The notes below the pieces were generated by a model. It had not been told where the DNA came from. It made no database searches and saw nothing but the letters and a program-made list of their open reading frames with translations. Made by a program: the position numbers and the translations under genes. 64,000 nt of DNA, from the NCBI RefSeq assembly GCF_005981925.1, contig NZ_VBVX01000002.1:1-64000 (forward strand), written 5' to 3'. Source of the DNA: Streptomyces albidochromogenes (GTDB taxonomy: Bacteria > Actinomycetota > Actinomycetes > Streptomycetales > Streptomycetaceae). Positions 1-64,000 of this stretch are shown here, in pieces (positions within the stretch are counted from its first letter, which is position 1; the number at the start of each line of letters is the position of its first letter).

Positions 1-93
1 CACGGGTACCGCTCCCTGGAAGGAACGTTCCTCGGCGGCTGCCTCTTCTCCGGCCGCACGGCGGGCCGGGCCGCGGCGCGCGCCGTGGCGTAG
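1..93 (+). CDS. C-terminal end of an FAD-dependent dehydrogenase (partial)
   Basis: Only the last 30 codons are present, in frame 1 from the first base, ending in TAG. The tail contains GGCLFSGRTAGRAA. Glycine-rich ends of this kind close the FAD domain of fumarate reductase/KstD-type flavoproteins, where the GG and GR-AG residues lie near the flavin. The assignment rests on this short tail, so substrate and subfamily cannot be given. A strong hairpin follows 20 bases later. Another flavoprotein or oxidoreductase with a similar tail is possible. Confidence 0.5.
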   Translation, partial: HGYRSLEGTFLGGCLFSGRTAGRAAARAVA

Positions 94-112
94 GGCCCCC
101 GCCGCCAGGGGT

Positions 113-137
113 CCGCGGGTCTCCGGGAGACCCGCGG
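113..137. terminator. Hairpin between convergent genes
   Basis: Perfect inverted repeat with 12-base arms (113-124 and 126-137) around one central G. It lies between the end of the flavoprotein and the end of the convergent ASCH gene, so it probably stops both transcripts. There is no T-tract, as is usual in Streptomyces. Confidence 0.6.
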
Positions 138-173
138 CCTCCACGGCCCCGCCGGTCCCCGAGGGCCCTCAGG

Positions 174-602
174 TCAGGTCTCCAGGCGCTCCACGACCCG
201 GAAGCGCTCCGCGACGATCATGGTCGTGTCGTCGACGGTGAACTCCGGGTCGCCCAGCGCCTCGCGCATCTCCTCGCTGTGCCAGAACCTCTCGTGCCCC
301 GCGCGCCACTCGGCCACCGAGGTGTAGCCCTCGCCCTCGTCCAGCGCGTGGCGCAGGTCCACGTCGCCGAGCGCGAGGACCCGTACGCCGGTCAGCTCGA
401 TCACCGCCACCTCGCGGCCGTCGGAGTCGATCACGACCGACCGCTCGCCGACCGGGGGCAGTTCCTCCTGCTCGGCCTCGTACTCGGCGAGCAGCCCGGT
501 GGTCGAGACCTTCTCCCCGGACAGCACGGCGGCGACCAGCCGGTCCCGCAACGGTCCGGGGAAGGCCAGGAGGCACGGCGGAAGCGATGAGTGTGCGGAC
601 AT
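174..602 (-). CDS. ASCH domain protein
   Basis: A 142-residue cytoplasmic protein that matches the single-domain ASCH family. It shows the early motif LAFPGPLRDRLVAAVLSGEKVSTTGLLAEYE (residues about 13-43, split here as LAFPGPLRDR / LVAAVLSGEK / VSTTGLLAEYE), where the G-x-K-x-TTGL segment is the family signature, then a beta-barrel core with VIEL-GVRVLALGDVDLRHA. ASCH domains belong to the PUA-like RNA-binding fold. The exact role in Streptomyces is unknown; some single-domain relatives act on modified nucleosides. It is transcribed away from the next gene. A TAGGCT hexamer ends 6 bases before the ATG, suggesting a leaderless mRNA. Confidence 0.8.
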   Translation of the reverse strand: MSAHSSLPPCLLAFPGPLRDRLVAAVLSGEKVSTTGLLAEYEAEQEELPPVGERSVVIDSDGREVAVIELTGVRVLALGDVDLRHALDEGEGYTSVAEWRAGHERFWHSEEMREALGDPEFTVDDTTMIVAERFRVVERLET

Positions 603-608
603 GGGGTC

Positions 609-614
609 AGCCTA
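609..614 (-). promoter_or_regulatory. -10 element, likely leaderless ASCH gene
   Basis: TAGGCT on the minus strand with exactly 6 bases between it and the ATG at 602. Transcription would begin at or next to the A of the start codon, and no ribosome-binding site is present. Confidence 0.55.
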
Positions 615-848
615 GGCCCTGCGCGGCGGGCCTCCCGGACGGCCGTGCGGGCCGCCGAGCGGGCGGGCGGACGCGGCCCGGCCCTGCGCGCCGAGCGGGT
701 CGGTGAGCGGGTCGGCGCAGGTGGGTGCCCTTTCAACTACCGCATGTCGGCCGAAAGTTGGTTTAGACCGCCCTTGACGTGGAGTACCCCCTACCGCTTT
801 GCTGTGCGTGATCAAACGCTCGCACACTGCGCCGTGGAGGACCCGCGG

Positions 849-1799
849 ATGCCCCCACCTCCGCCACCCCTCGGCCGCTCGCGCCGCCGCGGCGACCCCT
901 CGTTCGACGCCGCCCTCGACGACGCCGAACTCGTCACCGTACGTGGGCAGCTGGCCCAAGGGCGCTGGACCAGGGCGCGTTCCCTGCTCGCCGCGACCGG
1001 CGACGACTGGGACCGCCGCGGCCACCGTCTCGTCGTACTCGCCCAGGCCAACGGCGCCGCCGCCTGGGCCGGCGACTGGCTGCTCGCCGAGCCCGAGAGC
1101 GCCGACGCCGTCACCCTCATCGCCTGCGCCGCCGTCCTCGGCGCGCTGCGCGGCAAGGAGTCCGAGGGCCGCGCCCGCGAAGCCTGCCGCCGCGCCGCCG
1201 ACCGCTCGCCGGCCGACCCGACGCCGTGGCTCGGCCTGCTGCTCCTGGCCCGTTCGCTCGGTACGGAGGAAGAGGTCACCCAGCTCTTCGACCAGGTGCG
1301 GCTGCGCCACCCCGAGCACCACCACGCCCACCACCTGATGGCCGCCCGCCTCGCCGAACGCCGCCCGGACACCGGCAACGACCCGCTGCACGAGGTGTAC
1401 GACTTCGCCGCCTGGGCCGCCGAGCAGGCACCCGCCGACTCCCCGCTCGCCGTCCTGCCCGTGGTGGCGCACGCCGAGCGCTACCGCGCCCTCGCCCTCG
1501 CGGGCCAGGAACCGATGGACCCGGCGGCCTCCGCGCACTGGTCGGGCCGCCGCGCCCGCCAGGTGATGAAGGCGGCGTTCGACTGGTGGCTGGAGTGGGA
1601 GCACGAAGGCCACCCGCGCCGGCACATCGACCTCAACTACCTGGCCCACGCGAAGCTCTGCGAGGGCAGGCCCGCCGAGGCCGCCGCCCTCCTCAACCGC
1701 ATCGGCCCCCACGCCACCGAAGCCCCGTGGTCGTACCCCGACCGCGACCCGCACCGGGCCTTCCGCGCCGCGCGCAGTGCCGCGCTCGGGATCGCATGA
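849..1799 (+). CDS. Conserved helical-repeat (TPR-like) protein
   Basis: A 316-residue, Ala/Arg-rich soluble protein. The start is chosen at ATG 849 because GGAGG lies 8 bases upstream; longer readings into the upstream region are low-complexity. Repeating helix pairs rich in A-x-x-LL and RA-R are visible (for example GQLAQGRWTRARSLLAA near residue 30 and AHAKLCEGRPAEAAALLNRIG near 265), typical of tetratricopeptide scaffolds. It has no signal peptide or membrane segment. An APC permease starts 59 bases downstream on the same strand, so the two are probably co-transcribed. No function can be assigned. Confidence 0.7.
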   Translation: MPPPPPPLGRSRRRGDPSFDAALDDAELVTVRGQLAQGRWTRARSLLAATGDDWDRRGHRLVVLAQANGAAAWAGDWLLAEPESADAVTLIACAAVLGALRGKESEGRAREACRRAADRSPADPTPWLGLLLLARSLGTEEEVTQLFDQVRLRHPEHHHAHHLMAARLAERRPDTGNDPLHEVYDFAAWAAEQAPADSPLAVLPVVAHAERYRALALAGQEPMDPAASAHWSGRRARQVMKAAFDWWLEWEHEGHPRRHIDLNYLAHAKLCEGRPAEAAALLNRIGPHATEAPWSYPDRDPHRAFRAARSAALGIA

Positions 1800-1858
1800 C
1801 CCAGCACGTCCAGGCCAAGGCCAACGCCACCTCACCGAAGCGAAGGGACCACCCCGCC

Positions 1859-3412
1859 ATGTCGACGGGCAGTTCGAGCACGAGCGAGAGAAGCAGACAA
1901 GCCGCGGACAGCGGCGAGATCCTCACGTACAAGGGGCAGGAACGCGCTCTGCGCGCCGGCCGTCTCGGCACGACCGGGCTCCTGCTGTCCGTACTGGCCG
2001 CGAGCGCCCCGCTCATGGTCGTCGCAGGTGTCATGCCCACTACATACGGCGTGATGGGGATCGTCGGCCAGCCCCTGCTCTTCGTCATCCTCGGCGTGGT
2101 CCTGATGCTGTTCAGCGTCGGGTACGCCGAGATGAGCCGCCACGTCCACAACGCCGGCGCCTTCTACGCCTACATAGCCCGCGGCCTCGGCCCGACCGCC
2201 GGCGCCGGAGCGTCCCTGGTCGCCCTCGTCGCGTACAGCGCCATGCAGGTCGGCATCTACGGCATCCTCGGCTTCGAGATCTCCGGGATCTTCGCCGCCT
2301 ACCTCGACATCACCCTCGCCTGGTGGGTCCCCGCCCTCGTCGCCGTGCTGGTCGTCGGCGCGCTCGGCTGGCTCAAGATCGACCTCAACGCCAAGGTGCT
2401 CGGCGTCCTGCTCGTCGTCGAGTGCGCGCTCGTCGTCATCTTCGACGTGGCGGCGATCGCCGAACCGGCCAAGGAGGGCCTGTCCCTCCAAGCTTTCAAC
2501 CCCGAAACCCTCACCGGCGCCGGCCTCGGCACCGCGCTCTGCTTCTGCATCGCCGCCTTCGTCGGCTTCGAGCAGGCCCCGGTGTACGCCGAGGAGACCA
2601 GCCGCCCGCAGATCGTCGTCTCGCGCGTGATGTTCCTCGCCGTCGGCTACGCCGCGCTCTTCCTGGCCCTCAGCGCCTGGGCGCTCAGCGTCGCCGCCGG
2701 CCCCGGCCGGATCGTCGAGGTGGCGGGGGAGCAGGGGCCCGGACTCCTCTTCGCGCTCACCGAGAGCCGGCTCGGCTCCACCTTCACCGACGTCCTCCAC
2801 ATCCTCTTCGTGACCGGCATGTTCGCCGCGCTGCTCAGCTTCCACAACGTCGTCGCGCGGTACGCGTTCGCCATGGGCCGCGAGGGCCTGCTGCCGGCCT
2901 CCTTCGGCCGTACGAACAAGACGAGCGGCGCCCCCGCCGCCGGTTCGCTGCTCCAGTCCGGCCTCTCCCTCGCCGTCGTCCTCGCCTTCGCGTTCAGCGA
3001 CGACAAGCCGGCCGGCGACCCGACCGTGCCCGTGCTGCACCTGTTCACCTGGATGGGCAACGTCGGCGCGCTCGGCGTCATCCTGCTGATGGCCGCCGCC
3101 TCCGTCGCCGTCATCGCCTTCTTCGTACGCCGGGGAGCCGGCCGGGCGCAGGCCGGACGCCTGGTGGCCTCGGGCATCGCCGCGGTGGCCCTGCTGGTCA
3201 TCGCCTTCTACACGGTGCGGGACTTCGACGTGCTCGTGGGCGCGGGTCCCGGCTCGGCGCTCAGCTGGATCCTGCCGAGCGTGATCGGCGCCGCGCTCGT
3301 CGGCGGGCTGGTGTACGGGGCGGTGCTCCGCTCGGCGAAGCCCGAGGTGCACGCCCGGATCGGCCTGGGCAACGAGGCGTTCCAGCTGGAGAAGCAGGCC
3401 GGCGAGATGTGA
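1859..3412 (+). CDS. APC family amino acid permease
   Basis: A 517-residue integral membrane protein of the amino acid-polyamine-organocation superfamily, with about 12 hydrophobic helices. A hydrophilic N-terminus of about 35 residues is followed by the first helix (GTTGLLLSVLAASAPLMVVAG). A conserved loop FVGFEQAPVYAEETSRPQ lies near residue 238; its phenylalanine/glutamate pattern is the TM6 substrate region of this superfamily. ATG 1859 is chosen with AAGGGA upstream. The stop codon overlaps a possible GTG start of the next gene. Substrate cannot be read from the sequence. Confidence 0.85.
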   Translation: MSTGSSSTSERSRQAADSGEILTYKGQERALRAGRLGTTGLLLSVLAASAPLMVVAGVMPTTYGVMGIVGQPLLFVILGVVLMLFSVGYAEMSRHVHNAGAFYAYIARGLGPTAGAGASLVALVAYSAMQVGIYGILGFEISGIFAAYLDITLAWWVPALVAVLVVGALGWLKIDLNAKVLGVLLVVECALVVIFDVAAIAEPAKEGLSLQAFNPETLTGAGLGTALCFCIAAFVGFEQAPVYAEETSRPQIVVSRVMFLAVGYAALFLALSAWALSVAAGPGRIVEVAGEQGPGLLFALTESRLGSTFTDVLHILFVTGMFAALLSFHNVVARYAFAMGREGLLPASFGRTNKTSGAPAAGSLLQSGLSLAVVLAFAFSDDKPAGDPTVPVLHLFTWMGNVGALGVILLMAAASVAVIAFFVRRGAGRAQAGRLVASGIAAVALLVIAFYTVRDFDVLVGAGPGSALSWILPSVIGAALVGGLVYGAVLRSAKPEVHARIGLGNEAFQLEKQAGEM

Positions 3413-4209
3413 CGGAAACGGACGGGGCCCCGCGGTCGCTGGCCCTCGGCGGCCGCGGGTGTTCGAATTGTCCTGTGACACCTCCACCACCGACCGGCCC
3501 GGCCGACGGCGGCGCACCCGTCGGCCGCCGGCTCGTCCTCGGCATGCTGGGCCTGGGCGCCGCCGGTCTGGCCACCGCGCCGTACCTCCAGAAGGGGCTC
3601 GAATCCTTCCTCGGCGCGGCCGCGGACAAGGACCCCACCGGCCTGACCGGCCTGCTGCCCAACGGCGGCGGCTTCCGCTACTACTCGGTCGCCTCCTCCG
3701 TGCCCCGCAAGGGCCCGGACACCTACCGGCTGACGGTCGACGGGCTGGTGGACAGGCCCGCGACGTACACGCTCGACGACCTGCGGGCGATGCGGCAGAC
3801 GCGCCTGGTCCGCGACGTCCAGTGCGTCACCGGCTGGCGGGTCCCGCGGACCCCCTTCGAGGGGGTGCGGCTGTCGGCGCTGCTGGCCGCCGCGGGGGTA
3901 CGGCCCGGGGCGAAGGCCGTCCGCTTCACCTGCTTCGACGGTACGTACAGCGAGAGCCTCACCCTCCGGCAGGCCGGTCGCGCGGACGTACTGGTCGCGC
4001 TGCGCATGCGCGACGAGCCGCTCGGCCACGCGCACGGCGGCCCGGCGCGGCTGTACGTCGCGCCCATGTACTTCTACAAGTCCGCGAAGTGGCTCTCCGG
4101 CATCACCGTCACCTCCGAGGTGCGGCCCGGGTACTGGGAGAAGCGCGGATACGACGTCGACGCCTGGGTCGGCCGCTCCAACGGACGCGACGATGCCCCC
4201 ACGGTCTGA
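3409..4209 (+). CDS. Tat-exported molybdopterin oxidoreductase, sulfite oxidase-like
   Basis: About 266 residues with an N-terminal GRRLVLGMLGLGAAG twin-arginine-like signal near residue 35, then a compact sulfite oxidase/MsrP-type Mo-pterin domain. The key ligand region is DVQCVTGWR, where the Cys coordinates molybdenum, followed by FEGVRLSALL and RFTCFDGTYSESLTL. The start is uncertain: GTG 3409 overlaps the upstream stop by four bases (GTGA coupling), while GTG 3475 would give a shorter signal peptide; neither has a good Shine-Dalgarno. The next gene encodes a cytochrome b and overlaps its end, so the pair probably forms a membrane-tethered reductase or dehydrogenase. The substrate is unknown; protein methionine sulfoxide repair or a small sulfur oxide are family precedents. 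Confidence 0.8.
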   Translation: MTETDGAPRSLALGGRGCSNCPVTPPPPTGPADGGAPVGRRLVLGMLGLGAAGLATAPYLQKGLESFLGAAADKDPTGLTGLLPNGGGFRYYSVASSVPRKGPDTYRLTVDGLVDRPATYTLDDLRAMRQTRLVRDVQCVTGWRVPRTPFEGVRLSALLAAAGVRPGAKAVRFTCFDGTYSESLTLRQAGRADVLVALRMRDEPLGHAHGGPARLYVAPMYFYKSAKWLSGITVTSEVRPGYWEKRGYDVDAWVGRSNGRDDAPTV

Positions 4210-4840
4210 ACCGCCGGCCCGGCTGCGCCGCTTCACCCGCGCCGAGCGCTGGGTGCACCGCGCCACGGCGGGGCTGACACTGCTGTGCGTCGCGACGGCG
4301 GCCTGCCTGTACGTCCCGCAGCTCGCCGAACTCGTCGGCCGGCGCCACCTGGTGGTCACCGTGCACGAGTGGTCGGGGCTGCTGATCCCGGCGCCGCTCC
4401 TGCTCGGCCTGGCCTCCCGGGCGGTGCGCGCGGACCTCGGCCGGCTCAACCGCTTCGGTCCGCACGACCGGCGGTGGCTGAAGGCGGCGCTGCGCCGGGA
4501 CACGCGCCACGCGTCCCGCCCCGCCGGGAAGTTCAACGCGGGGCAGAAGCTGTACGCGGGCTGGCTGGCGGGGGCGGTGCTCGTGATGCTCGGCACCGGG
4601 CTGCTGATGTGGTTCACGGGCCTGGCTCCGCTGGTCTGGCGGACGAGCGCCACCTTCGTCCACGACTGGCTCGCCCTCGCCATGGGCGTCGTGATCGCCG
4701 GGCACGTCGCGATGGCCCTGGCGCGGCCGGAGTCCCGGCGCGGCATGCGCACCGGGACGGTCGACCGCGCGTGGGCGGAGGTGGAACACCCGCTGTGGGC
4801 ACGGGAGTTCCACCACCGACGGGACCTAGAGAACGAGTGA
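4193..4840 (+). CDS. Cytochrome b/b561-type membrane subunit
   Basis: A 215-residue membrane protein with four hydrophobic helices, related to the cytochrome b561/formate dehydrogenase gamma family. Candidate haem-ligand histidines are in RWVHRATAGL (first helix), VTVHEWSGLL (second), FVHDWLALA and IAGHVAMALA (last two helices). The ATG lies inside the end of the molybdopterin gene (17-base overlap), strong evidence for translational coupling and for a role as its electron-transfer and membrane-anchor subunit. The end overlaps the convergent gntP end by 15 bases. Confidence 0.8.
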   Translation: MPPRSEPPARLRRFTRAERWVHRATAGLTLLCVATAACLYVPQLAELVGRRHLVVTVHEWSGLLIPAPLLLGLASRAVRADLGRLNRFGPHDRRWLKAALRRDTRHASRPAGKFNAGQKLYAGWLAGAVLVMLGTGLLMWFTGLAPLVWRTSATFVHDWLALAMGVVIAGHVAMALARPESRRGMRTGTVDRAWAEVEHPLWAREFHHRRDLENE

Positions 4841-6223
4841 CAACAGCAGGACGAAGCCCAGCGAGACCACCGAGATGATCGTCTCCATCACCGACCAGGT
4901 CTTGATCGTCTGGCCGATGTCCATGCCGAAGTACTCCTTCACCAGCCAGAACCCCGCGTCGTTGACGTGGCTGAAGAAGAGCGAGCCCGCGCCGACCGCG
5001 AGGACCAGCAGCGCCGCGTGGGACGCCGACATGTCCGCCGCCAGCGGGGCCACCAGACCCGCCGCCGAGATGGTGGCGACGGTGGCGGACCCCGTCGCGA
5101 GCCGGATGGCGACGGCGATCAGCCAGGCCAGCAGCAGCGTCGGGATGGCCCAGTCCTCGGAGAAGTCCAGGATCATCCGGCCGACGCCCACATCGATGAG
5201 CGTCTGCTTGAAGCCGCCGCCCGCGCCGACGATCATCAGCACGCCCGCGATCGGGGCGAGCGACTTCTCGACGGTCGAGGACATCCGGTCCTTGGTGAAC
5301 CCGGCGGCGCGGCCCAGCGTGAACAGCCCGACCAGTACGGCGGCGAGCAGGGCGATCAGCGGCGAGCCGATGACGTCGGTGACCCGCTGCACTGCGTTCT
5401 CGGGGTCGTCGACCACGATGTCCACGAGCGCCTTCGCCAGCATGAGCACGACCGGCAGCATGACGGTGGCCACGGTCGCCCCGAAGCCGGGGCGGCGCTC
5501 CAGGTCCTCCGAGGGGCGCTGCGGGATCATGCGTTCCGGCGCCGGGATGTCCACCCAGCGGGCGGCGTACTTCGAGAAGACCGGCCCCGCGATGATCACG
5601 GTCGGGATCGCGACGAGCACACCGAGCCCCAGCGTGATGCCCAGGTTGGCCCCGATCGCGTCGATGGCGACCAGCGGCCCGGGGTGCGGCGGGATCAGGC
5701 CGTGCATCACGGACAGGCCGGCCAGCGCCGGGATGCCGATCCTCATCAGCGAGTAGTTCCCGCGCTTGGCCACCAGCAGGACCACGGGGATCAGCAGCAC
5801 GATGCCGACCTCGAAGAAGAGCGGCAGCCCGATGATGCTGGCGATCAGCACCATCGCCCAGGGCATCGCACGGCCGCTCGCCTTCGCCAGGATCGTGTCG
5901 ACGATCTGGTCCGCGCCGCCGGAGTCGGCCAGCAGCTTGCCGAGGATCGCGCCGAGCGCGATGAGCACGCCGACGCCGGCGACCGTGTTGCCCAGACCCG
6001 TGGAGAAGCTGGCGATCGTCTTGTCGAGCGGGGCGCCCGCGAACGCCCCGAGCGCCAGCGACCCGATGGTCAGCGCCAGGAAGGCGTGGAGCTTGAACTT
6101 CGTGATGAGCAGGACGATGACGGCGATGCCGGCGAGGACGGCTATTCCGAGCTGGGCGTTGCCCGCCGAGGTGATCGGCTCGACGGCGCCCGCTGCCAGC
6201 GTCTCGACGCTGAGACTGGTCAC
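4826..6223 (-). CDS. gntP: Gluconate permease, GntP family
   Basis: A 465-residue membrane protein of the GntP/H+ gluconate symporter family, with 12-14 hydrophobic segments. Family landmarks are FKLHAFLALTIGSLALGA, the PPHPGPLVAIDAIGANLG loop (residues about 180-200) and GSATVATISAAGLVAPL. It imports gluconate, which the upstream kinase gntK phosphorylates; the genes are 7 bases apart in one operon. The GTG start at 6223 uses a GGGAG that lies in the last codons of gntK. Control by the divergent GntR gene is expected. Confidence 0.9.
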   Translation of the reverse strand: MTSLSVETLAAGAVEPITSAGNAQLGIAVLAGIAVIVLLITKFKLHAFLALTIGSLALGAFAGAPLDKTIASFSTGLGNTVAGVGVLIALGAILGKLLADSGGADQIVDTILAKASGRAMPWAMVLIASIIGLPLFFEVGIVLLIPVVLLVAKRGNYSLMRIGIPALAGLSVMHGLIPPHPGPLVAIDAIGANLGITLGLGVLVAIPTVIIAGPVFSKYAARWVDIPAPERMIPQRPSEDLERRPGFGATVATVMLPVVLMLAKALVDIVVDDPENAVQRVTDVIGSPLIALLAAVLVGLFTLGRAAGFTKDRMSSTVEKSLAPIAGVLMIVGAGGGFKQTLIDVGVGRMILDFSEDWAIPTLLLAWLIAVAIRLATGSATVATISAAGLVAPLAADMSASHAALLVLAVGAGSLFFSHVNDAGFWLVKEYFGMDIGQTIKTWSVMETIISVVSLGFVLLLSLVL

Positions 6224-6230
6224 GGTGGCT

Positions 6231-6749
6231 CTACTCCCTGAAGTCGTCGAGCCGGCGCAGGGCCGCGACGGCTCGTTCGGTGATGTCCTCGACCGACCCC
6301 GAGACGTCCACGGACACGCCCGCCTCGTCGTCCTGGAGCGGCTGGAGGGCGGCGTACTGCGAATCGAGCAGGGCGGTCGGCATGAAGTGCCCCCTGCGCT
6401 CGCGCATCCGCGCCTCGATCAGCTCCCGGTCGCCCGTGAGGTGCAGGAACACCGCCCCGGGGGCCGCCGCGCGCAGCCGGTCGCGGTAGGCGCGCTTGAG
6501 GGCGGAGCTGCTGACGACGCCGCCGAGCCCCGAGCGGCCGTGTGCCCACGCGCCGATCGCGTCGAGCCAGGGCCAACGGTCCGCGTCGTCCAGCGGGGTA
6601 CCGGCGGACATCTTGGCGATGTTGGCCGGCGGGTGGAAATCGTCGCCCTCGGCGTACGGGACGCCGAGCCGGCCGGCGAGCAGGGGACCGATGGTGGTCT
6701 TTCCGGTCCCTGCCACGCCCATCACCACGACGACGTGGGGGCTGTTCAT
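6231..6749 (-). CDS. gntK: Gluconokinase
   Basis: A 172-residue cytoplasmic kinase that phosphorylates gluconate to 6-phosphogluconate with ATP, feeding the pentose phosphate pathway. The P-loop GVAGTGKT is at residues 11-18, followed by the family motif EGDDFHPPANIAKMSAG (about 34-50) and LDDADRWPWL. Length matches the small gluconokinase family. It is first in an operon with gntP and divergent from a GntR/FadR-type regulator; the shared intergenic region holds an inverted repeat. Confidence 0.92.
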   Translation of the reverse strand: MNSPHVVVVMGVAGTGKTTIGPLLAGRLGVPYAEGDDFHPPANIAKMSAGTPLDDADRWPWLDAIGAWAHGRSGLGGVVSSSALKRAYRDRLRAAAPGAVFLHLTGDRELIEARMRERRGHFMPTALLDSQYAALQPLQDDEAGVSVDVSGSVEDITERAVAALRRLDDFRE

Positions 6750-6809
6750 GAGTGGAATGCCTCGCTGTCTTCATCGACATCGGTCCGTCGCGCTACTGAA
6801 ACCCATTAG

Positions 6810-6848
6810 GTACGACGTATTCAAGAGGCTGTGACATAAACGTCGTAC
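6810..6848. promoter_or_regulatory. Candidate GntR operator: two TACGAC(G/T)-type sites
   Basis: GTACGACGT at 6810-6818 and its exact reverse complement ACGTCGTAC at 6840-6848 are spaced 30 bases centre to centre, about three helical turns. The left copy extends to TACGACGTA, itself a palindrome. The pair lies between gntK and the divergent gntR-like gene, where an autoregulating gluconate repressor should bind. Binding is inferred, not shown. Confidence 0.55.
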
Positions 6849-6872
6849 TTTTTGCTCCCGACGCCCGCCCCG

Positions 6873-6878
6873 TACGCT
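6873..6878 (+). promoter_or_regulatory. -10 element, likely leaderless gntR
   Basis: TACGCT ends 7 bases before the ATG at 6886 and there is no ribosome-binding site, which fits a leaderless transcript. The second operator half lies about 25 bases upstream. Confidence 0.5.
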
Positions 6879-6885
6879 GAGCCCC

Positions 6886-7587
6886 ATGACCAACCAGGCC
6901 CGGGGGCTGCACGCCCAGCTGCTGGAAAGCCTCGGTCCCGCCATCACCGCCGGTGAGTACCCGCCCGGCAGCGTGTTGCGTACGGACGAGCTCGCCCAGC
7001 GCTTCGACGTCTCCCGCACGGTGGTCCGCGAGGCGGTCCGGGTCCTGGAGTCGATGCACCTCGTCGAGTCGCGCCGCCGGGTGGGCGTGACCGTGCGCCC
7101 CACCGAGGAGTGGAACGTCTACGACCCGCAGGTCATCCGGTGGCGGCTGGCCGGCGCCGACCGGCCCCGCCAGCTGCGCTCGCTGACCGTGCTGCGCTCC
7201 GCCGTGGAGCCGGTGGCGGCCGGACTCGCCGCGCGGTTCGCCACGCCGGAGCAGTGCGCGGCGCTCACCGAGGAGGCGCTCGGCATGGTCGCGACCTCGC
7301 GGGGCCGGCAGCTCGACGCGTACCTCGTGCACGACATCGCGTTCCACCGCGTCGTACTGCGTGCATCAGGCAACGAGATGTTCGCCCGGCTCGGCGACGT
7401 GGTGGCGGAGGTGCTCAGCGGGCGCACCCGGCACCGGGTGATGTTCGAGGACCCCGACCCGGCCGCCGTCACGCTGCACGTCCAAGTCGCCGAAGCGGTA
7501 AGGGAAGGAGACGCGGCGCGGGCGGAGCGGCTGACCCGCGAGATCGCCGTCGGCGCGCTCCAGGAGCTCGACGTCCTGGCTCCGTGA
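6886..7587 (+). CDS. gntR: FadR-subfamily GntR regulator, probable gluconate repressor
   Basis: A 233-residue protein. The winged-helix DNA-binding domain is in residues about 10-75 (YPPGSVLRTDELAQRFDVSRTVVREAVRVLESMHLV), then a helical FCD effector domain with metal-site candidates, notably D-x-x-FH (HDIAFHRVVLRASGN near residue 155). Divergent transcription from gntK-gntP makes gluconate or 6-phosphogluconate the likely effector, an inference from context. The name is given for the regulatory role, not from a full match. Confidence 0.8.
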   Translation: MTNQARGLHAQLLESLGPAITAGEYPPGSVLRTDELAQRFDVSRTVVREAVRVLESMHLVESRRRVGVTVRPTEEWNVYDPQVIRWRLAGADRPRQLRSLTVLRSAVEPVAAGLAARFATPEQCAALTEEALGMVATSRGRQLDAYLVHDIAFHRVVLRASGNEMFARLGDVVAEVLSGRTRHRVMFEDPDPAAVTLHVQVAEAVREGDAARAERLTREIAVGALQELDVLAP

Positions 7588-7685
7588 GCGCCCGGAATGT
7601 CCGCCCCATTATCCTTTCGTTTGCTTTAAATCAACTCTTTGAACACTCTTGACGCTTGCGTGTCCGACCTCCGAGCATTCTCCGC

Positions 7686-8423
7686 ATGGTCTTGTCAGAC
7701 AGCCGGACAGGTGGCGGCACCCCCCGGCGCATCAGCGCGATGGAAGCCGTCCTCAGCCACCTCCGGGACGCCATAGAGCGGGGAGAGCTCGCCGTCGGCG
7801 AGAAGCTCCCCACCGAGGCCGAGCTCGGCAGGCGCTTCGAGGTGAGCCGCTCCGTCGTCCGCGAGGCACTGCGCGCACTCCAGGCGCTCGGCCTCACGGT
7901 GTCCCGGGCCGGCAAGGGCACCTACGTCGCGGCCGGCGGCCCGGACCAGAACCCGATCTTCGGGTCGTACAGCGCCCGTGACCTGCTCGAAGTGCGACGG
8001 CACGTAGAGATCCCCGTCGCGGGTTACGCTGCTGTCCGGCGCACGCGGGACGACGTGGACCTGCTGACGCGCCTGATCGGGAAGATGGAGCAGGAGTCCG
8101 ACCCCACCGCCTGGGTGGCGCTGGACACGCTCTTCCACATCTGCGTCGCGCAGGCGTCGGGCAACCCTGTCTTCCGCAAGATCATCGAAGAGATCAGGGA
8201 CGCCCTCGCCCGGCAGTCCACCTTCCTGAACCAACTCGGGAACCGGCGACGCCAGTCGGACCTCGAGCACCGGGCCCTCGTGGAGGCGATCGTCGGCGGA
8301 TCCGAGGGAGCGGCGGTGCAGGCCATGGCCGCTCACCTCGAACACGTCGAGATCACCCTCAACACCCTCGTGCGGCCCGGTACCGCACAGCACCCCCCAA
8401 ATGAAGGCGAAGAAACAGCATGA
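7686..8423 (+). CDS. FadR-subfamily GntR regulator
   Basis: A 245-residue second FCD-type GntR protein. The DNA-binding domain occupies residues about 20-85 (GEKLPTEAELGRRFEVSRSVVREALRALQALGL) and the FCD domain the rest, with DTLFHICVAQASGNP as the metal/ligand helix. ATG 7686 is preferred over an upstream TTG. TTGACG at 7649-7654 could be the -35 box. The stop overlaps the ATG of the next gene (ATGA), so this regulator and an amino acid permease form one operon; it probably senses that permease's substrate or a product. An imperfect GntR-like palindrome, TGTCAGACA, lies just inside the coding region at 7693-7701. Confidence 0.8.
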   Translation: MVLSDSRTGGGTPRRISAMEAVLSHLRDAIERGELAVGEKLPTEAELGRRFEVSRSVVREALRALQALGLTVSRAGKGTYVAAGGPDQNPIFGSYSARDLLEVRRHVEIPVAGYAAVRRTRDDVDLLTRLIGKMEQESDPTAWVALDTLFHICVAQASGNPVFRKIIEEIRDALARQSTFLNQLGNRRRQSDLEHRALVEAIVGGSEGAAVQAMAAHLEHVEITLNTLVRPGTAQHPPNEGEETA

Positions 8424-9880
8424 GCGACCGCATCCTCCCTGCGGCCCCCGCCGGTCCCGCCGATCCCGTGTCGACATCCCCACATGTCGACGCGGGTGAC
8501 GCGGGCTACAGCAAGGACCTGAAGTCCCGCCACATCAACATGATCGCCATCGGCGGAGCGATAGGCACCGGCCTCTTCCTCGGCGCCGGTGGCCGCATGG
8601 CCGGAGCGGGCCCCTCGCTGGCCATCGCGTACGCCGTCTGCGGCGTCTTCGCCTTCTTCGTGGTCCGCGCGCTCGGTGAGCTCGTGCTCTACCGGCCGTC
8701 CTCGGGCGCGTTCGTCTCGTACGCCCGCGAGTTCATGGGCGAGAAGGGCGCCTTCGCCGCCGGCTGGCTGTACTTCCTCAACTGGTCGACCACCGCCGTG
8801 GCGGACATCACAGCGGCGGCCACCTACGCCCACTTCTGGGCCATGTTCAGCGACGTACCGCAGTGGATCCTCGCGCTGATCGCCCTCGCCGTCGTCCTCA
8901 CCGCGAACCTCATCTCGGTGAAGTACTTCGGCGAGATGGAGTTCTGGTTCGCCATCGTCAAGGTCGCCGCCCTGGTCGTCTTCATGGCCATCGGCATCTA
9001 CCTGGTCGCCACCCAGCACCAGCTCGACGGCCACACGCCGGGCTTCTCCACCGTCACCGACGGCGGCGGCCTGTTCCCCGTCGGCATGCTGCCGATGCTC
9101 CTGGTCATCCAGGGCGTCGTCTTCGCCTACGCGTCGGTCGAGCTGTGCGGCGTCGCCGCGGGCGAGACGAAGAACCCCGAGAAGATCATGCCGAAGGCGA
9201 TCAACTCGATCATGTGGCGCGTCGGCCTCTTCTACGTCGGTTCCGTCATCCTGCTCGCGCTGCTGCTCCCGTACACGGCGTACTCCGGCGACGAGAGCCC
9301 CTTCGTCACGGTCATGAACAAGCTCGGCGTGCCCGGCGCGGCGGACGTCATGAACCTCGTCGTCCTGACGGCGGCCCTCTCCAGCCTGAACTCCGGCCTG
9401 TACTCCACCGGCCGCATCCTGCGCTCGATGGCGCTCTCCGGCTCCGCCCCAAAGTTCACCGGCCGCATGAACAAGGGCCAGGTGCCGTACGGCGGCATCC
9501 TGCTGACCGCCGGCTTCGGTGTCCTGGGCGTCGGCCTCAACTACGTCATGCCGGGCGAGGCCTTCGAGATCGTCCTGAACTTCGCGTCGATCGGCATCCT
9601 CGGCACCTGGGGCATGATCATGCTCTGCTCGCTGCTGTTCTGGCACCGCTCGAAGGACGGCCGGGTCACCCGCCCCGCGTACCGCCTCCCGTGGGCCCCG
9701 TACACGCAGATCGTCACGCTGTTCTTCCTCGCCTCCGTGATCGTCCTTATGTGGTGGGGCGGCGGCGTCGGCCGGACGACCGTGATGTGCCTCCCGCTGA
9801 TCGCGGCGGCGCTGGTCGGCGGCTGGTACATGGTCCGGGGGCGCGTGGCCGCCATCGCGGACCGGCGCGAAACCCTCTGA
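8420..9880 (+). CDS. Amino acid permease, AnsP/GABA-permease type
   Basis: A 486-residue APC-superfamily transporter with 12 hydrophobic helices. The N-terminal signature HINMIAIGGAIGTGLFLGAG (residues about 38-57) and the SSGAFVSYAREFMGEK loop place it in the amino acid transporter (AAT) family that includes L-asparagine permease AnsP. ASVELCGVAAGETKNPEK (near 233-250) is the conserved TM6/loop region. The start overlaps the stop of the GntR gene. A very strong terminator follows. Asparagine is the most likely substrate by family, but other neutral amino acids are possible. Confidence 0.85.
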   Translation: MSDRILPAAPAGPADPVSTSPHVDAGDAGYSKDLKSRHINMIAIGGAIGTGLFLGAGGRMAGAGPSLAIAYAVCGVFAFFVVRALGELVLYRPSSGAFVSYAREFMGEKGAFAAGWLYFLNWSTTAVADITAAATYAHFWAMFSDVPQWILALIALAVVLTANLISVKYFGEMEFWFAIVKVAALVVFMAIGIYLVATQHQLDGHTPGFSTVTDGGGLFPVGMLPMLLVIQGVVFAYASVELCGVAAGETKNPEKIMPKAINSIMWRVGLFYVGSVILLALLLPYTAYSGDESPFVTVMNKLGVPGAADVMNLVVLTAALSSLNSGLYSTGRILRSMALSGSAPKFTGRMNKGQVPYGGILLTAGFGVLGVGLNYVMPGEAFEIVLNFASIGILGTWGMIMLCSLLFWHRSKDGRVTRPAYRLPWAPYTQIVTLFFLASVIVLMWWGGGVGRTTVMCLPLIAAALVGGWYMVRGRVAAIADRRETL

Positions 9881-9935
9881 GCCCACCGCACGCGCCCCCG
9901 CGCGCCGGACCGGCTCTGAGGGCCACCCGGCTCTC

Positions 9936-9977
9936 CCCGCGCCGACGCGGCTCCTCTAGGAGCCGCGTCGGCGCGGG
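9936..9977. terminator. Strong terminator after the permease
   Basis: Perfect inverted repeat with 20-base arms (9936-9955 and 9958-9977) and a tiny loop. It stands between the permease and the convergent TetR gene, so it can serve both directions. Confidence 0.8.
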
Positions 9978-10004
9978 CGTTCTCGGGGCGCCCGCTCGCC
10001 CGCG

Positions 10005-10763
10005 TCACCCCGGCCCGCGCCCCGCGCCCGCAGGGCCTGTGGGAGGCGGCGGGCCGGGGGAGCGGACCGCCCCCAGCCGCGCCTGGGCCGTGGCCAGCAC
10101 CATCTCCAGCGCCGCCGGGTAACCGCTGCGCCCCATCTCCGCCACCAGCACCGGAGCGGTCGCGGCGATGTGCGGATGGCTCCAGGCCGGCAGCCGCGCG
10201 TACGTCCCCCGCCAGGCCCCCTCCTCCGCCTTCCGCGCCCCCGTCGGCAGCGCCAGCGTCGCCGCGTCCAGCGCCGCGAACGACAGCGTCTGGTCCACGA
10301 AGACGTGGTAGACCCGTACCGCCTCCGCGTCCGGGAAGCCCGCCGAGCGCAGGATCCCGAGGATCGTCTCCACCGCCTGGATCTCGTACGCCCGCCCCGT
10401 CACCCGCGCGCAGGTCAGCAGAGCCGCCTGCGGATGCGCCTGGTAGTCGGCGTGCATCATCAGCCCCAGCGTGCGCAGATCGGCCCGCCACGCGCCGGTC
10501 GGCCGAAAGCGCCGCAGCGTACGCCCGATGAGCTCGTCGGCGACCGCGAGCAGCAGGTCGTCCGTGTCCCGGAAGTACCGGTAGAGCGCGCTCGGATCGG
10601 CCCCCAGCGACGCCCCGAGCCGCCGCACCGTGAGCGCGCCCGCCCCGTGCTCCCCGATCAGCCGCAGCGCCGTGTCCACGATCAGCTGCTCCGACAGCAC
10701 CGTGCCCTGCTTGGTGGGCCGCCTGCGCCGCCGCCCCTCCTCCGGCACCACTCGCTCGCTCAT
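10005..10763 (-). CDS. TetR family regulator
   Basis: A 252-residue repressor-type protein. The N-terminal helix-turn-helix is in residues about 25-75 (ALRLIGEHGAGALTVRRLGASLGADPSALYRYFRDTDDLL), with a variable ligand-binding C-terminus of the TetR_C kind. ATG 10763 is preferred; a GTG three codons upstream is also possible. It is divergent from an APC permease and amidohydrolase operon and probably controls it. The Pro/Gly-rich tail is likely disordered. Confidence 0.8.
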   Translation of the reverse strand: MSERVVPEEGRRRRRPTKQGTVLSEQLIVDTALRLIGEHGAGALTVRRLGASLGADPSALYRYFRDTDDLLLAVADELIGRTLRRFRPTGAWRADLRTLGLMMHADYQAHPQAALLTCARVTGRAYEIQAVETILGILRSAGFPDAEAVRVYHVFVDQTLSFAALDAATLALPTGARKAEEGAWRGTYARLPAWSHPHIAATAPVLVAEMGRSGYPAALEMVLATAQARLGAVRSPGPPPPTGPAGAGRGPG

Positions 10764-10770
10764 GGCCCGC

Positions 10771-10793
10771 ACGTTATGACAACACCGTTGACC
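10771..10793. promoter_or_regulatory. Divergent promoter region with imperfect palindrome
   Basis: Just upstream of both the TetR gene and the permease, GTTATGACAAC is an 11-base imperfect palindrome and CAAC-ACC-GTTG overlaps its right part. TTGACC at 10788-10793 could be the permease -35 box. This is a plausible TetR operator but the arms are short. Confidence 0.3.
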
Positions 10794-10863
10794 TGGGAAG
10801 CCCCCGCGGAGTTCGATGTGCCGCCATCGGGGCCGTCACGGCCCCCCGGTGAAGGAGCGAGCG

Positions 10864-12339
10864 ATGACACCGCCGAAGACGCCGTACGGCAGCGAACCAC
10901 CCCCGCGGTCCACCCTCACCCGGACCCTCGGCGTCATGGACGGCTTCGCCATCGCCGCGTCCAGCACGGCGGCCACCACCAGCATCGGCATCGGCCTGGG
11001 CGTCACCGCGGGCGTCGTCGGCCTGCACCTGCCGATCATCATGGTGCTCGCCTTCCTGCCCGTCCTCGGCATCGCGAGCGCCTACGCCCGGCTCAACCGG
11101 TCCGAACCCAACATGGGCAGCGGCTACGTCTGGGTGGGGCGCTCCCTCAGCCCCTGGCTCGGCTTCCTCGTCGGCTGGATCGGCCTCGTCGCCACGGTCG
11201 TCTTCCTCTCCTACACGACCGCCGTCACCGGCTCCGCGCTCCTCCAGCTCGCCCGCCTCGCGGGCCTGGACGCCGCGGCGGGGCTCACCCTGGACCCCGA
11301 CTCCACCGCCCAGTCCACCGCGCTCGGCATCCTCGTCCTTGTCGCCGTCACGCTCACCGCCGTCACCGGCCTGCGCTCCGCCGCCAACCTCCAGAAGTAC
11401 CTGCTCGTCTTCGAGTACGCCGTCCTGCTCGCCTTCTGCGGCTACGGACTCGTCGTCGGCCCGCACCCCTTCAGCCTCGACTGGCTGAACCCCTTCACCA
11501 TCCCCTCCGGCCAGGCCCTCGCCCAGGGACTGATCCTGTCGGTCTTCTGCTACTGGGGCTTCGAGTCCTCCTTCAGCGTCAACGAGGAGGTGCGCGACCC
11601 GGCGGACGCCTCCAAAGCCGGACTGATCACGCTCTTCACCATGCTGGGCCTCTTCCTCCTCGGCTCGTTCGCCTTCCAGCGCGTGCTGTCCCAGGACGAA
11701 CTGGCCGGCAACGGCGCCCAGGGCCTCGCCTTCCTCGGCGACCGGCTCGCCGACCAGCCGCTCGCCGCACTCCCGCTGATCGCGCTCACCTTCTCCGCCG
11801 TCGCCTCGCTCCAGGCCGGCGTCATCCCCACCGTGCGCGGCATGTTCGCGATGAGCCGCGACCGCACGATGGGCCCGCTCTGGGCGCGGATCAGCCCCCG
11901 CCACGGGACACCGGCGGCCGGCACGCTCGCCATCGGCGCGATCGCCGCCGCCGTCGCGGTCCTCTCCCTGGTCCTGCCGAAGATCGGCGACGTCGTCCTG
12001 GCCTCCGTCAACGCGATCGGCGTCGTCGTCTCCCTCTACTACGCCCTCACCGCGCTCGCCGCCGCCGCGCGCTTCCGCGCGCGACCGCTCACCGTTGTCG
12101 TCCCGGTGCTCAGCGCGGCCGTCCTGCTCGCCCTCGGCGGCTACCTCTGCTGGACCTTCTACACCTCGGCGGACCACTTCGAAGTCAGCCCCGGCAACGG
12201 CTGGTTCATGCTCGCCTGCCCCGCCGCGATGCTGTTGAGCGGGATCATGGCCGCGGCCTGGGCGAAGTGGGTGCGCAAGTCCCCGTACTTCGTCACCGGA
12301 CGCGGCACCGACCCCGACGCGGTCCCGCTGACCGCCTGA
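10864..12339 (+). CDS. APC family permease
   Basis: A 491-residue membrane protein with about 12 hydrophobic helices. ATG 10864 follows GAAGGAG with ideal spacing. The first helix is rich in small residues (GFAIAASSTAATTSIGIGLG), and FESSFSVNEEVRDPADASK near residue 235 is the APC TM6-loop signature. The gene leads an operon with the downstream amidohydrolase (38-base gap), so it probably imports that enzyme's substrate, possibly an N-acyl or N-formyl amine or amino acid. It is divergent from a TetR regulator. Confidence 0.82.
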   Translation: MTPPKTPYGSEPPPRSTLTRTLGVMDGFAIAASSTAATTSIGIGLGVTAGVVGLHLPIIMVLAFLPVLGIASAYARLNRSEPNMGSGYVWVGRSLSPWLGFLVGWIGLVATVVFLSYTTAVTGSALLQLARLAGLDAAAGLTLDPDSTAQSTALGILVLVAVTLTAVTGLRSAANLQKYLLVFEYAVLLAFCGYGLVVGPHPFSLDWLNPFTIPSGQALAQGLILSVFCYWGFESSFSVNEEVRDPADASKAGLITLFTMLGLFLLGSFAFQRVLSQDELAGNGAQGLAFLGDRLADQPLAALPLIALTFSAVASLQAGVIPTVRGMFAMSRDRTMGPLWARISPRHGTPAAGTLAIGAIAAAVAVLSLVLPKIGDVVLASVNAIGVVVSLYYALTALAAAARFRARPLTVVVPVLSAAVLLALGGYLCWTFYTSADHFEVSPGNGWFMLACPAAMLLSGIMAAAWAKWVRKSPYFVTGRGTDPDAVPLTA

Positions 12340-12377
12340 CCGTCCGTCCACCCGCATCTACCGAAGGAATCCGCACC

Positions 12378-14027
12378 ATGCGCCACCGCCCCGCCGACCT
12401 GGTCCTCACCGGCGGCCCCGTCCTCACCCTGGACGCCGCCCGCAGCCGCGCCACCACGGTCGCCGTCACCGACGGCCGGATCACCGCGGTGGGCCACGAC
12501 GAGGTACGCGACCTCGTGGGCCCCGGGACCGAAGTCGTCGACCTCGCCGGGAAACTGCTCCTCCCCGGCTTCCAGGACGCCCACGTCCACCCCGTCGCGG
12601 CCGGCCTGGAGCTCGCCCAGTGCGACCTGACCTCCGTCCGTACGGCCACCGAGACGCTCGCCGCCGTACGGGCGTACGCCGACGCCCACCCCGACCGGGA
12701 GTGGATCACGGGCGGCGGCTGGTCCATGGAGGCGTTCGCGGGCGGCAGCCCCACCAAGGACCTGCTCGACGCGGTCGTCCCCGACCGGCCCGTCTACCTC
12801 CCCAACCGGGACCACCACGGCGCCTGGTGCAACAGCCGCGCCCTCGCCCTCGCCGGCATCGACCGCACCACCCCCGACCCCGCCGACGGCCGCATCGAAC
12901 GCGCCGCCGACGGCACCGGCGAACCCACCGGCCTCCTCCAGGAGGGCGCCATGGAACTCGTCGCCCGCCACACCCCGCCCTCCACGCCTGCCGACCGGCT
13001 CGCCGCCCTCCTGCGCGCCCAGCGGCTGCTCCACTCGTACGGCGTCACCGCCTGGCAGGACGCCATCGTCGGCACCTTCGGATCGATGGACGACCCCGCC
13101 GACGCCTACCTCACGGCCGCCCGCGACGGCTCGCTCACCGCCCGCGTCACCGGCGCCCTGTGGTGGGACCGCGAGCGCGGCGCCGAGCAGATACCCGCAC
13201 TCGTGGCGCGCCGCGAGGAACTGAGCCACGGCCGGTTCCGCGCCGGAACGGTGAAGATCATGGTGGACGGAGTCGCCGAGACCGGCACCGCCGCCCTCCT
13301 CACCCCGTACCTGGACGGCTGCGGCTGCCCCACGGCCAACCGTGGCACCAGCTTCATCGCCGCCGCCGACCTGCGCCGGTACGTCACCGCCCTGGACGCC
13401 CTCGGCTTCCAGTGCCACTTCCACGCCCTCGGCGACCGCGCCGTCCGTGACGCCCTGGACGCCGTCGAGGCCGCCCGCGCCGCCAACGGATGGCGCGACA
13501 CCCGCCCGCACCTCGCCCACCTCCAGATCGTCCACCCCGACGACGTCCCCCGCTTCCGGCACCTGGGCGCCACCGCCAACATCCAGCCACTGTGGGCCGC
13601 CCACGAACCTCAGATGGACGAGCTGACCATCCCCTTCCTCGGCCCCGAACGGGCCGGCCACCAGTACCCCTTCGCCGCCCTGCTGCGCTCCGGCGCCACC
13701 CTCGCGGCCGGCAGCGACTGGCCCGTCAGCAGCCCCGAACCGCTGCTCGGCGTGCACACCGCCGTCAACCGCGTCGAACCCGGAAGCTCCGCCCCCGTGT
13801 TCCTCCCGGACCAGCGCATCGGCCTCACCGACGCCCTCGCCGCGTACACGGCGGGCTCCGCCCACGTGAACCACCTCGACGACACCGGCAGCGTCCGCGC
13901 CGGCGCTCTCGCCGACCTGGTGGTCCTGGACCGCGACCCGTACGCCGCGCCGCCCGAGGAGATCGCCGAGACCCGGGTGGCCCGCACCTACGTGGCCGGG
14001 CAGTTGGTCTACGACGCGGGTCTGTAG
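12378..14027 (+). CDS. Amidohydrolase, YtcJ/NfdA family
   Basis: A 549-residue metal-dependent hydrolase. The metal-binding HVHP motif is in LPGFQDAHVHPVAAG (about residues 54-68), with later ligands in VKIMVDGVAETGTAALL, FQCHFHALGDRAV (HxH), HLAHLQIVHPDD and the terminal GSDWPVSSPEP. This pattern is that of the YtcJ group, whose characterised member is N-substituted formamide deformylase (formate plus amine from N-alkylformamides). ATG 12378 has GAAGGA 9 bases upstream. Its operon partner is an APC permease, and a formaldehyde-oxidising gene pair follows 58 bases later. The true substrate is not known. Confidence 0.85.
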   Translation: MRHRPADLVLTGGPVLTLDAARSRATTVAVTDGRITAVGHDEVRDLVGPGTEVVDLAGKLLLPGFQDAHVHPVAAGLELAQCDLTSVRTATETLAAVRAYADAHPDREWITGGGWSMEAFAGGSPTKDLLDAVVPDRPVYLPNRDHHGAWCNSRALALAGIDRTTPDPADGRIERAADGTGEPTGLLQEGAMELVARHTPPSTPADRLAALLRAQRLLHSYGVTAWQDAIVGTFGSMDDPADAYLTAARDGSLTARVTGALWWDRERGAEQIPALVARREELSHGRFRAGTVKIMVDGVAETGTAALLTPYLDGCGCPTANRGTSFIAAADLRRYVTALDALGFQCHFHALGDRAVRDALDAVEAARAANGWRDTRPHLAHLQIVHPDDVPRFRHLGATANIQPLWAAHEPQMDELTIPFLGPERAGHQYPFAALLRSGATLAAGSDWPVSSPEPLLGVHTAVNRVEPGSSAPVFLPDQRIGLTDALAAYTAGSAHVNHLDDTGSVRAGALADLVVLDRDPYAAPPEEIAETRVARTYVAGQLVYDAGL

Positions 14028-14085
14028 AGCGAGTACGGTGCGGTTACGGTGCCCGTAACCGACGCGCGCGGAAGGAAGTTCGCCC

Positions 14086-15174
14086 ATGACACAGCAGGTC
14101 CGAGGGGTAATCGCACCGGGGAGGAACGAACCGGTGCGGGTGGAGGCGATCCTCGTCCCGGACCCGGGGCCCGGCGAGGCCGTCGTGCGGATCCAGGCGT
14201 GCGGCGTCTGCCACACCGACCTGCACTACAAGCAGGGCGGCATCAACGACGACTTCCCCTTCCTCCTCGGCCACGAGGCGGCGGGCATCGTCGAGTCGGT
14301 CGGGGGTGACGTCACCGACGTCGCCCCCGGCGACTTCGTCGTCCTCAACTGGCGTGCCGTCTGCGGCCGCTGCCGCGCCTGCCTGCGCGGCCGCCCCCAG
14401 TACTGCTTCGACACGCACAACGCCCGCCAGAAGATGACCCTTCTCGACGGCACCGAGCTGTCCCCGGCGCTCGGCATCGGGGCGTTCGCCGAGAAGACGC
14501 TGGTCGCGGCCGGCCAGTGCACGAAGGTCGACCCCGCGGTCTCGCCCGCCGTGGCGGGCCTGCTCGGCTGCGGCGTCATGGCGGGCATCGGCGCCGCCCT
14601 CAACACCGGGCAGGTCGGCCGCGGCGACTCGGTCGCCGTCATCGGCTGCGGCGGCGTCGGCGACGCAGCCGTCGTGGGAGCCCGGCTCGCGGGCGCGGCG
14701 AAGATCATCGCGGTGGACATCGACGACCGCAAGCTGGAGACCGCCCGCACCATGGGCGCCACCCACACCGTGAACTCCCGCTCCACCGACCCCGTCGAGG
14801 CGATCCGCGGGCTCACCGGCGGATTCGGCGCCGACGTCGTCATCGAGGCGGTGGGCCGCCCCGAGACGTACAAGCAGGCCTTCTACGCCCGGGACCTGGC
14901 CGGCACCGTCGTCCTCGTCGGCGTCCCGACCCCCGACATGCGACTCGACCTGCCGCTCATCGACGTCTTCGGCCGCGGCGGCTCCCTCAAATCCTCCTGG
15001 TACGGCGACTGCCTGCCCTCCCGCGACTTCCCGATGCTCGTCGACCTGCACCAGCAGGGCCGCATCGACCTCGCCGCCTTCGTCACCGAGACCATCGGGC
15101 TCGGCGACGTCGAGAAGGCGTTCGCGCGCATGCACGAGGGCGACGTACTGCGCTCGGTGGTGGAGTTCGCATGA
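14086..15174 (+). CDS. mscR: S-(hydroxymethyl)mycothiol dehydrogenase
   Basis: A 362-residue zinc-dependent alcohol dehydrogenase. It oxidises the spontaneous adduct of formaldehyde and mycothiol to S-formylmycothiol with NAD+. The catalytic zinc site is C42-H43 and H63-E64; the structural zinc site is C93, C96, C99 and C107 in [15 protein letters not shown]. The Rossmann motif is [10 protein letters not shown] (about 186-195). The length and the sequence around [16 protein letters not shown] match the mycothiol-dependent group rather than glutathione enzymes. The ATGA overlap with the next gene shows tight coupling to its hydrolase partner. Confidence 0.9.
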
Positions 15175-15803
15175 CCTCAGCACGCATCGACCACCTGGTG
15201 ACCTCCGGCACCTTCTCCCTCGACGGCGGCACCTGGGACGTCGACAACAACGTCTGGATCGTCGGCGACGACACCGAGGCGATCGTCATCGACGCGGCCC
15301 ACGACGCCGACGCCATCGCCGCCGCGCTCGGCGGCCGCCGGCTCCGCGCCATCGTCTGCACGCACGCCCACAACGACCACATCGACGCGGCCCCCGCCCT
15401 CGCCGAGGCCACCGGCGCCCCGATCCTGCTGCACCCCGACGACCTGCCGCTGTGGAAGCGGACCCACCCGGACCGCGCGCCCGACGGTGAGCTCGCGGAC
15501 GGCGCCACCCTGACCGTCGCCGGCACGGACCTCACGGTCCTGCACACCCCCGGCCACGCCCCCGGCGCCGTCTGCCTGTACGCCCCCGGCCTGCACACGG
15601 TCTTCACCGGCGACACCCTGTTCCAGGGAGGCCCCGGCGCGACGGGCCGCTCCTTCTCCGACTTCCCGACGATCGTCGACTCGATCCGCGACCGGCTGCT
15701 CACCCTGCCGCCCGACACCGAGGTACGCACCGGTCACGGCGACGGCACGACCATCGGCACGGAGGCCCCGCACCTGGAGGAGTGGATCAACAGAGGGCAC
15801 TGA
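15171..15803 (+). CDS. Metallo-beta-lactamase-fold hydrolase, probable S-formylmycothiol hydrolase
   Basis: A 210-residue MBL-fold protein with the di-metal motif THAHNDH (H65, H67, D69, H70), further ligands in HTPGHAPGA and FTGDTLF, and a terminal GHGDGT histidine. It resembles glyoxalase II. The start overlaps the stop of mscR (ATGA), and this pair is widely conserved in actinomycetes, so the likely job is hydrolysis of S-formylmycothiol to formate and mycothiol. That specific reaction is inferred from pairing. Confidence 0.85.
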
Positions 15804-15809
15804 GAAACA

Positions 15810-15840
15810 GAAGAACCCCCAGGTCGACTGGGGGTTCTTC
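15810..15840. terminator. Terminator between mscR operon and tRNA-Leu
   Basis: Perfect 13-base arms, 15810-15822 and 15828-15840, with a 5-base loop. The arms carry AT pairs at the base (GAAGAAC...GTTCTTC), so it may act on both strands: the MBL gene from the left and the tRNA from the right. Confidence 0.75.
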
Positions 15841-15842
15841 GG

Positions 15843-15930
15843 TGGTGTCCGAGGGGGGACTTGAACCCCCACGCCCGATAAAGGGCACTAGCACCTCAAG
15901 CTAGCGCGTCTGCCATTCCGCCACCCGGAC
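15843..15930 (-). tRNA. tRNA-Leu (anticodon GAG)
   Basis: On the minus strand the acceptor arm GTCCGGG pairs with CTCGGAC, and CCA is encoded. The anticodon stem CTAGC/GCTAG encloses the 7-base loop TTGAGGT, giving anticodon GAG (reads CUC and CUU). A long variable arm, as in class II tRNAs, precedes the T arm GGGGGTTCAAGTCCCCC. The total is 88 bases with CCA. A terminator hairpin lies 2 bases past the 3' end. Confidence 0.95.
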
Positions 15931-16067
15931 AAGGTGTCTGTCTCGCGGCCCAGGGCCGTTCCGACGTGGAAAACCATAGCAAACATTCAGACCCCCTGAT
16001 CACACCCCCTGGTGGGGCAGCGGGAGGATGAGGGGGACCACCAGCAACGCCAGTGGGAGGAAGCAGC

Positions 16068-17402
16068 GTGAGCGAGTCGAAGGCGGCCGGCCGGGACGGG
16101 CGGGCAGCGGGCGAGGACGAGGTCACCGGTCTGTGCCGGGACCTGATCAGGATCGACACCAGCAACTACGGAGACCACTCGGGGCCCGGGGAGCGGGCCG
16201 CCGCGGAGTACATCGCGGAGAAGCTCGCCGAGGTCGGGCTCGAACCGCAGATCTTCGAGTCCCACCCGGGGCGCGCCTCCACCGTGGCCAGGATCGAGGG
16301 CGAGGACCCCTCGAAGCCCGCGCTGCTCATCCACGGGCACACCGACGTCGTACCGGCGAACGCGCAGGACTGGACGCACCACCCCTTCGCGGGCGAGATC
16401 GCGGACGGCTGCGTCTGGGGCCGGGGCGCGGTCGACATGAAGGACATGGACGCGATGACCCTCGCGGTCGTCCGCGACCGGATGCGCAGCGGCCGCAAGC
16501 CCCCGCGCGACATCGTGCTGGCCTTCCTCGCCGACGAGGAGGCCGGCGGCACGTACGGGGCCCGGTACCTGGTCGACAAGCACCCGGGCCTCTTCGAGGG
16601 CGTCACCGAGGCGATCGGCGAGGTCGGCGGCTTCTCCTTCACCGTCAACGAGAACCTGCGCCTGTATCTCGTGGAGACGGCCCAGAAGGGCATGCACTGG
16701 ATGCGGCTCACCGTCGACGGCACGGCCGGCCACGGCTCGATGACCAACAACGACAACGCGATCACCGAGCTGTGCGAGGCCGTCGGGCGGCTCGGGCGGC
16801 ATACGTGGCCGGTGCGGGTGACCAAGACCGTACGGTCCTTCCTGGACGAGCTCTCCGACGCGCTCGGCACCCCGCTCGACCCCGAGGACATGGACGCGAC
16901 GCTCGCCAAGCTCGGCGGCATCGCGAAGATGATCGGCGCCACGCTGCGCAACTCGGCCGCCCCGACCATGCTCGGCGCGGGCTACAAGGTGAACGTGATC
17001 CCCGGGCAGGCGACCGCGCACGTCGACGGGCGCTTCCTGCCGGGGTACGAGGACGAGTTCCTCGCCGATCTCGACCGGATCCTCGGCCCGCGCGTGCGGC
17101 GCGAGGACGTGCACGGCGACAAGGCGCTGGAGACCAGCTTCGACGGGGACCTCGTCGACGCGATGCAGGTGGCGCTCAGGGCGGAGGACCCGATCGCGCG
17201 GGCCGTCCCGTACATGCTCTCCGGCGGCACCGACGCGAAGTCGTTCGACGACCTGGGGATCCGCTGCTTCGGCTTCGCGCCGCTGAAGCTGCCGCCCGAG
17301 CTGGACTTCGCCGGGATGTTCCACGGCGTGGACGAGCGGGTCCCGGTCGACGGGCTGAAGTTCGGCGTACGGGTCCTGGACCGCTTCCTGGACAACTGCT
17401 GA
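16068..17402 (+). CDS. M20/M25/M40 family metallopeptidase
   Basis: A 444-residue cytoplasmic zinc-dependent hydrolase (carboxypeptidase or aminoacylase type). Metal ligands and catalytic residues are visible: H91 and D93 in LLIHGHTDVVPA, D123 in GRGAVDMKDM, the catalytic E157-E158 in LADEEAGG, and a late GGTDAKSF segment plus HGVDERVPVD. The dimerisation insert begins near residue 205 (KGMHWMRLTVDGTAGHGSM). GTG 16068 is chosen because GGGAGGAAG lies just upstream. It is a single gene with no obvious partner; the substrate is unknown. Confidence 0.88.
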   Translation: MSESKAAGRDGRAAGEDEVTGLCRDLIRIDTSNYGDHSGPGERAAAEYIAEKLAEVGLEPQIFESHPGRASTVARIEGEDPSKPALLIHGHTDVVPANAQDWTHHPFAGEIADGCVWGRGAVDMKDMDAMTLAVVRDRMRSGRKPPRDIVLAFLADEEAGGTYGARYLVDKHPGLFEGVTEAIGEVGGFSFTVNENLRLYLVETAQKGMHWMRLTVDGTAGHGSMTNNDNAITELCEAVGRLGRHTWPVRVTKTVRSFLDELSDALGTPLDPEDMDATLAKLGGIAKMIGATLRNSAAPTMLGAGYKVNVIPGQATAHVDGRFLPGYEDEFLADLDRILGPRVRREDVHGDKALETSFDGDLVDAMQVALRAEDPIARAVPYMLSGGTDAKSFDDLGIRCFGFAPLKLPPELDFAGMFHGVDERVPVDGLKFGVRVLDRFLDNC

Positions 17403-17466
17403 ACAGGCGGCCGCCGAACCGACAAGTACTGAAACGACTTTCCAACTAATCGGCCGGACGTGCTAT

Positions 17467-17498
17467 TTGACTGAAAAGAGTGAAAGGAACCATAGGCT
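17467..17498 (+). promoter_or_regulatory. Candidate chpH promoter
   Basis: TTGACT at 17467-17472 and CATAGGCT around 17491-17498 could be -35 and -10 boxes. This would leave a leader of about 75 bases before chpH, containing a GCGGTCC/GGACCGC hairpin (17534-17554). Chaplin genes in S. coelicolor use the sigma factor BldN; I did not find a convincing BldN consensus here. Confidence 0.35.
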
Positions 17499-17581
17499 AG
17501 TAGCCCCATTGCTTTCCCTTCGTTACAAGGTGTGCGGTCCGCGGCTGGGACCGCATTGGTTGCCAACAAGGAGGAAAAGTA

Positions 17582-17815
17582 ATGATCAAGAAGGTCGTCG
17601 CTGCTGCGGCTGCCACTGGTGGTCTGGTTCTCGCCGGCGCGGGCATGGCCGTCGCCGACTCGGGTGCCCAGGGTGCTGCTGTCAAGTCCCCCGGCGTGAT
17701 TTCGGGCAACGTTGTCCAGGTCCCGATCCACGTGCCGGTGAACGCGTGCGGCAACACGGTCTCCGTGATCGGGCTGCTGAACCCCGCCTTCGGCAACACC
17801 TGCGTCAACAAGTGA
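17582..17815 (+). CDS. chpH: Short chaplin, ChpH-like
   Basis: A 77-residue secreted amyloid-forming surfactant protein that coats aerial hyphae and spores. A Sec signal peptide ends near AVA-D at residue 26, then one chaplin domain (about 36-76) with the hallmark [16 protein letters not shown] and GNTCVN segments and the Cys pair C56 and C74. It has no cell-wall anchor, so it is released and assembles at the air interface. AAGGAGG precedes the ATG. The next gene is a long chaplin, the same arrangement as chpH-chpC in S. coelicolor. Confidence 0.93.
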   Translation: MIKKVVAAAAATGGLVLAGAGMAVADSGAQGAAVKSPGVISGNVVQVPIHVPVNACGNTVSVIGLLNPAFGNTCVNK

Positions 17816-17850
17816 CGTTGTGCATGCACCCGTAAGGGTCTGAGTCCCGG

Positions 17851-17887
17851 GCGGCCCCGGAGTGCGCTCCATGCACTCCGGGGCCGC
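17851..17887. terminator. Terminator after chpH
   Basis: Perfect 15-base arms (17851-17865 and 17873-17887) with a 7-base loop, 35 bases after the chpH stop. It separates chpH from chpC, which should therefore have its own promoter or depend on read-through. Confidence 0.75.
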
Positions 17888-17960
17888 TGGGCATTCGTCC
17901 CGCGGCGGCACCGACGTCCCGCGGGCATTCGGAGAAGGCACAAGGCAGAGGAACGTACCA

Positions 17961-18779
17961 ATGCGTCAGGTAGCCAGGAAAAGCCTGATCACCGTGGCGG
18001 CCGCGAGTGGCCTGCTGGCCATCGGCGGCGGCAACGCGCACGCCGGTTCGGGGGCCGGAGGCTCCACGTCGGATTCTCCCGGCGTCCTGTCCGGGAATTC
18101 CGTGCAGGCGCCCGTGCATGTCCCCGTCAATGTGTGCGGGAACACCGTCAACGTGGTCGGCGTGCTGAATCCCGCCATGGGCAACAGCTGCGTCAACGAC
18201 TCGCACGGCACGAAGCCCGGGAAGAACCACGGCGGCGGATCGACGGCCGGGGGGCGCGCGAGCGATTCTCCCGGAGTCGGCTCGGGCAACCACGTCCAGG
18301 CACCGGTCCACGTGCCGGTGAACGCCTGCGGCAACAACGTCACCGTCGTCGGCCTCGGCAACGCGGCCACCGGCAACGACTGCGCCAACGACTCCACCGG
18401 CCCCCACAACCCTCCGGGCAAGCCGGGGAAGCCGGTCGAGCCCGGTAAGCCGGGGGAACCGGGGAAGCCGGGGGAACCGGGCAAGCCGGGAGAGCCGGGT
18501 AAGCCCACCGAGCCCACCGAGCCCACGCACCCGGGCAAGCCCGGTGAGCCGGCCGAGCCCTCCGAGCCCGGCGTGCCCGCGGACCCTGACGAGCCGGGCA
18601 CCGGGGACGAGCCGGGCGGCCACGACGGCCCGGACACCCAGACCGTCACCCAGCCGCAGGGCACCGACGCCCTCGCGCAGACGGGCTCCGGCGCTCCGCT
18701 CGGCGTCGTGATCCCGGCCGGCGCGGGACTCCTGCTGGCCGGCGCGGTGCTGTACCGCCGGTCGCGTTCCGCGGCGTAA
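17961..18779 (+). CDS. chpC: Long chaplin with sortase anchor, ChpC-like
   Basis: A 272-residue cell-wall-anchored chaplin. The signal peptide ends near AHA at residue 28. Two chaplin domains follow, residues about 39-79 (C59, C77) and 103-143 (C123, C141). Then comes a Pro/Gly/Lys/Glu-rich linker (150-220) built of repeated GKPGEP units, and a sorting signal with LAQTG at 238-242, a hydrophobic helix and a RRSRS tail. This architecture (two domains plus LAxTG) is that of ChpA/B/C; position next to chpH favours ChpC. Sortase would link it to peptidoglycan, leaving the chaplin domains outside. Confidence 0.9.
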
Positions 18780-18813
18780 GGCGGGAAAAGTGCTGGTGCG
18801 GCCGGCACCGGAA

Positions 18814-18849
18814 ACGGAGCGGGCCCCGCGATCGCGGGGCCCGCTCCGT
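18814..18849. terminator. Bidirectional terminator
   Basis: A fully symmetric 36-base palindrome (18-base arms) centred on GATC. It lies between chpC and the convergent DUF5703 gene, 2 bases from the latter's stop, and can end both transcripts. Confidence 0.8.
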
Positions 18850-18851
18850 CT

Positions 18852-19040
18852 TCACCAGGTGGCGCGCACCTGTCGGATGATGCGCCTGCGCAGCCGCACG
18901 CGGCGGCTGCCGTCCCGGCGCAGACTCAGTCGGTCCAACTCCCAGTGTCCGTACTCGGCATGGTCGGTCAGCAGACGGGTCGCCTCCTTGCGGGAAACCC
19001 CGCGAGGGACGTACACGTCGACAAATTCGTATTCCGGCAT
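18852..19040 (-). CDS. DUF5703 family small protein
   Basis: A 62-residue conserved actinomycete protein beginning [20 protein letters not shown]. It is highly charged, with an arginine-rich C-terminus ([14 protein letters not shown]). It has no signal peptide or helix for a membrane. The sequence is nearly invariant among Streptomyces as I recall it, so it is a real gene despite its size. Function is unknown; the basic tail could bind nucleic acid, which is inference. It is divergent from the next gene with only 47 bases between starts. Confidence 0.8.
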
Positions 19041-19074
19041 CGCATCTATTGTGCGGGCAGAGCCCCGGTACGGA

Positions 19075-19080
19075 TAGCGT
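19075..19080 (+). promoter_or_regulatory. -10 element, likely leaderless downstream gene
   Basis: TAGCGT ends 7 bases before the ATG at 19088. It sits in a 47-base divergent gap, so the promoters of the two genes must overlap. Confidence 0.45.
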
Positions 19081-19087
19081 CTGCACT

Positions 19088-19783
19088 ATGTCTGATGCTG
19101 CGCAGCCCACCGCTGCCGAGGTACGCGCCGCCGCCGAGGCGGTCAAAGTCGCGCTCGACCGTCACCTCGAGGCGGTCGAGCGCCGCACCGGGGACGACGA
19201 CCCTGCCGTCTACGACGCGTTCAACGAGCTTGCCGCGGCCGCCGAGGCGTACGACGAGCGGCTCTACGACCGCTACGACGAGGTCACCCCCTTCGAGATT
19301 CCGGGATCCGACGACTCTCTGCCCCCTTACGCGGGGCCCGAGGAGCCCAACGCGCTGAGCGTCCTGATCCGCCGCGACTACGCGGTGGTCGAGACCCAGC
19401 GGCTGCTCGCCCAGGCACAGCGCATCGCCGATCTCGACCCGGACGTCGACGCCCCGGCGATCGAGGTCGAGCTGGACACCGACGTCGACGCCGAGGAGCG
19501 CGGCAACGCCGTGGCCATCGTCGGGGGCAGCGTCCACGCCGCTCTCGGCGTGCTCTTCGGCGAGTACGAACCCGATGAGATCGCTTCCCGGCACAAGGAG
19601 TTCGGTCTGGAGGAGGGCGACTCCACGCTGTGGGTGGCCGCCGTGGACGAACTGCCCGAACCGGGGGAGTGGCTCAACGCCCCGTTCGAGCAGGCCGACA
19701 CGCAGCGGGTGGTGTGCCGCTTCGACGTCAGCTCGGTCTTCGACGACGAGTTCGACGAGGCCGACGGCCCCGGCCACGGCTGA
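19088..19783 (+). CDS. Conserved acidic protein of unknown function
   Basis: A 231-residue, strongly acidic cytoplasmic protein (Asp/Glu-rich throughout, for example VELDTDVDAEERGN and FDDEFDEADG). It has a helical N-terminal half with AAAEAVK and AAEAYDERLYDRYDE segments and a C-terminal alpha/beta region containing STLWVAAVDELPEPGEWLNAPFE. I do not recognise a named domain. The ATG lacks a ribosome-binding site but has a -10 hexamer 7 bases away. Orthologues are expected in other Streptomyces because the gene sits in a conserved block. Confidence 0.7.
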   Translation: MSDAAQPTAAEVRAAAEAVKVALDRHLEAVERRTGDDDPAVYDAFNELAAAAEAYDERLYDRYDEVTPFEIPGSDDSLPPYAGPEEPNALSVLIRRDYAVVETQRLLAQAQRIADLDPDVDAPAIEVELDTDVDAEERGNAVAIVGGSVHAALGVLFGEYEPDEIASRHKEFGLEEGDSTLWVAAVDELPEPGEWLNAPFEQADTQRVVCRFDVSSVFDDEFDEADGPGHG

Positions 19784-19835
19784 GCGGGACCGGCCGGAGC
19801 CGGGCCCGCCCGGCTCCGGCCTCTTCAGGACCCCG

Positions 19836-22349
19836 TCAGGGCGCGCTCTGCCCGGCGTCCGCCTCCGTGGCCTCCTCCGCGCGGGGCTGGACCGGTGGCT
19901 GGAGCAGGGTGCGCAGGCGCGTCGTACGCGGCCGGTCCGGAATCTCGGCCACAGCGCGCGGCAGCGCCTGGTCGACGCCGTGCACCACCGACAGGTGGCG
20001 CTCCCCGCGGCTGAACGCCGTGTAGATCCACGGGCGGCTCAGGGCCGGGGCGGCGTCGCCCGGCAGGACGACCACGACCGCGGGCCACCGCATCCCGGTC
20101 GCCTGGTGCGCGGTGAGCGCCCAGGCGTGCCGCACCGCCGTCTCCACCCGCTCCTTGGGTACGACGACGGGCGTGCCCTCACAGTCGAGGTGCAGCCCCT
20201 CGGCGTCCGCCGACACCACCGTGGCGGGCAGCGTCCTGCCGGGGGCCGGGACGTACGCGACCCGGTCGCCGGGGTCGAAGCCGCCGAACCGGCCCGGGCC
20301 GGGATTGAGCCGCTGCTTGAGCGCCGCGTTCAGCGCGCGCGTGCCGGCGGAACCTCCGTGACCGGGGGTGATGACCTGGGTCTGGGCGGGGGACACCCCG
20401 AAGGCGCGCGGCACGGAGTCCGCGACCAGCTGGACGCTGCGGTGCACGGCCTCGCCCGCGTCGCGGACCGGGACGATCACCACCTCCTTGCCGGGCGCCT
20501 CGACCTGGTTCAGCTCCCCGATCCCGATGCCGGACACCAGCTCGCCGATCGGGCCGGGGTCCGGCGTACGCGACACGATCACCGGGCACGCGCGGGCGGC
20601 CAGCAGGTCCCCGAAGACCCGGCCCGCCCCCGCGGAGGGCAGCACGCCCGGATCGCCGCTGAGCACGAGCCGGGTGCCGTCCGCCAGCGACTCCACGAGC
20701 ACCGCGGCGCTCTCCACGTCCAGCTGCGGCGCGTCCAGCACGACCAGCAGGTCGAGGGCGAGCGCGCCCTCCGCGTCCCGGCCGGGCCCCTCGACGCCGG
20801 CGAGCAGACCGGAGACGGTCACCGACGCCGAGGCGTCGTCGAGGGCGGCGCCGAGACGGCGGCGGCCGTCCGCGCTGTGCGAGGCGGCGTACGCCCGCAG
20901 GCCGAGCCCCCGTGCCACGGCGACCAGGGCGGCCGGCTCGGCGCGGGCGGCCTCACCGCCGCTGTGGGCGACCAGGCCGTTCGACGCGACGGCGCGGATC
21001 AGCTCGGTGGCGGAGGGCGGGGCGGAGCCCGCGTCCCAGGCGCCGGACCCCTCGTCGGCGAACGTACTGGCCAGCCGGGCGAGGCCGTCGGCGAGGCTCT
21101 CCTCGGCGAGGGCGTACCGCTCCAGCCCCAGCAGCACCTCCACCGGCTCCTCGCCGTCGGCGGCCTCGTCCACCGCGCCGTCCTGGAAGACCAGCACGAC
21201 GCCCTCGGAGACGGCGTGCTCCACGGCCTCGTCCGGGTCGGGCACCCTGTGCTCCGCCAGTGCCTTGCGGACGGCGCCGGACTCCAGGACGGTGTGGCCC
21301 TGGACCGCCGCCCGCTCCAGGAGCCAGCCGACGAGCGCGGCGCCGCGGCGTTCGTCGCCGGGCCCGCACTCCGCGCCGAGCAGGGCGCGCGCGAATCCGT
21401 CGGCCTGCTCCGGCCGCACCCCCGGCACGGACAGCAGCTGCCACGGGTCGTCGCGCAGGACCTGTCCGGCCTGCTCCCCGAGTACGCCGGCGACGGACGC
21501 GGCCAGAGCCTCCGGCGCCCCGCCCTCGGCCAGCACGGCCCGTACCGATGCCACCGCCTCGGGTGCGGCGACGGCCGCCCGCTCCGCCGGCGGCGCCACC
21601 GCCGGACCCGCACCGGGGCCGGGCGGGGGAGCGGGCGCGACGCGGCGCGGCGGGGGCGCCGGCGCGAAGGGCGTGTCCCCTGCCCTGGCGCCGCTCTCCA
21701 CGGCCCGTACCGCGGCCAGCAGATCGGCCGCCTGGCCGCTGAGCTTGGCACCGGCCTCGACGGGCGCGGTCTTCTCGGCCTTGCGCCGCTCGATCCGCTC
21801 CCGCAACGCCCGCTGGGCGGCGAGCTCCGCCTCCGCCTCGGACAGCTGGGGCCCCGCCTCCGCCCCGGCGGCGGCCTGCCCGGACTCGGCGTCCGGACCG
21901 GCGCCGATCGCCTCCGCGCCCTCCTCGTCCTCCGCGCCCGCCACCGGACCCGAAGCCTGCGCCGCGCCGTCAGCCTCGCCGGACGGCGTCCCGGCGTCCG
22001 GGGCTGCGGCGTCGGCTCCGCCCGGCGCCCGCGCCTCCCCGGCCGGACGGTCGTCGGAGCTGTCGCCGCCGGCCGGCGCGGGGCCGGCGGCGGGCTCGGG
22101 GGTGTTCTCGTCGTGCTGCACGTCGGTACCTGCGTCCTCGGTCAAGTCCTTCGGGTGCTCCGCCGCGTCCGCGTCGCCCGGGGCGTCGGCCCCGGTGGCG
22201 GGCAGCGGCCCGGTGCGGGGCTTCTCGACGTCCCCGGCGGGGCCCTGCGCCGGGACCGCCGGCGTGGGGGCCGGCTCGGTGGCCGGCGCCGCGGCGTCGC
22301 GGTCGTCGGCCGGGGATCCGGGGGTTGCCCCCCGGGGAAGCGCGGTCAC
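19836..22349 (-). CDS. RecD2-like protein with degenerate ATPase motifs
   Basis: An 837-residue protein. Residues 1-260 are low-complexity Ala/Pro/Glu-rich. A helix-hairpin-helix region (about 262-330) is followed by a RecD2/UvrD-type helicase fold (about 440-800). RecD2 landmarks survive in shape: GDPGVLPSAGAG (motif III, about 565-576), VITPGHGGSAGTRALNAALKQRLNP (about 659-683), HAWALTAHQATG (motif V) and YTAFSRGERHL (motif VI). But the expected Walker A at about 456-470 reads SNGLVAHSGGEAARA without GKT, and Walker B reads LLVVLDA instead of a DE pair. It is probably a DNA- or protein-binding pseudo-helicase. The ATG overlaps the stop of the aldo/keto reductase gene (ATGA). Confidence 0.75.
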   Translation of the reverse strand: MTALPRGATPGSPADDRDAAAPATEPAPTPAVPAQGPAGDVEKPRTGPLPATGADAPGDADAAEHPKDLTEDAGTDVQHDENTPEPAAGPAPAGGDSSDDRPAGEARAPGGADAAAPDAGTPSGEADGAAQASGPVAGAEDEEGAEAIGAGPDAESGQAAAGAEAGPQLSEAEAELAAQRALRERIERRKAEKTAPVEAGAKLSGQAADLLAAVRAVESGARAGDTPFAPAPPPRRVAPAPPPGPGAGPAVAPPAERAAVAAPEAVASVRAVLAEGGAPEALAASVAGVLGEQAGQVLRDDPWQLLSVPGVRPEQADGFARALLGAECGPGDERRGAALVGWLLERAAVQGHTVLESGAVRKALAEHRVPDPDEAVEHAVSEGVVLVFQDGAVDEAADGEEPVEVLLGLERYALAEESLADGLARLASTFADEGSGAWDAGSAPPSATELIRAVASNGLVAHSGGEAARAEPAALVAVARGLGLRAYAASHSADGRRRLGAALDDASASVTVSGLLAGVEGPGRDAEGALALDLLVVLDAPQLDVESAAVLVESLADGTRLVLSGDPGVLPSAGAGRVFGDLLAARACPVIVSRTPDPGPIGELVSGIGIGELNQVEAPGKEVVIVPVRDAGEAVHRSVQLVADSVPRAFGVSPAQTQVITPGHGGSAGTRALNAALKQRLNPGPGRFGGFDPGDRVAYVPAPGRTLPATVVSADAEGLHLDCEGTPVVVPKERVETAVRHAWALTAHQATGMRWPAVVVVLPGDAAPALSRPWIYTAFSRGERHLSVVHGVDQALPRAVAEIPDRPRTTRLRTLLQPPVQPRAEEATEADAGQSAP

Positions 22350-23329
22350 AGCGTGCTCCAGTCCTGGTCGGGATAGCGGTGCACGGGCGCCGACACGTCG
22401 TCGAGCGCCCGGCGGATCTCGTCTGGAAGACTAAGCGCCTCCACTGACAACGCCGCCGCGAGCTGCTGCGCGTTGCGCGCCCCCACGATCGGGGCGACCA
22501 CGCCCGGCCGGTCGCGGACCCACGCGAGGGCCACCTGCAACGGGGTCGTGGCGAGCCCGTCGGCGGCCGTCGCGACCGCGTCCACGATGCGGCCCGACGC
22601 CTCGTCGAGGTACGGCGCGACGAACCCGGCCAGGTGCTGCGACCCGCCGCGCGAGTCCGGCGGGACCGCGCGCCGGTACTTGCCCGTCAGGACGCCCCGG
22701 CCGAGCGGCGACGAGGGCAGCAGTCCCACGCCCAGGTCGAGCGCGGCGGGCAGCACCTCCCGTTCCACACCGCGCTGGAGCAGGGAGTACTCCATCTGGG
22801 TACTGGCCAGCCGGGTGCGTACCCCGGGCGCCGCGAGCTGCCAGGTCGCGGCCTTCGCCAGCTGCCAGCCGGAGAAGTTGGACACCCCGGCGTACCGCGC
22901 CCGTCCGCTGGCCACCGCCAGGTCGAGCGCCTGGAGGGTCTCGTCCAGCGGTGTCGCCGCGTCGAAGGCGTGCACCTGCCACACGTCCACGTGGTCCGTG
23001 CCGAGCCGCTCCAGCGACGCGTCGAGCGCCGCCAGCAGGTGGCCGCGCGACCCGTCGAAGCGCCGGTCCGGATCGGGCACGCTGCCCGCCTTCGTGGCGA
23101 TGACCAGGTCCCGCCGCGGCACGAGCCGCTCCATGAGCTGCCCGAGCAGGTACTCCGCCTCCCCGTCGCCGTACACGTCCGCCGTGTCGACGAGCGTGCC
23201 GCCCGCGTCCCAGAAGGTCTTCAGGACGTCGGCGGCGTCGTGCTCGTCGGTGTCCCGGCCCCAGGTGAGGGTGCCGAGCCCGATCCTCGATACGCGCAGG
23301 CCCGTGCGGCCGAGATGCCTCTGCTCCAT
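22346..23329 (-). CDS. Aldo/keto reductase
   Basis: A 327-residue NADPH-dependent (beta/alpha)8 oxidoreductase. The catalytic tetrad is D48, Y53, K80 and H120 (LVDTADVYG, ATKAG, WQVHAFD). The C-terminal cofactor segment VAPIVGARNAQQL is present. ATG 23329 starts the conserved MEQRHLGRTGLRVSRIGLGT; the longer upstream reading is not family-like. TAATCT ends 7 bases before this ATG, suggesting leaderless expression. It is translationally coupled to the RecD2-like gene. Substrate unknown. Confidence 0.88.
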   Translation of the reverse strand: MEQRHLGRTGLRVSRIGLGTLTWGRDTDEHDAADVLKTFWDAGGTLVDTADVYGDGEAEYLLGQLMERLVPRRDLVIATKAGSVPDPDRRFDGSRGHLLAALDASLERLGTDHVDVWQVHAFDAATPLDETLQALDLAVASGRARYAGVSNFSGWQLAKAATWQLAAPGVRTRLASTQMEYSLLQRGVEREVLPAALDLGVGLLPSSPLGRGVLTGKYRRAVPPDSRGGSQHLAGFVAPYLDEASGRIVDAVATAADGLATTPLQVALAWVRDRPGVVAPIVGARNAQQLAAALSVEALSLPDEIRRALDDVSAPVHRYPDQDWSTL

Positions 23330-23336
23330 GGCCGCG

Positions 23337-23342
23337 AGATTA
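23337..23342 (-). promoter_or_regulatory. -10 element, likely leaderless aldo/keto reductase
   Basis: TAATCT on the minus strand, 7 bases before the ATG at 23329, with no ribosome-binding site. It supports the shorter start. Confidence 0.5.
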
Positions 23343-23448
23343 CTGGCCGCGGGCCCGCGGGCAGGAGACCTGTGGACAAGTCCGGTGGACGCGTGCGCCC
23401 CCTGACGGATCGCCGCCCCGCGCGCTAGAGTCCCCGGCAACAGGGACG

Positions 23449-23462
23449 TTACTGATCAGTAA
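23449..23462. promoter_or_regulatory. 14-base perfect palindrome in LLM gene leader
   Basis: TTACTGATCAGTAA is self-complementary and lies between a possible -10 box (TAGAGT, 23426-23431) and the start codon at 23473. Its size and AT content resemble TetR-family operators. No regulator gene adjoins it, so any repressor would act in trans. Confidence 0.5.
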
Positions 23463-23472
23463 GGGGAGCGGC

Positions 23473-24522
23473 ATGCGGCTCGGCATCAACCTCGGTTACT
23501 GGGGCGCGGGGATGGACGGCGACAATCTGGCCGTCGCCCAGGAAGCGGACCGGCTCGGCTACGACGTCTGCTGGGCCGCCGAGGCCTACGGGTCGGACGC
23601 CGCCACCGTGCTCTCCTGGGTCGCCGCCCAGACCGAGAACATCGACGTCGGCTCCGCGATCTTCCAGATCCCGGCCCGTACGCCCGCGATGACCGCGATG
23701 ACCGCCGCCACCCTCGACTCCCTTTCCGGGGGCCGTTTCCGCCTGGGCCTCGGCGTCTCGGGCCCGCAGGTCTCCGAGGGCTGGTACGGCGTCAAGTTCG
23801 ACAAGCCGCTGGCCCGCACCCGCGAGTACGTCGAGATCATCCGCAAGGCCATGACCCGTGAGCGCCTGTCGTACGAGGGTGAGCACTGGACGCTGCCGCT
23901 GCCCGACGGGCCGGGCAAGCCGCTGAAGCTCACCGTCCACCCGCAGCGCGAGCACATCCCGCTCTACATCGCCGCCATCGGCCCCAAGAACCTGGAGCAG
24001 ACCGGCGAGATCGCCGACGGCGCGCTGCTCATCTTCCCGTCCGCCGAGCACATCGAGGACACCGCGCTCCGCCACATCCGCGCGGGCCGCGAGAAGGCCG
24101 GGAAGACGATGGACGGCTTCGACGTCTGCCCCACCCTTCCGCTCGCGGTCGGCGACGACGTGGCCGCGCTGGCCGACATGTTCCGCCCGTACACCGCCCT
24201 GTACGTCGGCGGCATGGGCAGCCGCAAGCAGAACTTCTACAACCAGCTCGCGCAGCGCATGGGCTACGAGAAGGAAGCCGCCGAGATCCAGGACAAGTAC
24301 CTGTCCGGCGACAAGACCGGCGCCGCCGCCGCCGTCCCGCACCGGTTGATCGACCAGACGGCCCTGCTGGGCTCCGTGGAGCGGATCGCCGAGCGGATGC
24401 AGGCGTACGCCGAGGCCGGGGTGACGACGCTGACGCTGGCCCCCGCCGGCTTCACGCTCGACGAGCGGATCACCGCCCTGCGGGCCGGCACCGACGCCCT
24501 GGAGCGCGCCGGTCTGGCGTAG
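23473..24522 (+). CDS. LLM class F420-dependent oxidoreductase
   Basis: A 349-residue luciferase-like monooxygenase-fold enzyme, probably using coenzyme F420. The N-terminus MRLGINLGYWGAGMDGDNLAVAQEADRLGYDVCW and the ARTPAMTAMTAATLDSLSGGRFRLGLGVSGPQ segment are typical, and the sequence fits the CPS_4043-like subfamily (recalled from protein family models). GGGGAG precedes the ATG, and a palindrome lies in the leader. It sits in the mycothiol (mshC) neighbourhood. The substrate is unknown. Confidence 0.85.
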   Translation: MRLGINLGYWGAGMDGDNLAVAQEADRLGYDVCWAAEAYGSDAATVLSWVAAQTENIDVGSAIFQIPARTPAMTAMTAATLDSLSGGRFRLGLGVSGPQVSEGWYGVKFDKPLARTREYVEIIRKAMTRERLSYEGEHWTLPLPDGPGKPLKLTVHPQREHIPLYIAAIGPKNLEQTGEIADGALLIFPSAEHIEDTALRHIRAGREKAGKTMDGFDVCPTLPLAVGDDVAALADMFRPYTALYVGGMGSRKQNFYNQLAQRMGYEKEAAEIQDKYLSGDKTGAAAAVPHRLIDQTALLGSVERIAERMQAYAEAGVTTLTLAPAGFTLDERITALRAGTDALERAGLA

Positions 24523-24557
24523 TCCCGCGCGGGGCGCGGCGGCGGAGAGAAAGTCTG

Positions 24558-24598
24558 CGGCCGTGGTGGGGGCTCGGGGGTCTTCCCCGCCACGGCCG
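24558..24598. terminator. Terminator after LLM oxidoreductase
   Basis: 14-base arms (24558-24571 and 24585-24598) with one G-T pair and a 13-base loop, 36 bases after the stop codon. Confidence 0.7.
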
Positions 24599-24764
24599 TC
24601 ATGCACAACAACGCCGCCGGGCCCGCTGGGGTTACGCGCCCGTACCACCGCGGGGTTCATTCGTACGGCGCAGTTGACCGCCGCCCCTGTTGCCTGCCCT
24701 CCCGTACCGCTCTTGACTTGTTCTTTGCGGACGCCTGCCCGGAGGTACACGGAGGTAAGCACTG

Positions 24765-25553
24765 ATGCTGTCGGCCCGAAGTCTCTTCCAGGAAATCCTC
24801 GACGACGACGACTCCTTCCAGCTCTTCTGCTCCATAGCCGCGAGCGGCGAGACCCAGGGCGGCTGGGAGAACGGCCGCATCGCGGCCCTCGTGCCCGACG
24901 GCATGAGACACCTCGCCCCCAAGATCACCCGGCACGGCGCGGACGAGGACAAGCACGGCCGGCTGTTCAACGCCCTGCTCAAGAAGCGGGGGCTCGACCC
25001 GGTCCCCGTCCCGCCCGGGACCGACTACACGATGCTGCTCGAACAGCGCGGCATCGGCCTCGCCCACGACAAGCTCCGCCGCGACGAGCCGCTGACCGAG
25101 GAGGACATCCTCGTCTACCTCTCGCACAGCCGGGTGACCGAGCAGCGGGCGGCCGACCAGATGGACATGCTGGTCAAGTACTTCGGCGACCACCCCGAGG
25201 TGGGCCGGCCGATCAGGATGATCTGCGACGACGAGGAGAACCACCTCGCGTATTGCCACGAGGAGCTGCTCCGGCTGGCCCGCGCCGGCCACGGTCGGAC
25301 CATCCTGCGCGTCCTGCGCGAGTGCGCCCTGGAGGAGTGCCGCGTCTACCGCGACGTCAGCCTCGCCGTCATGGCGCACATGGGGCGCATCCTCAAGTGG
25401 CCGAAGCCCAAGTCCGCCGCGCTCGCCGCGGGCATCCACGCCATGTACGCCTACGAGCGCCTCGGCGGCTGGCGGCGCATGGTGAGCCTGACGACGCCCG
25501 AACGGCGCGACGCGCTGGGAGGCCCGGCCACGTCGGCCGTCGGAGTCGTCTGA
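24765..25553 (+). CDS. Ferritin-like domain protein
   Basis: A 262-residue, mostly helical protein with paired carboxylate/histidine motifs typical of di-iron four-helix bundles: ITRHGADEDKHGRLF (E/D-x-x-H near residue 55-65), a second helix with VTEQRAADQM, and MICDDEENHLAYCHEELL (E-x-x-H near 150-160). It may bind iron or act as an oxygenase. GGAGG lies 9 bases before the ATG. A candidate -35 box, TTGACT, is at 24713-24718. The last codons are included in a tandem duplication described separately. The exact function is not known. Confidence 0.8.
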   Translation: MLSARSLFQEILDDDDSFQLFCSIAASGETQGGWENGRIAALVPDGMRHLAPKITRHGADEDKHGRLFNALLKKRGLDPVPVPPGTDYTMLLEQRGIGLAHDKLRRDEPLTEEDILVYLSHSRVTEQRAADQMDMLVKYFGDHPEVGRPIRMICDDEENHLAYCHEELLRLARAGHGRTILRVLRECALEECRVYRDVSLAVMAHMGRILKWPKPKSAALAAGIHAMYAYERLGGWRRMVSLTTPERRDALGGPATSAVGVV

Positions 25554-25742
25554 ACGGTCGTTCCGTACGCCGCCGCGCCGCCGCGCCGCCGCGCCGCCGC
25601 GCCGCCGCGCCGCCGCGCCGCCGCGCCGCGGCGGCGTCAGAGCCAGCCGCGGCTCACGTCGGAGTCGTCTGAACGGTCGTTCCGTACGCCGCCGCGCCGC
25701 CGCGCCGCCGCGCCGCGGCGGCGTCAGAGCCAGCCGCGGCTC
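25538..25742. repeat. Tandem duplication with 8-bp GC repeat
   Basis: Two direct copies, 25538-25655 (118 bases) and 25657-25742 (86 bases). Each holds the last codons of the ferritin-like gene, a run of CCGCGCCG units, and the last codons of the convergent corA gene. The copies differ by exactly 32 bases because the first has seven units (25573-25628) and the second three (25692-25715). ACGCCGCCGCG and CGCGGCGGCGT on either side of the run would form a hairpin, so the original element was probably a shared terminator whose loop expanded. Confidence 0.9.
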
Positions 25743-26707
25743 TTGAACAGCCGGAACAGCCCGACCTCGCACAGCACCATCAGCAGGATGACGGCGGGGT
25801 AGGACCACACCCACCGCAGCTCCGGCATGTGGTCGAAGTTCATGCCGTACACGCCCGCGACCATGGTCGGTACGGCGGCCATCGCCGCCCACGCCGAGAT
25901 CTTCCGCATGTCGTCGTTCTGCCGGACGCTCATCTGCGCCAGATGCGCGGACAGGATGTCCGACAGCAGCCGGTCCAGCCCGTCCACCTGCTCGTTCGCG
26001 CGGGTCAGGTGGTCGCTGACGTCCCGGAAGAAGGGCTGGGCGTGCTCGTCGACGAACGGCAGGCCGGGGCTCGACAGCCGCAGCATCGGCTGGGCCAGCG
26101 GCCCGGTCGCACGGCGGAACTCCAGCACCTGCCGCTTGAAGGTGTAGATCCGCGCGGCGGTGTTCGTCGCGTCGCGGCCGACCGGGGCGAAGACCTCCGC
26201 CTCCAGCTCCTCCAGGTCGGTCTGCAGCTCCGCGCCGACCTCTATGTAGTGGTCGACGACCGCGTCGCTGACGGCGTACAGGACGGAGGTCGGACCGTGC
26301 CGCAGCACCTGCGGCTCGGCTTCCAGACGGTCGCGTACGGCCGCCAGCGGGGCTCCCTCGCCGTGCCGCACCGTCACCACGAACGAGTCGCCCACGAAGA
26401 CCATCAGCTCGCCCGTCGTCACGGTGTCGCTCTCCGGTTCGTACATCACCGGCTTCAGCACCGCGAAGAGCGAGTCGTCGTACACCTCCAGCTTGGGCCG
26501 CTGGTGGGCGCGCAGGGCGTCCTCTACGGCCAGCGGGTGCAGCCCGAACTCGGTCGTCACGAGATCGAACTCCTTCTCGGTCGGCTCGTGCAGCCCGATC
26601 CACAGGAAGGCGTCCCCGGTCGACCGCGCGTCGGCGAGCGCGTCGGAGAAGTCGGAAGGGCCCTCGGTGCGGCACCCTTCACGGTAAATGGCACAGTCGA
26701 CGATCAC
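25724..26707 (-). CDS. corA: CorA-family magnesium/cobalt transporter
   Basis: A 327-residue divalent-cation channel. A large soluble N-terminal domain is followed by a long helix and two C-terminal membrane helices, with the signature YGMNFDHMPEL in the periplasmic loop (the GMN selectivity motif). The C-terminus ends FKSRGWL. GTG 26707 is preferred because GGGGGAGG stands 9 bases upstream; an ATG three codons earlier directly abuts this site and is less likely. Its 3' end is duplicated in the adjoining repeat. It is divergent from the phosphatase gene. Confidence 0.9.
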   Translation of the reverse strand: MIVDCAIYREGCRTEGPSDFSDALADARSTGDAFLWIGLHEPTEKEFDLVTTEFGLHPLAVEDALRAHQRPKLEVYDDSLFAVLKPVMYEPESDTVTTGELMVFVGDSFVVTVRHGEGAPLAAVRDRLEAEPQVLRHGPTSVLYAVSDAVVDHYIEVGAELQTDLEELEAEVFAPVGRDATNTAARIYTFKRQVLEFRRATGPLAQPMLRLSSPGLPFVDEHAQPFFRDVSDHLTRANEQVDGLDRLLSDILSAHLAQMSVRQNDDMRKISAWAAMAAVPTMVAGVYGMNFDHMPELRWVWSYPAVILLMVLCEVGLFRLFKSRGWL

Positions 26708-26762
26708 GGCGCGCATCCTCCCCCGGTACGGACCCCGGCACACCCCGGAGCCGCATTCCGCC

Positions 26763-26768
26763 TAGGCT
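26763..26768 (+). promoter_or_regulatory. -10 element, likely leaderless phosphatase gene
   Basis: TAGGCT ends 7 bases before the ATG at 26776; no ribosome-binding site is present. Confidence 0.55.
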
Positions 26769-26775
26769 GGCCGAC

Positions 26776-27462
26776 ATGGCCACGCTGATCCTCGTACGCC
26801 ACGGACGTTCCACCGCCAACACCGCGGGACTGCTCGCCGGCTGGACGCCGGGCGTCACGCTCGACGAGCGCGGCGCCGCACAGGCGGCGGCGCTGCCCGG
26901 CAGGCTGGCCGGCGTGCCGCTCGCCGCCGTCGTGACCAGCCCGCTCGAACGCTGCCGCCAGACCCTCCAGCCGCTGCTCGACGCGCGCCCCGGACTGGCG
27001 TCGCACACCGACGAGCGGATCGGGGAGTGCCACTACGGCGACTGGTCGGGCCGCAAGCTCGCCGAGCTCTCCGACGAGCCGCTGATGGCCGCCGTGCAAC
27101 AGCACCCCTCCTCCGTGACGTTTCCGGGCGGTGAGTCGATGCGGGCCATGCAGGCCCGCGCGGTCGACGCCGTACGGGAGTGGAACGCGCGCGTCGAGGC
27201 CGAGCACGGCGAGGACGCCGTGTATCTCATGTGCTCTCACGGGGACATCATCAAGTCCGTCGTAGCGGACGCGCTCGGGCTTCATCTCGACCTCTTCCAG
27301 CGGATTCACGTCGACCCGTGTTCCCTGACGGCCATCCGGTACACGGGGCTGCGGCCATTTCTCGTGCGGCTCGGCGACACCGGCGACCTCTCCTCGCTGG
27401 CGCCGCGCGACAACGGCGGCGACGGGGACGCGGCCGTAGGGGGCGGCGCGGGCGCACCGTGA
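26776..27462 (+). CDS. Histidine phosphatase family protein (MSMEG_4193-like)
   Basis: A 228-residue phosphoglycerate mutase-like phosphatase. The catalytic RHG is at residues 8-10 (LILVRHGRSTANT) and the second histidine is in LMCSHGDIIKSVVADAL (about 150-166). TSPLERCRQT and the acidic GECHYGDWSG are also typical. It is one of a set of genes found beside mshC in mycothiol-producing actinomycetes, by family knowledge, but no substrate is established. The C-terminal tail is Gly/Ala-rich. Confidence 0.85.
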   Translation: MATLILVRHGRSTANTAGLLAGWTPGVTLDERGAAQAAALPGRLAGVPLAAVVTSPLERCRQTLQPLLDARPGLASHTDERIGECHYGDWSGRKLAELSDEPLMAAVQQHPSSVTFPGGESMRAMQARAVDAVREWNARVEAEHGEDAVYLMCSHGDIIKSVVADALGLHLDLFQRIHVDPCSLTAIRYTGLRPFLVRLGDTGDLSSLAPRDNGGDGDAAVGGGAGAP

Positions 27463-27569
27463 TCGCTCCGCGCAGTAGGGTGGACGCGCCCCACGACCGC
27501 GCATACAGACGATTTCGACACCGGCGTCCCCGCCGGCTGCGGGATCGACGATCTCAAGGGAGACAGGAC

Positions 27570-28160
27570 GTGTCCCGTCAGGTATTCCTCTACGACCCGC
27601 CGGACCGCTTCGTCGCCGGTACGGTCGGGCTGCCTGGACGCCGTACGTTCTTCCTCCAGGCATCCGCGGCCGGCCGTGTCACCAGCGTCGCCCTGGAGAA
27701 GACCCAGGTGGCGGCGCTCGCCGAGCGGATCGACGAGCTGCTCGACGAAGTGGTACGCCGCACCGGGGGCAACGCCCCCGTGCCGGCCGTGGCCCCGGCC
27801 GACGTCACCGACAGCGCCCCCCTCGACGCCCCCGTCGAGGAGGAGTTCCGCGTCGGCACGATGGCGCTCGCCTGGGACGGCGAGGAACAGCGCATGATCG
27901 TCGAGGCGCAGGCCCTCGTCGAGCTCGACGTGGAGACCGAGGAGGACCTCGCGGAGGCCGAGGAACGACTGCTCCAGGACGAGGAGAACGGACCGCCGAT
28001 GCTGCGGGTCCGGCTCAGCGGCGCGCAGGCCCGTGCCTTCGCCAAGCGCGCCCTCGACGTCGTCAACGCCGGCCGCCCGCCGTGCCCGCTGTGCAGCCTG
28101 CCGCTCGACCCGGAGGGACACGTATGTCCGCGCCAGAACGGATACCGCCGCGGGGCGTGA
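27570..28160 (+). CDS. DUF3090 family protein
   Basis: A 196-residue cytoplasmic protein beginning SRQVFLYDPPDRFVAGTVGLPGRRTFFLQA, the family signature. The C-terminus has two CxxC-like pairs in [19 protein letters not shown], suggesting a small zinc knuckle. GTG 27570 follows AAGGGAGA. The end of this gene overlaps the next one by 37 bases, so the two are coupled. The family is actinobacterial and tracks mshC; function unknown. Confidence 0.88.
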   Translation: MSRQVFLYDPPDRFVAGTVGLPGRRTFFLQASAAGRVTSVALEKTQVAALAERIDELLDEVVRRTGGNAPVPAVAPADVTDSAPLDAPVEEEFRVGTMALAWDGEEQRMIVEAQALVELDVETEEDLAEAEERLLQDEENGPPMLRVRLSGAQARAFAKRALDVVNAGRPPCPLCSLPLDPEGHVCPRQNGYRRGA

Positions 28161-28963
28161 CTCCGCCCGACGGCCTGCTCACCGTGCTGGCGAAGGGCAG
28201 CCTCACGGTGCGCGGACGCGTGCGCGAGGCGTCCAACGCCGTGCTGTACTGCGGGATCGAGCACGACGGCGTGTCGGCGTCCTGCGTCTACAAGCCCGTC
28301 GCCGGTGAGCGGCCGCTGTGGGACTTCCCCGACGGCACGCTCGCCCGCCGCGAGGTGGCGGCGTACGAGATCTCCGAGGCGACCGGGTGGGGGCTCGTGC
28401 CGCCGACCGTGCTGCGGGACGGGCCGTACGGCGAGGGCATGTGCCAGCTGTGGATCGAGACGGCCCCGGAGGGGCCCGACGCGGGACTGCTGGCCCTGGT
28501 CGAGGACGAGGAGCCGGCCGAGGGCTGGAAGGCGATCGCGTACGCCGAGGTGGGGGAGGGGCGCACGGCGCTGCTCGTGCACGCCGACGATCCGCGGCTG
28601 CGCCGGCTGGCGGTGCTGGACGCGGTCATCAACAACGCGGACCGCAAGGGCGGTCACCTGCTGCCGGCCCCGGGCGGGCAGCTGTACGGCATCGACCACG
28701 GGGTCACCTTCAACGCGGACGACAAGCTCCGCACACTGCTGTGGGGCTGGGCGGGCGAGCCGCTGACCGCCGAGGCGGTCGAGGTGCTGGCCCGGCTGGC
28801 GGCGGAACTGGCCCCGGGGCGCCCGCTCGCCACCCGGATGGCCGAACTGATCACCGCGGCGGAGCTGGAGGCGCTGCGCGGGCGGGTCGCGGCGCTGCGG
28901 GAGACCGGGCGCCACCCGGAGCCGAGCGGCGACTGGCCGGCCATCCCCTGGCCGCCGGTCTAG
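28124..28963 (+). CDS. SCO1664-family protein (PI3/4-kinase-like fold)
   Basis: A 279-residue protein of the actinobacterial SCO1664 family, which has remote likeness to phosphatidylinositol kinase/phosphotransferase folds. Candidate active-site elements are the early [17 protein letters not shown] (a lysine in a K-P motif) and the later [13 protein letters not shown] and YGIDHGVTF segments, whose N-x-D-R and D-H residues resemble the catalytic loop and metal-binding Asp. ATG 28124 uses CGGAGGGA inside DUF3090. Together with DUF3090 and the phosphatase it forms a probable operon upstream of mshC. Substrate unknown. Confidence 0.82.
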
Positions 28964-28996
28964 GCACGCCGGGCGGGTTCGCGCAAGAGTGGCTCA

Positions 28997-29041
28997 CCGG
29001 ACACGATTTCGTATCCGGTTCGTATCCGGAACGTGCGTCCG
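28997..29041. promoter_or_regulatory. Cluster of TCGTATCCGG half-sites upstream of mshC
   Basis: CCGGACACGA (28997-29006) faces TCGTATCCGG (29009-29018) as a 9/10 inverted repeat. An exact 11-base tandem copy, TTCGTATCCGG, follows at 29019-29029, and a weaker one, GTGCGTCCGG, ends at about 29042. These lie directly upstream of the mshC -10 box, so they may be activator or repressor sites. Confidence 0.5.
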
Positions 29042-29043
29042 GT

Positions 29044-29049
29044 TACGCT
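29044..29049 (+). promoter_or_regulatory. -10 element, likely leaderless mshC
   Basis: TACGCT ends 6 bases before the ATG at 29056. It directly follows the half-site cluster. Confidence 0.55.
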
Positions 29050-29055
29050 CAAGGC

Positions 29056-30285
29056 ATGCATGCCTGGCCCGCTTCTGAGGTCCCCGCCCTGCCCGGCAAG
29101 GGCCGCGACCTCCAGATCCACGACACCGCGACCGGTGGGTCGATCACCCTCGACCCCGGTCCCGTCGCCCGAATCTATGTCTGCGGCATCACGCCGTACG
29201 ACGCGACCCACATCGGTCACGCGGCGACCTACAACGCGTTCGACCTCGTACAGCGCGTGTGGCTCGACACCAAGCGGCAGGTTCACTACGTCCAGAACGT
29301 CACGGACGTCGACGATCCGCTGCTCGAGCGGGCGATCCGCGACGGACACGACTGGACCGAACTCGCGGAGCGCGAGACCGCGCTGTTCCGCGAGGACATG
29401 ACCGCCCTGCGGATGCTCCCCCCGCGCCACTACATCGGCGCCGTCGAAGCGATACCCGGCATCGTGCCGCTCATCGAGCGGCTGCGGGACGCGGGCGCGG
29501 CGTACGAGCTCGAAGGGGACGTGTACTTCTCCGTCGAGGCCGACCCGCACTTCGGCAAGGTCTCCGGGCTCGACGCCGACGCGATGCGGCTGCTGTCCGC
29601 CGAGCGCGGCGGTGACCCCGAGCGCCCCGGCAAGAAGAACCCGCTCGACCCGATGCTCTGGATGGCCGCCCGTGAGGGCGAGCCGAGCTGGGACGGGGCC
29701 TCGCTGGGCCGCGGCAGGCCCGGCTGGCACATCGAGTGCGTCGCCATCGCCCTGGACCACCTGGGGATGGGCTTCGACGTGCAGGGCGGCGGTTCCGACC
29801 TCGCCTTCCCGCACCACGAGATGGGCGCGTCCCACGCCCAGGCGCTGACCGGCGAGCACCCGTTCGCCAAGACGTACGTGCACGCCGGAATGGTCGCCCT
29901 GGACGGCGAGAAGATGTCGAAGTCCAGGGGCAACCTGGTCTTCGTGTCGAAGCTGCGCCGCGACGGCGTGGACCCGGCCGCGATCCGCCTCACGCTGCTC
30001 GCGCACCACTACCGGGCCGACTGGGAGTGGACGGACCAGGTGCTGGAGGACGCCGTGGAGCGGCTCGGACGCTGGCGCGCGGCCGTCTCCCGCCCCGACG
30101 GGCCGCCCGCCGACGCCCTGGTGGACGAGATCCGCGAGGCGCTCGCCGACGACCTCGACGCCCCGGCCGCGCTCGCCGCCGTGGACCGCTGGGCCGCCCT
30201 CCAGGCGTCCGAGGGCGGTACGGACGAAGGCGCCCCCGGCGTCGTCTCGCGCGCCGTCGACGCACTGCTGGGCGTGGCTCTGTAG
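29056..30285 (+). CDS. mshC: Cysteine:GlcN-Ins ligase MshC
   Basis: A 409-residue enzyme of mycothiol synthesis. It activates cysteine with ATP and joins it to glucosaminyl-inositol. It derives from cysteinyl-tRNA synthetase: the zinc/cysteine ligand C43 is in [15 protein letters not shown] (HIGH at 52-55) and KMSKS (286-290) are the nucleotide-binding motifs, and [13 protein letters not shown] and [12 protein letters not shown] supply the remaining zinc ligands. It lacks the anticodon-binding domain of CysS and has the expected MshC length of just over 400 residues, which separates it from a tRNA synthetase. Confidence 0.93.
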
Positions 30286-30297
30286 CCGCTTTCTCGC

Positions 30298-30347
30298 AGC
30301 GCTGCCGCCCCCGGCCCTCTTCCAGGAGGGCCGGGGGCGGCAGCGCT
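30298..30347. terminator. Terminator after mshC
   Basis: 22-base perfect arms (30298-30319 and 30326-30347) with a 6-base loop, starting 12 bases after the mshC stop. Confidence 0.85.
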
Positions 30348-30361
30348 CGGCGCCGGACACC

Positions 30362-30413
30362 GCGACGCGACGGCGGGGCGGCGCCCGATGGCACCGCCCC
30401 GCCGCCGCGTCGC
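30362..30413. terminator. Terminator after the PAC2 gene
   Basis: 20-base arms (30362-30381 and 30394-30413) with 19 matches and a 12-base loop, 10 bases past the end of the minus-strand PAC2 gene. With the mshC terminator it makes a double barrier between convergent genes. Confidence 0.75.
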
Positions 30414-30423
30414 TTCGTACGCG

Positions 30424-31422
30424 CTACTCCTCCGGGGAGTCGTCCGCCTCGTCCGTGCCCTGAGGGGGTTCGGCCGGCTCCGCGCGCGGTGGCTTCGGGG
30501 GCCGCGCACGGCCGCCGGAGCTGTCGCGCAGGTAGGTACCGGTGCCCTCGCTCCCGTCCGTCGCGTGCCCGGGGCCGGGACCGCCGTCACGCCGCCTCAG
30601 ATACCGCTCGAACTCGCGCGCGATCGCCTCGCCGGACGCCTCGGGGAGCTCCGCGGTGTCCCGCGCCTCCTCCAGCGACTGGACGTACTCCGCCACCTCG
30701 CTGTCCTCGGCGGCCAGTTGGTCCACGCCGACCTGCCACGCCCGGGCGTCCTCGGGCAGTTCGCCGAGCGGGATCCGCAGGTCGATGAGGTCTTCCAGGC
30801 GGTTGAGCAGCGCCAGCGTGGCCTTGGGGTTCGGCGGCTGCGACACGTAGTGCGGCACGGCCGCCCACAGGCTCACCGCGGGTACCCCCGCGTGCGTACA
30901 GGCTTCCTGGAGGATGCCGACGATGCCCGTGGGACCCTCGTACTTGGTCTCCTCCAGATCCATGGTCCGCGCCAGGTCCGCGTCCGACGTCACACCGCTG
31001 ACCGGCACCGGCCGGGTGTGCGGGGTGTCGCCGAGCAGCGCGCCCAGGATCACGATCATCTCGACGCCCAGCTCGTGCGCGAAGCCGAGGATCTCGTTGC
31101 AGTACGAACGCCAGCGCATCGACGGCTCGATGCCGCGGACCAGCACCAGGTCACGGGGCTTGTCGCCGCCGATGCGCACCACGGACAGCCGTGTGGTCGG
31201 CCAGGTGATCTTGCGGACCCCACCGTCGAGGAACACCGTGGGCCGGTTGACCTGGAAGTCGTAGTAGTCCTCGGCGTCGAGCGCCGCGAAGACCTCGCCC
31301 TTCCACTCCCGTTCCAGATGCGCGACCGCGGTGGAGGCGGCGTCGCCGGCATCGTTCCAGCCTTCGAACGCGGCCACCATGACCGGGTCGATCAGCTCGG
31401 GAACCCCCTCGAGCTCGATCAC
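30424..31422 (-). CDS. parJ: PAC2 family protein, ParJ-like
   Basis: A 332-residue cytoplasmic protein of the PAC2 (proteasome assembly chaperone 2-like) family. Signature stretches are VIELEGVPELIDPVMVAAFEGWNDAGDAAS at the start, VRGIEPSMRWRSY and LEETKYEGPTGIVGIL. The C-terminus (after about residue 270) is charged and disordered. GTG 31422 is chosen because AAAGGGGG stands 6 bases upstream; an ATG 12 codons earlier has weaker signals. From memory, the gene between glpD and mshC in S. coelicolor is SCO1662 (parJ), which modulates ParA polymers in sporulating hyphae. The gene symbol rests on position plus family. Confidence 0.75.
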   Translation of the reverse strand: MIELEGVPELIDPVMVAAFEGWNDAGDAASTAVAHLEREWKGEVFAALDAEDYYDFQVNRPTVFLDGGVRKITWPTTRLSVVRIGGDKPRDLVLVRGIEPSMRWRSYCNEILGFAHELGVEMIVILGALLGDTPHTRPVPVSGVTSDADLARTMDLEETKYEGPTGIVGILQEACTHAGVPAVSLWAAVPHYVSQPPNPKATLALLNRLEDLIDLRIPLGELPEDARAWQVGVDQLAAEDSEVAEYVQSLEEARDTAELPEASGEAIAREFERYLRRRDGGPGPGHATDGSEGTGTYLRDSSGGRARPPKPPRAEPAEPPQGTDEADDSPEE

Positions 31423-31549
31423 CCAGCGCCCCCTTTCGACGTTCCCTTGTGCACGCATCAACCTTACGGCTTCCACCAGGCGCGGTGACGCCTGATGCGC
31501 ATGCGGGAAGCGTGCCCTGCGCCCGCCGGATCAACCGCCGTGTCCCGCA

Positions 31550-31595
31550 GGACGGGTAAGGGGCAGCCGCCCGGGCGGCTGCCCCTTACCCGTCC
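31550..31595. terminator. Terminator of the glycerol operon
   Basis: A fully symmetric 46-base palindrome centred on CCCGGG. It lies 15 bases downstream of the minus-strand glpD stop. Confidence 0.85.
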
Positions 31596-31610
31596 CCCCG
31601 TGTGCCCGCC

Positions 31611-33224
31611 TCAGGCCCTGCGGCCCAGCACGTCCTCCACCTTGGCGCGGACCTCGTCCGTGGCCAGGCCGCGGATTGTCAACGTTGTACGGCGGCGCAG
31701 TACGTCGTCCGCCGTCTCGGCCCACTCGTGGTCGCGGGCGTAGACGACCTGCGCCCAGATCTCCGGCGCGTCCGGGTGGACGCGCTCGGCCAGCGCCGGG
31801 TCCTCGTTGGCCAGGCGCGCGATGTCGAAGGACAGCGAGCCGTAGTGAGTGGCCAGGTGGCGGGCGGTGTCGGCGGCCATCCGGGGACCGGGCGTACCGC
31901 CGTCGACGAGCAGCCGGTGCGCGACCGCGTTCGGGTTGGAGATGCCCGGCAGCGGCAGCTTCCTGGGCAGCCGGGAGACCGGCTCCATGTCCTCGCCCAG
32001 CGGGTGGCCGGGCAGGGCGGCGAGCTTGTTCATGACGGTGCGGCCGATGTGACGGAACGTCGTCCACTTGCCGCCCGCCACCGACAGCATGCCGCCGCGT
32101 CCCTCGGTGACGACCGTCTCGCGCTTGGCCTTGGAGGTGTCACCGGGCCCGCCCGGCAGCACCCGCAGACCCGCGAAGGAGTACGTGATGAGGTCGCGGG
32201 AGAGCTGCTGGTCGCGGATCGAGAAGGCGGCCTCGTCCAGGATCTGGGCTATGTCCTTCTCGGTGACCGCGACGTCCGCCGGGTCGCCCTCGTACTCCTC
32301 GTCGGTCGTGCCGAGCAGGAGCTGGTCCTCCCACGGCAGCGCGAAGGTGATGCGGTACTTGTCGATCGGCGTGGCCAGCGCGGCCCGCCAGGGGGCGGTG
32401 CGCTTGAGCACCAGGTGCGCGCCCTTGGAGAGCCGGATCGAGGGCGCCGCGTTCGGGTTCTCCATCTTCCGCAGGTGGTCGACCCACGGCCCGGTGGCGT
32501 TGAGCACCAGACGGGCCGTCACGCCGAACTCCGCACCGTCCAGGCGGTCCTTGAGCTCGGCGCCGGTGACCCGGCCGTTGGTGAAGCGCAGGCCGGTGAC
32601 CTCGGCGTGGTTGAGGACGGTCGCGCCCGAGGCGACGGCGGCACGGACCGTCATCAGGGCCATGCGCGAGTCGTTCATCTGGTCGTCGCCGTAGACCGCG
32701 ACGGCCTTGAGGTCGTCGGTACGGAGCTCGGGCACCGCACGCGCGGCCTTCGCCGGGCTGATCACGTGGCCGACGCCGTCCCCGAAGGCGGACAGCGCCG
32801 AGTAGGCGAAGACGCCCGCGCCCAGCTTGGCCGCGCCGTGCGGGCCGCCCTTGTAGACGGGGAGGTAGAAGGTCAGCGGGTTGGCGAGGTGCGGCGCGAC
32901 GTCACGGGAGACGGCGCGCCGCTCGAAGTGGTTCTCCGCCACCAGCTTGACCGCGCCGGTCTGCAGATAGCGCAGTCCGCCGTGGAGCAGCTTGGAGGAG
33001 GCGGAGGAGGTGGCGCCGGCGAAGTCGCCGGCGTCCACCAGGGCCACCCGCAGTCCCGACTGGGCGGCGTGCCAGGCGGTGGAGATGCCCAGGATGCCGC
33101 CGCCGATCACCAGGAGGTCGTACGTCGCCTTGGAAAGGTGTTCCCGGGTTTCGGCGCGGCTCGTCGTGGCACAGCCGTCGGCCGGGCGCGTCCCGAGGGC
33201 CGGGACGCTCTGCAGGGTGGTCAT
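31611..33224 (-). CDS. glpD: Glycerol-3-phosphate dehydrogenase
   Basis: A 537-residue FAD enzyme (equivalent to gylB/glpD). It oxidises sn-glycerol 3-phosphate to dihydroxyacetone phosphate and passes electrons to the quinone pool at the membrane. The dinucleotide motif is GGGILG (41-46) in YDLLVIGGGILGISTA. TSSASSKLLHGGLRYL is the FAD/substrate loop, and the C-terminal DAO_C domain ends in LTIRGLATDEVRAKVED. It is the last gene of the glpF-glpK-glpD operon, 15 bases after glpK. Confidence 0.95.
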   Translation of the reverse strand: MTTLQSVPALGTRPADGCATTSRAETREHLSKATYDLLVIGGGILGISTAWHAAQSGLRVALVDAGDFAGATSSASSKLLHGGLRYLQTGAVKLVAENHFERRAVSRDVAPHLANPLTFYLPVYKGGPHGAAKLGAGVFAYSALSAFGDGVGHVISPAKAARAVPELRTDDLKAVAVYGDDQMNDSRMALMTVRAAVASGATVLNHAEVTGLRFTNGRVTGAELKDRLDGAEFGVTARLVLNATGPWVDHLRKMENPNAAPSIRLSKGAHLVLKRTAPWRAALATPIDKYRITFALPWEDQLLLGTTDEEYEGDPADVAVTEKDIAQILDEAAFSIRDQQLSRDLITYSFAGLRVLPGGPGDTSKAKRETVVTEGRGGMLSVAGGKWTTFRHIGRTVMNKLAALPGHPLGEDMEPVSRLPRKLPLPGISNPNAVAHRLLVDGGTPGPRMAADTARHLATHYGSLSFDIARLANEDPALAERVHPDAPEIWAQVVYARDHEWAETADDVLRRRTTLTIRGLATDEVRAKVEDVLGRRA

Positions 33225-33239
33225 GTTGGTAACTCCTCG

Positions 33240-34766
33240 TCAGCTCTCGTCGTCGAGCCAGCCCATGGACCGCTGAACGGCCTTGAGCCAGCTCTTGTAC
33301 TCGCGGTCCCGCGTGGCCGCGTCCATGCGGGGGGTCCACTCGGCGGCCCTGCGCCAGTTGGCGCGCAGCTCGTCGGTGCCGGACCAGAAGCCGACGGCGA
33401 GGCCGGCGGCGTAGGCGGCGCCGAGGCAGGTGGTCTCGGCGACCATCGGGCGCACGACCGGTGCGTCCAGGAAGTCCGAGAGCGTCTGCATCAGCAGGTT
33501 GTTGGAGGTCATGCCGCCGTCGACCTTGAGGGCCGTCAGCTCGACGCCGGAGTCCTTGGTCATGGCGTCGCTGATCTCGCGGGTCTGCCAGGCCGTGGCC
33601 TCCAGGACGGCACGGGCGATGTGCGCCTTGGTGACGTACCGGGTGAGGCCGGCGATCACACCGCGGGCGTCGGGACGCCAGTACGGGGCGAAGAGGCCGG
33701 AGAAGGCCGGTACGAAGTACGCGCCGCCGTTGTCCTCGACGGAGGAGGCCAGCGTCTCGATCTCGGCGGCCGACTTGATCAGGCCCATCTGGTCGCGCAT
33801 CCACTGGACGAGCGCGCCGGTGATGGCGATCGAGCCTTCGAGGGCGTAGACGGGCTTCTGGTCGCCGATCTGGTACCCGACGGTCGTCAGCAGGCCGTTG
33901 TACGAGTTGACGGGCGTGTCGCCGGTGTTCATCAGCATGAAGGTGCCGGTGCCGTACGTCGACTTGGCCTCGCCCTGGGCGAAGCAGGTCTGGCCGAACA
34001 GGGCCGCCTGCTGGTCGCCCAGCGCCGACGCGACGGGCACGCCCTTCAGCGGGCCCGCCTTGGCGACGCCGTACACCTCGGCGGAGGAGCGGATCTCCGG
34101 CAGCACGGCGGCCGGGATGTCCATCGACTGGAGGATCTTCTCGTCCCAGCGCATCTCGTGCAGGTTCATCAGGAGGGTGCGCGAGGCGTTGGTGACGTCG
34201 GTGACGTGCACGCCGCCCTCGGTGCCGCCCGTCAGGTTCCAGATGACCCAGGAGTCCATGGTGCCGAAGAGGATGTCGCCGGCCTCGGCGCGCTCGCGCA
34301 GGCCCTCGACGTTGTCGAGCAGCCAGCGGACCTTGGGGCCCGCGAAGTACGACGCGAGCGGCAGGCCGGTCTCGCGGCGGAAGCGGTCCTGGCCGACGTT
34401 GCGGCCGAGCTCCTTGCAGAGGGCGTCGGTGCGGGTGTCCTGCCACACGATGGCGTTGTGGACGGGCTCACCGGTGTTCTTGTCCCACATCAGCGTGGTC
34501 TCGCGCTGATTGGTGATGCCGATCGCCTTGACGTCGGCGGGCGTGATGCCCGCCTTGCTGATCGCGCCGGCGACGACTTCCTGGACGTTGGTCCAGATCT
34601 CGCCCGCGTCGTGCTCGACCCATCCCGGCTTCGGGAAGATCTGCTCGTGCTCCTTCTGGTCGACCGAGACGATCCGGCCGTCCTTGTCGAAGACGATGCA
34701 GCGGCTGGAGGTGGTGCCCTGGTCGATGGCCGCGATGAACGGGCCGGTGGTGTGTGCGTCGGTCAC
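33240..34766 (-). CDS. glpK: Glycerol kinase
   Basis: A 508-residue FGGY kinase converting glycerol to sn-glycerol 3-phosphate. The N-terminal phosphate motif is IDQGTTSSR (14-22). The FGGY signatures are present: [17 protein letters not shown] in the first domain and [24 protein letters not shown] in the second, with the catalytic aspartate in the [16 protein letters not shown] core region. It is the second gene of the glycerol operon and is expected to be induced by glycerol through GylR. Confidence 0.95.
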
Positions 34767-34807
34767 GGTGTGCTCCCGGAGGTCTGTTGGAGGGTCGGCC
34801 GGTCGGC

Positions 34808-35596
34808 TCAGGCGAACGCGATGTTGTAGATACCCGCGGCGAGCGCTCCGCCGACCAGCGGGCCTACAACCGGGATCCAGGCGTAGCCCCAGTCGGAGCC
34901 GCCCTTGTTCGGCAGCGGGAGCAGGGCGTGCACGATGCGCGGCCCGAGGTCACGGGCCGGGTTGATCGCGTAGCCGGTCGGGCCGCCGAGGGAGAGGCCG
35001 ATGCCGACGACGACGAAGGCGGTGATCAGCGCGCCGAGCACGCCGAGGCCCTTGCCGCTGTCGTTGAGGCCCTGGGTGAGCACCGCGAGAACGAGCACGA
35101 CGGTGCCGATGATCTCGGTGGCGAGGTTCTGCCAGACGTTGCGCACCTCGGGACCGGTGGAGAAGACGCCGAGGACGGGGCCGGCCTTGGGGGCGGCCTT
35201 CTGGTCGACCATGCCCTCTTCGGCCGGCTGCTCCGCGAGGATCTCCGGGTCCGTGAGATGGGCCTGGAACTGGCCGTAGTACGCGATCCAGACCAGGGCG
35301 GCGCCGATCATGGCGCCGAGTATCTGGCCGGCGAAGTAGACCGGAGCGTTGCTCCAGTCGCCGTCCTTGATCGCGATACCGACCGTGACAGCCGGGTTGA
35401 GGTGGGCGCCGGACAGCGTGCCGGTCATGTAGACGGCCGTCATGACGGCGAAGCCCCACCCGAAGGTGATGGCGAGCCAGCCGGCGTTCTGCGCCTTGGA
35501 GCGCTTGAGCACGACGGCGGCCACGACGCCACCGCCGAGCAGGATGAGTACGGCGGTACCAATGATCTCGCCGATGAAGATGTCGGAGCTGGACAC
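34808..35596 (-). CDS. glpF: Glycerol uptake facilitator
   Basis: A 262-residue MIP/aquaglyceroporin (gylC in Streptomyces). It has six helices and two half-helices with the NPA pore motifs at 67-69 (AHLNPAVTV) and 212-214 ([10 protein letters not shown]); the Asp after the second NPA-R marks a glycerol facilitator rather than a water channel. An acidic, hydrophilic loop (115-140) is an insertion on the way to the second half. GTG 35596 has AAAGGAG 7 bases upstream; longer readings run through the promoter region and are not coding. Confidence 0.93.
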
Positions 35597-35726
35597 CCGC
35601 GACTCCTTTGTCCTTCGTCCAGGGGAAAGGCGAACCCCGGGTCCCTCCGGATGGTCCGCGCCCTCGGTGAGGGCCTGACCGGTCCCTTGGCGTTGCCACA
35701 CTCTAGCGCGTATTGCCGGTAGGTGT

Positions 35727-35739
35727 TCGGCATTGCCGA
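35727..35739. promoter_or_regulatory. Candidate GylR operator at the glpF promoter
   Basis: TCGGCATTGCCGA has perfect 6-base arms around a central T. Related half-sites (ATTGCCGG at 35712, AACGGCA at 35746) flank it. The same 13-base motif, 11 of 13 positions, recurs upstream of gylR. Confidence 0.6.
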
Positions 35740-35840
35740 CCGATGAACGGCAGTTTTGCCCTCGGTTAAGACGCGCGTCAAGAGTTCCGTGACCGGTATC
35801 CCGATCGTTACCAGCCTCCCAGGAGGCGGCGGAGTCCGCC

Positions 35841-36605
35841 TCAGAAGCGGCTGGCGCCCAGGTCCCGCGACACCGCGCGGGCGCAGTCCCGTACGGCCGC
35901 CACCAGGTCGGTGCGCAGGTCCCCGCCCTCACGGATCCGCTCGACGGCGCCGGTGATGCCGACCGCGCCGACCGGCATCCGCCGGCGGTCGTGGATGGGG
36001 GCGGCGATCGAGGCCACCCCGTCCCAGGTCTCCTCCACGTCGGCGGCCCAGCCGCGCGCGCGGGTCAGGTCGAGCACCGCCTCGAAGTCCACCGCGTCCG
36101 TGACGGTGTGCGGGGTGAAGGACTTGCGCTCGTTCTCGACGACCTCGTTGTGCGCCACGGGGTCGTACGCCGACAGCACCTTGCCCAGCGCGGAGGAGTG
36201 CAGCGGCTGCATCGCCCCGACCTCCAGCACCTGCCGGCTGTCGTCCGGGCGGAAGACGTGGTGAACGATTAGGACGCCCTGCTGATGGAGCACGCCCAGA
36301 TAGACGCTCTCGCCGCTGGAGCGGGCCAGGTCGTCGGTCCACACCAGCGCGCGGGCCCGCAGCTCGTGCACGTCCAGATACGTGCTGCCCAGGCGCAGCA
36401 GCTCGGCGCCCAGCTGATAGCGGCCCGACGCCGGGTCCTGTTCGACGAAACCCTCCGCCTGGAGGGTGCGCAGGATGCCGTGCGCCGTACCCTTGGCAAG
36501 ACCGAGGGACGAGGCCACCTCGGACAGGCCGAGCCTGCGCTCGCCCCCGGCGAGCAGGCGCAGCATCGCCGCCGCCCGCTCGAGCGACTGGATGTTCTTC
36601 GCCAC
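35841..36605 (-). CDS. gylR: IclR-family repressor of the glycerol operon
   Basis: A 254-residue protein, the same length as I recall for S. coelicolor GylR. The winged helix-turn-helix occupies residues about 5-65 ([17 protein letters not shown] and [28 protein letters not shown]), and the IclR effector domain follows, with LGKVLSAYD and the late [11 protein letters not shown] segment. GTG 36605 has GGAGG 9 bases upstream. It stands upstream of glpF-glpK-glpD on the same strand, 244 bases away, and probably represses both itself and the operon until glycerol 3-phosphate accumulates. Confidence 0.92.
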
Positions 36606-36627
36606 GCTCGGCCACCTCCACCTCGGT

Positions 36628-36660
36628 TCGACAATGCTGAACACTATCGGCTCATGCCGA
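36628..36660. promoter_or_regulatory. Two further GylR-type sites upstream of gylR
   Basis: TCGACAATGCTGA at 36628-36640 is the minus-strand form TCAGCATTGTCGA, matching 11 of 13 bases of the glpF site. TCGGCTCATGCCGA at 36647-36660 has the same arms one base further apart. Both lie in the gylR promoter, so autorepression is likely; they also adjoin the divergent metH region. Confidence 0.55.
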
Positions 36661-36844
36661 CTGGGTGTCACCGTCCGAGGCCCGCCCGGCGACCGTGAGC
36701 CATCAGAACACGGCCCGCACGCGCCACCGTCCGCCTCGTGGGACGCCTTCACGCCGCAGGCGGGGTCGCGGCTACGCTGGCCAGGTGCGCCGTCCGCCGG
36801 GAGGGCGCAAAGCCGACAGCCGTCGCACTCCAGGGAGCAGATCC

Positions 36845-39800
36845 ATGGCCTCGTTGCCGACCCCCACGCCTGCCAGCCACAGCAGCCGCGCCGACGCCCT
36901 CCGCGAAGCACTCGCCAGCCGGGTCGTGGTCGCCGACGGGGCGATGGGCACCATGCTCCAGGCGCAGGACCCCACCCTCGAGGACTTCGAGAACCTCGAA
37001 GGCTGCAACGAGATCCTCAACATCACCCGGCCCGACATCGTGCGCTCGGTCCACGAGGAGTACTTCGCCGTCGGCGTCGACTGCGTCGAGACGAACACCT
37101 TCGGCGCGAACCACTCGGCGGCCAATGAGTACGAGATCGCCGACCGCATCTTCGAGCTGTCGGAGTCCGGCGCGCGCATCGCCCGCGAGGTCGCCGACGA
37201 GTTCGGCGCCAAGGACGGCCGCCAGCGCTGGGTCCTGGGCTCGATCGGCCCCGGCACCAAGCTGCCCTCGCTCGGCCACATCGCGTACGACGTCCTGCGG
37301 GACGGCTACCAGCAGAACGCCGAGGGCCTGCTCGCCGGCGGCGCCGACGCCCTGATCGTGGAGACCACCCAGGACCTGCTGCAGACGAAGTCGAGCCTGA
37401 TCGGCGCACGCCGGGCGATGGATGCCCTGGGCATCCAGGTGCCGCTGATCTGTTCGCTCGCCTTCGAGACGACCGGCGTCATGCTGCTCGGCTCCGAGAT
37501 CGGCGCCGCCCTGACCGCCCTGGAACCGCTGGGCATCGACCTGCTCGGTCTGAACTGCTCGACCGGTCCGGACGAGATGAGCGAGCACCTGCGCTACCTG
37601 GCCCGCCACTCGCGTACGCCGCTGATGTGCATGCCGAACGCGGGCCTTCCCGTGCTCACCAAGGACGGCGCCCACTTCCCGCTCGGTCCCGTCGGCCTCG
37701 CCGACGCCCAGGAGACGTTCGTCCACGACTACGGCCTGTCCCTCATCGGCGGCTGCTGCGGCACGACGCCCGAGCACCTGCGCGCCGTCGTCGAGCGCAC
37801 CCGCGACCTCACCCCGGCGCAGCGCGAGCCGCGCCCCGAGCCGGGCGCCGCCTCCCTCTACCAGTCGGTCCCCTTCCGCCAGGACACCGCCTACATGGCG
37901 ATCGGCGAGCGGACCAACGCGAACGGCAGCAAGAAGTTCCGCGAGGCCATGCTCGAAGCCCGCTGGGACGACTGCGTGGAGATGGCCCGCGACCAGATCC
38001 GCGAGGGCGCGCACATGCTCGACCTGTGCGTCGACTACGTGGGCCGCGACGGCGTGGCCGACATGGCCGAACTGGCCGGCCGTTTCGCCACCGCCTCCAC
38101 CCTTCCCATCGTGCTGGACTCCACCGAGCTGGCCGTCATCCAGGCGGGTCTGGAGAAGCTCGGCGGCCGCGCGGTCATCAACTCCGTCAACTACGAGGAC
38201 GGCGACGGCCCGGAGTCCCGCTTCGCCAAGGTCACCGCGCTCGCCAAGGAGCACGGCGCCGCCCTGATCGCGCTGACCATCGACGAGGAGGGCCAGGCCC
38301 GTACCGTCGAGCACAAGGTCGCCATCGCCGAGCGGCTGATCGAGGACCTGACCGGCACCTGGGGCATCGACGAGTCGGACATCCTCATCGACTGCCTGAC
38401 CTTCACCATCTGCACCGGCCAGGAGGAGTCCCGCAAGGACGGCATCGCCACGATCGAGTCGATCCGCGAACTCAAGCGGCGTCACCCAGACGTGCAGACC
38501 ACCCTGGGCCTGTCCAACATCTCCTTCGGCCTCAACCCGGCCGCCCGTGTCGTCCTGAACTCCGTCTTCCTCGACGAGTGCGTCAAGGCCGGCCTGGACT
38601 CGGCGATCGTGCACGCCTCGAAGATCCTGCCGATCGCCCGCCTGGAGGAGGAGCAGGTCAAGGTCGCGCTCGACCTGATCTACGACCGGCGCGCCGAGGG
38701 CTACGACCCGCTCCAGAAGCTCATGGCCCTCTTCGAGGGCGTCAACATGAAGTCGATGAAGGCCGGCCGCGCCGAGGAACTGATGGCCCTCCCGCTCGAC
38801 GAGCGCCTGCAGCGCCGCATCATCGACGGCGAGAAGAACGGCCTGGAGGCCGACCTCGACGAGGCCCTCCAGAGCCGCCCTGCCCTGGACATCGTCAACG
38901 ACACCCTCCTGGCGGGCATGAAGGTCGTCGGTGAGCTGTTCGGCTCCGGCCAGATGCAGCTGCCGTTCGTGCTCCAGTCCGCCGAGGTGATGAAGACGGC
39001 GGTGGCTCATCTGGAGCCGCACATGGAGAAGACGGACGACGAGGGCAAGGGCACCATCGTGCTCGCCACCGTCCGCGGCGACGTCCACGACATCGGCAAG
39101 AACCTCGTCGACATCATCCTGTCCAACAACGGCTACACGGTCGTCAACCTCGGCATCAAGCAGCCCGTCTCCGCGATCCTGGAGGCCGCCGAGGAGCACA
39201 AGGCCGACGTCATCGGCATGTCCGGCCTGCTCGTCAAGTCCACAGTGATCATGAAGGAGAACCTTCAGGAGCTCAACCAGCGCAAGATGGCCGCGGACTT
39301 CCCGGTCATCCTCGGCGGCGCGGCACTGACCCGGGCGTACGTGGAGCAGGACCTGCACGAGATCTACGAGGGCGAGGTCCGCTACGCCCGCGACGCGTTC
39401 GAGGGACTGCGCCTGATGGACGCCCTCATCGGCGTCAAGCGCGGCGTGCCCGGCGCGGCCCTTCCCGAGCTCAAGCAGCGCCGTGTGGCGAAGAAGGACA
39501 CGGCCGTCCTGGAGGTCGAGGAGCCGGAGGGTTCCGTGCGCTCCGACGTCGCGACCGACAACCCGGTCCCCACCCCGCCCTTCTGGGGCACCCGGGTGGT
39601 GAAGGGCATTCAGCTCAAGGAGTACGCGCCCTGGCTCGACGAGGGCGCGCTCTTCAAGGGGCAGTGGGGCCTCAAGCAGGTCCGCAACGGCGACGGGCCC
39701 ACCTACGAGGAGCTGGTGGAGACTGAGGGCCGTCCGCGCCTGCGCGGCTGGCTCGACCACCTGCAGTCCAACAACCTCCTCGAAGCGGCCGTCGTCTACG

Positions 39801-40360
39801 GGTACTTCCCCTGCCACTCCAAGGGCGACGACCTGATCCTGCTGGGCGAGGACGGTTCCGAGCGCACCCGCTTCACCTTCCCCCGCCAGCGGCGCGGCCG
39901 CCGGCTGTGCCTGGCCGACTTCTTCCGCCCGGAGGAGGCCGGCGAGCCCGATGTGGTCGGCCTCCAGGTGGTCACGGTCGGCTCCCGCATCGGCGAGGAG
40001 ACCGCCAGGCTCTTCGAGGCCAACTCCTACCGCGACTACCTCGAACTGCACGGGCTGTCGGTGCAGTTGGCCGAGACCCTCGCCGAGTACTGGCACGCCC
40101 GGGTCCGCTCCGAGCTCGGCTTCGGCGGCGAGGACCCCGAGGCGATGGAGGACATGTTCGCCCTGAAGTACCGGGGCGCGCGCTTCTCCCTCGGTTACGG
40201 CGCCTGCCCCGACCTGGAGGACCGGGCGAAGATCGCGGACCTCCTCCAGCCGGAGAGGATCGGCGTCCACCTGTCGGAGGAGTTCCAGCTGCACCCGGAG
40301 CAGTCCACCGACGCGATCGTCATCCACCACCCCGAGGCGAAGTACTTCAACGCGCGCTAG
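36845..40360 (+). CDS. metH: Cobalamin-dependent methionine synthase
   Basis: A 1171-residue cytoplasmic enzyme moving a methyl group from methyltetrahydrofolate to homocysteine through cobalamin. Domains in order: homocysteine-binding with zinc ligands C238, C304 and C305 (LNCSTGP, GGCCGTT; about 20-310), pterin-binding (about 330-590, with GERTNANGSKKFREAM), the cobalamin cap (about 620-710), B12-binding with D746-x-H748-x-x-G751 where H748 is the lower axial ligand, and the C-terminal reactivation domain (about 900-1171). ATG 36845 follows AGGGAG. TACGCT at 36773-36778 may be the -10 box. No cobalamin riboswitch was recognised in the leader. Confidence 0.95.
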   Translation: MASLPTPTPASHSSRADALREALASRVVVADGAMGTMLQAQDPTLEDFENLEGCNEILNITRPDIVRSVHEEYFAVGVDCVETNTFGANHSAANEYEIADRIFELSESGARIAREVADEFGAKDGRQRWVLGSIGPGTKLPSLGHIAYDVLRDGYQQNAEGLLAGGADALIVETTQDLLQTKSSLIGARRAMDALGIQVPLICSLAFETTGVMLLGSEIGAALTALEPLGIDLLGLNCSTGPDEMSEHLRYLARHSRTPLMCMPNAGLPVLTKDGAHFPLGPVGLADAQETFVHDYGLSLIGGCCGTTPEHLRAVVERTRDLTPAQREPRPEPGAASLYQSVPFRQDTAYMAIGERTNANGSKKFREAMLEARWDDCVEMARDQIREGAHMLDLCVDYVGRDGVADMAELAGRFATASTLPIVLDSTELAVIQAGLEKLGGRAVINSVNYEDGDGPESRFAKVTALAKEHGAALIALTIDEEGQARTVEHKVAIAERLIEDLTGTWGIDESDILIDCLTFTICTGQEESRKDGIATIESIRELKRRHPDVQTTLGLSNISFGLNPAARVVLNSVFLDECVKAGLDSAIVHASKILPIARLEEEQVKVALDLIYDRRAEGYDPLQKLMALFEGVNMKSMKAGRAEELMALPLDERLQRRIIDGEKNGLEADLDEALQSRPALDIVNDTLLAGMKVVGELFGSGQMQLPFVLQSAEVMKTAVAHLEPHMEKTDDEGKGTIVLATVRGDVHDIGKNLVDIILSNNGYTVVNLGIKQPVSAILEAAEEHKADVIGMSGLLVKSTVIMKENLQELNQRKMAADFPVILGGAALTRAYVEQDLHEIYEGEVRYARDAFEGLRLMDALIGVKRGVPGAALPELKQRRVAKKDTAVLEVEEPEGSVRSDVATDNPVPTPPFWGTRVVKGIQLKEYAPWLDEGALFKGQWGLKQVRNGDGPTYEELVETEGRPRLRGWLDHLQSNNLLEAAVVYGYFPCHSKGDDLILLGEDGSERTRFTFPRQRRGRRLCLADFFRPEEAGEPDVVGLQVVTVGSRIGEETARLFEANSYRDYLELHGLSVQLAETLAEYWHARVRSELGFGGEDPEAMEDMFALKYRGARFSLGYGACPDLEDRAKIADLLQPERIGVHLSEEFQLHPEQSTDAIVIHHPEAKYFNAR

Positions 40361-40394
40361 ACCCGGACGAGTCGTACACTGGTCGGTCCAGCGC

Positions 40395-40431
40395 AGGCCG
40401 GTCGCCTCCCCCCTGGGGAGACGGCCGGCCT
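40395..40431. terminator. Terminator after metH
   Basis: 17-base arms with two imperfect pairs (40395-40411 and 40415-40431), a 3-base loop, then TTCTC. It separates metH from the HAD gene. Confidence 0.7.
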
Positions 40432-40458
40432 TCTCGTCCCTTCAGGAGGTGTGCCCGG

Positions 40459-41160
40459 ATGACCAGTACCGTCCCCGCGCCCAGTACCCGTACGGCCGAA
40501 GGCTCCGCACTGCAGGCCGTCTTCCTCGACATGGACGGCACCCTCGTGGACACCGAGGGCTTCTGGTGGGAGGTCGAGGCAGAGGTCTTCGCGGACCTGG
40601 GCCATGTGCTGGACGAGGCGTGGCGCGACGTGGTGGTCGGCGGGCCGATGACGCGCAGCGCGGGCTATCTCATCGAGGTGACCGGCGCGGACATCACGCT
40701 GCCCGAGCTCACGGTGCTGCTGAACGACCGCTTCGAGAAGCGCATCGGTCGCGGCGTGCCGCTGATGCCGGGGGCGGCCCGGCTGCTCGCCGAGCTCGCG
40801 GCGCACGAGGTGCCCACCGCGCTGGTCTCCGCCTCGCACCGGCGCATCATCGACCGGGTCCTGGAGACGCTGGGCCGCGACATGTTCACGCTCACCGTGG
40901 CGGGCGACGAGGTGCCCCGTACCAAGCCTCACCCCGACCCGTACCTGCACGCCGCGGCCCGGCTCGGCGCCGATCCCTGGAGATGCGCGGTCGTCGAGGA
41001 CACCGCGACCGGGGTGGCGGCCGCCGAGGCCGCCGGCTGCCGGGTGGTGGCGGTGCCGTCCGTGGCCCCGATCGCGCCCGCGCGCGGCCGGGTGGTCGTG
41101 GGGTCGCTCGAAGAAGTCGATCTCGCTTTTCTGACGACTCTGATCACCCGGCCGAACTGA
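40459..41160 (+). CDS. HAD family phosphatase
   Basis: A 233-residue haloacid dehalogenase-like hydrolase of the beta-phosphoglucomutase/phosphatase group. Motif I DMDGTLVDTE has the nucleophile D24 and acid D26. Motif II is VSASHRR, motif III the lysine in RTKPHPDPYL, and motif IV VVEDTATG. A helical cap lies between motifs I and II. AGGAGGT stands 9 bases before the ATG. Substrate unknown; a sugar phosphate is likely. Confidence 0.88.
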   Translation: MTSTVPAPSTRTAEGSALQAVFLDMDGTLVDTEGFWWEVEAEVFADLGHVLDEAWRDVVVGGPMTRSAGYLIEVTGADITLPELTVLLNDRFEKRIGRGVPLMPGAARLLAELAAHEVPTALVSASHRRIIDRVLETLGRDMFTLTVAGDEVPRTKPHPDPYLHAAARLGADPWRCAVVEDTATGVAAAEAAGCRVVAVPSVAPIAPARGRVVVGSLEEVDLAFLTTLITRPN

Positions 41161-41658
41161 TCCGTTCACCGAGCGTGCTTTCGCTATCAGGCGGAAACTC
41201 TCGGCATTGGACCGTGCATTTTCCGTGACACACGGAAATAGAAATGCACACTCGATCAAAACTATTCATATGGTGACCTTGGTCACGCTCCGTGCTGCCC
41301 GCAGGGGTGCTCCTTGGCGTCAAAGGGCTTCCGTGCGCCCTTGTTTGACGCCTTTGTGTCCTGATTGGTGGAGTGGTGTACGAAACATTCCCGCCCCACC
41401 GCGCCGAGCCGCCCGGTTCCATGATCACCGAGCGGTAACGGTGGGCAGCGGCCCGGTCCGGCCCCTCGGGTGATTCCCACTAATCTCAACTCGAGAACTT
41501 CGCCGCACCCCCATGTGCTCCAGCGCTCAACCAGTTGCTGGTACCACAGAACCGATCGCTCTGATCCCGGCCCGATCGCTCCGCCCCGACCGGGCGGCGC
41601 GGCGGAGTATCCCGTACACCGCTGAAAACTCAGTGCCGGATGAGGGAGAACGTCCAGG
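41161..41658. other. Intergenic region with AT-rich palindromes
   Basis: 498 bases without a convincing gene. It holds three inverted repeats: TTTCCGTG-ACA-CACGGAAA (41220-41238), GTGACC-TT-GGTCAC (41273-41286) and a longer hairpin GGCGTCAAAGGGC / GCCCTTGTTTGACGCC (41316-41328 and 41337-41352, two bulged bases). The stretch 41210-41275 is unusually AT-rich for this genome. One hairpin may be the HAD terminator and the others may be operators for the downstream binding-protein gene, or an unrecognised small RNA. An 88-codon open frame here lacks coding character. Confidence 0.5.
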
Positions 41659-43260
41659 ATGAACCGCAAGACTTTGGTGCTGCCGGCCGTGATCGGCCTG
41701 CTCGCGCCCGCGCTGGCCGCCTGCGGCGGCGTGGACGTCGGCGGGAAGGGCGGTGACGCCATCGTCGTGGGCACCACGGACCAGTTCGTGGCGACGAAGG
41801 ACGCTCCCGCGCCCTTCGACCCGGCGTTCGCCTACGACGCCGGCGCCTGGAACGTTCTGCGACAGACCGTCCAGATGCTGATGCACGTCCCGCGCGGCGG
41901 CGGTGAGCCGGTGCCGGACGCGGCCTCCAAGTGCGGCTTCACGGACACCCAGAACGAGAGCTACCGCTGCACCCTGCGCAGCGGGCTGAAGTTCGCCGAC
42001 GGCGACGCCCTCACCGCGGAGGACGTGAAGTTCTCCGTCGAGCGCGTCCTGAAGATCAAGAACAACAACGGTCCGGTCGCGCTGCTGTCGAACATCGACA
42101 CCATCGAGACCAACGGCGACCACGAGATCGTCTTCCACCTCAAGACGCCGGACGCCACGTTCCCGTACAAGATCGCCACGCCGGCCGCGGCCATCGTCGA
42201 CTCCGACACGTACGAGGCCGACAGGCTCCGGGACGGCTTCGCCGCCGACGGCTCGGGCCCGTACACGCTGGAGACCGAGACCGAGGGCGACCGGGTCGTC
42301 AAGGCCGTCTTCACCAAGAACCCCGAGTACAAGGGCGACTTGAAGCTCCGCAACGACAAGATCGAGCTGCGGTCCTTCACCGACACCGAGTCGATGGAGA
42401 AGGCGCTGAAGGACGGCGACATCAGCATGATGACGCGCACCCTCCAGCCCGAGCAGATCAAGGACCTGTCGGAGAACCCGGCCGAGGGCATCGACCTCGT
42501 CGAGATGCCCGGCCTGGAGATCCGCTACCTCGGCTTCGACACCGACGACTCCACCGTCAAGAGCAAGGCGGTGCGCCAGGCGCTGGCCGCCGTCGTCGAC
42601 CGCGGGGACCTCGCGAGCAAGGTCTACCCCGCCACGGCCGAGCCGCTGTACTCGCTCATCCCGAACACCATCACCGGGCACCAGAACGCGTTCTTCAACA
42701 AGTACGGCGAGCCGAACCGGCCCAAGGCCGCCGGCATCCTCAAGGCGGCCGGCATCACCACGCCGGTGAAGCTGACGCTGAACTACACGACCGACCACTA
42801 CGGCCCGGCGACGAAGAAGGAGTTCGAGGTGCTCCAGGAGCAGCTCAACGCCACGAGCCTCTTCGACGTCGACATCGAGGGAACCGAGTGGTCGAAGTTC
42901 CGTGACAGCCAGAAGCGCGGCGAGTACGCCGTCTACGGCATGGGCTGGTTCCCGGACTTCCCGGACGCCGACAACTACGTGGCGCCGTTCCTGGACAAGG
43001 ACAACTTCCTCAATTCCCCGTACGTGAGCAGCGAAGCCAGGAACAAGCTCATCCCCGAGTCGCGCCGCGCGGCCGACCGGGCCTCGGCCGCCGGGCCGTT
43101 CGAGCGCATCCAGGAGATCGTCGCCAACGACGTGCCGGTGCTGCCGCTGTGGCAGGGCAAGCAGTACGTCGCCGCGCGCGACGACATCACCGGCGTCGAG
43201 TGGGCCATCAACTCCTCGGCCGACCTGCAGTTGTGGGAGCTGGGCCGCGGCGTCTCCTGA
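41659..43260 (+). CDS. ABC transporter solute-binding lipoprotein, family 5
   Basis: A 533-residue extracellular lipoprotein of the oligopeptide/nickel binding-protein family (SBP_bac_5). The signal peptide ends with the lipobox LAAC (Cys at residue 22), and the family signature region reads RCTLRSGLKFADGDALTAEDVKFSVERVL (about 104-132). GGGAG precedes the ATG by about 10 bases. A close paralogue follows, and no ATP-binding or permease subunits are present nearby, so the pair probably serves a transporter encoded elsewhere. Peptide is the default ligand guess. Confidence 0.88.
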   Translation: MNRKTLVLPAVIGLLAPALAACGGVDVGGKGGDAIVVGTTDQFVATKDAPAPFDPAFAYDAGAWNVLRQTVQMLMHVPRGGGEPVPDAASKCGFTDTQNESYRCTLRSGLKFADGDALTAEDVKFSVERVLKIKNNNGPVALLSNIDTIETNGDHEIVFHLKTPDATFPYKIATPAAAIVDSDTYEADRLRDGFAADGSGPYTLETETEGDRVVKAVFTKNPEYKGDLKLRNDKIELRSFTDTESMEKALKDGDISMMTRTLQPEQIKDLSENPAEGIDLVEMPGLEIRYLGFDTDDSTVKSKAVRQALAAVVDRGDLASKVYPATAEPLYSLIPNTITGHQNAFFNKYGEPNRPKAAGILKAAGITTPVKLTLNYTTDHYGPATKKEFEVLQEQLNATSLFDVDIEGTEWSKFRDSQKRGEYAVYGMGWFPDFPDADNYVAPFLDKDNFLNSPYVSSEARNKLIPESRRAADRASAAGPFERIQEIVANDVPVLPLWQGKQYVAARDDITGVEWAINSSADLQLWELGRGVS

Positions 43261-43272
43261 CGCCGGCAGTAT

Positions 43273-43297
43273 CCGGCGGCGAAGACCGCGCCGCCGG
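43273..43297. terminator. Small hairpin between paralogous SBP genes
   Basis: 8-base arms CCGGCGGC and GCCGCCGG with a 9-base loop, 12 bases after the first gene's stop. It may partly terminate or simply separate the two genes. Confidence 0.45.
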
Positions 43298-43331
43298 TGG
43301 GTAATTCATTGAATCTGTGAGGCAAGGATCC

Positions 43332-44921
43332 GTGAAAAGGCGTAACCAGTGGCTGACGGCCCCGCTCGCGGCGGGACTGGCGGCGGGGCTGCTCAGCGGT
43401 TGTGGCACCGAAGAGGGCGGCCCGGGGGGCACTGAGGGCGGTGTGGTCATCGGAATGTCGGACGAGGTGCTGGCCACCGACCCGGCATCGGGTTACGACC
43501 CGGGCTCCTGGCTGCTGTTCAACAACGTCTTCCAGTCGCTGCTGAGCTTCCCCAAGGGCAGCACCTCCCCGCAGCCCGAGGCCGCGAAGACCTGCGACTT
43601 CGACAAGGGCGGCAGCACGGTCTTCCGCTGCACCCTGCGCGACGGTCTGAAGTTCAGCAACGGCAACGAGCTGACCACGAAGGACGTCAAGTACTCCTTC
43701 GAACGCTCGCTGAAGATCAACGACAAGGCCGGCCCCGCCGCGGTCATGCTCGGTTCCATCGACAGGATCGAGACGCCGGACGCGAAGAACATCGTCTTCC
43801 GCCTCAAGGTGCCGGACGCCACCTTCCCGAGCAAGATCGCCTCGGGCGCCGGCTCCATCGTCGACCACCGCGAGTACGCCTTCGACAAGCTGCGCACGGA
43901 CAACAAGGCGGTCGGCTCGGGCCCGTACAAGCTCGATTCCTTCGGCCGGGCCGACGCGTCCTTCTCGGTCAACGAGAACTACCAGGGCACCGCCGAGACG
44001 AAGAACGACGGCGTCACCATGAAGTTCTTCCACGGCGACCAGAAGGCGCTGGCCGCCTCCCTCAAGGAGCGCGACGTCGACGTCGCCTACCGAGGACTCA
44101 CGGCCGACGACATCGCCGACCTGGAGACCTCCACCGCCCACCGCGAGAAGGGCATCGAGGTCGTCGAGGGCTCCAGCGCCGAGGTCCAGCACCTGGTCTT
44201 CAACGTGAACGACCCGGTCGTCGGCAAGCCCGCCGTGCGCAAGGCCATGGCGTTCCTCATCGACCGCGACGCCCTGGTGCGGGACGTCTACCAGTCCACC
44301 GCCACCCCGCTGTACTCGATCATCCCGAGCGGCATCGGCGCCCACAACACCGCGTTCTTCGACACCTACGGCGGCAGCCCGCAGCCCGCCAAGGCCCAGC
44401 GGGCCCTGCGCGGCGCGGGCATCACGGACAAGGTGAAGCTCACCCTCTGGGCCACGCCCAGCCGCTACGGCCCCGCCACCGTCGAGGAGTTCAAGGCGAT
44501 AGCCAAGCAGCTCAACAAGAGCGGGCTGTTCGACGCGACGGTCGAGTCGGTCGAGATCAACGAGTACGAGCGGAACATCGCGGCCGGCAAGTACGGCGTG
44601 TACGTGAAGGGCTGGGTCCCCGACTACCCGGACCCGGACAACTTCACCCTGCCGTTCTTCGGCAAGGACAACGTCCTCGCCAACAACTACGAGAACCGCA
44701 GGATCACCGAGGGGATCATCCCCGACACCGCCGCCGCGACCGACCGTCCCATGGCGGAGGAGGACTTCAACAAGCTCCAGGACATCGTCGCCGACGAGGT
44801 GCCGATCATCCCGCTGTGGCAGGGCAAGCAGTACGCCGTGGCGTACGACGACATCTCGGGCCTGGAGTGGACCCTGGACGCGTCGACCGTCTTCCGGTTC
44901 TGGGAGATCAGCAAGGGCTGA
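43332..44921 (+). CDS. Second ABC solute-binding lipoprotein, family 5
   Basis: A 529-residue paralogue of the preceding protein. The lipobox is LLSGC (Cys at about residue 25), and CTLRDGLKFSNGNELTTKDVKYSFERSL is the family signature. The last part, VPIIPLWQGKQYAVAYDDISGLEW, parallels the upstream gene's VPVLPLWQGKQYVAARDDITGVEW, showing tandem duplication. GTG 43332 has AAGGAT just upstream; GTG 43317 has no ribosome site. The ligand is unknown and could differ from that of the paralogue. Confidence 0.87.
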   Translation: MKRRNQWLTAPLAAGLAAGLLSGCGTEEGGPGGTEGGVVIGMSDEVLATDPASGYDPGSWLLFNNVFQSLLSFPKGSTSPQPEAAKTCDFDKGGSTVFRCTLRDGLKFSNGNELTTKDVKYSFERSLKINDKAGPAAVMLGSIDRIETPDAKNIVFRLKVPDATFPSKIASGAGSIVDHREYAFDKLRTDNKAVGSGPYKLDSFGRADASFSVNENYQGTAETKNDGVTMKFFHGDQKALAASLKERDVDVAYRGLTADDIADLETSTAHREKGIEVVEGSSAEVQHLVFNVNDPVVGKPAVRKAMAFLIDRDALVRDVYQSTATPLYSIIPSGIGAHNTAFFDTYGGSPQPAKAQRALRGAGITDKVKLTLWATPSRYGPATVEEFKAIAKQLNKSGLFDATVESVEINEYERNIAAGKYGVYVKGWVPDYPDPDNFTLPFFGKDNVLANNYENRRITEGIIPDTAAATDRPMAEEDFNKLQDIVADEVPIIPLWQGKQYAVAYDDISGLEWTLDASTVFRFWEISKG

Positions 44922-44942
44922 GCCCACGCCGTCGGCCGAAAC

Positions 44943-44988
44943 GCGTGAAGCCGGGCCCAGCCCCTCCGGGCCGGGCCCGGCTTCACGC
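44943..44988. terminator. Terminator between convergent SBP and regulator genes
   Basis: 16-base perfect arms (44943-44958 and 44973-44988) with a 14-base GC-rich loop, 10 bases before the regulator's stop on the other strand. Confidence 0.75.
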
Positions 44989-44998
44989 CGTGCGGGTG

Positions 44999-45670
44999 TT
45001 ACTGGGCGCCCGGCCTGACCAGGCCGCTCTCGTACGCGTACACCGCGGCCTGCACGCGGTCGCGCAGCCCGAGCTTCGTCAGCACATGCCCCACGTGCGT
45101 CTTCACGGTCGTCTCGCTCACGAAGAGGTCGGCGGCGATCTCCGCGTTGGACAGCCCGCGGGCCACCAGCTTCAGCACCTCCACCTCGCGCTCGGTGAGG
45201 GTGTGCAGCGTGTCCGGCACCTGCTCCTCGCCCGACGGCAGGTGGTCGGCGTACTTGTCGAGCAGCCGGCGCGTGATGCTCGGCGCCAGCATCGCCTCGC
45301 CCGCCGCGACCACCCGGATCGCCTGCACCAGCTCGGTGGCGGGCGCGTCCTTCAGCAGGAAGCCGCTGGCCCCGGCGCGCAGCGCCTCCACGACGTACTC
45401 GTCGAGGTCGAACGTCGTCAGCACGAGCACCTTCGCCGGGCCGTCCTTGCCGGGGCCGGTGATCTGACGCGTCGCCTCCACACCGTCCATCCGGGGCATC
45501 CGGATGTCCATCAGGACGACATCGGGCTGGAGCGCCCGCACCTGGTCGAGCGCCTGGAGACCGTCTCCGGCCTCACCGACGACCGCGAGATCCTGCTCGG
45601 CCTCCAGAATCATCCGGAAGCCGGTGCGCAGCAGGGGCTGGTCGTCGACCAGTAGGACGCGGATAGCCAC
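44999..45670 (-). CDS. NarL/LuxR-type response regulator
   Basis: A 223-residue two-component regulator. The receiver domain has acidic D9-D10 (LLVDDQPLL), phospho-acceptor D55 (DVVLMDIRMP) and a conserved K in LLKDAPA. The C-terminal LuxR helix-turn-helix is LTEREVEVLKLVARGLSNAEIAADLFVSETTVKTHV. GTG 45670 has AAGGAG 6 bases upstream. No histidine kinase adjoins it, so its partner is encoded elsewhere. It lies 14 bases after a RecB-like nuclease gene and is probably co-transcribed with it. Confidence 0.9.
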   Translation of the reverse strand: MAIRVLLVDDQPLLRTGFRMILEAEQDLAVVGEAGDGLQALDQVRALQPDVVLMDIRMPRMDGVEATRQITGPGKDGPAKVLVLTTFDLDEYVVEALRAGASGFLLKDAPATELVQAIRVVAAGEAMLAPSITRRLLDKYADHLPSGEEQVPDTLHTLTEREVEVLKLVARGLSNAEIAADLFVSETTVKTHVGHVLTKLGLRDRVQAAVYAYESGLVRPGAQ

Positions 45671-45684
45671 GGAGGACTCCTTCT

Positions 45685-46578
45685 CTAGACCGCGTCCATT
45701 CTGCCCTGGCCGCCCTCGGCCGAATCGGCCGGGCGCACCGTCAGCTGCACGGGCAGCGGGTACGCCGGGGGAGTGCCGCCGAATTCCGGGCACACCGCCC
45801 GGTGGTCGCACCAGCCGCAGAGCTTCGTCGGGCGCGGGCGCCACTCACCCGTCTCGGTGGCTTCCTTGATGGCCTCCCACAGGGCGAGCAGCTTGCGCTC
45901 CACCCGCTCCAGGTCCGCCTCGACCGGGTCGTACGTCAGCACGTCGCCACTGCCGAGGTAGACCAGCTGGAGCCGGCGCGGCACCACGCCCTTCCACCGC
46001 CAGATCACCAGCGCGTAGAACTTCATCTGGAACAGCGCGCCATCGGCGTACTCGGCCCGGGGCGCCTTGCCCGTCTTGTAGTCGACGATCCGCACCTCAC
46101 CGGAGGGCGCCACGTCCACCCGGTCGATGATGCCGCGCAGCCGCAGTCCCGACTCCAGCTCCGTCTCGACGAAGAGCTCCCGCTCGGCCGGCTCCAGCCG
46201 CGTCGGGTCCTCCAGCGTGAACCACCGCTCGACCAGCTCCTCGGCCTCCACCAGCCAGCGGGACAGCCGCTCACCCTCCGGATCCTCCGCGAACAGCTCT
46301 GTGAGCTGCGGCTTCGACTCCAGCAGCCGGTTCCACTGACCGGGCACCAGCGCCCTCGCCCGCCCCGCCGTGCGCTCCGTCGCCGGTACGTCGAAGAGCC
46401 GCTCCAGCACGGCGTGCACCAGCGTGCCCCGGGTCGCCGCCTCGCTCGGCTTCTCCGGCAGCTTGTCGATCACCCGGAACCGGTAGAGCAGCGGGCACTG
46501 CATGAAATCGCTCGCCCGCGAGGGGGAGAGCGACGTGGGGCGCTGGGCAGCGTCGGCCCGACCGGAACTCGTAGTCAT
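45685..46578 (-). CDS. RecB-family PD-(D/E)XK nuclease with Fe-S cysteines
   Basis: A 297-residue nuclease of the Cas4/AddB-C type. SPSRASDFMQCPLLYRFR carries the first Cys, C28; the catalytic core is D152 (GIIDRVD), D166 and K168 (IVDYKTGK); and C254, C257 and C263 (CGWCDHRAVC) complete a four-Cys set expected to hold a [4Fe-4S] cluster, as in AddB and Cas4. There are no Cas genes nearby, so this is a stand-alone exonuclease with a probable role in DNA repair. TAGGGT ends 6 bases before the ATG, so it is likely leaderless. Confidence 0.88.
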   Translation of the reverse strand: MTTSSGRADAAQRPTSLSPSRASDFMQCPLLYRFRVIDKLPEKPSEAATRGTLVHAVLERLFDVPATERTAGRARALVPGQWNRLLESKPQLTELFAEDPEGERLSRWLVEAEELVERWFTLEDPTRLEPAERELFVETELESGLRLRGIIDRVDVAPSGEVRIVDYKTGKAPRAEYADGALFQMKFYALVIWRWKGVVPRRLQLVYLGSGDVLTYDPVEADLERVERKLLALWEAIKEATETGEWRPRPTKLCGWCDHRAVCPEFGGTPPAYPLPVQLTVRPADSAEGGQGRMDAV

Positions 46579-46584
46579 GCCACG

Positions 46585-46590
46585 ACCCTA
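46585..46590 (-). promoter_or_regulatory. -10 element, likely leaderless nuclease gene
   Basis: TAGGGT on the minus strand, 6 bases before the ATG at 46578, with no ribosome-binding site. Confidence 0.55.
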
Positions 46591-46744
46591 AGACCCCGCA
46601 CTGACAGACCCGGCATCAATGGCCGCAAAAGGGGAGCCGAGGCGGAGCCCGGCGGGGCAGTCCGCATACCATCGACGGCAGACCCCTCTCGCGCTGCGTG
46701 GCCGGCGGACGCGGCGCGAGGACGCCTGCGAACGAAGGGCCCCT

Positions 46745-47968
46745 GTGAACGAGAGCGGCGAGCGCGACAAGCGCGGCGAGAGCGGCGGGAGCGGCGGCAA
46801 GCCGCAGCGCCCGCGCGAGCCGGGCGGCGGCCTCCTCATGGGCCGCCCGTTCGGCGTGCCGGTCTACGTCGCCCCCAGCTGGTTCCTCGTCGCCGCCCTC
46901 ATCACCTGGGTCTTCGGCGGCCAGCTCGACCGCGTCCTGCCGGAGTTGGGCAACCTCCGCTACCTGGTCTCCCTCTTCTTCGCCGTCGCCTTCTACGCCT
47001 CCGTGCTGGTCCACGAGCTGGCCCACACCGTCGCCGCGCTCCGCTTCAAGCTGCCGGTGCGCCGCATCCAGCTCCAGTTCTTCGGCGGGGTCTCGGAGAT
47101 CGAGAAGGAGTCCGAGACCCCGGGGCGCGAGTTCGTCCTCGCCTTCGTCGGCCCGCTGCTCTCGCTCGTCCTGGGCGGCGTCTTCTACGCCGGCATGCGG
47201 ATCGTGGAGCCCGGCACGGTGCCCGGCGTCCTGCTGGCCGGCCTGATGATCTCCAACCTCATCGTGGCGGCCTTCAACCTGCTGCCGGGCCTCCCGCTGG
47301 ACGGCGGCCGGATGCTCCGGGCCGTCGTGTGGAAGATCACCGGCAAGCCGATGAGCGGCACCATCGCCGCCGCCTGGGTCGGCCGGGCGCTCGCCGTCGC
47401 CGTCCTCATCGGCCTCCCGCTGCTCACCCACACCGGCGCCCTCGGCAACTCCACCGAGGACATCGGCGGCATGGAGACCGTCACCGACGCCCTGCTCGCC
47501 GCCATCCTCGCCGCCATCATCTGGACCGGCGCCGGCAACAGCCTGCGCATGGCCCGGCTGCGCGAGCACCTCCCCGACCTGCGCGCCCGTACACTCACCC
47601 GCCGCGCCGTCCCCGTCGAGTCCGCCACCCCGCTGTCCGAGGCCCTGCGCCGTGCCAACGCGGCCGGGGCCCGCGCCCTGGTCGTCGTCGACGGCCAGGG
47701 GGAGCCCACCGGCGTGGTCCGCGAGACGGCGATCGTCGGCGTACCGGAGCACCGCAGGCCGTGGGTCGCGGTGAGCGGACTCGCCCAGGACCTCACCGAG
47801 GACATGAAGATCGCGGCCGAGCTGGCGGGCGAGGCCCTGCTGGAGCGTCTGCGGGCCGCCCCCGCGACGGAGTACCTGGTGGTCGAGGAGACCGGCGAGA
47901 TCTACGGCGTGCTGTCCACCGCCGACGTGGAGCGCGCCTTCGTGTCGGCCATGGCCCGCCCGCAGTAG
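46745..47968 (+). CDS. Site-2 protease family protein with CBS domains
   Basis: A 407-residue M50 membrane metalloprotease. After a disordered N-terminus of about 30 residues come six or so hydrophobic helices, with the zinc motif HELAH (90-94) and the third ligand in LPLDGGRML (LDGGR 185-189). The C-terminal 120 residues hold a CBS-domain pair (VPVESATPLSEALRRANAAGARALVVVD and EYLVVEETGEIYGVLST), which may bind an adenine nucleotide and regulate cleavage. GTG 46745 follows AAGGG. Its substrate, perhaps an anti-sigma factor, is unknown. Confidence 0.88.
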   Translation: MNESGERDKRGESGGSGGKPQRPREPGGGLLMGRPFGVPVYVAPSWFLVAALITWVFGGQLDRVLPELGNLRYLVSLFFAVAFYASVLVHELAHTVAALRFKLPVRRIQLQFFGGVSEIEKESETPGREFVLAFVGPLLSLVLGGVFYAGMRIVEPGTVPGVLLAGLMISNLIVAAFNLLPGLPLDGGRMLRAVVWKITGKPMSGTIAAAWVGRALAVAVLIGLPLLTHTGALGNSTEDIGGMETVTDALLAAILAAIIWTGAGNSLRMARLREHLPDLRARTLTRRAVPVESATPLSEALRRANAAGARALVVVDGQGEPTGVVRETAIVGVPEHRRPWVAVSGLAQDLTEDMKIAAELAGEALLERLRAAPATEYLVVEETGEIYGVLSTADVERAFVSAMARPQ

Positions 47969-48024
47969 ACGCCCGCGCCCCCTCCGACGGCGTACCGCGG
48001 CGAATCGGGCCCCCGAAAGACCGG

Positions 48025-48030
48025 TAGGCT
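48025..48030 (+). promoter_or_regulatory. -10 element, likely leaderless trmI
   Basis: TAGGCT ends 6 bases before the ATG at 48037; no ribosome-binding site. Confidence 0.55.
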
Positions 48031-48036
48031 GGTCAC

Positions 48037-48945
48037 ATGTCCGAACCGACCGGTGCCGCCCGCCGTCGCGGCCCCTTCCAGGTCGGGGACCAGGTCCAGC
48101 TCACCGACCCCAAGGGACGCCACTACACGTTCACGCTCGAGGCCGGGAAGAATTTCCACACCCACAAGGGTTCCTTCCCCCACGACGAGCTGATCGGTGC
48201 TCCCGAGGGCAGTGTTGTCCGTACCACGGGAAACGTCGCCTACCTCGCGCTGCGCCCCCTGCTCCCCGACTATGTCCTGTCCATGCCCCGCGGCGCCGCC
48301 GTGGTCTACCCCAAGGACGCGGGCCAGATCCTGGCCTTCGCCGACATCTTCGCCGGCGCCCGCGTCGTCGAGGCGGGGGTCGGATCCGGCTCGCTGAGCA
48401 GCTTCCTGCTGCGCGCCATCGGCGACCAGGGCATGCTGCACTCCTACGAGCGCCGCGAGGACTTCGCCGAGATCGCCACGCAGAACGTGGAGCGCTACTT
48501 CGGCGGTCCGCACCCCGCCTGGCAGCTCACCGTCGGCGACCTCCAGGACAACCTGACCGACACCGACGTCGATCGGGTGATCCTGGACATGCTCGCGCCC
48601 TGGGAGTGCCTCGAGGTCGTCCGCAAGGCGCTCGTGCCCGGCGGCATCCTCTGCTGCTACGTGGCCACCACCACCCAGCTGGCGCGCACCGTCGAGTCCA
48701 TCCGGGAGATCGGCTGCTTCGCGGAGCCGACCGCCTGGGAGTCGATGATCCGCAACTGGCACGTCGAGGGCCTGGCCGTGCGCCCCGACCATCGGATGAT
48801 CGGCCACACCGGCTTCCTCCTCACCGCCCGCCGCCTGGCGGACGGGGTGGAGCCCCCGCTGCGCCGCCGCCGCCCCGCCAAGGGCGCGTACGGCGAGGAC
48901 TACACGGGTCCCGGCAGCGAGAGCGGTTCCGCCTCCCGGGGCTGA
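48037..48945 (+). CDS. trmI: tRNA (adenine-58-N1)-methyltransferase
   Basis: A 302-residue S-adenosylmethionine-dependent enzyme making m1A58 in the T loop of tRNAs. An N-terminal beta-barrel (residues about 1-75, FQVGDQVQLTDPKGRHYTFTLEAG) precedes the Rossmann domain with motif I VVEAGVGSGSL (110-120) and YERREDFAEIA. RVILDMLAPWECLE contains the catalytic DxxxPW-like motif. The C-terminal tail is basic then acidic and disordered. A strong terminator follows 14 bases later. In actinomycetes this gene commonly lies near the proteasome ATPase. Confidence 0.92.
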   Translation: MSEPTGAARRRGPFQVGDQVQLTDPKGRHYTFTLEAGKNFHTHKGSFPHDELIGAPEGSVVRTTGNVAYLALRPLLPDYVLSMPRGAAVVYPKDAGQILAFADIFAGARVVEAGVGSGSLSSFLLRAIGDQGMLHSYERREDFAEIATQNVERYFGGPHPAWQLTVGDLQDNLTDTDVDRVILDMLAPWECLEVVRKALVPGGILCCYVATTTQLARTVESIREIGCFAEPTAWESMIRNWHVEGLAVRPDHRMIGHTGFLLTARRLADGVEPPLRRRRPAKGAYGEDYTGPGSESGSASRG

Positions 48946-48959
48946 ACCGGCAACGAGCC

Positions 48960-49012
48960 AGCGCCGCCGCCGAGTTCCCCGACCGACCGGGGAACTCGGC
49001 GGCGGCGCTTTT
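48960..49012 (+). terminator. Intrinsic terminator after trmI
   Basis: 22-base perfect arms (48960-48981 and 48988-49009) with a 6-base loop and a short T run. Confidence 0.9.
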
Positions 49013-49121
49013 CCGTTACCGGATGTTTGCCCCACCGGTACGGACCCCGAGGTTCCGCCGGACTGTGACGTGTGGCACGATGCTCGCCACCCCACCGGTA
49101 CAGCCCCAGGAGACACCCCGC

Positions 49122-49694
49122 GTGCAGACCTCCGCCGCCGCCCTGGACCTCGCGCACGCCCGGCCCCGCCCGGTGCACTGGCTCGCCACCGCCGCCGCCA
49201 TGGCCGCGGTCGTCGCCGCGGCCGGCCTGCTCCAGCCCGAGGCGGCCACCGCCTCCCAGACGCCCGCGGCGGTTGCCGGGCAGGTGAAGGCAGCCGCGGC
49301 CCCCGCCCCCGACGCGTCGGGCGCGGCGTACCCGCTGGACTGCCGCGGAGAGAAGCCCGCCGTGGTGGAGAAGGGCTCCGGCGACCTGGACGGCGACGGC
49401 CGGCCCGAGACCGTGGCGGTCGTGCGCTGCGTGTCGGGCATCGGCACCCCGCCGAGCGGGGTCTTCGTACTCACCGGGCCGTCGTCGCGGGTGGTGGCGA
49501 CGCTGGTGGACCCGGCCGACGGGGCGGGCGTCACCGATTTCGCGGTACGCGGCGGCGCGGTCCGGGCCACGCTGCTCGGCTACTCCTCGCCGGAGGTGCC
49601 GCGCTGCTGCCCGGACCGGCGGGAGACGGTCAAGTGGCAGTGGCGGGGCGGCAAGTTCGCCCGGACCGTACTGCCGGACGCGCGCAGTATGTGA
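49122..49694 (+). CDS. Secreted protein of unknown function
   Basis: A 190-residue protein with a signal peptide: basic n-region, hydrophobic core LATAAAMAAVVAAAGLL, and a cleavage region near ATASQ (about 42-46). The mature part is Ala/Pro-rich, then a compact domain with LDCRGEKP, the calcium-loop-like GDLDGDGRPE (about 95-104), and four cysteines (including RCCPD). GTG 49122 is chosen for AGGAGA 8 bases upstream; earlier ATGs lack a site. It resembles widespread Streptomyces secreted hypothetical proteins. The end faces the ferredoxin gene with a 4-base gap. Confidence 0.75.
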   Translation: MQTSAAALDLAHARPRPVHWLATAAAMAAVVAAAGLLQPEAATASQTPAAVAGQVKAAAAPAPDASGAAYPLDCRGEKPAVVEKGSGDLDGDGRPETVAVVRCVSGIGTPPSGVFVLTGPSSRVVATLVDPADGAGVTDFAVRGGAVRATLLGYSSPEVPRCCPDRRETVKWQWRGGKFARTVLPDARSM

Positions 49695-49698
49695 GCGG

Positions 49699-50019
49699 TC
49701 ACTCCGCGTCGGGGCCGTAGACCTCGACCTGGTCCGCGACACGGCGTACGTGGATGCAGTCGCCCGGGCACTCCTTGGCCGAGTCGACCACGTCCCGGAG
49801 AAGCGGCAGCGGCACGGGCGTTGTGGCGCCGGGGCTCTGCAGCAGCTCGTCGCCGGGGCTCTTCACGTACGCCAGCCCGTCGATGTCGAGCTCGAAGACG
49901 TCGGGGGCGTACTGGACGCAGATGCCGTCGCCGGTGCAGAGGTCCTGGTCGATCCACACCTCGAGCGGGTCGCCGGTCTGTGCGCCGTCGTCGGTGGGAG
50001 CCTTCTGCTGCACGGTCAT
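49699..50019 (-). CDS. Ferredoxin
   Basis: A 106-residue single-cluster ferredoxin. C28 and C34 (DLCTGDGICVQYAPDVF) with C84 and C88 (KECPGDCIHV) are the cluster ligands; an Asp replaces the usual middle Cys of the first motif, which favours a [3Fe-4S] cluster of the cytochrome P450-partner type. ATG 50019 lies close to AGGAG; a GTG two codons later has better spacing. No P450 or reductase adjoins it; it is divergent from arc. Confidence 0.85.
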   Translation of the reverse strand: MTVQQKAPTDDGAQTGDPLEVWIDQDLCTGDGICVQYAPDVFELDIDGLAYVKSPGDELLQSPGATTPVPLPLLRDVVDSAKECPGDCIHVRRVADQVEVYGPDAE

Positions 50020-50216
50020 ATCTCCTGCCGTTTCCTGCGCGGTTGTAGCAATTGGAGCCAGCCCTGACGGGTGTTGAACACTTCGACGATACAACCGGCC
50101 GCTTTCCGATGTTGATGGGTGGGTATTCCCCTGGTGTGAGGGAGTACGCAAGGGTGAAGATCGGACACACCCCGCAGTCTTTGTGATCTAGGGGTTTCAA
50201 CCCGCACCCGCCCAGG

Positions 50217-50222
50217 TAGGGT
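50217..50222 (+). promoter_or_regulatory. -10 element for arc
   Basis: TAGGGT lies 38 bases before the GTG start, with TTTCAA 16 bases upstream as a possible -35. The mRNA would have a leader of about 30 bases carrying an extended Shine-Dalgarno. Confidence 0.4.
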
Positions 50223-50260
50223 CAGGAAGCGTCCAGCTCCCCTTGGAGGAGGTGAGGACC

Positions 50261-52027
50261 GTGGCAGCCCACGACGACGACATCAACCGCGGCATCCGGC
50301 CGGGGCGAGGGTCTGAGGACCCCGCCGGCCAGGTTGCCTATCTCGAGCAGGAAATCGCCGTCCTGCGCCGCAAGCTCGCCGACTCTCCGCGTCATACGAG
50401 GATTCTCGAAGAGCGGATCGTCGAGCTGCAGACCAACTTGGCCGGCGTGTCCGCTCAGAACGAGCGGCTCGCCAATACGCTCCGTGAGGCCCGCGACCAG
50501 ATCGTGGCCCTCAAGGAGGAAGTCGACCGGCTCGCGCAGCCGCCGGCCGGCTTCGGTGTCTTCCTCACGGCGAACGAGGACGGCACGGCCGACATCTTCA
50601 CCGGTGGCCGCAAGCTACGGGTGAACGTCAGCCCCAGCGTGGAGCTCGAAGAGCTCCGGCGTGGCCAGGAGGTCATGCTCAACGAGGCCCTCAACGTGGT
50701 CGAGGCCATGGCGTACGAGCGTGCCGGGGAGATCGTCACCCTCAAGGAGATCCTTGAGGACGGCGAGCGCGCCCTGGTGCAGGGGCACACCGACGAGGAA
50801 CGGGTGGTGCGGCTCGCCGAGCCGCTGCTGGACGTCACCATCCGCCCCGGCGACGCCCTGCTGCTCGAACCCAGGTCCGGCTACGTCTACGAAGTCATCC
50901 CGAAGAGCGAGGTCGAGGAGCTCGTCCTCGAAGAGGTCCCGGACGTCGACTACGACAAGATCGGCGGTCTGGGCGGCCAGATCGAGATGATCCGTGACGC
51001 GGTCGAGCTTCCGTACCTCTACCCCGACCTCTTCAAGGAGCACGAACTGCGGCCGCCGAAGGGCATCCTGCTCTACGGTCCGCCCGGCTGCGGCAAGACG
51101 CTGATCGCGAAGGCCGTCGCCAACTCCCTTGCCAAGAAGGTCGCCGAGGTGACCGGCCAGCCCGCGGGGAAGAGCTACTTCCTCAACATCAAGGGCCCCG
51201 AGCTCCTCAACAAGTACGTCGGTGAGACCGAGCGGCACATCCGCCTCGTCTTCCAGCGTGCCCGGGAGAAGGCGAGCGAGGGCACTCCCGTCATCGTCTT
51301 CTTCGACGAGATGGAGTCGCTCTTCCGCACCCGTGGCTCGGGTGTCAGCTCGGACGTGGAGAACACCATCGTTCCGCAGCTGCTCGCCGAGATCGACGGT
51401 GTGGAGGGCCTGGAGAACGTCATCGTCATCGGCGCCTCCAACCGCGAGGACATGATCGACCCCGCGATCCTGCGGCCCGGCCGGCTCGACGTCAAGATCA
51501 AGATCGAGCGTCCGGACGCGGAGGCGGCGAAGGACATCTTCGCGAAGTACCTCCGCTCCACCCTGCCGCTGCACGCGGACGACCTGGCCGAGCACACCGG
51601 CTCCAGGGAGGCCGCGGTCCACGGCATGATCCAGTCGGTCGTCGAGCAGATGTACGCCGAGTCCGAGGAGAATCGCTTCCTCGAGGTCACGTACGCGAAC
51701 GGCGACAAGGAAGTCCTTTACTTCAAGGACTTCAATTCCGGCGCGATGATCCAGAACATCGTCGACCGGGCCAAGAAGATGGCCATCAAGGCCTTCCTCG
51801 ACCAGAACCAGAAGGGTCTGCGGGTCTCCCACCTCCTCCAGGCATGCGTGGACGAGTTCAAGGAGAACGAGGACCTGCCGAACACCACCAACCCGGACGA
51901 CTGGGCTCGAATCTCCGGAAAGAAGGGCGAACGGATTGTATTCATCCGTACGCTCGTCACCGGAAAGCAGGGCGCGGACACCGGTCGCTCCATCGACACG
52001 GTGGCAAACACCGGTCAGTACCTCTAG
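50261..52027 (+). CDS. arc: Proteasome-associated AAA ATPase ARC/Mpa
   Basis: A 588-residue hexameric unfoldase that recruits pupylated proteins and threads them into the 20S proteasome. An N-terminal coiled coil (residues about 25-90) binds Pup, two OB domains follow (about 95-235), then the AAA domain with Walker A GPPGCGKT (273-280), Walker B FFDE (D349-E350) and arginine-finger region LRPGRLD. The C-terminus ends in QYL, the motif that docks on the PrcA ring. AGGAGGTGA gives a near-perfect match to the 16S anti-Shine-Dalgarno 5 bases before GTG. Confidence 0.97.
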
Positions 52028-52035
52028 ATCGCAGA

Positions 52036-52070
52036 CCGGCTGCGGGTGCCCCCCGGGCATCCGCAGCCGG
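52036..52070. terminator. Terminator after arc
   Basis: 16-base arms (52036-52051 and 52055-52070) with one G-T pair and a 3-base loop, 8 bases after the stop. Confidence 0.75.
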
Positions 52071-52273
52071 CTGCTTTCCAGCCACCCCGGCCGCCACACC
52101 GACCACACCAGAGCAATGACGGAATTGATCTCCCCACCAGCGCAGAGGCGTTCTAGGCTCTTCGGTACCGCCGAGTCGCGCAGTGCGGGGCCGGGCACCG
52201 CACACGCACCGGAGAAGAAGCGGTACTTGAGTGCCGCCCCCGTCCGGGGGCGACGCCGGGCAAGGAGGGCCGC

Positions 52274-53785
52274 ATGACCGTACGGCGAGTAATGGGCATC
52301 GAGACGGAGTACGGGATCTCCGTCCCCGGCCATCCCAACGCCAATGCCATGCTCACCTCGTCCCAGATCGTCAACGCCTACGCGGCGGCGATGCACCGGG
52401 CGCGCCGCGCCCGCTGGGACTTCGAGGAGGAGAATCCGCTGCGGGACGCGCGAGGCTTCGACCTCGCCCGGGAGGCCGCCGACAACAGTCAGCTCACCGA
52501 TGAGGACATCGGCCTGGCCAATGTCATCCTCACGAACGGCGCGCGGCTGTACGTCGACCACGCGCACCCCGAGTACAGCTCCCCGGAGGTGACCAACCCA
52601 CTGGACGCGGTCCTGTGGGACAAGGCCGGCGAGCGGATCATGGCTGAGGCCGCGGAGCGGGCGGCCCAGCTGCCCGGCGCCCAGCCGATCCACCTCTACA
52701 AGAACAACACCGACAACAAGGGCGCGTCCTACGGCACGCACGAGAACTACCTGATGAAGCGGGAGACCCCCTTCTCGGACATCGTGCGCCACCTGACGCC
52801 GTTCTTCGTGTCCCGGCAGGTCGTCACGGGCGCCGGCCGGGTGGGCATCGGCCAGGACGGCCACGAGCACGGCTTCCAGATCAGCCAGCGCGCGGACTAT
52901 TTCGAGGTCGAGGTCGGCCTGGAGACCACGCTCAAGCGCCCCATCATCAACACCCGGGACGAGCCGCACTCCGACGCGGAGAAGTACCGCAGGCTGCACG
53001 TCATCATCGGCGACGCGAACCTCTCCGAGATCTCGACGTACCTCAAGCTGGGCACGACGTCCCTGGTGCTGTCCATGATCGAGGACGGCTTCATCAATGT
53101 CGACCTGGCGATCGACCAGCCGGTGCGCACCCTGCACCAGGTCTCGCACGACCCGTCGCTTCAGCGGCTGATCACCCTGCGCAGCGGCCGGACACTCACC
53201 GCTGTCCAGCTGCAGATGGAGTACTTCGAACTGGCGCGCAAATACGTCGAGGAGCGGTTCGGCGTCGACGCGGACGACCAGACCAAGGACGTCCTGGGGC
53301 GCTGGGAGGACGTGCTGAACCGCCTGGAGAACGACCCGATGAGCCTGTCGGGGGAGCTGGACTGGATCGCCAAGCGGGAGCTCCTGGAGGGCTACCGCAG
53401 GCGCGACAGCCTGGACTGGGACGCCCCCAGGCTCCATCTCGTGGACCTCCAGTACGCCGACGTTCGCCCCGAGAAGGGCCTGTACAACCGTCTGGCGGCC
53501 CGCGGGAAGATGAAGCGGCTGCTGGACGAGGACACGGTGCTGCGGGCCTCGACGAAGCCGCCTGAGGACACCAGGGCGTATTTCCGCGGCCGCTGCCTGG
53601 AGCAGTACGCGGACGACGTCGCGGCGGCCTCCTGGGACTCGGTGATCTTCGATCTGCCGGGCCGGGACTCGCTCCAGCGCGTGCCCACGCTGGAACCGTT
53701 GCGCGGTACACGTAATCACGTCAAGGAGCTCCTCGACCGGTGCAGGACGGCGGAAGACCTGGTCCGCGTGCTTTCGGGCGGCTGA
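52274..53785 (+). CDS. dop: Depupylase/Pup deamidase
   Basis: A 503-residue glutamine-synthetase-fold enzyme that removes Pup from substrates and, where Pup ends in Gln, deamidates it. [10 protein letters not shown] is the nucleotide-binding start. [18 protein letters not shown] carries the catalytic aspartate, and [18 protein letters not shown] and [15 protein letters not shown] are shared with PafA. The long insert near residues 42-82 ([19 protein letters not shown] and following) is the Dop loop, absent from PafA. AAGGAGG precedes the ATG. Confidence 0.95.
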
Positions 53786-53848
53786 AAGGGGCGCCGGGTG
53801 GGAATCATCGAGATGGTCCCCACGCGTTGTGAAAGTACGGCGCGGATG

Positions 53849-53872
53849 TCAGACCCCGCTTGTAGGGTCTGA
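53849..53872 (+). promoter_or_regulatory. pup promoter with inverted repeat
   Basis: TCAGACCC (53849-53856) and GGGTCTGA (53865-53872) are exact 8-base inverted arms. The right arm overlaps the likely -10 box TAGGGT (53863-53868), so a bound protein could block or aid RNA polymerase. The start codon is 38 bases downstream. Confidence 0.5.
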
Positions 53873-53910
53873 TCAAGGACATCGAACCGAGCGAGCGGGG
53901 TGAGGTAGAG

Positions 53911-54129
53911 ATGGCGACCAAGGACACCGACGGCGGACAGCAGAAGGCGACGCGTTCCACCGGGGAGGCCGAGGAGACCGCGCAGGACGCGCAGGCTTCC
54001 GAGGACCTCAAGGAGCGTCAGGAGAAGCTGTCGGACGACGTCGACTCGGTACTCGACGAAATCGACGACGTGCTCGAGGAGAACGCGGAGGACTTCGTGC
54101 GCTCCTTCGTCCAAAAGGGCGGCGAGTAG
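53911..54129 (+). CDS. pup: Prokaryotic ubiquitin-like protein Pup
   Basis: A 72-residue disordered protein attached through its C-terminal glutamate to lysines of proteins destined for the proteasome. The C-terminal half (LSDDVDSVLDEIDDVLEENAEDFVRSF) is the ARC-binding region, and the end is KGGE. The final codon is GAG, so the ligatable glutamate is encoded directly and no deamidation of Gln is needed. The N-terminus is rich in Thr/Gln/Glu. The gene sits between dop and prcB and is followed by a hairpin. Confidence 0.97.
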   Translation: MATKDTDGGQQKATRSTGEAEETAQDAQASEDLKERQEKLSDDVDSVLDEIDDVLEENAEDFVRSFVQKGGE

Positions 54130-54138
54130 AGCCGGTTG

Positions 54139-54183
54139 TCCGTCCCGGTGGCCGTGGACCGAGGTCCGGCACACCGGGACGGA
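54139..54183. terminator. Hairpin between pup and prcB
   Basis: Outer 12-base arms (54139-54150 and 54172-54183) with an inner GGACC/GGTCC pair (54156-54160 and 54163-54167). It would end or weaken the pup transcript, so pup can be made in larger amount than the core subunits. Confidence 0.65.
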
Positions 54184-54276
54184 TGACCGGCCGCCGTAGG
54201 GGTATCGTCCCTGCACAGTTCGCAAGATCGGCCCGGCCTCCCAGCGGCGGGCCGCCGCCTATCCGGAAGGAAACGC

Positions 54277-55122
54277 GTGGAAGCCAACCCTCGTAGCACC
54301 GGGCGTCTGCCGGCAGCCTTCCTGACGCCGGGCTCGTCGTCGTTCATGGACTTCCTGGGCGACCATGCGCCCGAGATGCTGCCGGGAAGGCGCGTCATGC
54401 CGCCGGTCAAGGGCGTCATCGAGGCTCCGCACGGCACGACGATCGTCGCCGCCGCGTTCCCCGGCGGCGTGGTGCTCGCCGGCGACCGGCGGGCCACCAT
54501 GGGCAACATGATCGCGCAGCGTGACATCGAGAAGGTGTTCCCCGCCGACGAGTACTCGGCGGTGGGCATCGCCGGGACCGCCGGCCTGGCGGTGGAGATG
54601 GTCAGGCTCTTCCAGCTGGAGCTCGAGCACTTCGAGAAGGTGGAAGGCGCCCAGCTCTCCCTGGAGGGCAAGGCGAACCGGCTCTCGACGATGATCCGCA
54701 GCAACCTCGGCATGGCGATGCAGGGCCTGGCCGTCGTCCCGCTCTTCGCGGGCTGGGACGTCGACCGCGAGAAGGGCCGCATCTTCTCGTACGACGTGAC
54801 GGGCGGCCGCTCCGAGGAGCAGGGCTACGCGGCGACGGGCTCCGGCTCCATCTTCGCCCGCGGCTCGATGAAGAAGCTCTACCGCGACGACCTGACGGAA
54901 CAGCAGACCACCACGCTGGTCGTCCAGGCGCTGTACGACGCCGCCGACGACGACTCGGCGACCGGCGGCCCGGACGTGGCCCGCCGGATCTACCCGATCG
55001 TCACCGTGATCACCGAAGAGGGCTTCCGGCGGCTCACCGAGGCGGAGTCCTCGGAGCTCGCCCGCTCCATCCTGGAGCGGCGGCTGGAACAGCCCGACGG
55101 TCCCCGGGCCGCGCTCCTCTGA
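54277..55122 (+). CDS. prcB: 20S proteasome beta subunit
   Basis: A 281-residue precursor of the catalytic N-terminal-nucleophile hydrolase. A 53-residue propeptide ends at the conserved HG, and cleavage exposes T54 in [13 protein letters not shown] as the active-site threonine. [13 protein letters not shown] provides the catalytic Asp/Lys-region and [12 protein letters not shown] is typical of bacterial beta subunits. The GTG start follows AAGGAAA. It forms the two inner heptameric rings with PrcA outside. Confidence 0.97.
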
Positions 55123-55175
55123 CGGCTCCTGTCCTCGGAATCAACGTGACAACGACAGAAAGGGACGGATAGCCG

Positions 55176-55922
55176 GTGTCGACGCCGTTCTATGTCTCAC
55201 CCCAGCAGGCCATGGCCGACCGGGCGGAATACGCCCGGAAGGGCATCGCCCGCGGTCGCAGCCTTGTCGTGCTGCAGTACGCCGACGGCATCGTATTCGT
55301 CGGCGAGAACCCGTCCCGCGCGCTGCACAAGTTCAGCGAGATCTACGACCGGATCGGCTTCGCCGCCGCCGGCAAGTACAACGAGTACGAGAACCTGCGC
55401 ATCGGTGGCGTCCGGTACGCCGATCTGCGCGGATACACCTACGACCGCGAAGATGTGACGGCCCGTGGCCTCGCCAACGTTTACGCGCAGACGCTGGGAA
55501 CGATCTTCTCCAGCAACGCCGAGAAGCCGTACGAGGTGGAGCTGGTCGTCGCCGAGGTCGGGGCCCGCCCCGAGGGCGACCAGATCTACCGGCTGCCCCA
55601 CGACGGCTCGATCGTCGACGAACACGGCTCGGTCGCGGTCGGCGGCAACGCGGAGCAGATCAGCAGCTTTCTCGACCAGCGCCACCGGGACGGGATGACG
55701 CTGGCGGAGGCGCTCAAGCTCGCCGTGCAGGCCCTGTCCCGGGACACCAACGGCACCGAGCGGGAGATCCCCGCCGAGCGGCTCGAGGTGGCGGTCCTCG
55801 ACCGCACGCGCCCGCAGGAGCGGAAGTTCAAGCGGATCGTCGGCCGTCAGCTCGCCCGCCTGCTGGAGGCGGACGGCGACGCGGCCACGCCCACCGACAC
55901 CCCGTCGGACACCGAGGAGTAG
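55176..55922 (+). CDS. prcA: 20S proteasome alpha subunit
   Basis: A 248-residue structural subunit of the outer rings. The N-terminus [27 protein letters not shown] is the gate and alpha-helix H0 region; [30 protein letters not shown] is the family core, here reading [11 protein letters not shown]. The acidic, Thr/Pro-rich tail (after about 230) is dispensable in relatives. It begins 53 bases after prcB in the same operon. Confidence 0.96.
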
Positions 55923-55993
55923 CGACCGCGCCGCCATGTCCGGTGCCCCGGCCCGCGCCAGCGGTCCGGGGCACCGGCATGACCGACGGTGCG

Positions 55994-57043
55994 TCAGGCG
56001 GGCGCGGTGGAACCGCGGACCATCAGCTCCACGGGGATGTCGCCGCTCGCGGGCGGCCGTCCGTCCAGTACGGCGAGCAGCGCCGCCATGCCCCGCTCGC
56101 CGACCCGCTCGGCGGGCAGTCGTACGGTCGTGAGCTCCGGCTCCACGGCGGTCGCGAGGGCCAGGTCGTCGAAGCCGGTGACCGAGACGTCCTCGGGCAC
56201 CCGCAGGCCGAGGCGGCGTACCGCCTTGCAGGCGCCCGCCGCGATGATGTCGTCGTCGCAGACCAGCGCGGTCGGCCGCGGCCCCGGGCCGGCCAGGGCC
56301 AGTTCGGCGGCCCTTCGCGCGCCGCGCACGTCCAGCGGCGCGCGCACCGTGCGCACCTCGGCGTCGGGGACGTGGCGCAGTGCGTCCTGAAGGGCCGTCG
56401 CCCGGACGTCGAACGTCCAGGAGGCCACGGCCGACGCGAGATGGACGAACCGGCGGTGGCCCAGGGCGAGCAGATGGTCCGTCACCAGACGCATGCCGTC
56501 GGCGATGGCGAGGTTCACGTACGCGGCGGCCCCCGGATCCGCCGGGTCGCTGTCGAGCATCACGAGCGGCAGCCCCGCGCCGCGGATCGCCTCCAGGGCT
56601 CCGGTGGCCATCGAGGAGGCGATGACCCCGTCCAGCGCCGCCTGCGCGGAGGCGAAGGGGTCCCGGGCGGGTCCCGTGCCTTCGGGGGAGGGGTAGAGGA
56701 CGACGCCGAAGTCGTGTTCGGCCGCCGTGCGGGCGGCGCCGGCGTAGACCCGGGCGAAGAACTCGTTGGTGAGCGCGGGCACGACGAGCAGCGCGGTCCT
56801 GGTCCTGCCGAGCCGCAGGTTCCGGGCGGCGAGGTTGGGGCGGTACCCGAGCTCCCGCGCCGCCTCGCGCACCGAGTCCGCTGTGCGATCCGACACCCGG
56901 CCGCGCCACTTGCCGCCCAGCACGAGCGAGACGGTCGCCTGCGAGACCCCGGCGGCCCGCGCCACGTCCCTGCTGGTCGGCGGCGTGGGGGGCGTCCCCG
57001 CGCCGGCGCCGCTGTCGTCCGGGGTCGCGTCCGCGCTGGTCAC
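55994..57043 (-). CDS. LacI family transcriptional regulator
   Basis: A 349-residue repressor-type protein. The helix-turn-helix is in residues about 20-45 (TSRDVARAAGVSQATVSLVLGG) with hinge helix PNLAARNLRLGRT, followed by a periplasmic-binding-protein-like sensor domain (VIASSMATGALEAIRG, VSVTGFDDLALA). GTG 57043 has GGAGG 5 bases upstream. It is divergent from an MFS transporter, and the gap has a clear operator, so it probably controls that transporter. It lies convergent to prcA inside the proteasome locus. Confidence 0.9.
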   Translation of the reverse strand: MTSADATPDDSGAGAGTPPTPPTSRDVARAAGVSQATVSLVLGGKWRGRVSDRTADSVREAARELGYRPNLAARNLRLGRTRTALLVVPALTNEFFARVYAGAARTAAEHDFGVVLYPSPEGTGPARDPFASAQAALDGVIASSMATGALEAIRGAGLPLVMLDSDPADPGAAAYVNLAIADGMRLVTDHLLALGHRRFVHLASAVASWTFDVRATALQDALRHVPDAEVRTVRAPLDVRGARRAAELALAGPGPRPTALVCDDDIIAAGACKAVRRLGLRVPEDVSVTGFDDLALATAVEPELTTVRLPAERVGERGMAALLAVLDGRPPASGDIPVELMVRGSTAPA

Positions 57044-57100
57044 TCGTGCCTCCGCAGCAAGGGATCTTCGCCGCGAGGTGGACCCGCGGCCTGGCTCATG

Positions 57101-57129
57101 GTACGTATGACGGAGGAAGTTATACGTAC
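57101..57129. promoter_or_regulatory. Candidate LacI-type operator pair
   Basis: GTACGTAT (57101-57108) and its exact complement ATACGTAC (57122-57129) face each other across 13 bases in the 121-base gap between the lacI-like and MFS genes. Each half contains TACGTA, itself palindromic. Confidence 0.65.
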
Positions 57130-57164
57130 AACTTCGGTGCGCGCCGGAGCGGAGAGGGGCGGAC

Positions 57165-58436
57165 ATGGCCGCGGGATACGCGGAACTGCTGAGGACGCGG
57201 CACGCCGCGCGCCTTCTGGCGGGCACTCTGGTGGGGCGGCTGCCCAACGCCACCGCCCCGATCGCGATCGTGCTGCTCACCCGCGCCGAGGGAGGCAGCT
57301 ACACCCTGGCCGGCGGCCTCGCGGCCGTGTACGGGCTGGCCAACGCGGTGGGGCAGCCGCTGCTCGGCCGCGCGGTGGACCTGTACGGGCAGCCGCGCGT
57401 GCAACTGCCCGCCGCCGTCCTGTCCGCCCTCGGCATGGTCCTGCTCACGTTCGCCGGGACCGACCCGCTCCCGCTCGCGTACGTGGCCGTGGTCCTCGCC
57501 GGCGTCTTCACCCCGCCCCTGGAAGGCGGGCTGCGGGCCCTGTGGCCCGACGTGCTCGGGCGTGAGGACCGGGTGCACCGGGCGTACGCCATGGACGCGG
57601 TGGCGCAGGAGATCATGTTCACCGTCGGCCCGCTGCTGGTGACCCTGCTCGTGGCGCTCTGGTCGCCGGCCGCGGCCCTTCTCGTCATCAACGCCGTCGG
57701 CGTGCTGGGCGCCCTCTCCGTCGTCCTGTCCGAGCCCTCGCGCACCTGGCGCTCGGCGCCCCGGGAGGCGCACTGGCTGGGCGCGCTGCGCTCGCCCGGG
57801 CTGCTGGCCCTGCTCGGCTCGTTCTTCTTCGTCGGCCTCGCGCTCGGCTCCATCACCGTCGCGGGGGTCGCGTACGCCGACGACCACGGGCGGGAGGCGG
57901 TCTACGGCTGGCTCATGGCGGCGCTCGGCCTCGGCGCGCTCGCGGGCGGCATGCTGTACGGCGCCCGGCAGTGGGCCGGCGCCCCCGAACGGCGGCTGCG
58001 CTTCATCGTGGCCCTGCTCGCGGCCGGGTACCTGCCGCTGATGCTCACGCCCGGCGTCCCCGCGATGGTCGTGCTGGCCGCCGTCTCCGGGGTCTTCCTC
58101 GCCCCCGCGCTCGCCTGCGCGTTCATCGTCGTCGACCGGCACGCCCCGCGCGGCACCGTCACCGAGGCGTTCTCCTGGCTGGTCACCACCTTCGGCGTAG
58201 GCGCCGCGGTGGGAACCGGCGCCGCCGGACCGGCCGTCGAGCACGGCGGCACCGCGGCGGGCTTCGCCGTCGCGGCAGGGGGCGGAGTGGCCGCTCTGGC
58301 CGTGCTGCTGACCACCCGGCGGGTTCTCACGATTCCCCTCACCGCTCCCCTTCCCGGGGACTCTGTCGTAATCCCTTGCGAAAATGATCGAATCGGAGCG
58401 GCCGAACCCGGTTTCAGGACAGGCCATCAGGCGTAA
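57165..58436 (+). CDS. MFS transporter
   Basis: A 423-residue membrane protein with 12 hydrophobic segments in two halves of six. The motif GRAVDLYGQPRVQL follows helix 2 as the MFS loop 2-3 signature, and LFSFF-like helices rich in Gly/Ala continue. It is divergent from a LacI regulator. Direction (uptake or efflux) and substrate cannot be told; sugar or drug export are both possible. Its stop is 9 bases before the pafA start. Confidence 0.82.
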   Translation: MAAGYAELLRTRHAARLLAGTLVGRLPNATAPIAIVLLTRAEGGSYTLAGGLAAVYGLANAVGQPLLGRAVDLYGQPRVQLPAAVLSALGMVLLTFAGTDPLPLAYVAVVLAGVFTPPLEGGLRALWPDVLGREDRVHRAYAMDAVAQEIMFTVGPLLVTLLVALWSPAAALLVINAVGVLGALSVVLSEPSRTWRSAPREAHWLGALRSPGLLALLGSFFFVGLALGSITVAGVAYADDHGREAVYGWLMAALGLGALAGGMLYGARQWAGAPERRLRFIVALLAAGYLPLMLTPGVPAMVVLAAVSGVFLAPALACAFIVVDRHAPRGTVTEAFSWLVTTFGVGAAVGTGAAGPAVEHGGTAAGFAVAAGGGVAALAVLLTTRRVLTIPLTAPLPGDSVVIPCENDRIGAAEPGFRTGHQA

Positions 58437-58439
58437 TGT
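58434..58439 (+). promoter_or_regulatory. -10 element, likely leaderless pafA
   Basis: TAATGT overlaps the last codon of the MFS gene and ends 6 bases before the pafA ATG. pafA therefore probably has its own leaderless transcript inside the MFS 3' end. Confidence 0.5.
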
Positions 58440-58445
58440 TCAGTC

Positions 58446-59807
58446 ATGGACCGCCGCATTTTCGGGCTGGAGAACGAGTACGGCGTCACGTGCACGTTCA
58501 GGGGACAGCGCCGACTGTCTCCTGACGAAGTGGCGCGCTACCTCTTCCGCCGTGTTGTGTCATGGGGCCGCAGCAGCAATGTCTTCCTGCGGAACGGCGC
58601 CCGCCTCTACCTCGACGTGGGATCGCATCCGGAATACGCAACTCCCGAATGCGACAACGTGACCGAGCTCGTCACCCACGACAAGGCAGGCGAGCGCATT
58701 CTCGAAGGCCTGCTCGTCGACGCCGAACGCCGCCTGCACGAGGAGGGAATCGCGGGCGACGTCTACCTCTTCAAGAACAACACCGACTCTGCGGGAAACT
58801 CCTACGGCTGCCACGAGAATTACCTCGTGGCCCGCCACGGAGAGTTCTCCAGGCTCGCGGACATCCTCATCCCGTTCCTCGTCACCCGGCAGCTCATCTG
58901 CGGCGCCGGCAAGGTGCTGCAGACCCCGCGCGGCGCGGTTTTCTGCGTCAGCCAGCGCGCCGAGCACATCTGGGAGGGCGTCAGCTCCGCCACGACCCGC
59001 TCCCGGCCGATCATCAACACCCGCGACGAACCGCACGCGGACGCCGAGCGCTACCGCAGGCTCCACGTCATCGTCGGCGACTCCAACATGTCCGAGACGA
59101 CCATGCTCCTCAAGGTCGGCGCCACCGACCTCGTCCTGCGCATGATCGAGGCGGGCACGGTGATGCGCGACCTCACCCTGGAAAACCCCATCCGGGCCAT
59201 CCGCGAGGTCAGCCACGACATCACGGGCCAGCGCAAGGTACGCCTGGCCAGCGGACGCGAGGCGTCCGCCATAGAGGTACAGCGCGAGTACTACGAGAAG
59301 GCCGTGGACTTCGTCGACCGCCGCGGCATCCGCACGGGCACCGTCGAGCAGGTCCTCGAACTGTGGGGCCGCGCGCTCGACGCGATCGAGGCCGAGGACC
59401 TCGACCGGATCGGCACCGAGATCGACTGGGTCATGAAGTACAAGCTCATCGAGCGCTACCGCGCCAAGCACAACATGACCATGTCGCACCCCCGGGTCGC
59501 CCAGATAGACCTCGCGTACCACGACATCCACCGTCGGCGCGGGCTCTACTACCTGCTGGAGAAGAAGGGGCAAGCCGCTCGCATCTGCAACGACTTGAAG
59601 ATCTTCGAAGGCAAGTCGGTGCCGCCGCAGACCACCCGTGCCCGGCTGCGCGGTGACTTCATCCGCCGGGCACAGGAGCAGCGGCGCGACTTCACCGTCG
59701 ACTGGGTGCACCTCAAGCTGAACGACCAGGCACAGCGGACCGTGTTGTGCAAGGACCCCTTCCGGTCGGTCGACGACCGGGTGGAGAAGCTCATCGCCGG
59801 TATGTGA
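58446..59807 (+). CDS. pafA: Pup-protein ligase
   Basis: A 453-residue glutamine-synthetase-fold ligase joining the C-terminal Glu of Pup to substrate lysines with ATP. Shared motifs with Dop are [29 protein letters not shown] (catalytic Asp in LYLDV), [18 protein letters not shown] and [15 protein letters not shown]. It lacks the long Dop insert. The C-terminal domain [12 protein letters not shown] is intact. It precedes two FKBP genes and pafB-pafC. Confidence 0.96.
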
Positions 59808-59837
59808 TCCGGCCATTTCCGGTTCTCCGGAACGCGA

Positions 59838-59872
59838 CCCGGGCCCCGCACGTTCCTCGTGCGGGGCCCGGG
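59838..59872. terminator. Terminator after pafA
   Basis: 15-base perfect arms (59838-59852 and 59858-59872) with a 5-base loop, 30 bases past the stop. Confidence 0.8.
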
Positions 59873-59925
59873 CCACGCCTTAGAGTGGCGGGCGACTACT
59901 GTGCCGTCTGAGATCTGAGGAACAC

Positions 59926-60876
59926 GTGCGCCGACTTGCCGGCCTACTTGTCGTCCCCCTGCTGCTGCTCTCGACAGCGGCGTGCGGCAGCGACGACAAG
60001 GGCTCCGACTCCACCTCGTCAAAGAACGGACTGCCGGCGATCACCGCGGGAGCCAAGTTCGGCGAGAAGCCGACCCTCGCCAAGGGTGAGGGCGACCCGC
60101 CCAAGGAACTGAAGACCGAGGTCCTCAGCAAGGGCAAGGACGATGCTGCGACCCTCAAGAAGGGTGACGCCATCGAGGTGAACTACCTCGGCCAGCAGTG
60201 GGACTCCACGAAGCCCTTCGACAACAGCTTCGACCGCAAGCAGCCGTTCCCGCTGACCCTCGGCGCGGGCATGGTCATCCCCGGCTGGGACAAGGGCCTG
60301 GAGGGCCAGAAGGTCGGCAGCCGCGTTCAGCTCGTCATCCCGCCGGAGATGGGTTACGGCGCGCAGGGCCAGCCGCCCACGATCAAGCCGAACGCCACGC
60401 TGGTCTTCGTCGTCGACATCCTGAAGGCCAAGAGCATCCCCGCCTCCGCCAAGGGCGCCGAGGTCGCGCAGGACAACATCGACCTGCCCAAGGTCGGCAC
60501 CAACACGGACGGCAAGGCCCCGAAGGTCACCGTCCCGAAGGAGTCGGACCCGTCGAAGAAGCTCGTCTCCCGGTACGTACTGGAGAGCGACGGCCCGGTG
60601 GTGAAGGCCACCGACACGGTGTCGGTCGCCTACCAGGGGCTGGTCTGGAAGGACGGCAAGCTCTTCGACAGCACGTATGCGCAGGGCAAGACCCAGCAGT
60701 TCGCGCTCCCGCAGGTCACCCTGAAGGGCCTCAAGGACGGTCTGGTCGGCAAGAAGGCCGGCAGCCGCGTGCTCCTCGTCATCCCGCCGGACCAGGCGTT
60801 CGGTGACAAGAAGCAGCAGACCATCCCCGCCAACTCGACGCTGGTCTTCCAGGTGGACATTCTCGCAGTGATGTAA
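59926..60876 (+). CDS. FKBP-type peptidyl-prolyl isomerase lipoprotein
   Basis: A 316-residue exported foldase. The signal peptide ends in lipobox STAAC (Cys at residue 20), then two FKBP domains: about 64-165 (VNYLGQQWDSTKPFDNSFDRKQPF, VIPGWDKGLEG, IPPEMGYG) and about 200-316 (VAYQGLVWKDGKLFDSTY, IPPDQAFG). The second domain is less canonical in its V-I-x-G-W motif. GTG 59926 follows TGAGGAA. It should act on the outer face of the membrane. Confidence 0.9.
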   Translation: MRRLAGLLVVPLLLLSTAACGSDDKGSDSTSSKNGLPAITAGAKFGEKPTLAKGEGDPPKELKTEVLSKGKDDAATLKKGDAIEVNYLGQQWDSTKPFDNSFDRKQPFPLTLGAGMVIPGWDKGLEGQKVGSRVQLVIPPEMGYGAQGQPPTIKPNATLVFVVDILKAKSIPASAKGAEVAQDNIDLPKVGTNTDGKAPKVTVPKESDPSKKLVSRYVLESDGPVVKATDTVSVAYQGLVWKDGKLFDSTYAQGKTQQFALPQVTLKGLKDGLVGKKAGSRVLLVIPPDQAFGDKKQQTIPANSTLVFQVDILAVM

Positions 60877-60919
60877 GACTGTCCAGGTTGCCGAGTTCGT
60901 AGTACAGAGGAGCATTTCC

Positions 60920-61291
60920 GTGAGCATCGACAAGCCCGAGGTCGACTTCCCGGGTGGCGAGCCGCCGAAGGACCTGCAGATCAGGGACATCTGGGAGGGC
61001 GACGGCGAGGTGGCCAAGGCGGGCCACAACGTCAAGGTCCACTACGTGGGCGTGGCGTTTTCCACCGGCGAGGAGTTCGACTCCAGCTGGAACCGCGGCA
61101 CCCCGCTGCAGTTCCCGCTCGGCGGCGGGCGCGTCATCGCCGGCTGGGACCAGGGTGTGCAGGGCATGAAGGTCGGCGGCCGTCGCGAGCTGATCATTCC
61201 CCCGCACCTCGCGTACGGCGACAGCGGCGCCGGCGGCGTCATCAAGCCGGGCGAGACGCTGATCTTTGTCTGCGACCTCGTCGCGGTCTGA
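60920..61291 (+). CDS. Cytoplasmic FKBP-type peptidyl-prolyl isomerase
   Basis: A 123-residue single-domain FKBP. Motifs VHYVGVAFSTGEEFDSSWNRG, VIAGWDQGVQGMKVGGRRELIIPPHLAYG and ETLIFVCDLVAV are complete, including the W and Y-F-type active-site residues, so it is probably active. No signal peptide. The GTG start has GAGGAG 7 bases upstream and lies 43 bases after the lipoprotein FKBP gene. Confidence 0.93.
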   Translation: MSIDKPEVDFPGGEPPKDLQIRDIWEGDGEVAKAGHNVKVHYVGVAFSTGEEFDSSWNRGTPLQFPLGGGRVIAGWDQGVQGMKVGGRRELIIPPHLAYGDSGAGGVIKPGETLIFVCDLVAV

Positions 61292-61323
61292 TCGAGGCGC
61301 GTTCCGATCAAGTAGGAGCGCTA

Positions 61324-61361
61324 CGAGGGCCCATGCCGTCCGGCATGGGCCCTCGGCTTTT
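61324..61361 (+). terminator. Terminator after FKBP genes
   Basis: Perfect 15-base arms (61324-61338 and 61341-61355) and a downstream CTTTT. Confidence 0.85.
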
Positions 61362-61418
61362 GCCGCGACACCCCGGGGCGGTACGGTCGAGGGTCGTAGA
61401 GCAAGAGAGAGGGTGCCG

Positions 61419-62375
61419 ATGGCGATCGCCAAGGCCGAACGGTTGATGAACCTGGCGTTGTGCCTGCTCGGCACCCGGCGCCCGCTCAGCAAGCGGGAAC
61501 TGCGCGAGTCCATCGAGGCCTACCTGGAGGCCGGCACCGACGACTCCTTCAACCGGATGTTCGAGCGCGACAAGGACGATCTGCGCGAGCTCGGCCTGGT
61601 GATCGAAACCGTCGAGAACCTCGACGGCGAGGTCGGCTATCTGGCCCGCCGCGACAGCAACCGCCTGCCCGCCATCACCCTCGACGCCGAGGAGGCCGCC
61701 GCCCTCGGCCTCGCCGCCAAGGTCTGGCAGCAGGCCCGCCTCGCCGGCGCCGCCAGCGGCGCCCTGCAGAAGCTGCGCGCCGCCGGCATGCCCGAGGCGC
61801 AGGACCCCCTCGACGGGCACCACAGCGCCCTCGAACCCCGCATCCCGGTCCACGAGACCGCCTTCGAGCCGCTGATGCTGGCCTGCCGCGACCGGCGGCC
61901 CGTCGTCTTCGACTACCGCAAGGCCAACGCCGCCCGCCCCGAGACCCGGCACGTCGAGCCGTGGACGCTGGAGTGCTGGCGCGGCCACTGGTACCTCGCC
62001 GGCTGGGACCGCGGACGCGGCGCCGAGCGCGTCTTCCGGCTCTCCCGCATCACCGGGAAGGTCCGCTCCCGCGCCGGGTCGTTCACGGCCGAGGTGCCGG
62101 ACGTGGTGACCGTACGCGAGACCGTCGAGAGCTGGGCCGGCGAGACCGCGACCCGCAGCGCCCTGATCAAGCTGCGCCAGGGCTCCGGCTACCCGCTGCG
62201 GGCCAGGGCCACCGCCGTACGGGACCTGGGCGACGGCTGGGACGAGCTGGCCGTTCCGTACGGTCACGGGCTCGACGCCTGGCTGGTCGAGCTCGGGCCC
62301 GAGGTCGTCGTACTGGAGCCCGCTGATCTGCGGGCGGACGTCGTGGACCGGCTGCGCGCCGTGGCCAAGGACTGA
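61419..62375 (+). CDS. pafB: WYL-domain transcription regulator PafB
   Basis: A 318-residue protein. An N-terminal winged helix (AERLMNLALCLLGTRRPLSKRELRESIEAY) precedes a WYL domain (about 145-220, with the RxVEPW and GHWYLAGWDR motifs) and a C-terminal extension domain. In mycobacteria PafB and PafC form a complex that activates DNA-repair genes after DNA damage; the same is inferred here. It is followed 22 bases later by pafC. AGAGGG lies upstream of ATG 61419. Confidence 0.92.
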   Translation: MAIAKAERLMNLALCLLGTRRPLSKRELRESIEAYLEAGTDDSFNRMFERDKDDLRELGLVIETVENLDGEVGYLARRDSNRLPAITLDAEEAAALGLAAKVWQQARLAGAASGALQKLRAAGMPEAQDPLDGHHSALEPRIPVHETAFEPLMLACRDRRPVVFDYRKANAARPETRHVEPWTLECWRGHWYLAGWDRGRGAERVFRLSRITGKVRSRAGSFTAEVPDVVTVRETVESWAGETATRSALIKLRQGSGYPLRARATAVRDLGDGWDELAVPYGHGLDAWLVELGPEVVVLEPADLRADVVDRLRAVAKD

Positions 62376-62397
62376 GAAGGACCGAGGAACAGCCTCC

Positions 62398-63372
62398 ATG
62401 GCCACGAACGCGATCGACCAGACCCGGCGGATGCTCTCCCTGGTGACGTACCTGCGCGAGCGCCCCGGCGCGCACGTCAGCGACGTCGCCCGTGCCTTCG
62501 GGATCACCGAGGACGAGCTGATCTCCGACCTCGACGTGCTGCCGATGTGCGGCACGAGCTTCCGCGGCGGCGACCTGCTCGACATCGACACGGACGGCGA
62601 CCGGATCTGGTGGCGCAACCCCGATGCCTCCGGCTCGAGCACAGCCGAACCGCTGCGGCTCGCCGCCGACGAGGCCACCGCGCTGCTCGTCGCAGCCCGC
62701 GCCGTCGCCACCCTCCCCGGCCTGCGCGAGGGCGACCGGCAGGCGCTGCTGCGCGCCACGGCGAAGCTGGAGGCCGCGGCGGGCGAGGCGGCGGGCGCCA
62801 GCTCCCGGCTCTCGGTGATCTTCGAGGCCGAGGGCGGGGTCTTCGCCGACGTCGACCGGGCCATCGCGGAGCGGCGCCGGCTCTGGCTGCGCTACTACTC
62901 GCCGGCGCGCGACGAGCTCACCGAGCGCGAGGTGGACCCGATCCGGCTCTTCGCGGTCGGACACACCTACATGGAGGCCTGGTGCCGGCAGTCCGAGGCA
63001 CGGCGTACGTTCCGGCTCGACCGGGTCGCCGAGATCAGGCTGCTGGACGAGCCGTCCGTACCGCCGGAGATCGAACTGCGTGACCTGTCCGAAGGGCTCG
63101 TGCAGCCCTCGGCGGACGATCCCGAGGTCGTGGTGGAGGTCGGGCCCGGCGGCCGCTGGGTCGCCGAGTACTACCCGCACGACAGCGCCGAGGAGCTGCC
63201 CGACGGCGGCCTGCGGATCACCCTGCGGACGCCGGAACCGGCCTCGCTGCGGCGGCTCGCGCTGCGGCTTGGCCGGGACGGCCACATCGTGTCGCCGCCG
63301 GAACTGGTGGTCAGCGCGCGGGAAGCGGCCCGCGAGGCGCTCGCCGCGTACGAGAGCGCCGGTCAGGCCTGA
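62398..63372 (+). CDS. pafC: WYL-domain transcription regulator PafC
   Basis: A 324-residue partner of PafB with the same order: winged helix (RMLSLVTYLRERPGAHVSDVARAFGITEDEL), WYL domain (about 150-215, with RRLWLRYYSPARDE and GHTYMEAWCRQSEARRTFRLDR) and WYL C-terminal extension (GGRWVAEYYPH, PDGGLRITLRTPEP). Close spacing suggests one operon and equal amounts. Confidence 0.92.
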   Translation: MATNAIDQTRRMLSLVTYLRERPGAHVSDVARAFGITEDELISDLDVLPMCGTSFRGGDLLDIDTDGDRIWWRNPDASGSSTAEPLRLAADEATALLVAARAVATLPGLREGDRQALLRATAKLEAAAGEAAGASSRLSVIFEAEGGVFADVDRAIAERRRLWLRYYSPARDELTEREVDPIRLFAVGHTYMEAWCRQSEARRTFRLDRVAEIRLLDEPSVPPEIELRDLSEGLVQPSADDPEVVVEVGPGGRWVAEYYPHDSAEELPDGGLRITLRTPEPASLRRLALRLGRDGHIVSPPELVVSAREAAREALAAYESAGQA

Positions 63373-63386
63373 GGAGATTGGTGGAC

Positions 63387-63656
63387 ATGTCGCTACTGCC
63401 CAAGATCCCCGCCCAGGGGATCCACGCCCAGGTGGGCCCGGTCCTCTTCAAGGCCGGCTGCCCCGACTGCGGCGCCCGCTTCGAGCTGTCCGCGGGCTCG
63501 CTGCGCCTCGCGATCGGCGCCAGCCGCCGTACGACCTTCTACTCCTTCACCTGCCCCGAGTGCGAGGCGGCGGTGCGCAAACCGGCGGGGGAGCGGATCG
63601 TCGAGCTGCTCACCGGCGGCGGCGTGCGGACGCTGCGACTCCACTCCACCGTCTGA
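63387..63656 (+). CDS. Small zinc-ribbon protein
   Basis: An 89-residue protein with two CxxC knuckles, C25-C28 (CPDC) and C56-C59 (CPEC), likely binding one zinc. The stretch between is a beta-rich ELSAGSLRLAIGASRRTTFYSF. ATG 63387 is preferred, with GAGGAG 10 bases upstream; GTG 63381 is possible and adds two residues. It lies 14 bases after pafC. Function unknown. Confidence 0.8.
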   Translation: MSLLPKIPAQGIHAQVGPVLFKAGCPDCGARFELSAGSLRLAIGASRRTTFYSFTCPECEAAVRKPAGERIVELLTGGGVRTLRLHSTV

Positions 63657-63661
63657 CCGTC

Positions 63662-63667
63662 TAGGCT
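63662..63667 (+). promoter_or_regulatory. -10 element, likely leaderless small membrane protein
   Basis: TAGGCT ends 6 bases before the ATG at 63674, starting 5 bases after the zinc-ribbon gene. Confidence 0.5.
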
Positions 63668-63673
63668 CTGCCC

Positions 63674-63871
63674 ATGCTCTGGCCGATGCTCGCAATCGCT
63701 CTTGGTTTCTGTGGTCTCGCCGTACTGGGCGTTCTGGCGATCCGGGTCTTCGTGGAGGTCCAGCGCCTCGGGCGCCAGGTAGCCGCGACCTCGCGGGACA
63801 TCAACACGGCCGCGGAGAACTTGGAGCGCGCGGCGGAGAACCTGGCCCGCACTGGCGAAGCGTGGCGGTAG
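63674..63871 (+). CDS. Small membrane protein with coiled coil
   Basis: 65 residues: an N-terminal membrane helix (LWPMLAIALGFCGLAVLGVLAIRVFV) and a C-terminal amphipathic helix with heptad-like spacing (QRLGRQVAATSRDINTAAENLERAAENLAR). This resembles short DUF948-like proteins. Its position upstream of where tatA is expected is suggestive but no function can be assigned. Confidence 0.75.
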   Translation: MLWPMLAIALGFCGLAVLGVLAIRVFVEVQRLGRQVAATSRDINTAAENLERAAENLARTGEAWR

Positions 63872-63967
63872 TCCACAGGGGCTGCCGAGTGCCGCGGGCG
63901 GGGGCGTAGGCTGGTCGGGCGGCTCCTGGATCGAGGCGCGGGCCGCAATCCGCAGTACGCGCAAGCA

Positions 63968-63998
63968 TTGCCCCGCGTTTACTCGTACGGGTTACGAT
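63968..63998 (+). promoter_or_regulatory. Promoter of the next gene beyond the window
   Basis: TTGCCC (63968-63973) and TACGAT (63993-63998) at the right edge, spacer 19. By gene order the following gene should be tatA; it is not in the window. Confidence 0.35.
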
Positions 63999-64000
63999 CG

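Follow-up and report, generated by a model that had tools for sequence, protein, structure and literature searches.

The window (the whole stretch of 64,000 nucleotides of Streptomyces albidochromogenes DNA that was analysed) carries a pseudohelicase derived from RecD2, that is, a protein of helicase descent that has lost motifs I and II and has been kept under selection. Its identity as a dead, conserved paralogue is well founded, and we infer, with rather better than even confidence, that it acts as an ATP-independent scaffold that would bind both DNA and a partner protein. Pseudohelicases are already known as a kind; none described for RecD2 was found among the titles and abstracts listed by our searches of an open-licence library, where neither this protein nor SCO1670-1673, the likely neighbourhood in S. 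coelicolor, turned up. A dead helicase kept universally alongside a functional RecD2 hints at an uncharacterised component of Streptomyces DNA maintenance.

An intact gene with the fold of RecD2

The frame listed in Table 1 is the intact one of 837 codons that a sequence-only reading of this DNA had put forward, with the same coordinates and strand. That reading had proposed structure prediction against Deinococcus RecD2 as a check, and a RecD2 fold is indeed what was found. An AlphaFold2 model of residues 260-837, computed with 54 orthologues, has a pLDDT of 92.5 and a pTM of 0.90, and the three top matches of this core model in the PDB, as found by Foldseek, are all D. radiodurans RecD2 (E 5.8e-33 to 2.3e-30). 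VIA-align superposes it on 3e1s with a Z of 40.7 and an rmsd of 2.7 over 484 aligned residues, and after RecD2 come TraI and the RecD of RecBCD (Z ~25). The model is closer to 3e1s, the entry title of which mentions neither DNA nor nucleotide, than to the ADPNP-bound 3gpl (rmsd 4.6). Helix-hairpin-helix (HHH), 1A, 2A and SH3 parts are all present, the last of these (residues 690-736) being what we take, from the D. radiodurans protein, to be the SH3-like (2B) domain, and the RecD2 fold predicted for residues 260-837 is not in doubt.

By sequence too the best PDB match is 3e1s (E 1.9e-13). Two Pfam families match above their cut-offs, HHH_RecD2 (Table 1) and UvrD_C_2 (E 3.5e-9, residues 741-789), and a third, AAA_30 (residues 475-587), scores just under its own. 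The first, which is matched in 55/55 members of alignment A2, bears out the upstream HHH region that had been claimed earlier. Against TIGR01448, the RecD2 equivalog profile, the protein scores 116.6 bits (94.3 bits for its best separate stretch), the cut-off being 500.

Table 1. Features of the pseudohelicase gene and its coupled neighbour; positions are those of the window.
Feature	Position	Strand	Details
RecD2-like pseudohelicase gene	19836..22349	-	837 codons (837 aa); GTG start codon at 22349, last base of stop codon at 19836
Aldo/keto reductase gene	22346..23440	-	upstream, overlaps pseudohelicase by GTGA; conserved neighbour; PF00248 E 2.4e-62
Conserved N-terminal island	21684..21857	-	about residues 165-222, LSEAEAELAAQR..RKAEK..KLSGQAADLLAAVRAVESG; two predicted helices; candidate docking site
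RecD2-type helix-hairpin-helix domain	21288..21554	-	residues 266-354; PF14490 E 1.3e-9
Rewritten Walker A / motif I	20937..20960	-	residues 464-471, GGEAARAE vs GGPGCGKS
Rewritten Walker B / motif II	20727..20747	-	residues 535-541, VVLDAPQ vs VVVDEAS
Motif III, retained	20622..20657	-	residues 565-576, GDPGVLPSAGAG; D566 in 128/128 rows
SH3-like (2B) insertion between domain 2A halves	20142..20282	-	residues 690-736; alignment with RecD2, strands in model
Altered motif V	20085..20129	-	residues 741-755, HAWALTAHQATGMRW vs HGWA.TVHRAQGSEW
Motif VI, arginine retained	20007..20024	-	residues 776-781, YTAFSR; R781 in 124/128 rows

An ATPase site rewritten and held

The motifs were followed in an alignment of 128 rows (the window and 127 loci, 11 loci having been set aside), with the RecD2 of the same genome as the reference for GGPGCGKS and VVVDEAS. 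The absence of GKT from Walker A, as claimed earlier, holds at residues 464-471, and it survives a search for a Walker A elsewhere, GxxxxGK[ST] being absent from the whole pseudohelicase. It is also shared by orthologues across the order, with 0/128 rows having GxxxxGK[ST]: the column of the Walker lysine is Ala in 114/128 rows and never Lys, that of the metal-binding Asp is Leu in 113/128 and never Asp, and that of the catalytic Glu is Asp in 125/128 and Glu in a single one. The loss in Walker B is thus as real as had been proposed, but the earlier description of DA instead of DE was one register off, since it is Leu538-Asp539 that replaces Asp-Glu, the metal Asp being lost and the catalytic Glu turned into Asp. 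Motif IV has lost its Gln and kept its arginine (R594, in 123/128 rows), and the QGSE of motif V in RecD2 has become TGMR. Motif III is retained, as is the arginine of motif VI, and the GDPGVLPSAGAG, TPGHGGSAGTRALN and YTAFSRG stretches reported earlier are all present. Two rows, L021 and L022, keep a lysine in a shifted and degenerate loop, APGIAKT, which implies that the lysine itself would have gone more than once.

The replaced residues are fixed in Streptomyces. Within this genus, where mean conservation is 0.802 (123 rows, 57 clusters), the former P-loop reaches 0.908, motif II 0.936 and motif III 0.890; the value of the P-loop is above average but unexceptional, 120/566 windows of the alignment being as high, and motif Ia, at 0.649, is among the least conserved stretches. 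When intact and dead members are compared, columns fixed to different residues make up 8/22 in motif I and 31/556 elsewhere (p 3.3e-5), and 4/18 in motif II (p 0.027), with region borders that were set by the analyst. Judged by these columns, the former ATPase site did not simply drift after its change but has been maintained in the new form.

Substitution rates were compared in the 67 genomes that hold all seven genes considered, by simple Nei-Gojobori counts on pairs that are not independent. The core of the pseudohelicase has a median dN/dS of 0.290 (1400 pairs, core dS 0.1-0.7), next to 0.290 for CorA, 0.291 and 0.221 for two proteins of unknown function (262 and 244 aa), 0.156 for the reductase, 0.148 for the luciferase-like gene and 0.147 for the peptidase. 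By these counts, the gene is under purifying selection and is not decaying.

A paralogue with intact relatives

The genome also encodes a complete RecD2 (847.7 bits against TIGR01448) with GGPGCGKS and DEAS, which makes the pseudohelicase a paralogue and led us to reject the idea that it might be the only RecD2 of the genome. The sequence-only description of a RecD2-like helicase that has lost its ATPase motifs was therefore right about the loss, but concerns a separate paralogue and leaves the RecD2 of the genome intact. In trees, the pseudohelicase subfamily is distinct from RecD2, with long branches between the two (SH-aLRT 100).

A profile of 12 members finds a match at E<=1e-60 in 196/197 genomes of the Streptomyces order, the one studied here included; the sole genome without a match (G388) is an assembly in 910 contigs. 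A draw across the phylum gave only 9/296 genomes at the same level, all of one genus, which suggested a subfamily confined to this order. This notion was rejected when a draw across the class found members elsewhere, the phylum draw having probably held few of the relevant families. The class draw gave 95/246 genomes at E<=1e-20, a level at which ordinary RecD2 is caught as well; among the class-draw matches listed, those outside the order that reach 1e-60 or better come from 49 genomes. The gene was inspected in 37 of the genomes outside the order. GGPGTGKS is intact in 24/37 (families f83, f76, f79, f81, f85, f87 and f90) and lacking in 10 genomes of f86 and in G500 (f77); in G691 (f86) the gene lies in two frames and has no Walker A, and in G638 the Walker A stretch consists of N and is unreadable. 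Intact members also keep DE[AST]S, GDPAQLPS, RQ, RAQGSEW and YTA.TRA. These intact-motif members of the subfamily outside the order, several of them at the same locus, are new here. A search of plasmids by protein returned 113 records, all of them distant RecD helicases at <60% identity, none of which covers 80% of the query.

In a tree computed without the motif I and II columns, the dead forms all fall together as a single clade nested among the intact members (SH-aLRT 99), a grouping with the same value after removal of eight awkward rows. However, AU tests do not reject topologies in which the intact f83-type members join just one of the dead groups (p 0.183 and 0.184) and the dead branches are long, so we make no claim of a single loss: the grouping of the dead forms may reflect one loss or several.

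Co-occurrence with RecD2, scored with TIGR01448 in 38 genomes, follows a pattern. Full RecD2 is found in 21/38 genomes (5/5 of the order, 8/8 of f86 and 8/8 of f87); in the other 17 (f83 and similar) nothing exceeds the cut-off, and the best score goes to the subfamily member, with 325-437 bits except in G500 (90 bits). In other words, a dead motor goes with the presence of an ordinary RecD2 (the order and f86) and an intact one with a subfamily member that is alone, while f87 carries both intact. The exception is G500, which has a dead form, no RecD2 over the cut-off and an assembly in 970 contigs. This pattern would fit, without proving it, a loss of the motor made possible by redundancy with RecD2.

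Three observations concern individual lineages. The f87 loci L175-L180, L190, L196 and L197 hold an intact second RecD2-like helicase, which may be a working one, full RecD2 being also present in the 8 f87 genomes tested. The member at the G500 locus (L189) is dead-looking and on a long branch in that fragmented assembly. Finally, four genomes of family f3 of the same order (G014, G016, G017 and G020) have two RecD2 over the cut-off (651-852 bits) in addition to the dead paralogue.

A conserved locus

The earlier claim of translational coupling to an aldo/keto reductase, whose solved relatives include DepB (8hwn) and others, is well supported by the GTGA in which the reductase stop and the helicase start overlap: it is present in 115/125 loci where both genes could be placed, a set that includes the window itself 3 times. 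Among the named Streptomyces loci with full flanks (n=66), the adjoining reductase, a luciferase-like gene, an M20 peptidase gene and the 244-aa unknown are present in 66/66, DUF5703 and CorA in 65/66 each, and a small chaplin in 64/66. The reductase also adjoins the dead f86 genes L161-L169 (9/9) and the intact genes L170-L174 (5/5), and the latter loci have the luciferase-like gene in 5/5, the M20 peptidase in 4/5 and DUF5703 in 4/5. Given these common neighbours, dead and intact forms, those of f87 excepted, seem to be orthologues that share a single locus by inheritance. The fetched flanks of the intact f87 genes L175-L180 contain no reductase match.

Several of these neighbours deserve a mention of their own. 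The 244-aa protein (19049-19783, plus strand) matches no Pfam family; its gene converges on that of the pseudohelicase in 66/66 loci and has a dN/dS of 0.22, and the 262-aa protein (24765-25553, plus strand), also without a Pfam match, is kept in 64/66. The DUF5703 protein (18852-19040, minus strand) has 62 aa and also adjoins several intact-motif members of the subfamily. Just past it, on the far side of the pseudohelicase, lie two chaplin genes (17582-17815 and 17862-18779, both on the plus strand; ChpA-C E 6.6e-29 and 1.4e-48), of which the short one is that kept in 64/66 loci.

An N-terminal arm with a conserved island

Up to about residue 260 the protein is an arm rich in Ala, Gly, Glu, Arg and Pro, whose length varies from 135 to 571 residues among relatives (counted from the upstream stop and including 15 core residues). 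Within it lies an island with the consensus LSEAEAELAAQR..RERIE.RKAEK..P...G.KLSG.AADLLAAVRAVESG, the core of which, AAV[RK]AVE, is found in 114/119 N-terminal regions; the five without it are L016 and L018, which belong to other families of the order, and L045, L061 and L063. A model that includes the island (60 rows) predicts helices at residues 171-193 and 205-219, with a pLDDT of about 70-90 in this block, but is otherwise poor (pLDDT 72.7 and pTM 0.62, with much of domain 2A <50). An island profile found nothing below E 1 among members outside the order, and no second copy in its own genome (next match E 2.15). Where a disordered arm contains a conserved stretch of this kind, that stretch is often a docking site, and this two-helix island, as predicted, looks like a candidate for one.

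What a dead helicase could do

That ATP hydrolysis has been lost and DNA binding kept is our reading of the motifs. The structural or regulatory DNA role proposed from the sequence is plausible. In the scaffold that we favour, a RecD2 paralogue without ATP hydrolysis would have been retained for its shape. It would hold single-stranded or forked DNA through its HHH, the cleft of its RecA folds and its SH3 domain, with no ATP cycle, while a partner would dock on the conserved helices of the disordered N-terminal arm; the pseudohelicase could thereby position or restrain another DNA-repair or replication protein, in a working mode like that of D. radiodurans PriA, and the intact RecD2 of the genome would meanwhile do the unwinding. 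Counting against this scaffold, the constant neighbour is a metabolic reductase, and the replacement in the P-loop is conserved to an unexceptional degree. Moreover, motif Ia, which contacts DNA in SF1 helicases, is poorly conserved here and motif V has changed, so that the groove for DNA may no longer be preserved. A bolder version, which we regard as distinctly improbable, is that the RecD2 duplicate has become a clamp on forked or single-stranded DNA, its two motor domains frozen in one state by a putative pairing of the acidic E466 and E471 of the former P-loop with R594 and R781 that would replace ATP, its N-terminal helices tethering an active repair or replication enzyme. The comparison of the core model with 3e1s and 3gpl given above bears on such a closed state as a weak result. 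If true, it would be a processivity or restraint factor made from a helicase and specific to the Streptomyces order.

The scaffold has to be weighed against other explanations. One, which we consider unlikely, is that the dead fold is a recognition module that senses some feature of DNA and passes a signal to an active helicase with which it forms a complex, perhaps the cell's own RecD2. The model would be AddB, in which the Chi recognition locus lies within the helicase-like region (PMC4824097), and the idea would fit the docking-like island and the intact RecD2 that lies beside the dead form in 13/13 genomes tested (5 of the order and 8 of f86). However, neither a nuclease domain nor a RecB- or AddA-like gene was found by Pfam in the protein or its ten nearest predicted neighbours, the motif Ia of such a module is not conserved, and the dead form of G500 has no RecD2 over the cut-off to signal to. 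A shade less likely is that the DNA role is gone altogether and that the fold now acts on the co-translated reductase, as its scaffold or regulator, as the GTGA overlap and the presence of the reductase at both dead f86 and intact loci might suggest. Against this, the pairing is already found with an intact motor, it is not obligatory since the intact f87 genes have no reductase match in their fetched flanks, and the HHH domain is matched in every member of alignment A2.

That the protein is still an ATPase, or at least binds ATP, through a non-canonical loop seems very unlikely to us. Both arginine-finger positions (R594 and R781) are mostly kept and two rows have the lysine of APGIAKT, but none of the 128 rows has K in the Lys column or D in that of the metal Asp, acidic residues occupy the would-be phosphate sites and, in E. 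coli PriA, changing the Lys to Arg is by itself enough to abolish ATPase activity (PMC4504706). Finally, a decaying gene or a chance open frame in GC-rich DNA can be dismissed as barely credible: long antisense frames do exist here (933 aa on the plus strand) and the frame is broken in three loci (L020, L102 and L169, by assembly error or true loss), but the gene is kept in nearly all genomes of the order with a median dN/dS of 0.29, its RecD2 fold is predicted with confidence and its codon-position GC on the minus strand is 0.85/0.59/0.95.

Comparison with known systems

AddB and RecC resemble the pseudohelicase in their use of a helicase fold without a working motor. Their domains sit in helicase-nuclease complexes and are not known to derive from RecD2, and the marks of systems of this type, a nuclease or inactivated-nuclease domain and a helicase-nuclease gene nearby, are absent from the Pfam matches of the pseudohelicase and its ten nearest predicted neighbours. 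The two Streptomyces covered by one survey (PMC1193525) have neither RecBC nor much of the presynaptic recombination machinery that is known. The PriA of D. radiodurans, the nearest case that has been tested, is likewise a conserved bacterial DNA helicase with degenerate motifs I and II; it is without ATPase and unwinding activity but still binds DNA as well as the replicative helicase DnaB (PMC4504706). The difference is that PriA is degenerate throughout its phylum, whereas the pseudohelicase is a paralogue beside an intact RecD2.

RecD2 itself (SF1B, TIGR01448; D. radiodurans 3e1s, 3gp8 and 3gpl), which has been placed at forks with SsbA and RecA (PMC12143592), has in common with the pseudohelicase the overall fold, HHH, RecA-like 1A and 2A, SH3-like 2B and motif III. 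Unlike it, the pseudohelicase has neither the Walker A Lys nor the Walker B Asp-Glu, its motifs IV and V are altered, it falls far below the equivalog cut-off, and it leaves the first part of the RecD2 profile, up to about position 135, without a match, the variable arm with its conserved island standing there instead. Closest of all are the intact members of the same subfamily in the seven families named above, which share the signatures QLVTDSIPR, HGWA and RHLS.VH and, in several cases, the same neighbours (reductase, luciferase-like gene, M20 peptidase and DUF5703), but differ in that GGPGTGKS, DE[AST]S, RQA, RAQGSEW and TRA are intact and that there is no N-terminal island. With intact and dead members at the same locus in related lineages, nature offers a before-and-after pair, which should be useful for studying how a motor protein changes into a scaffold.
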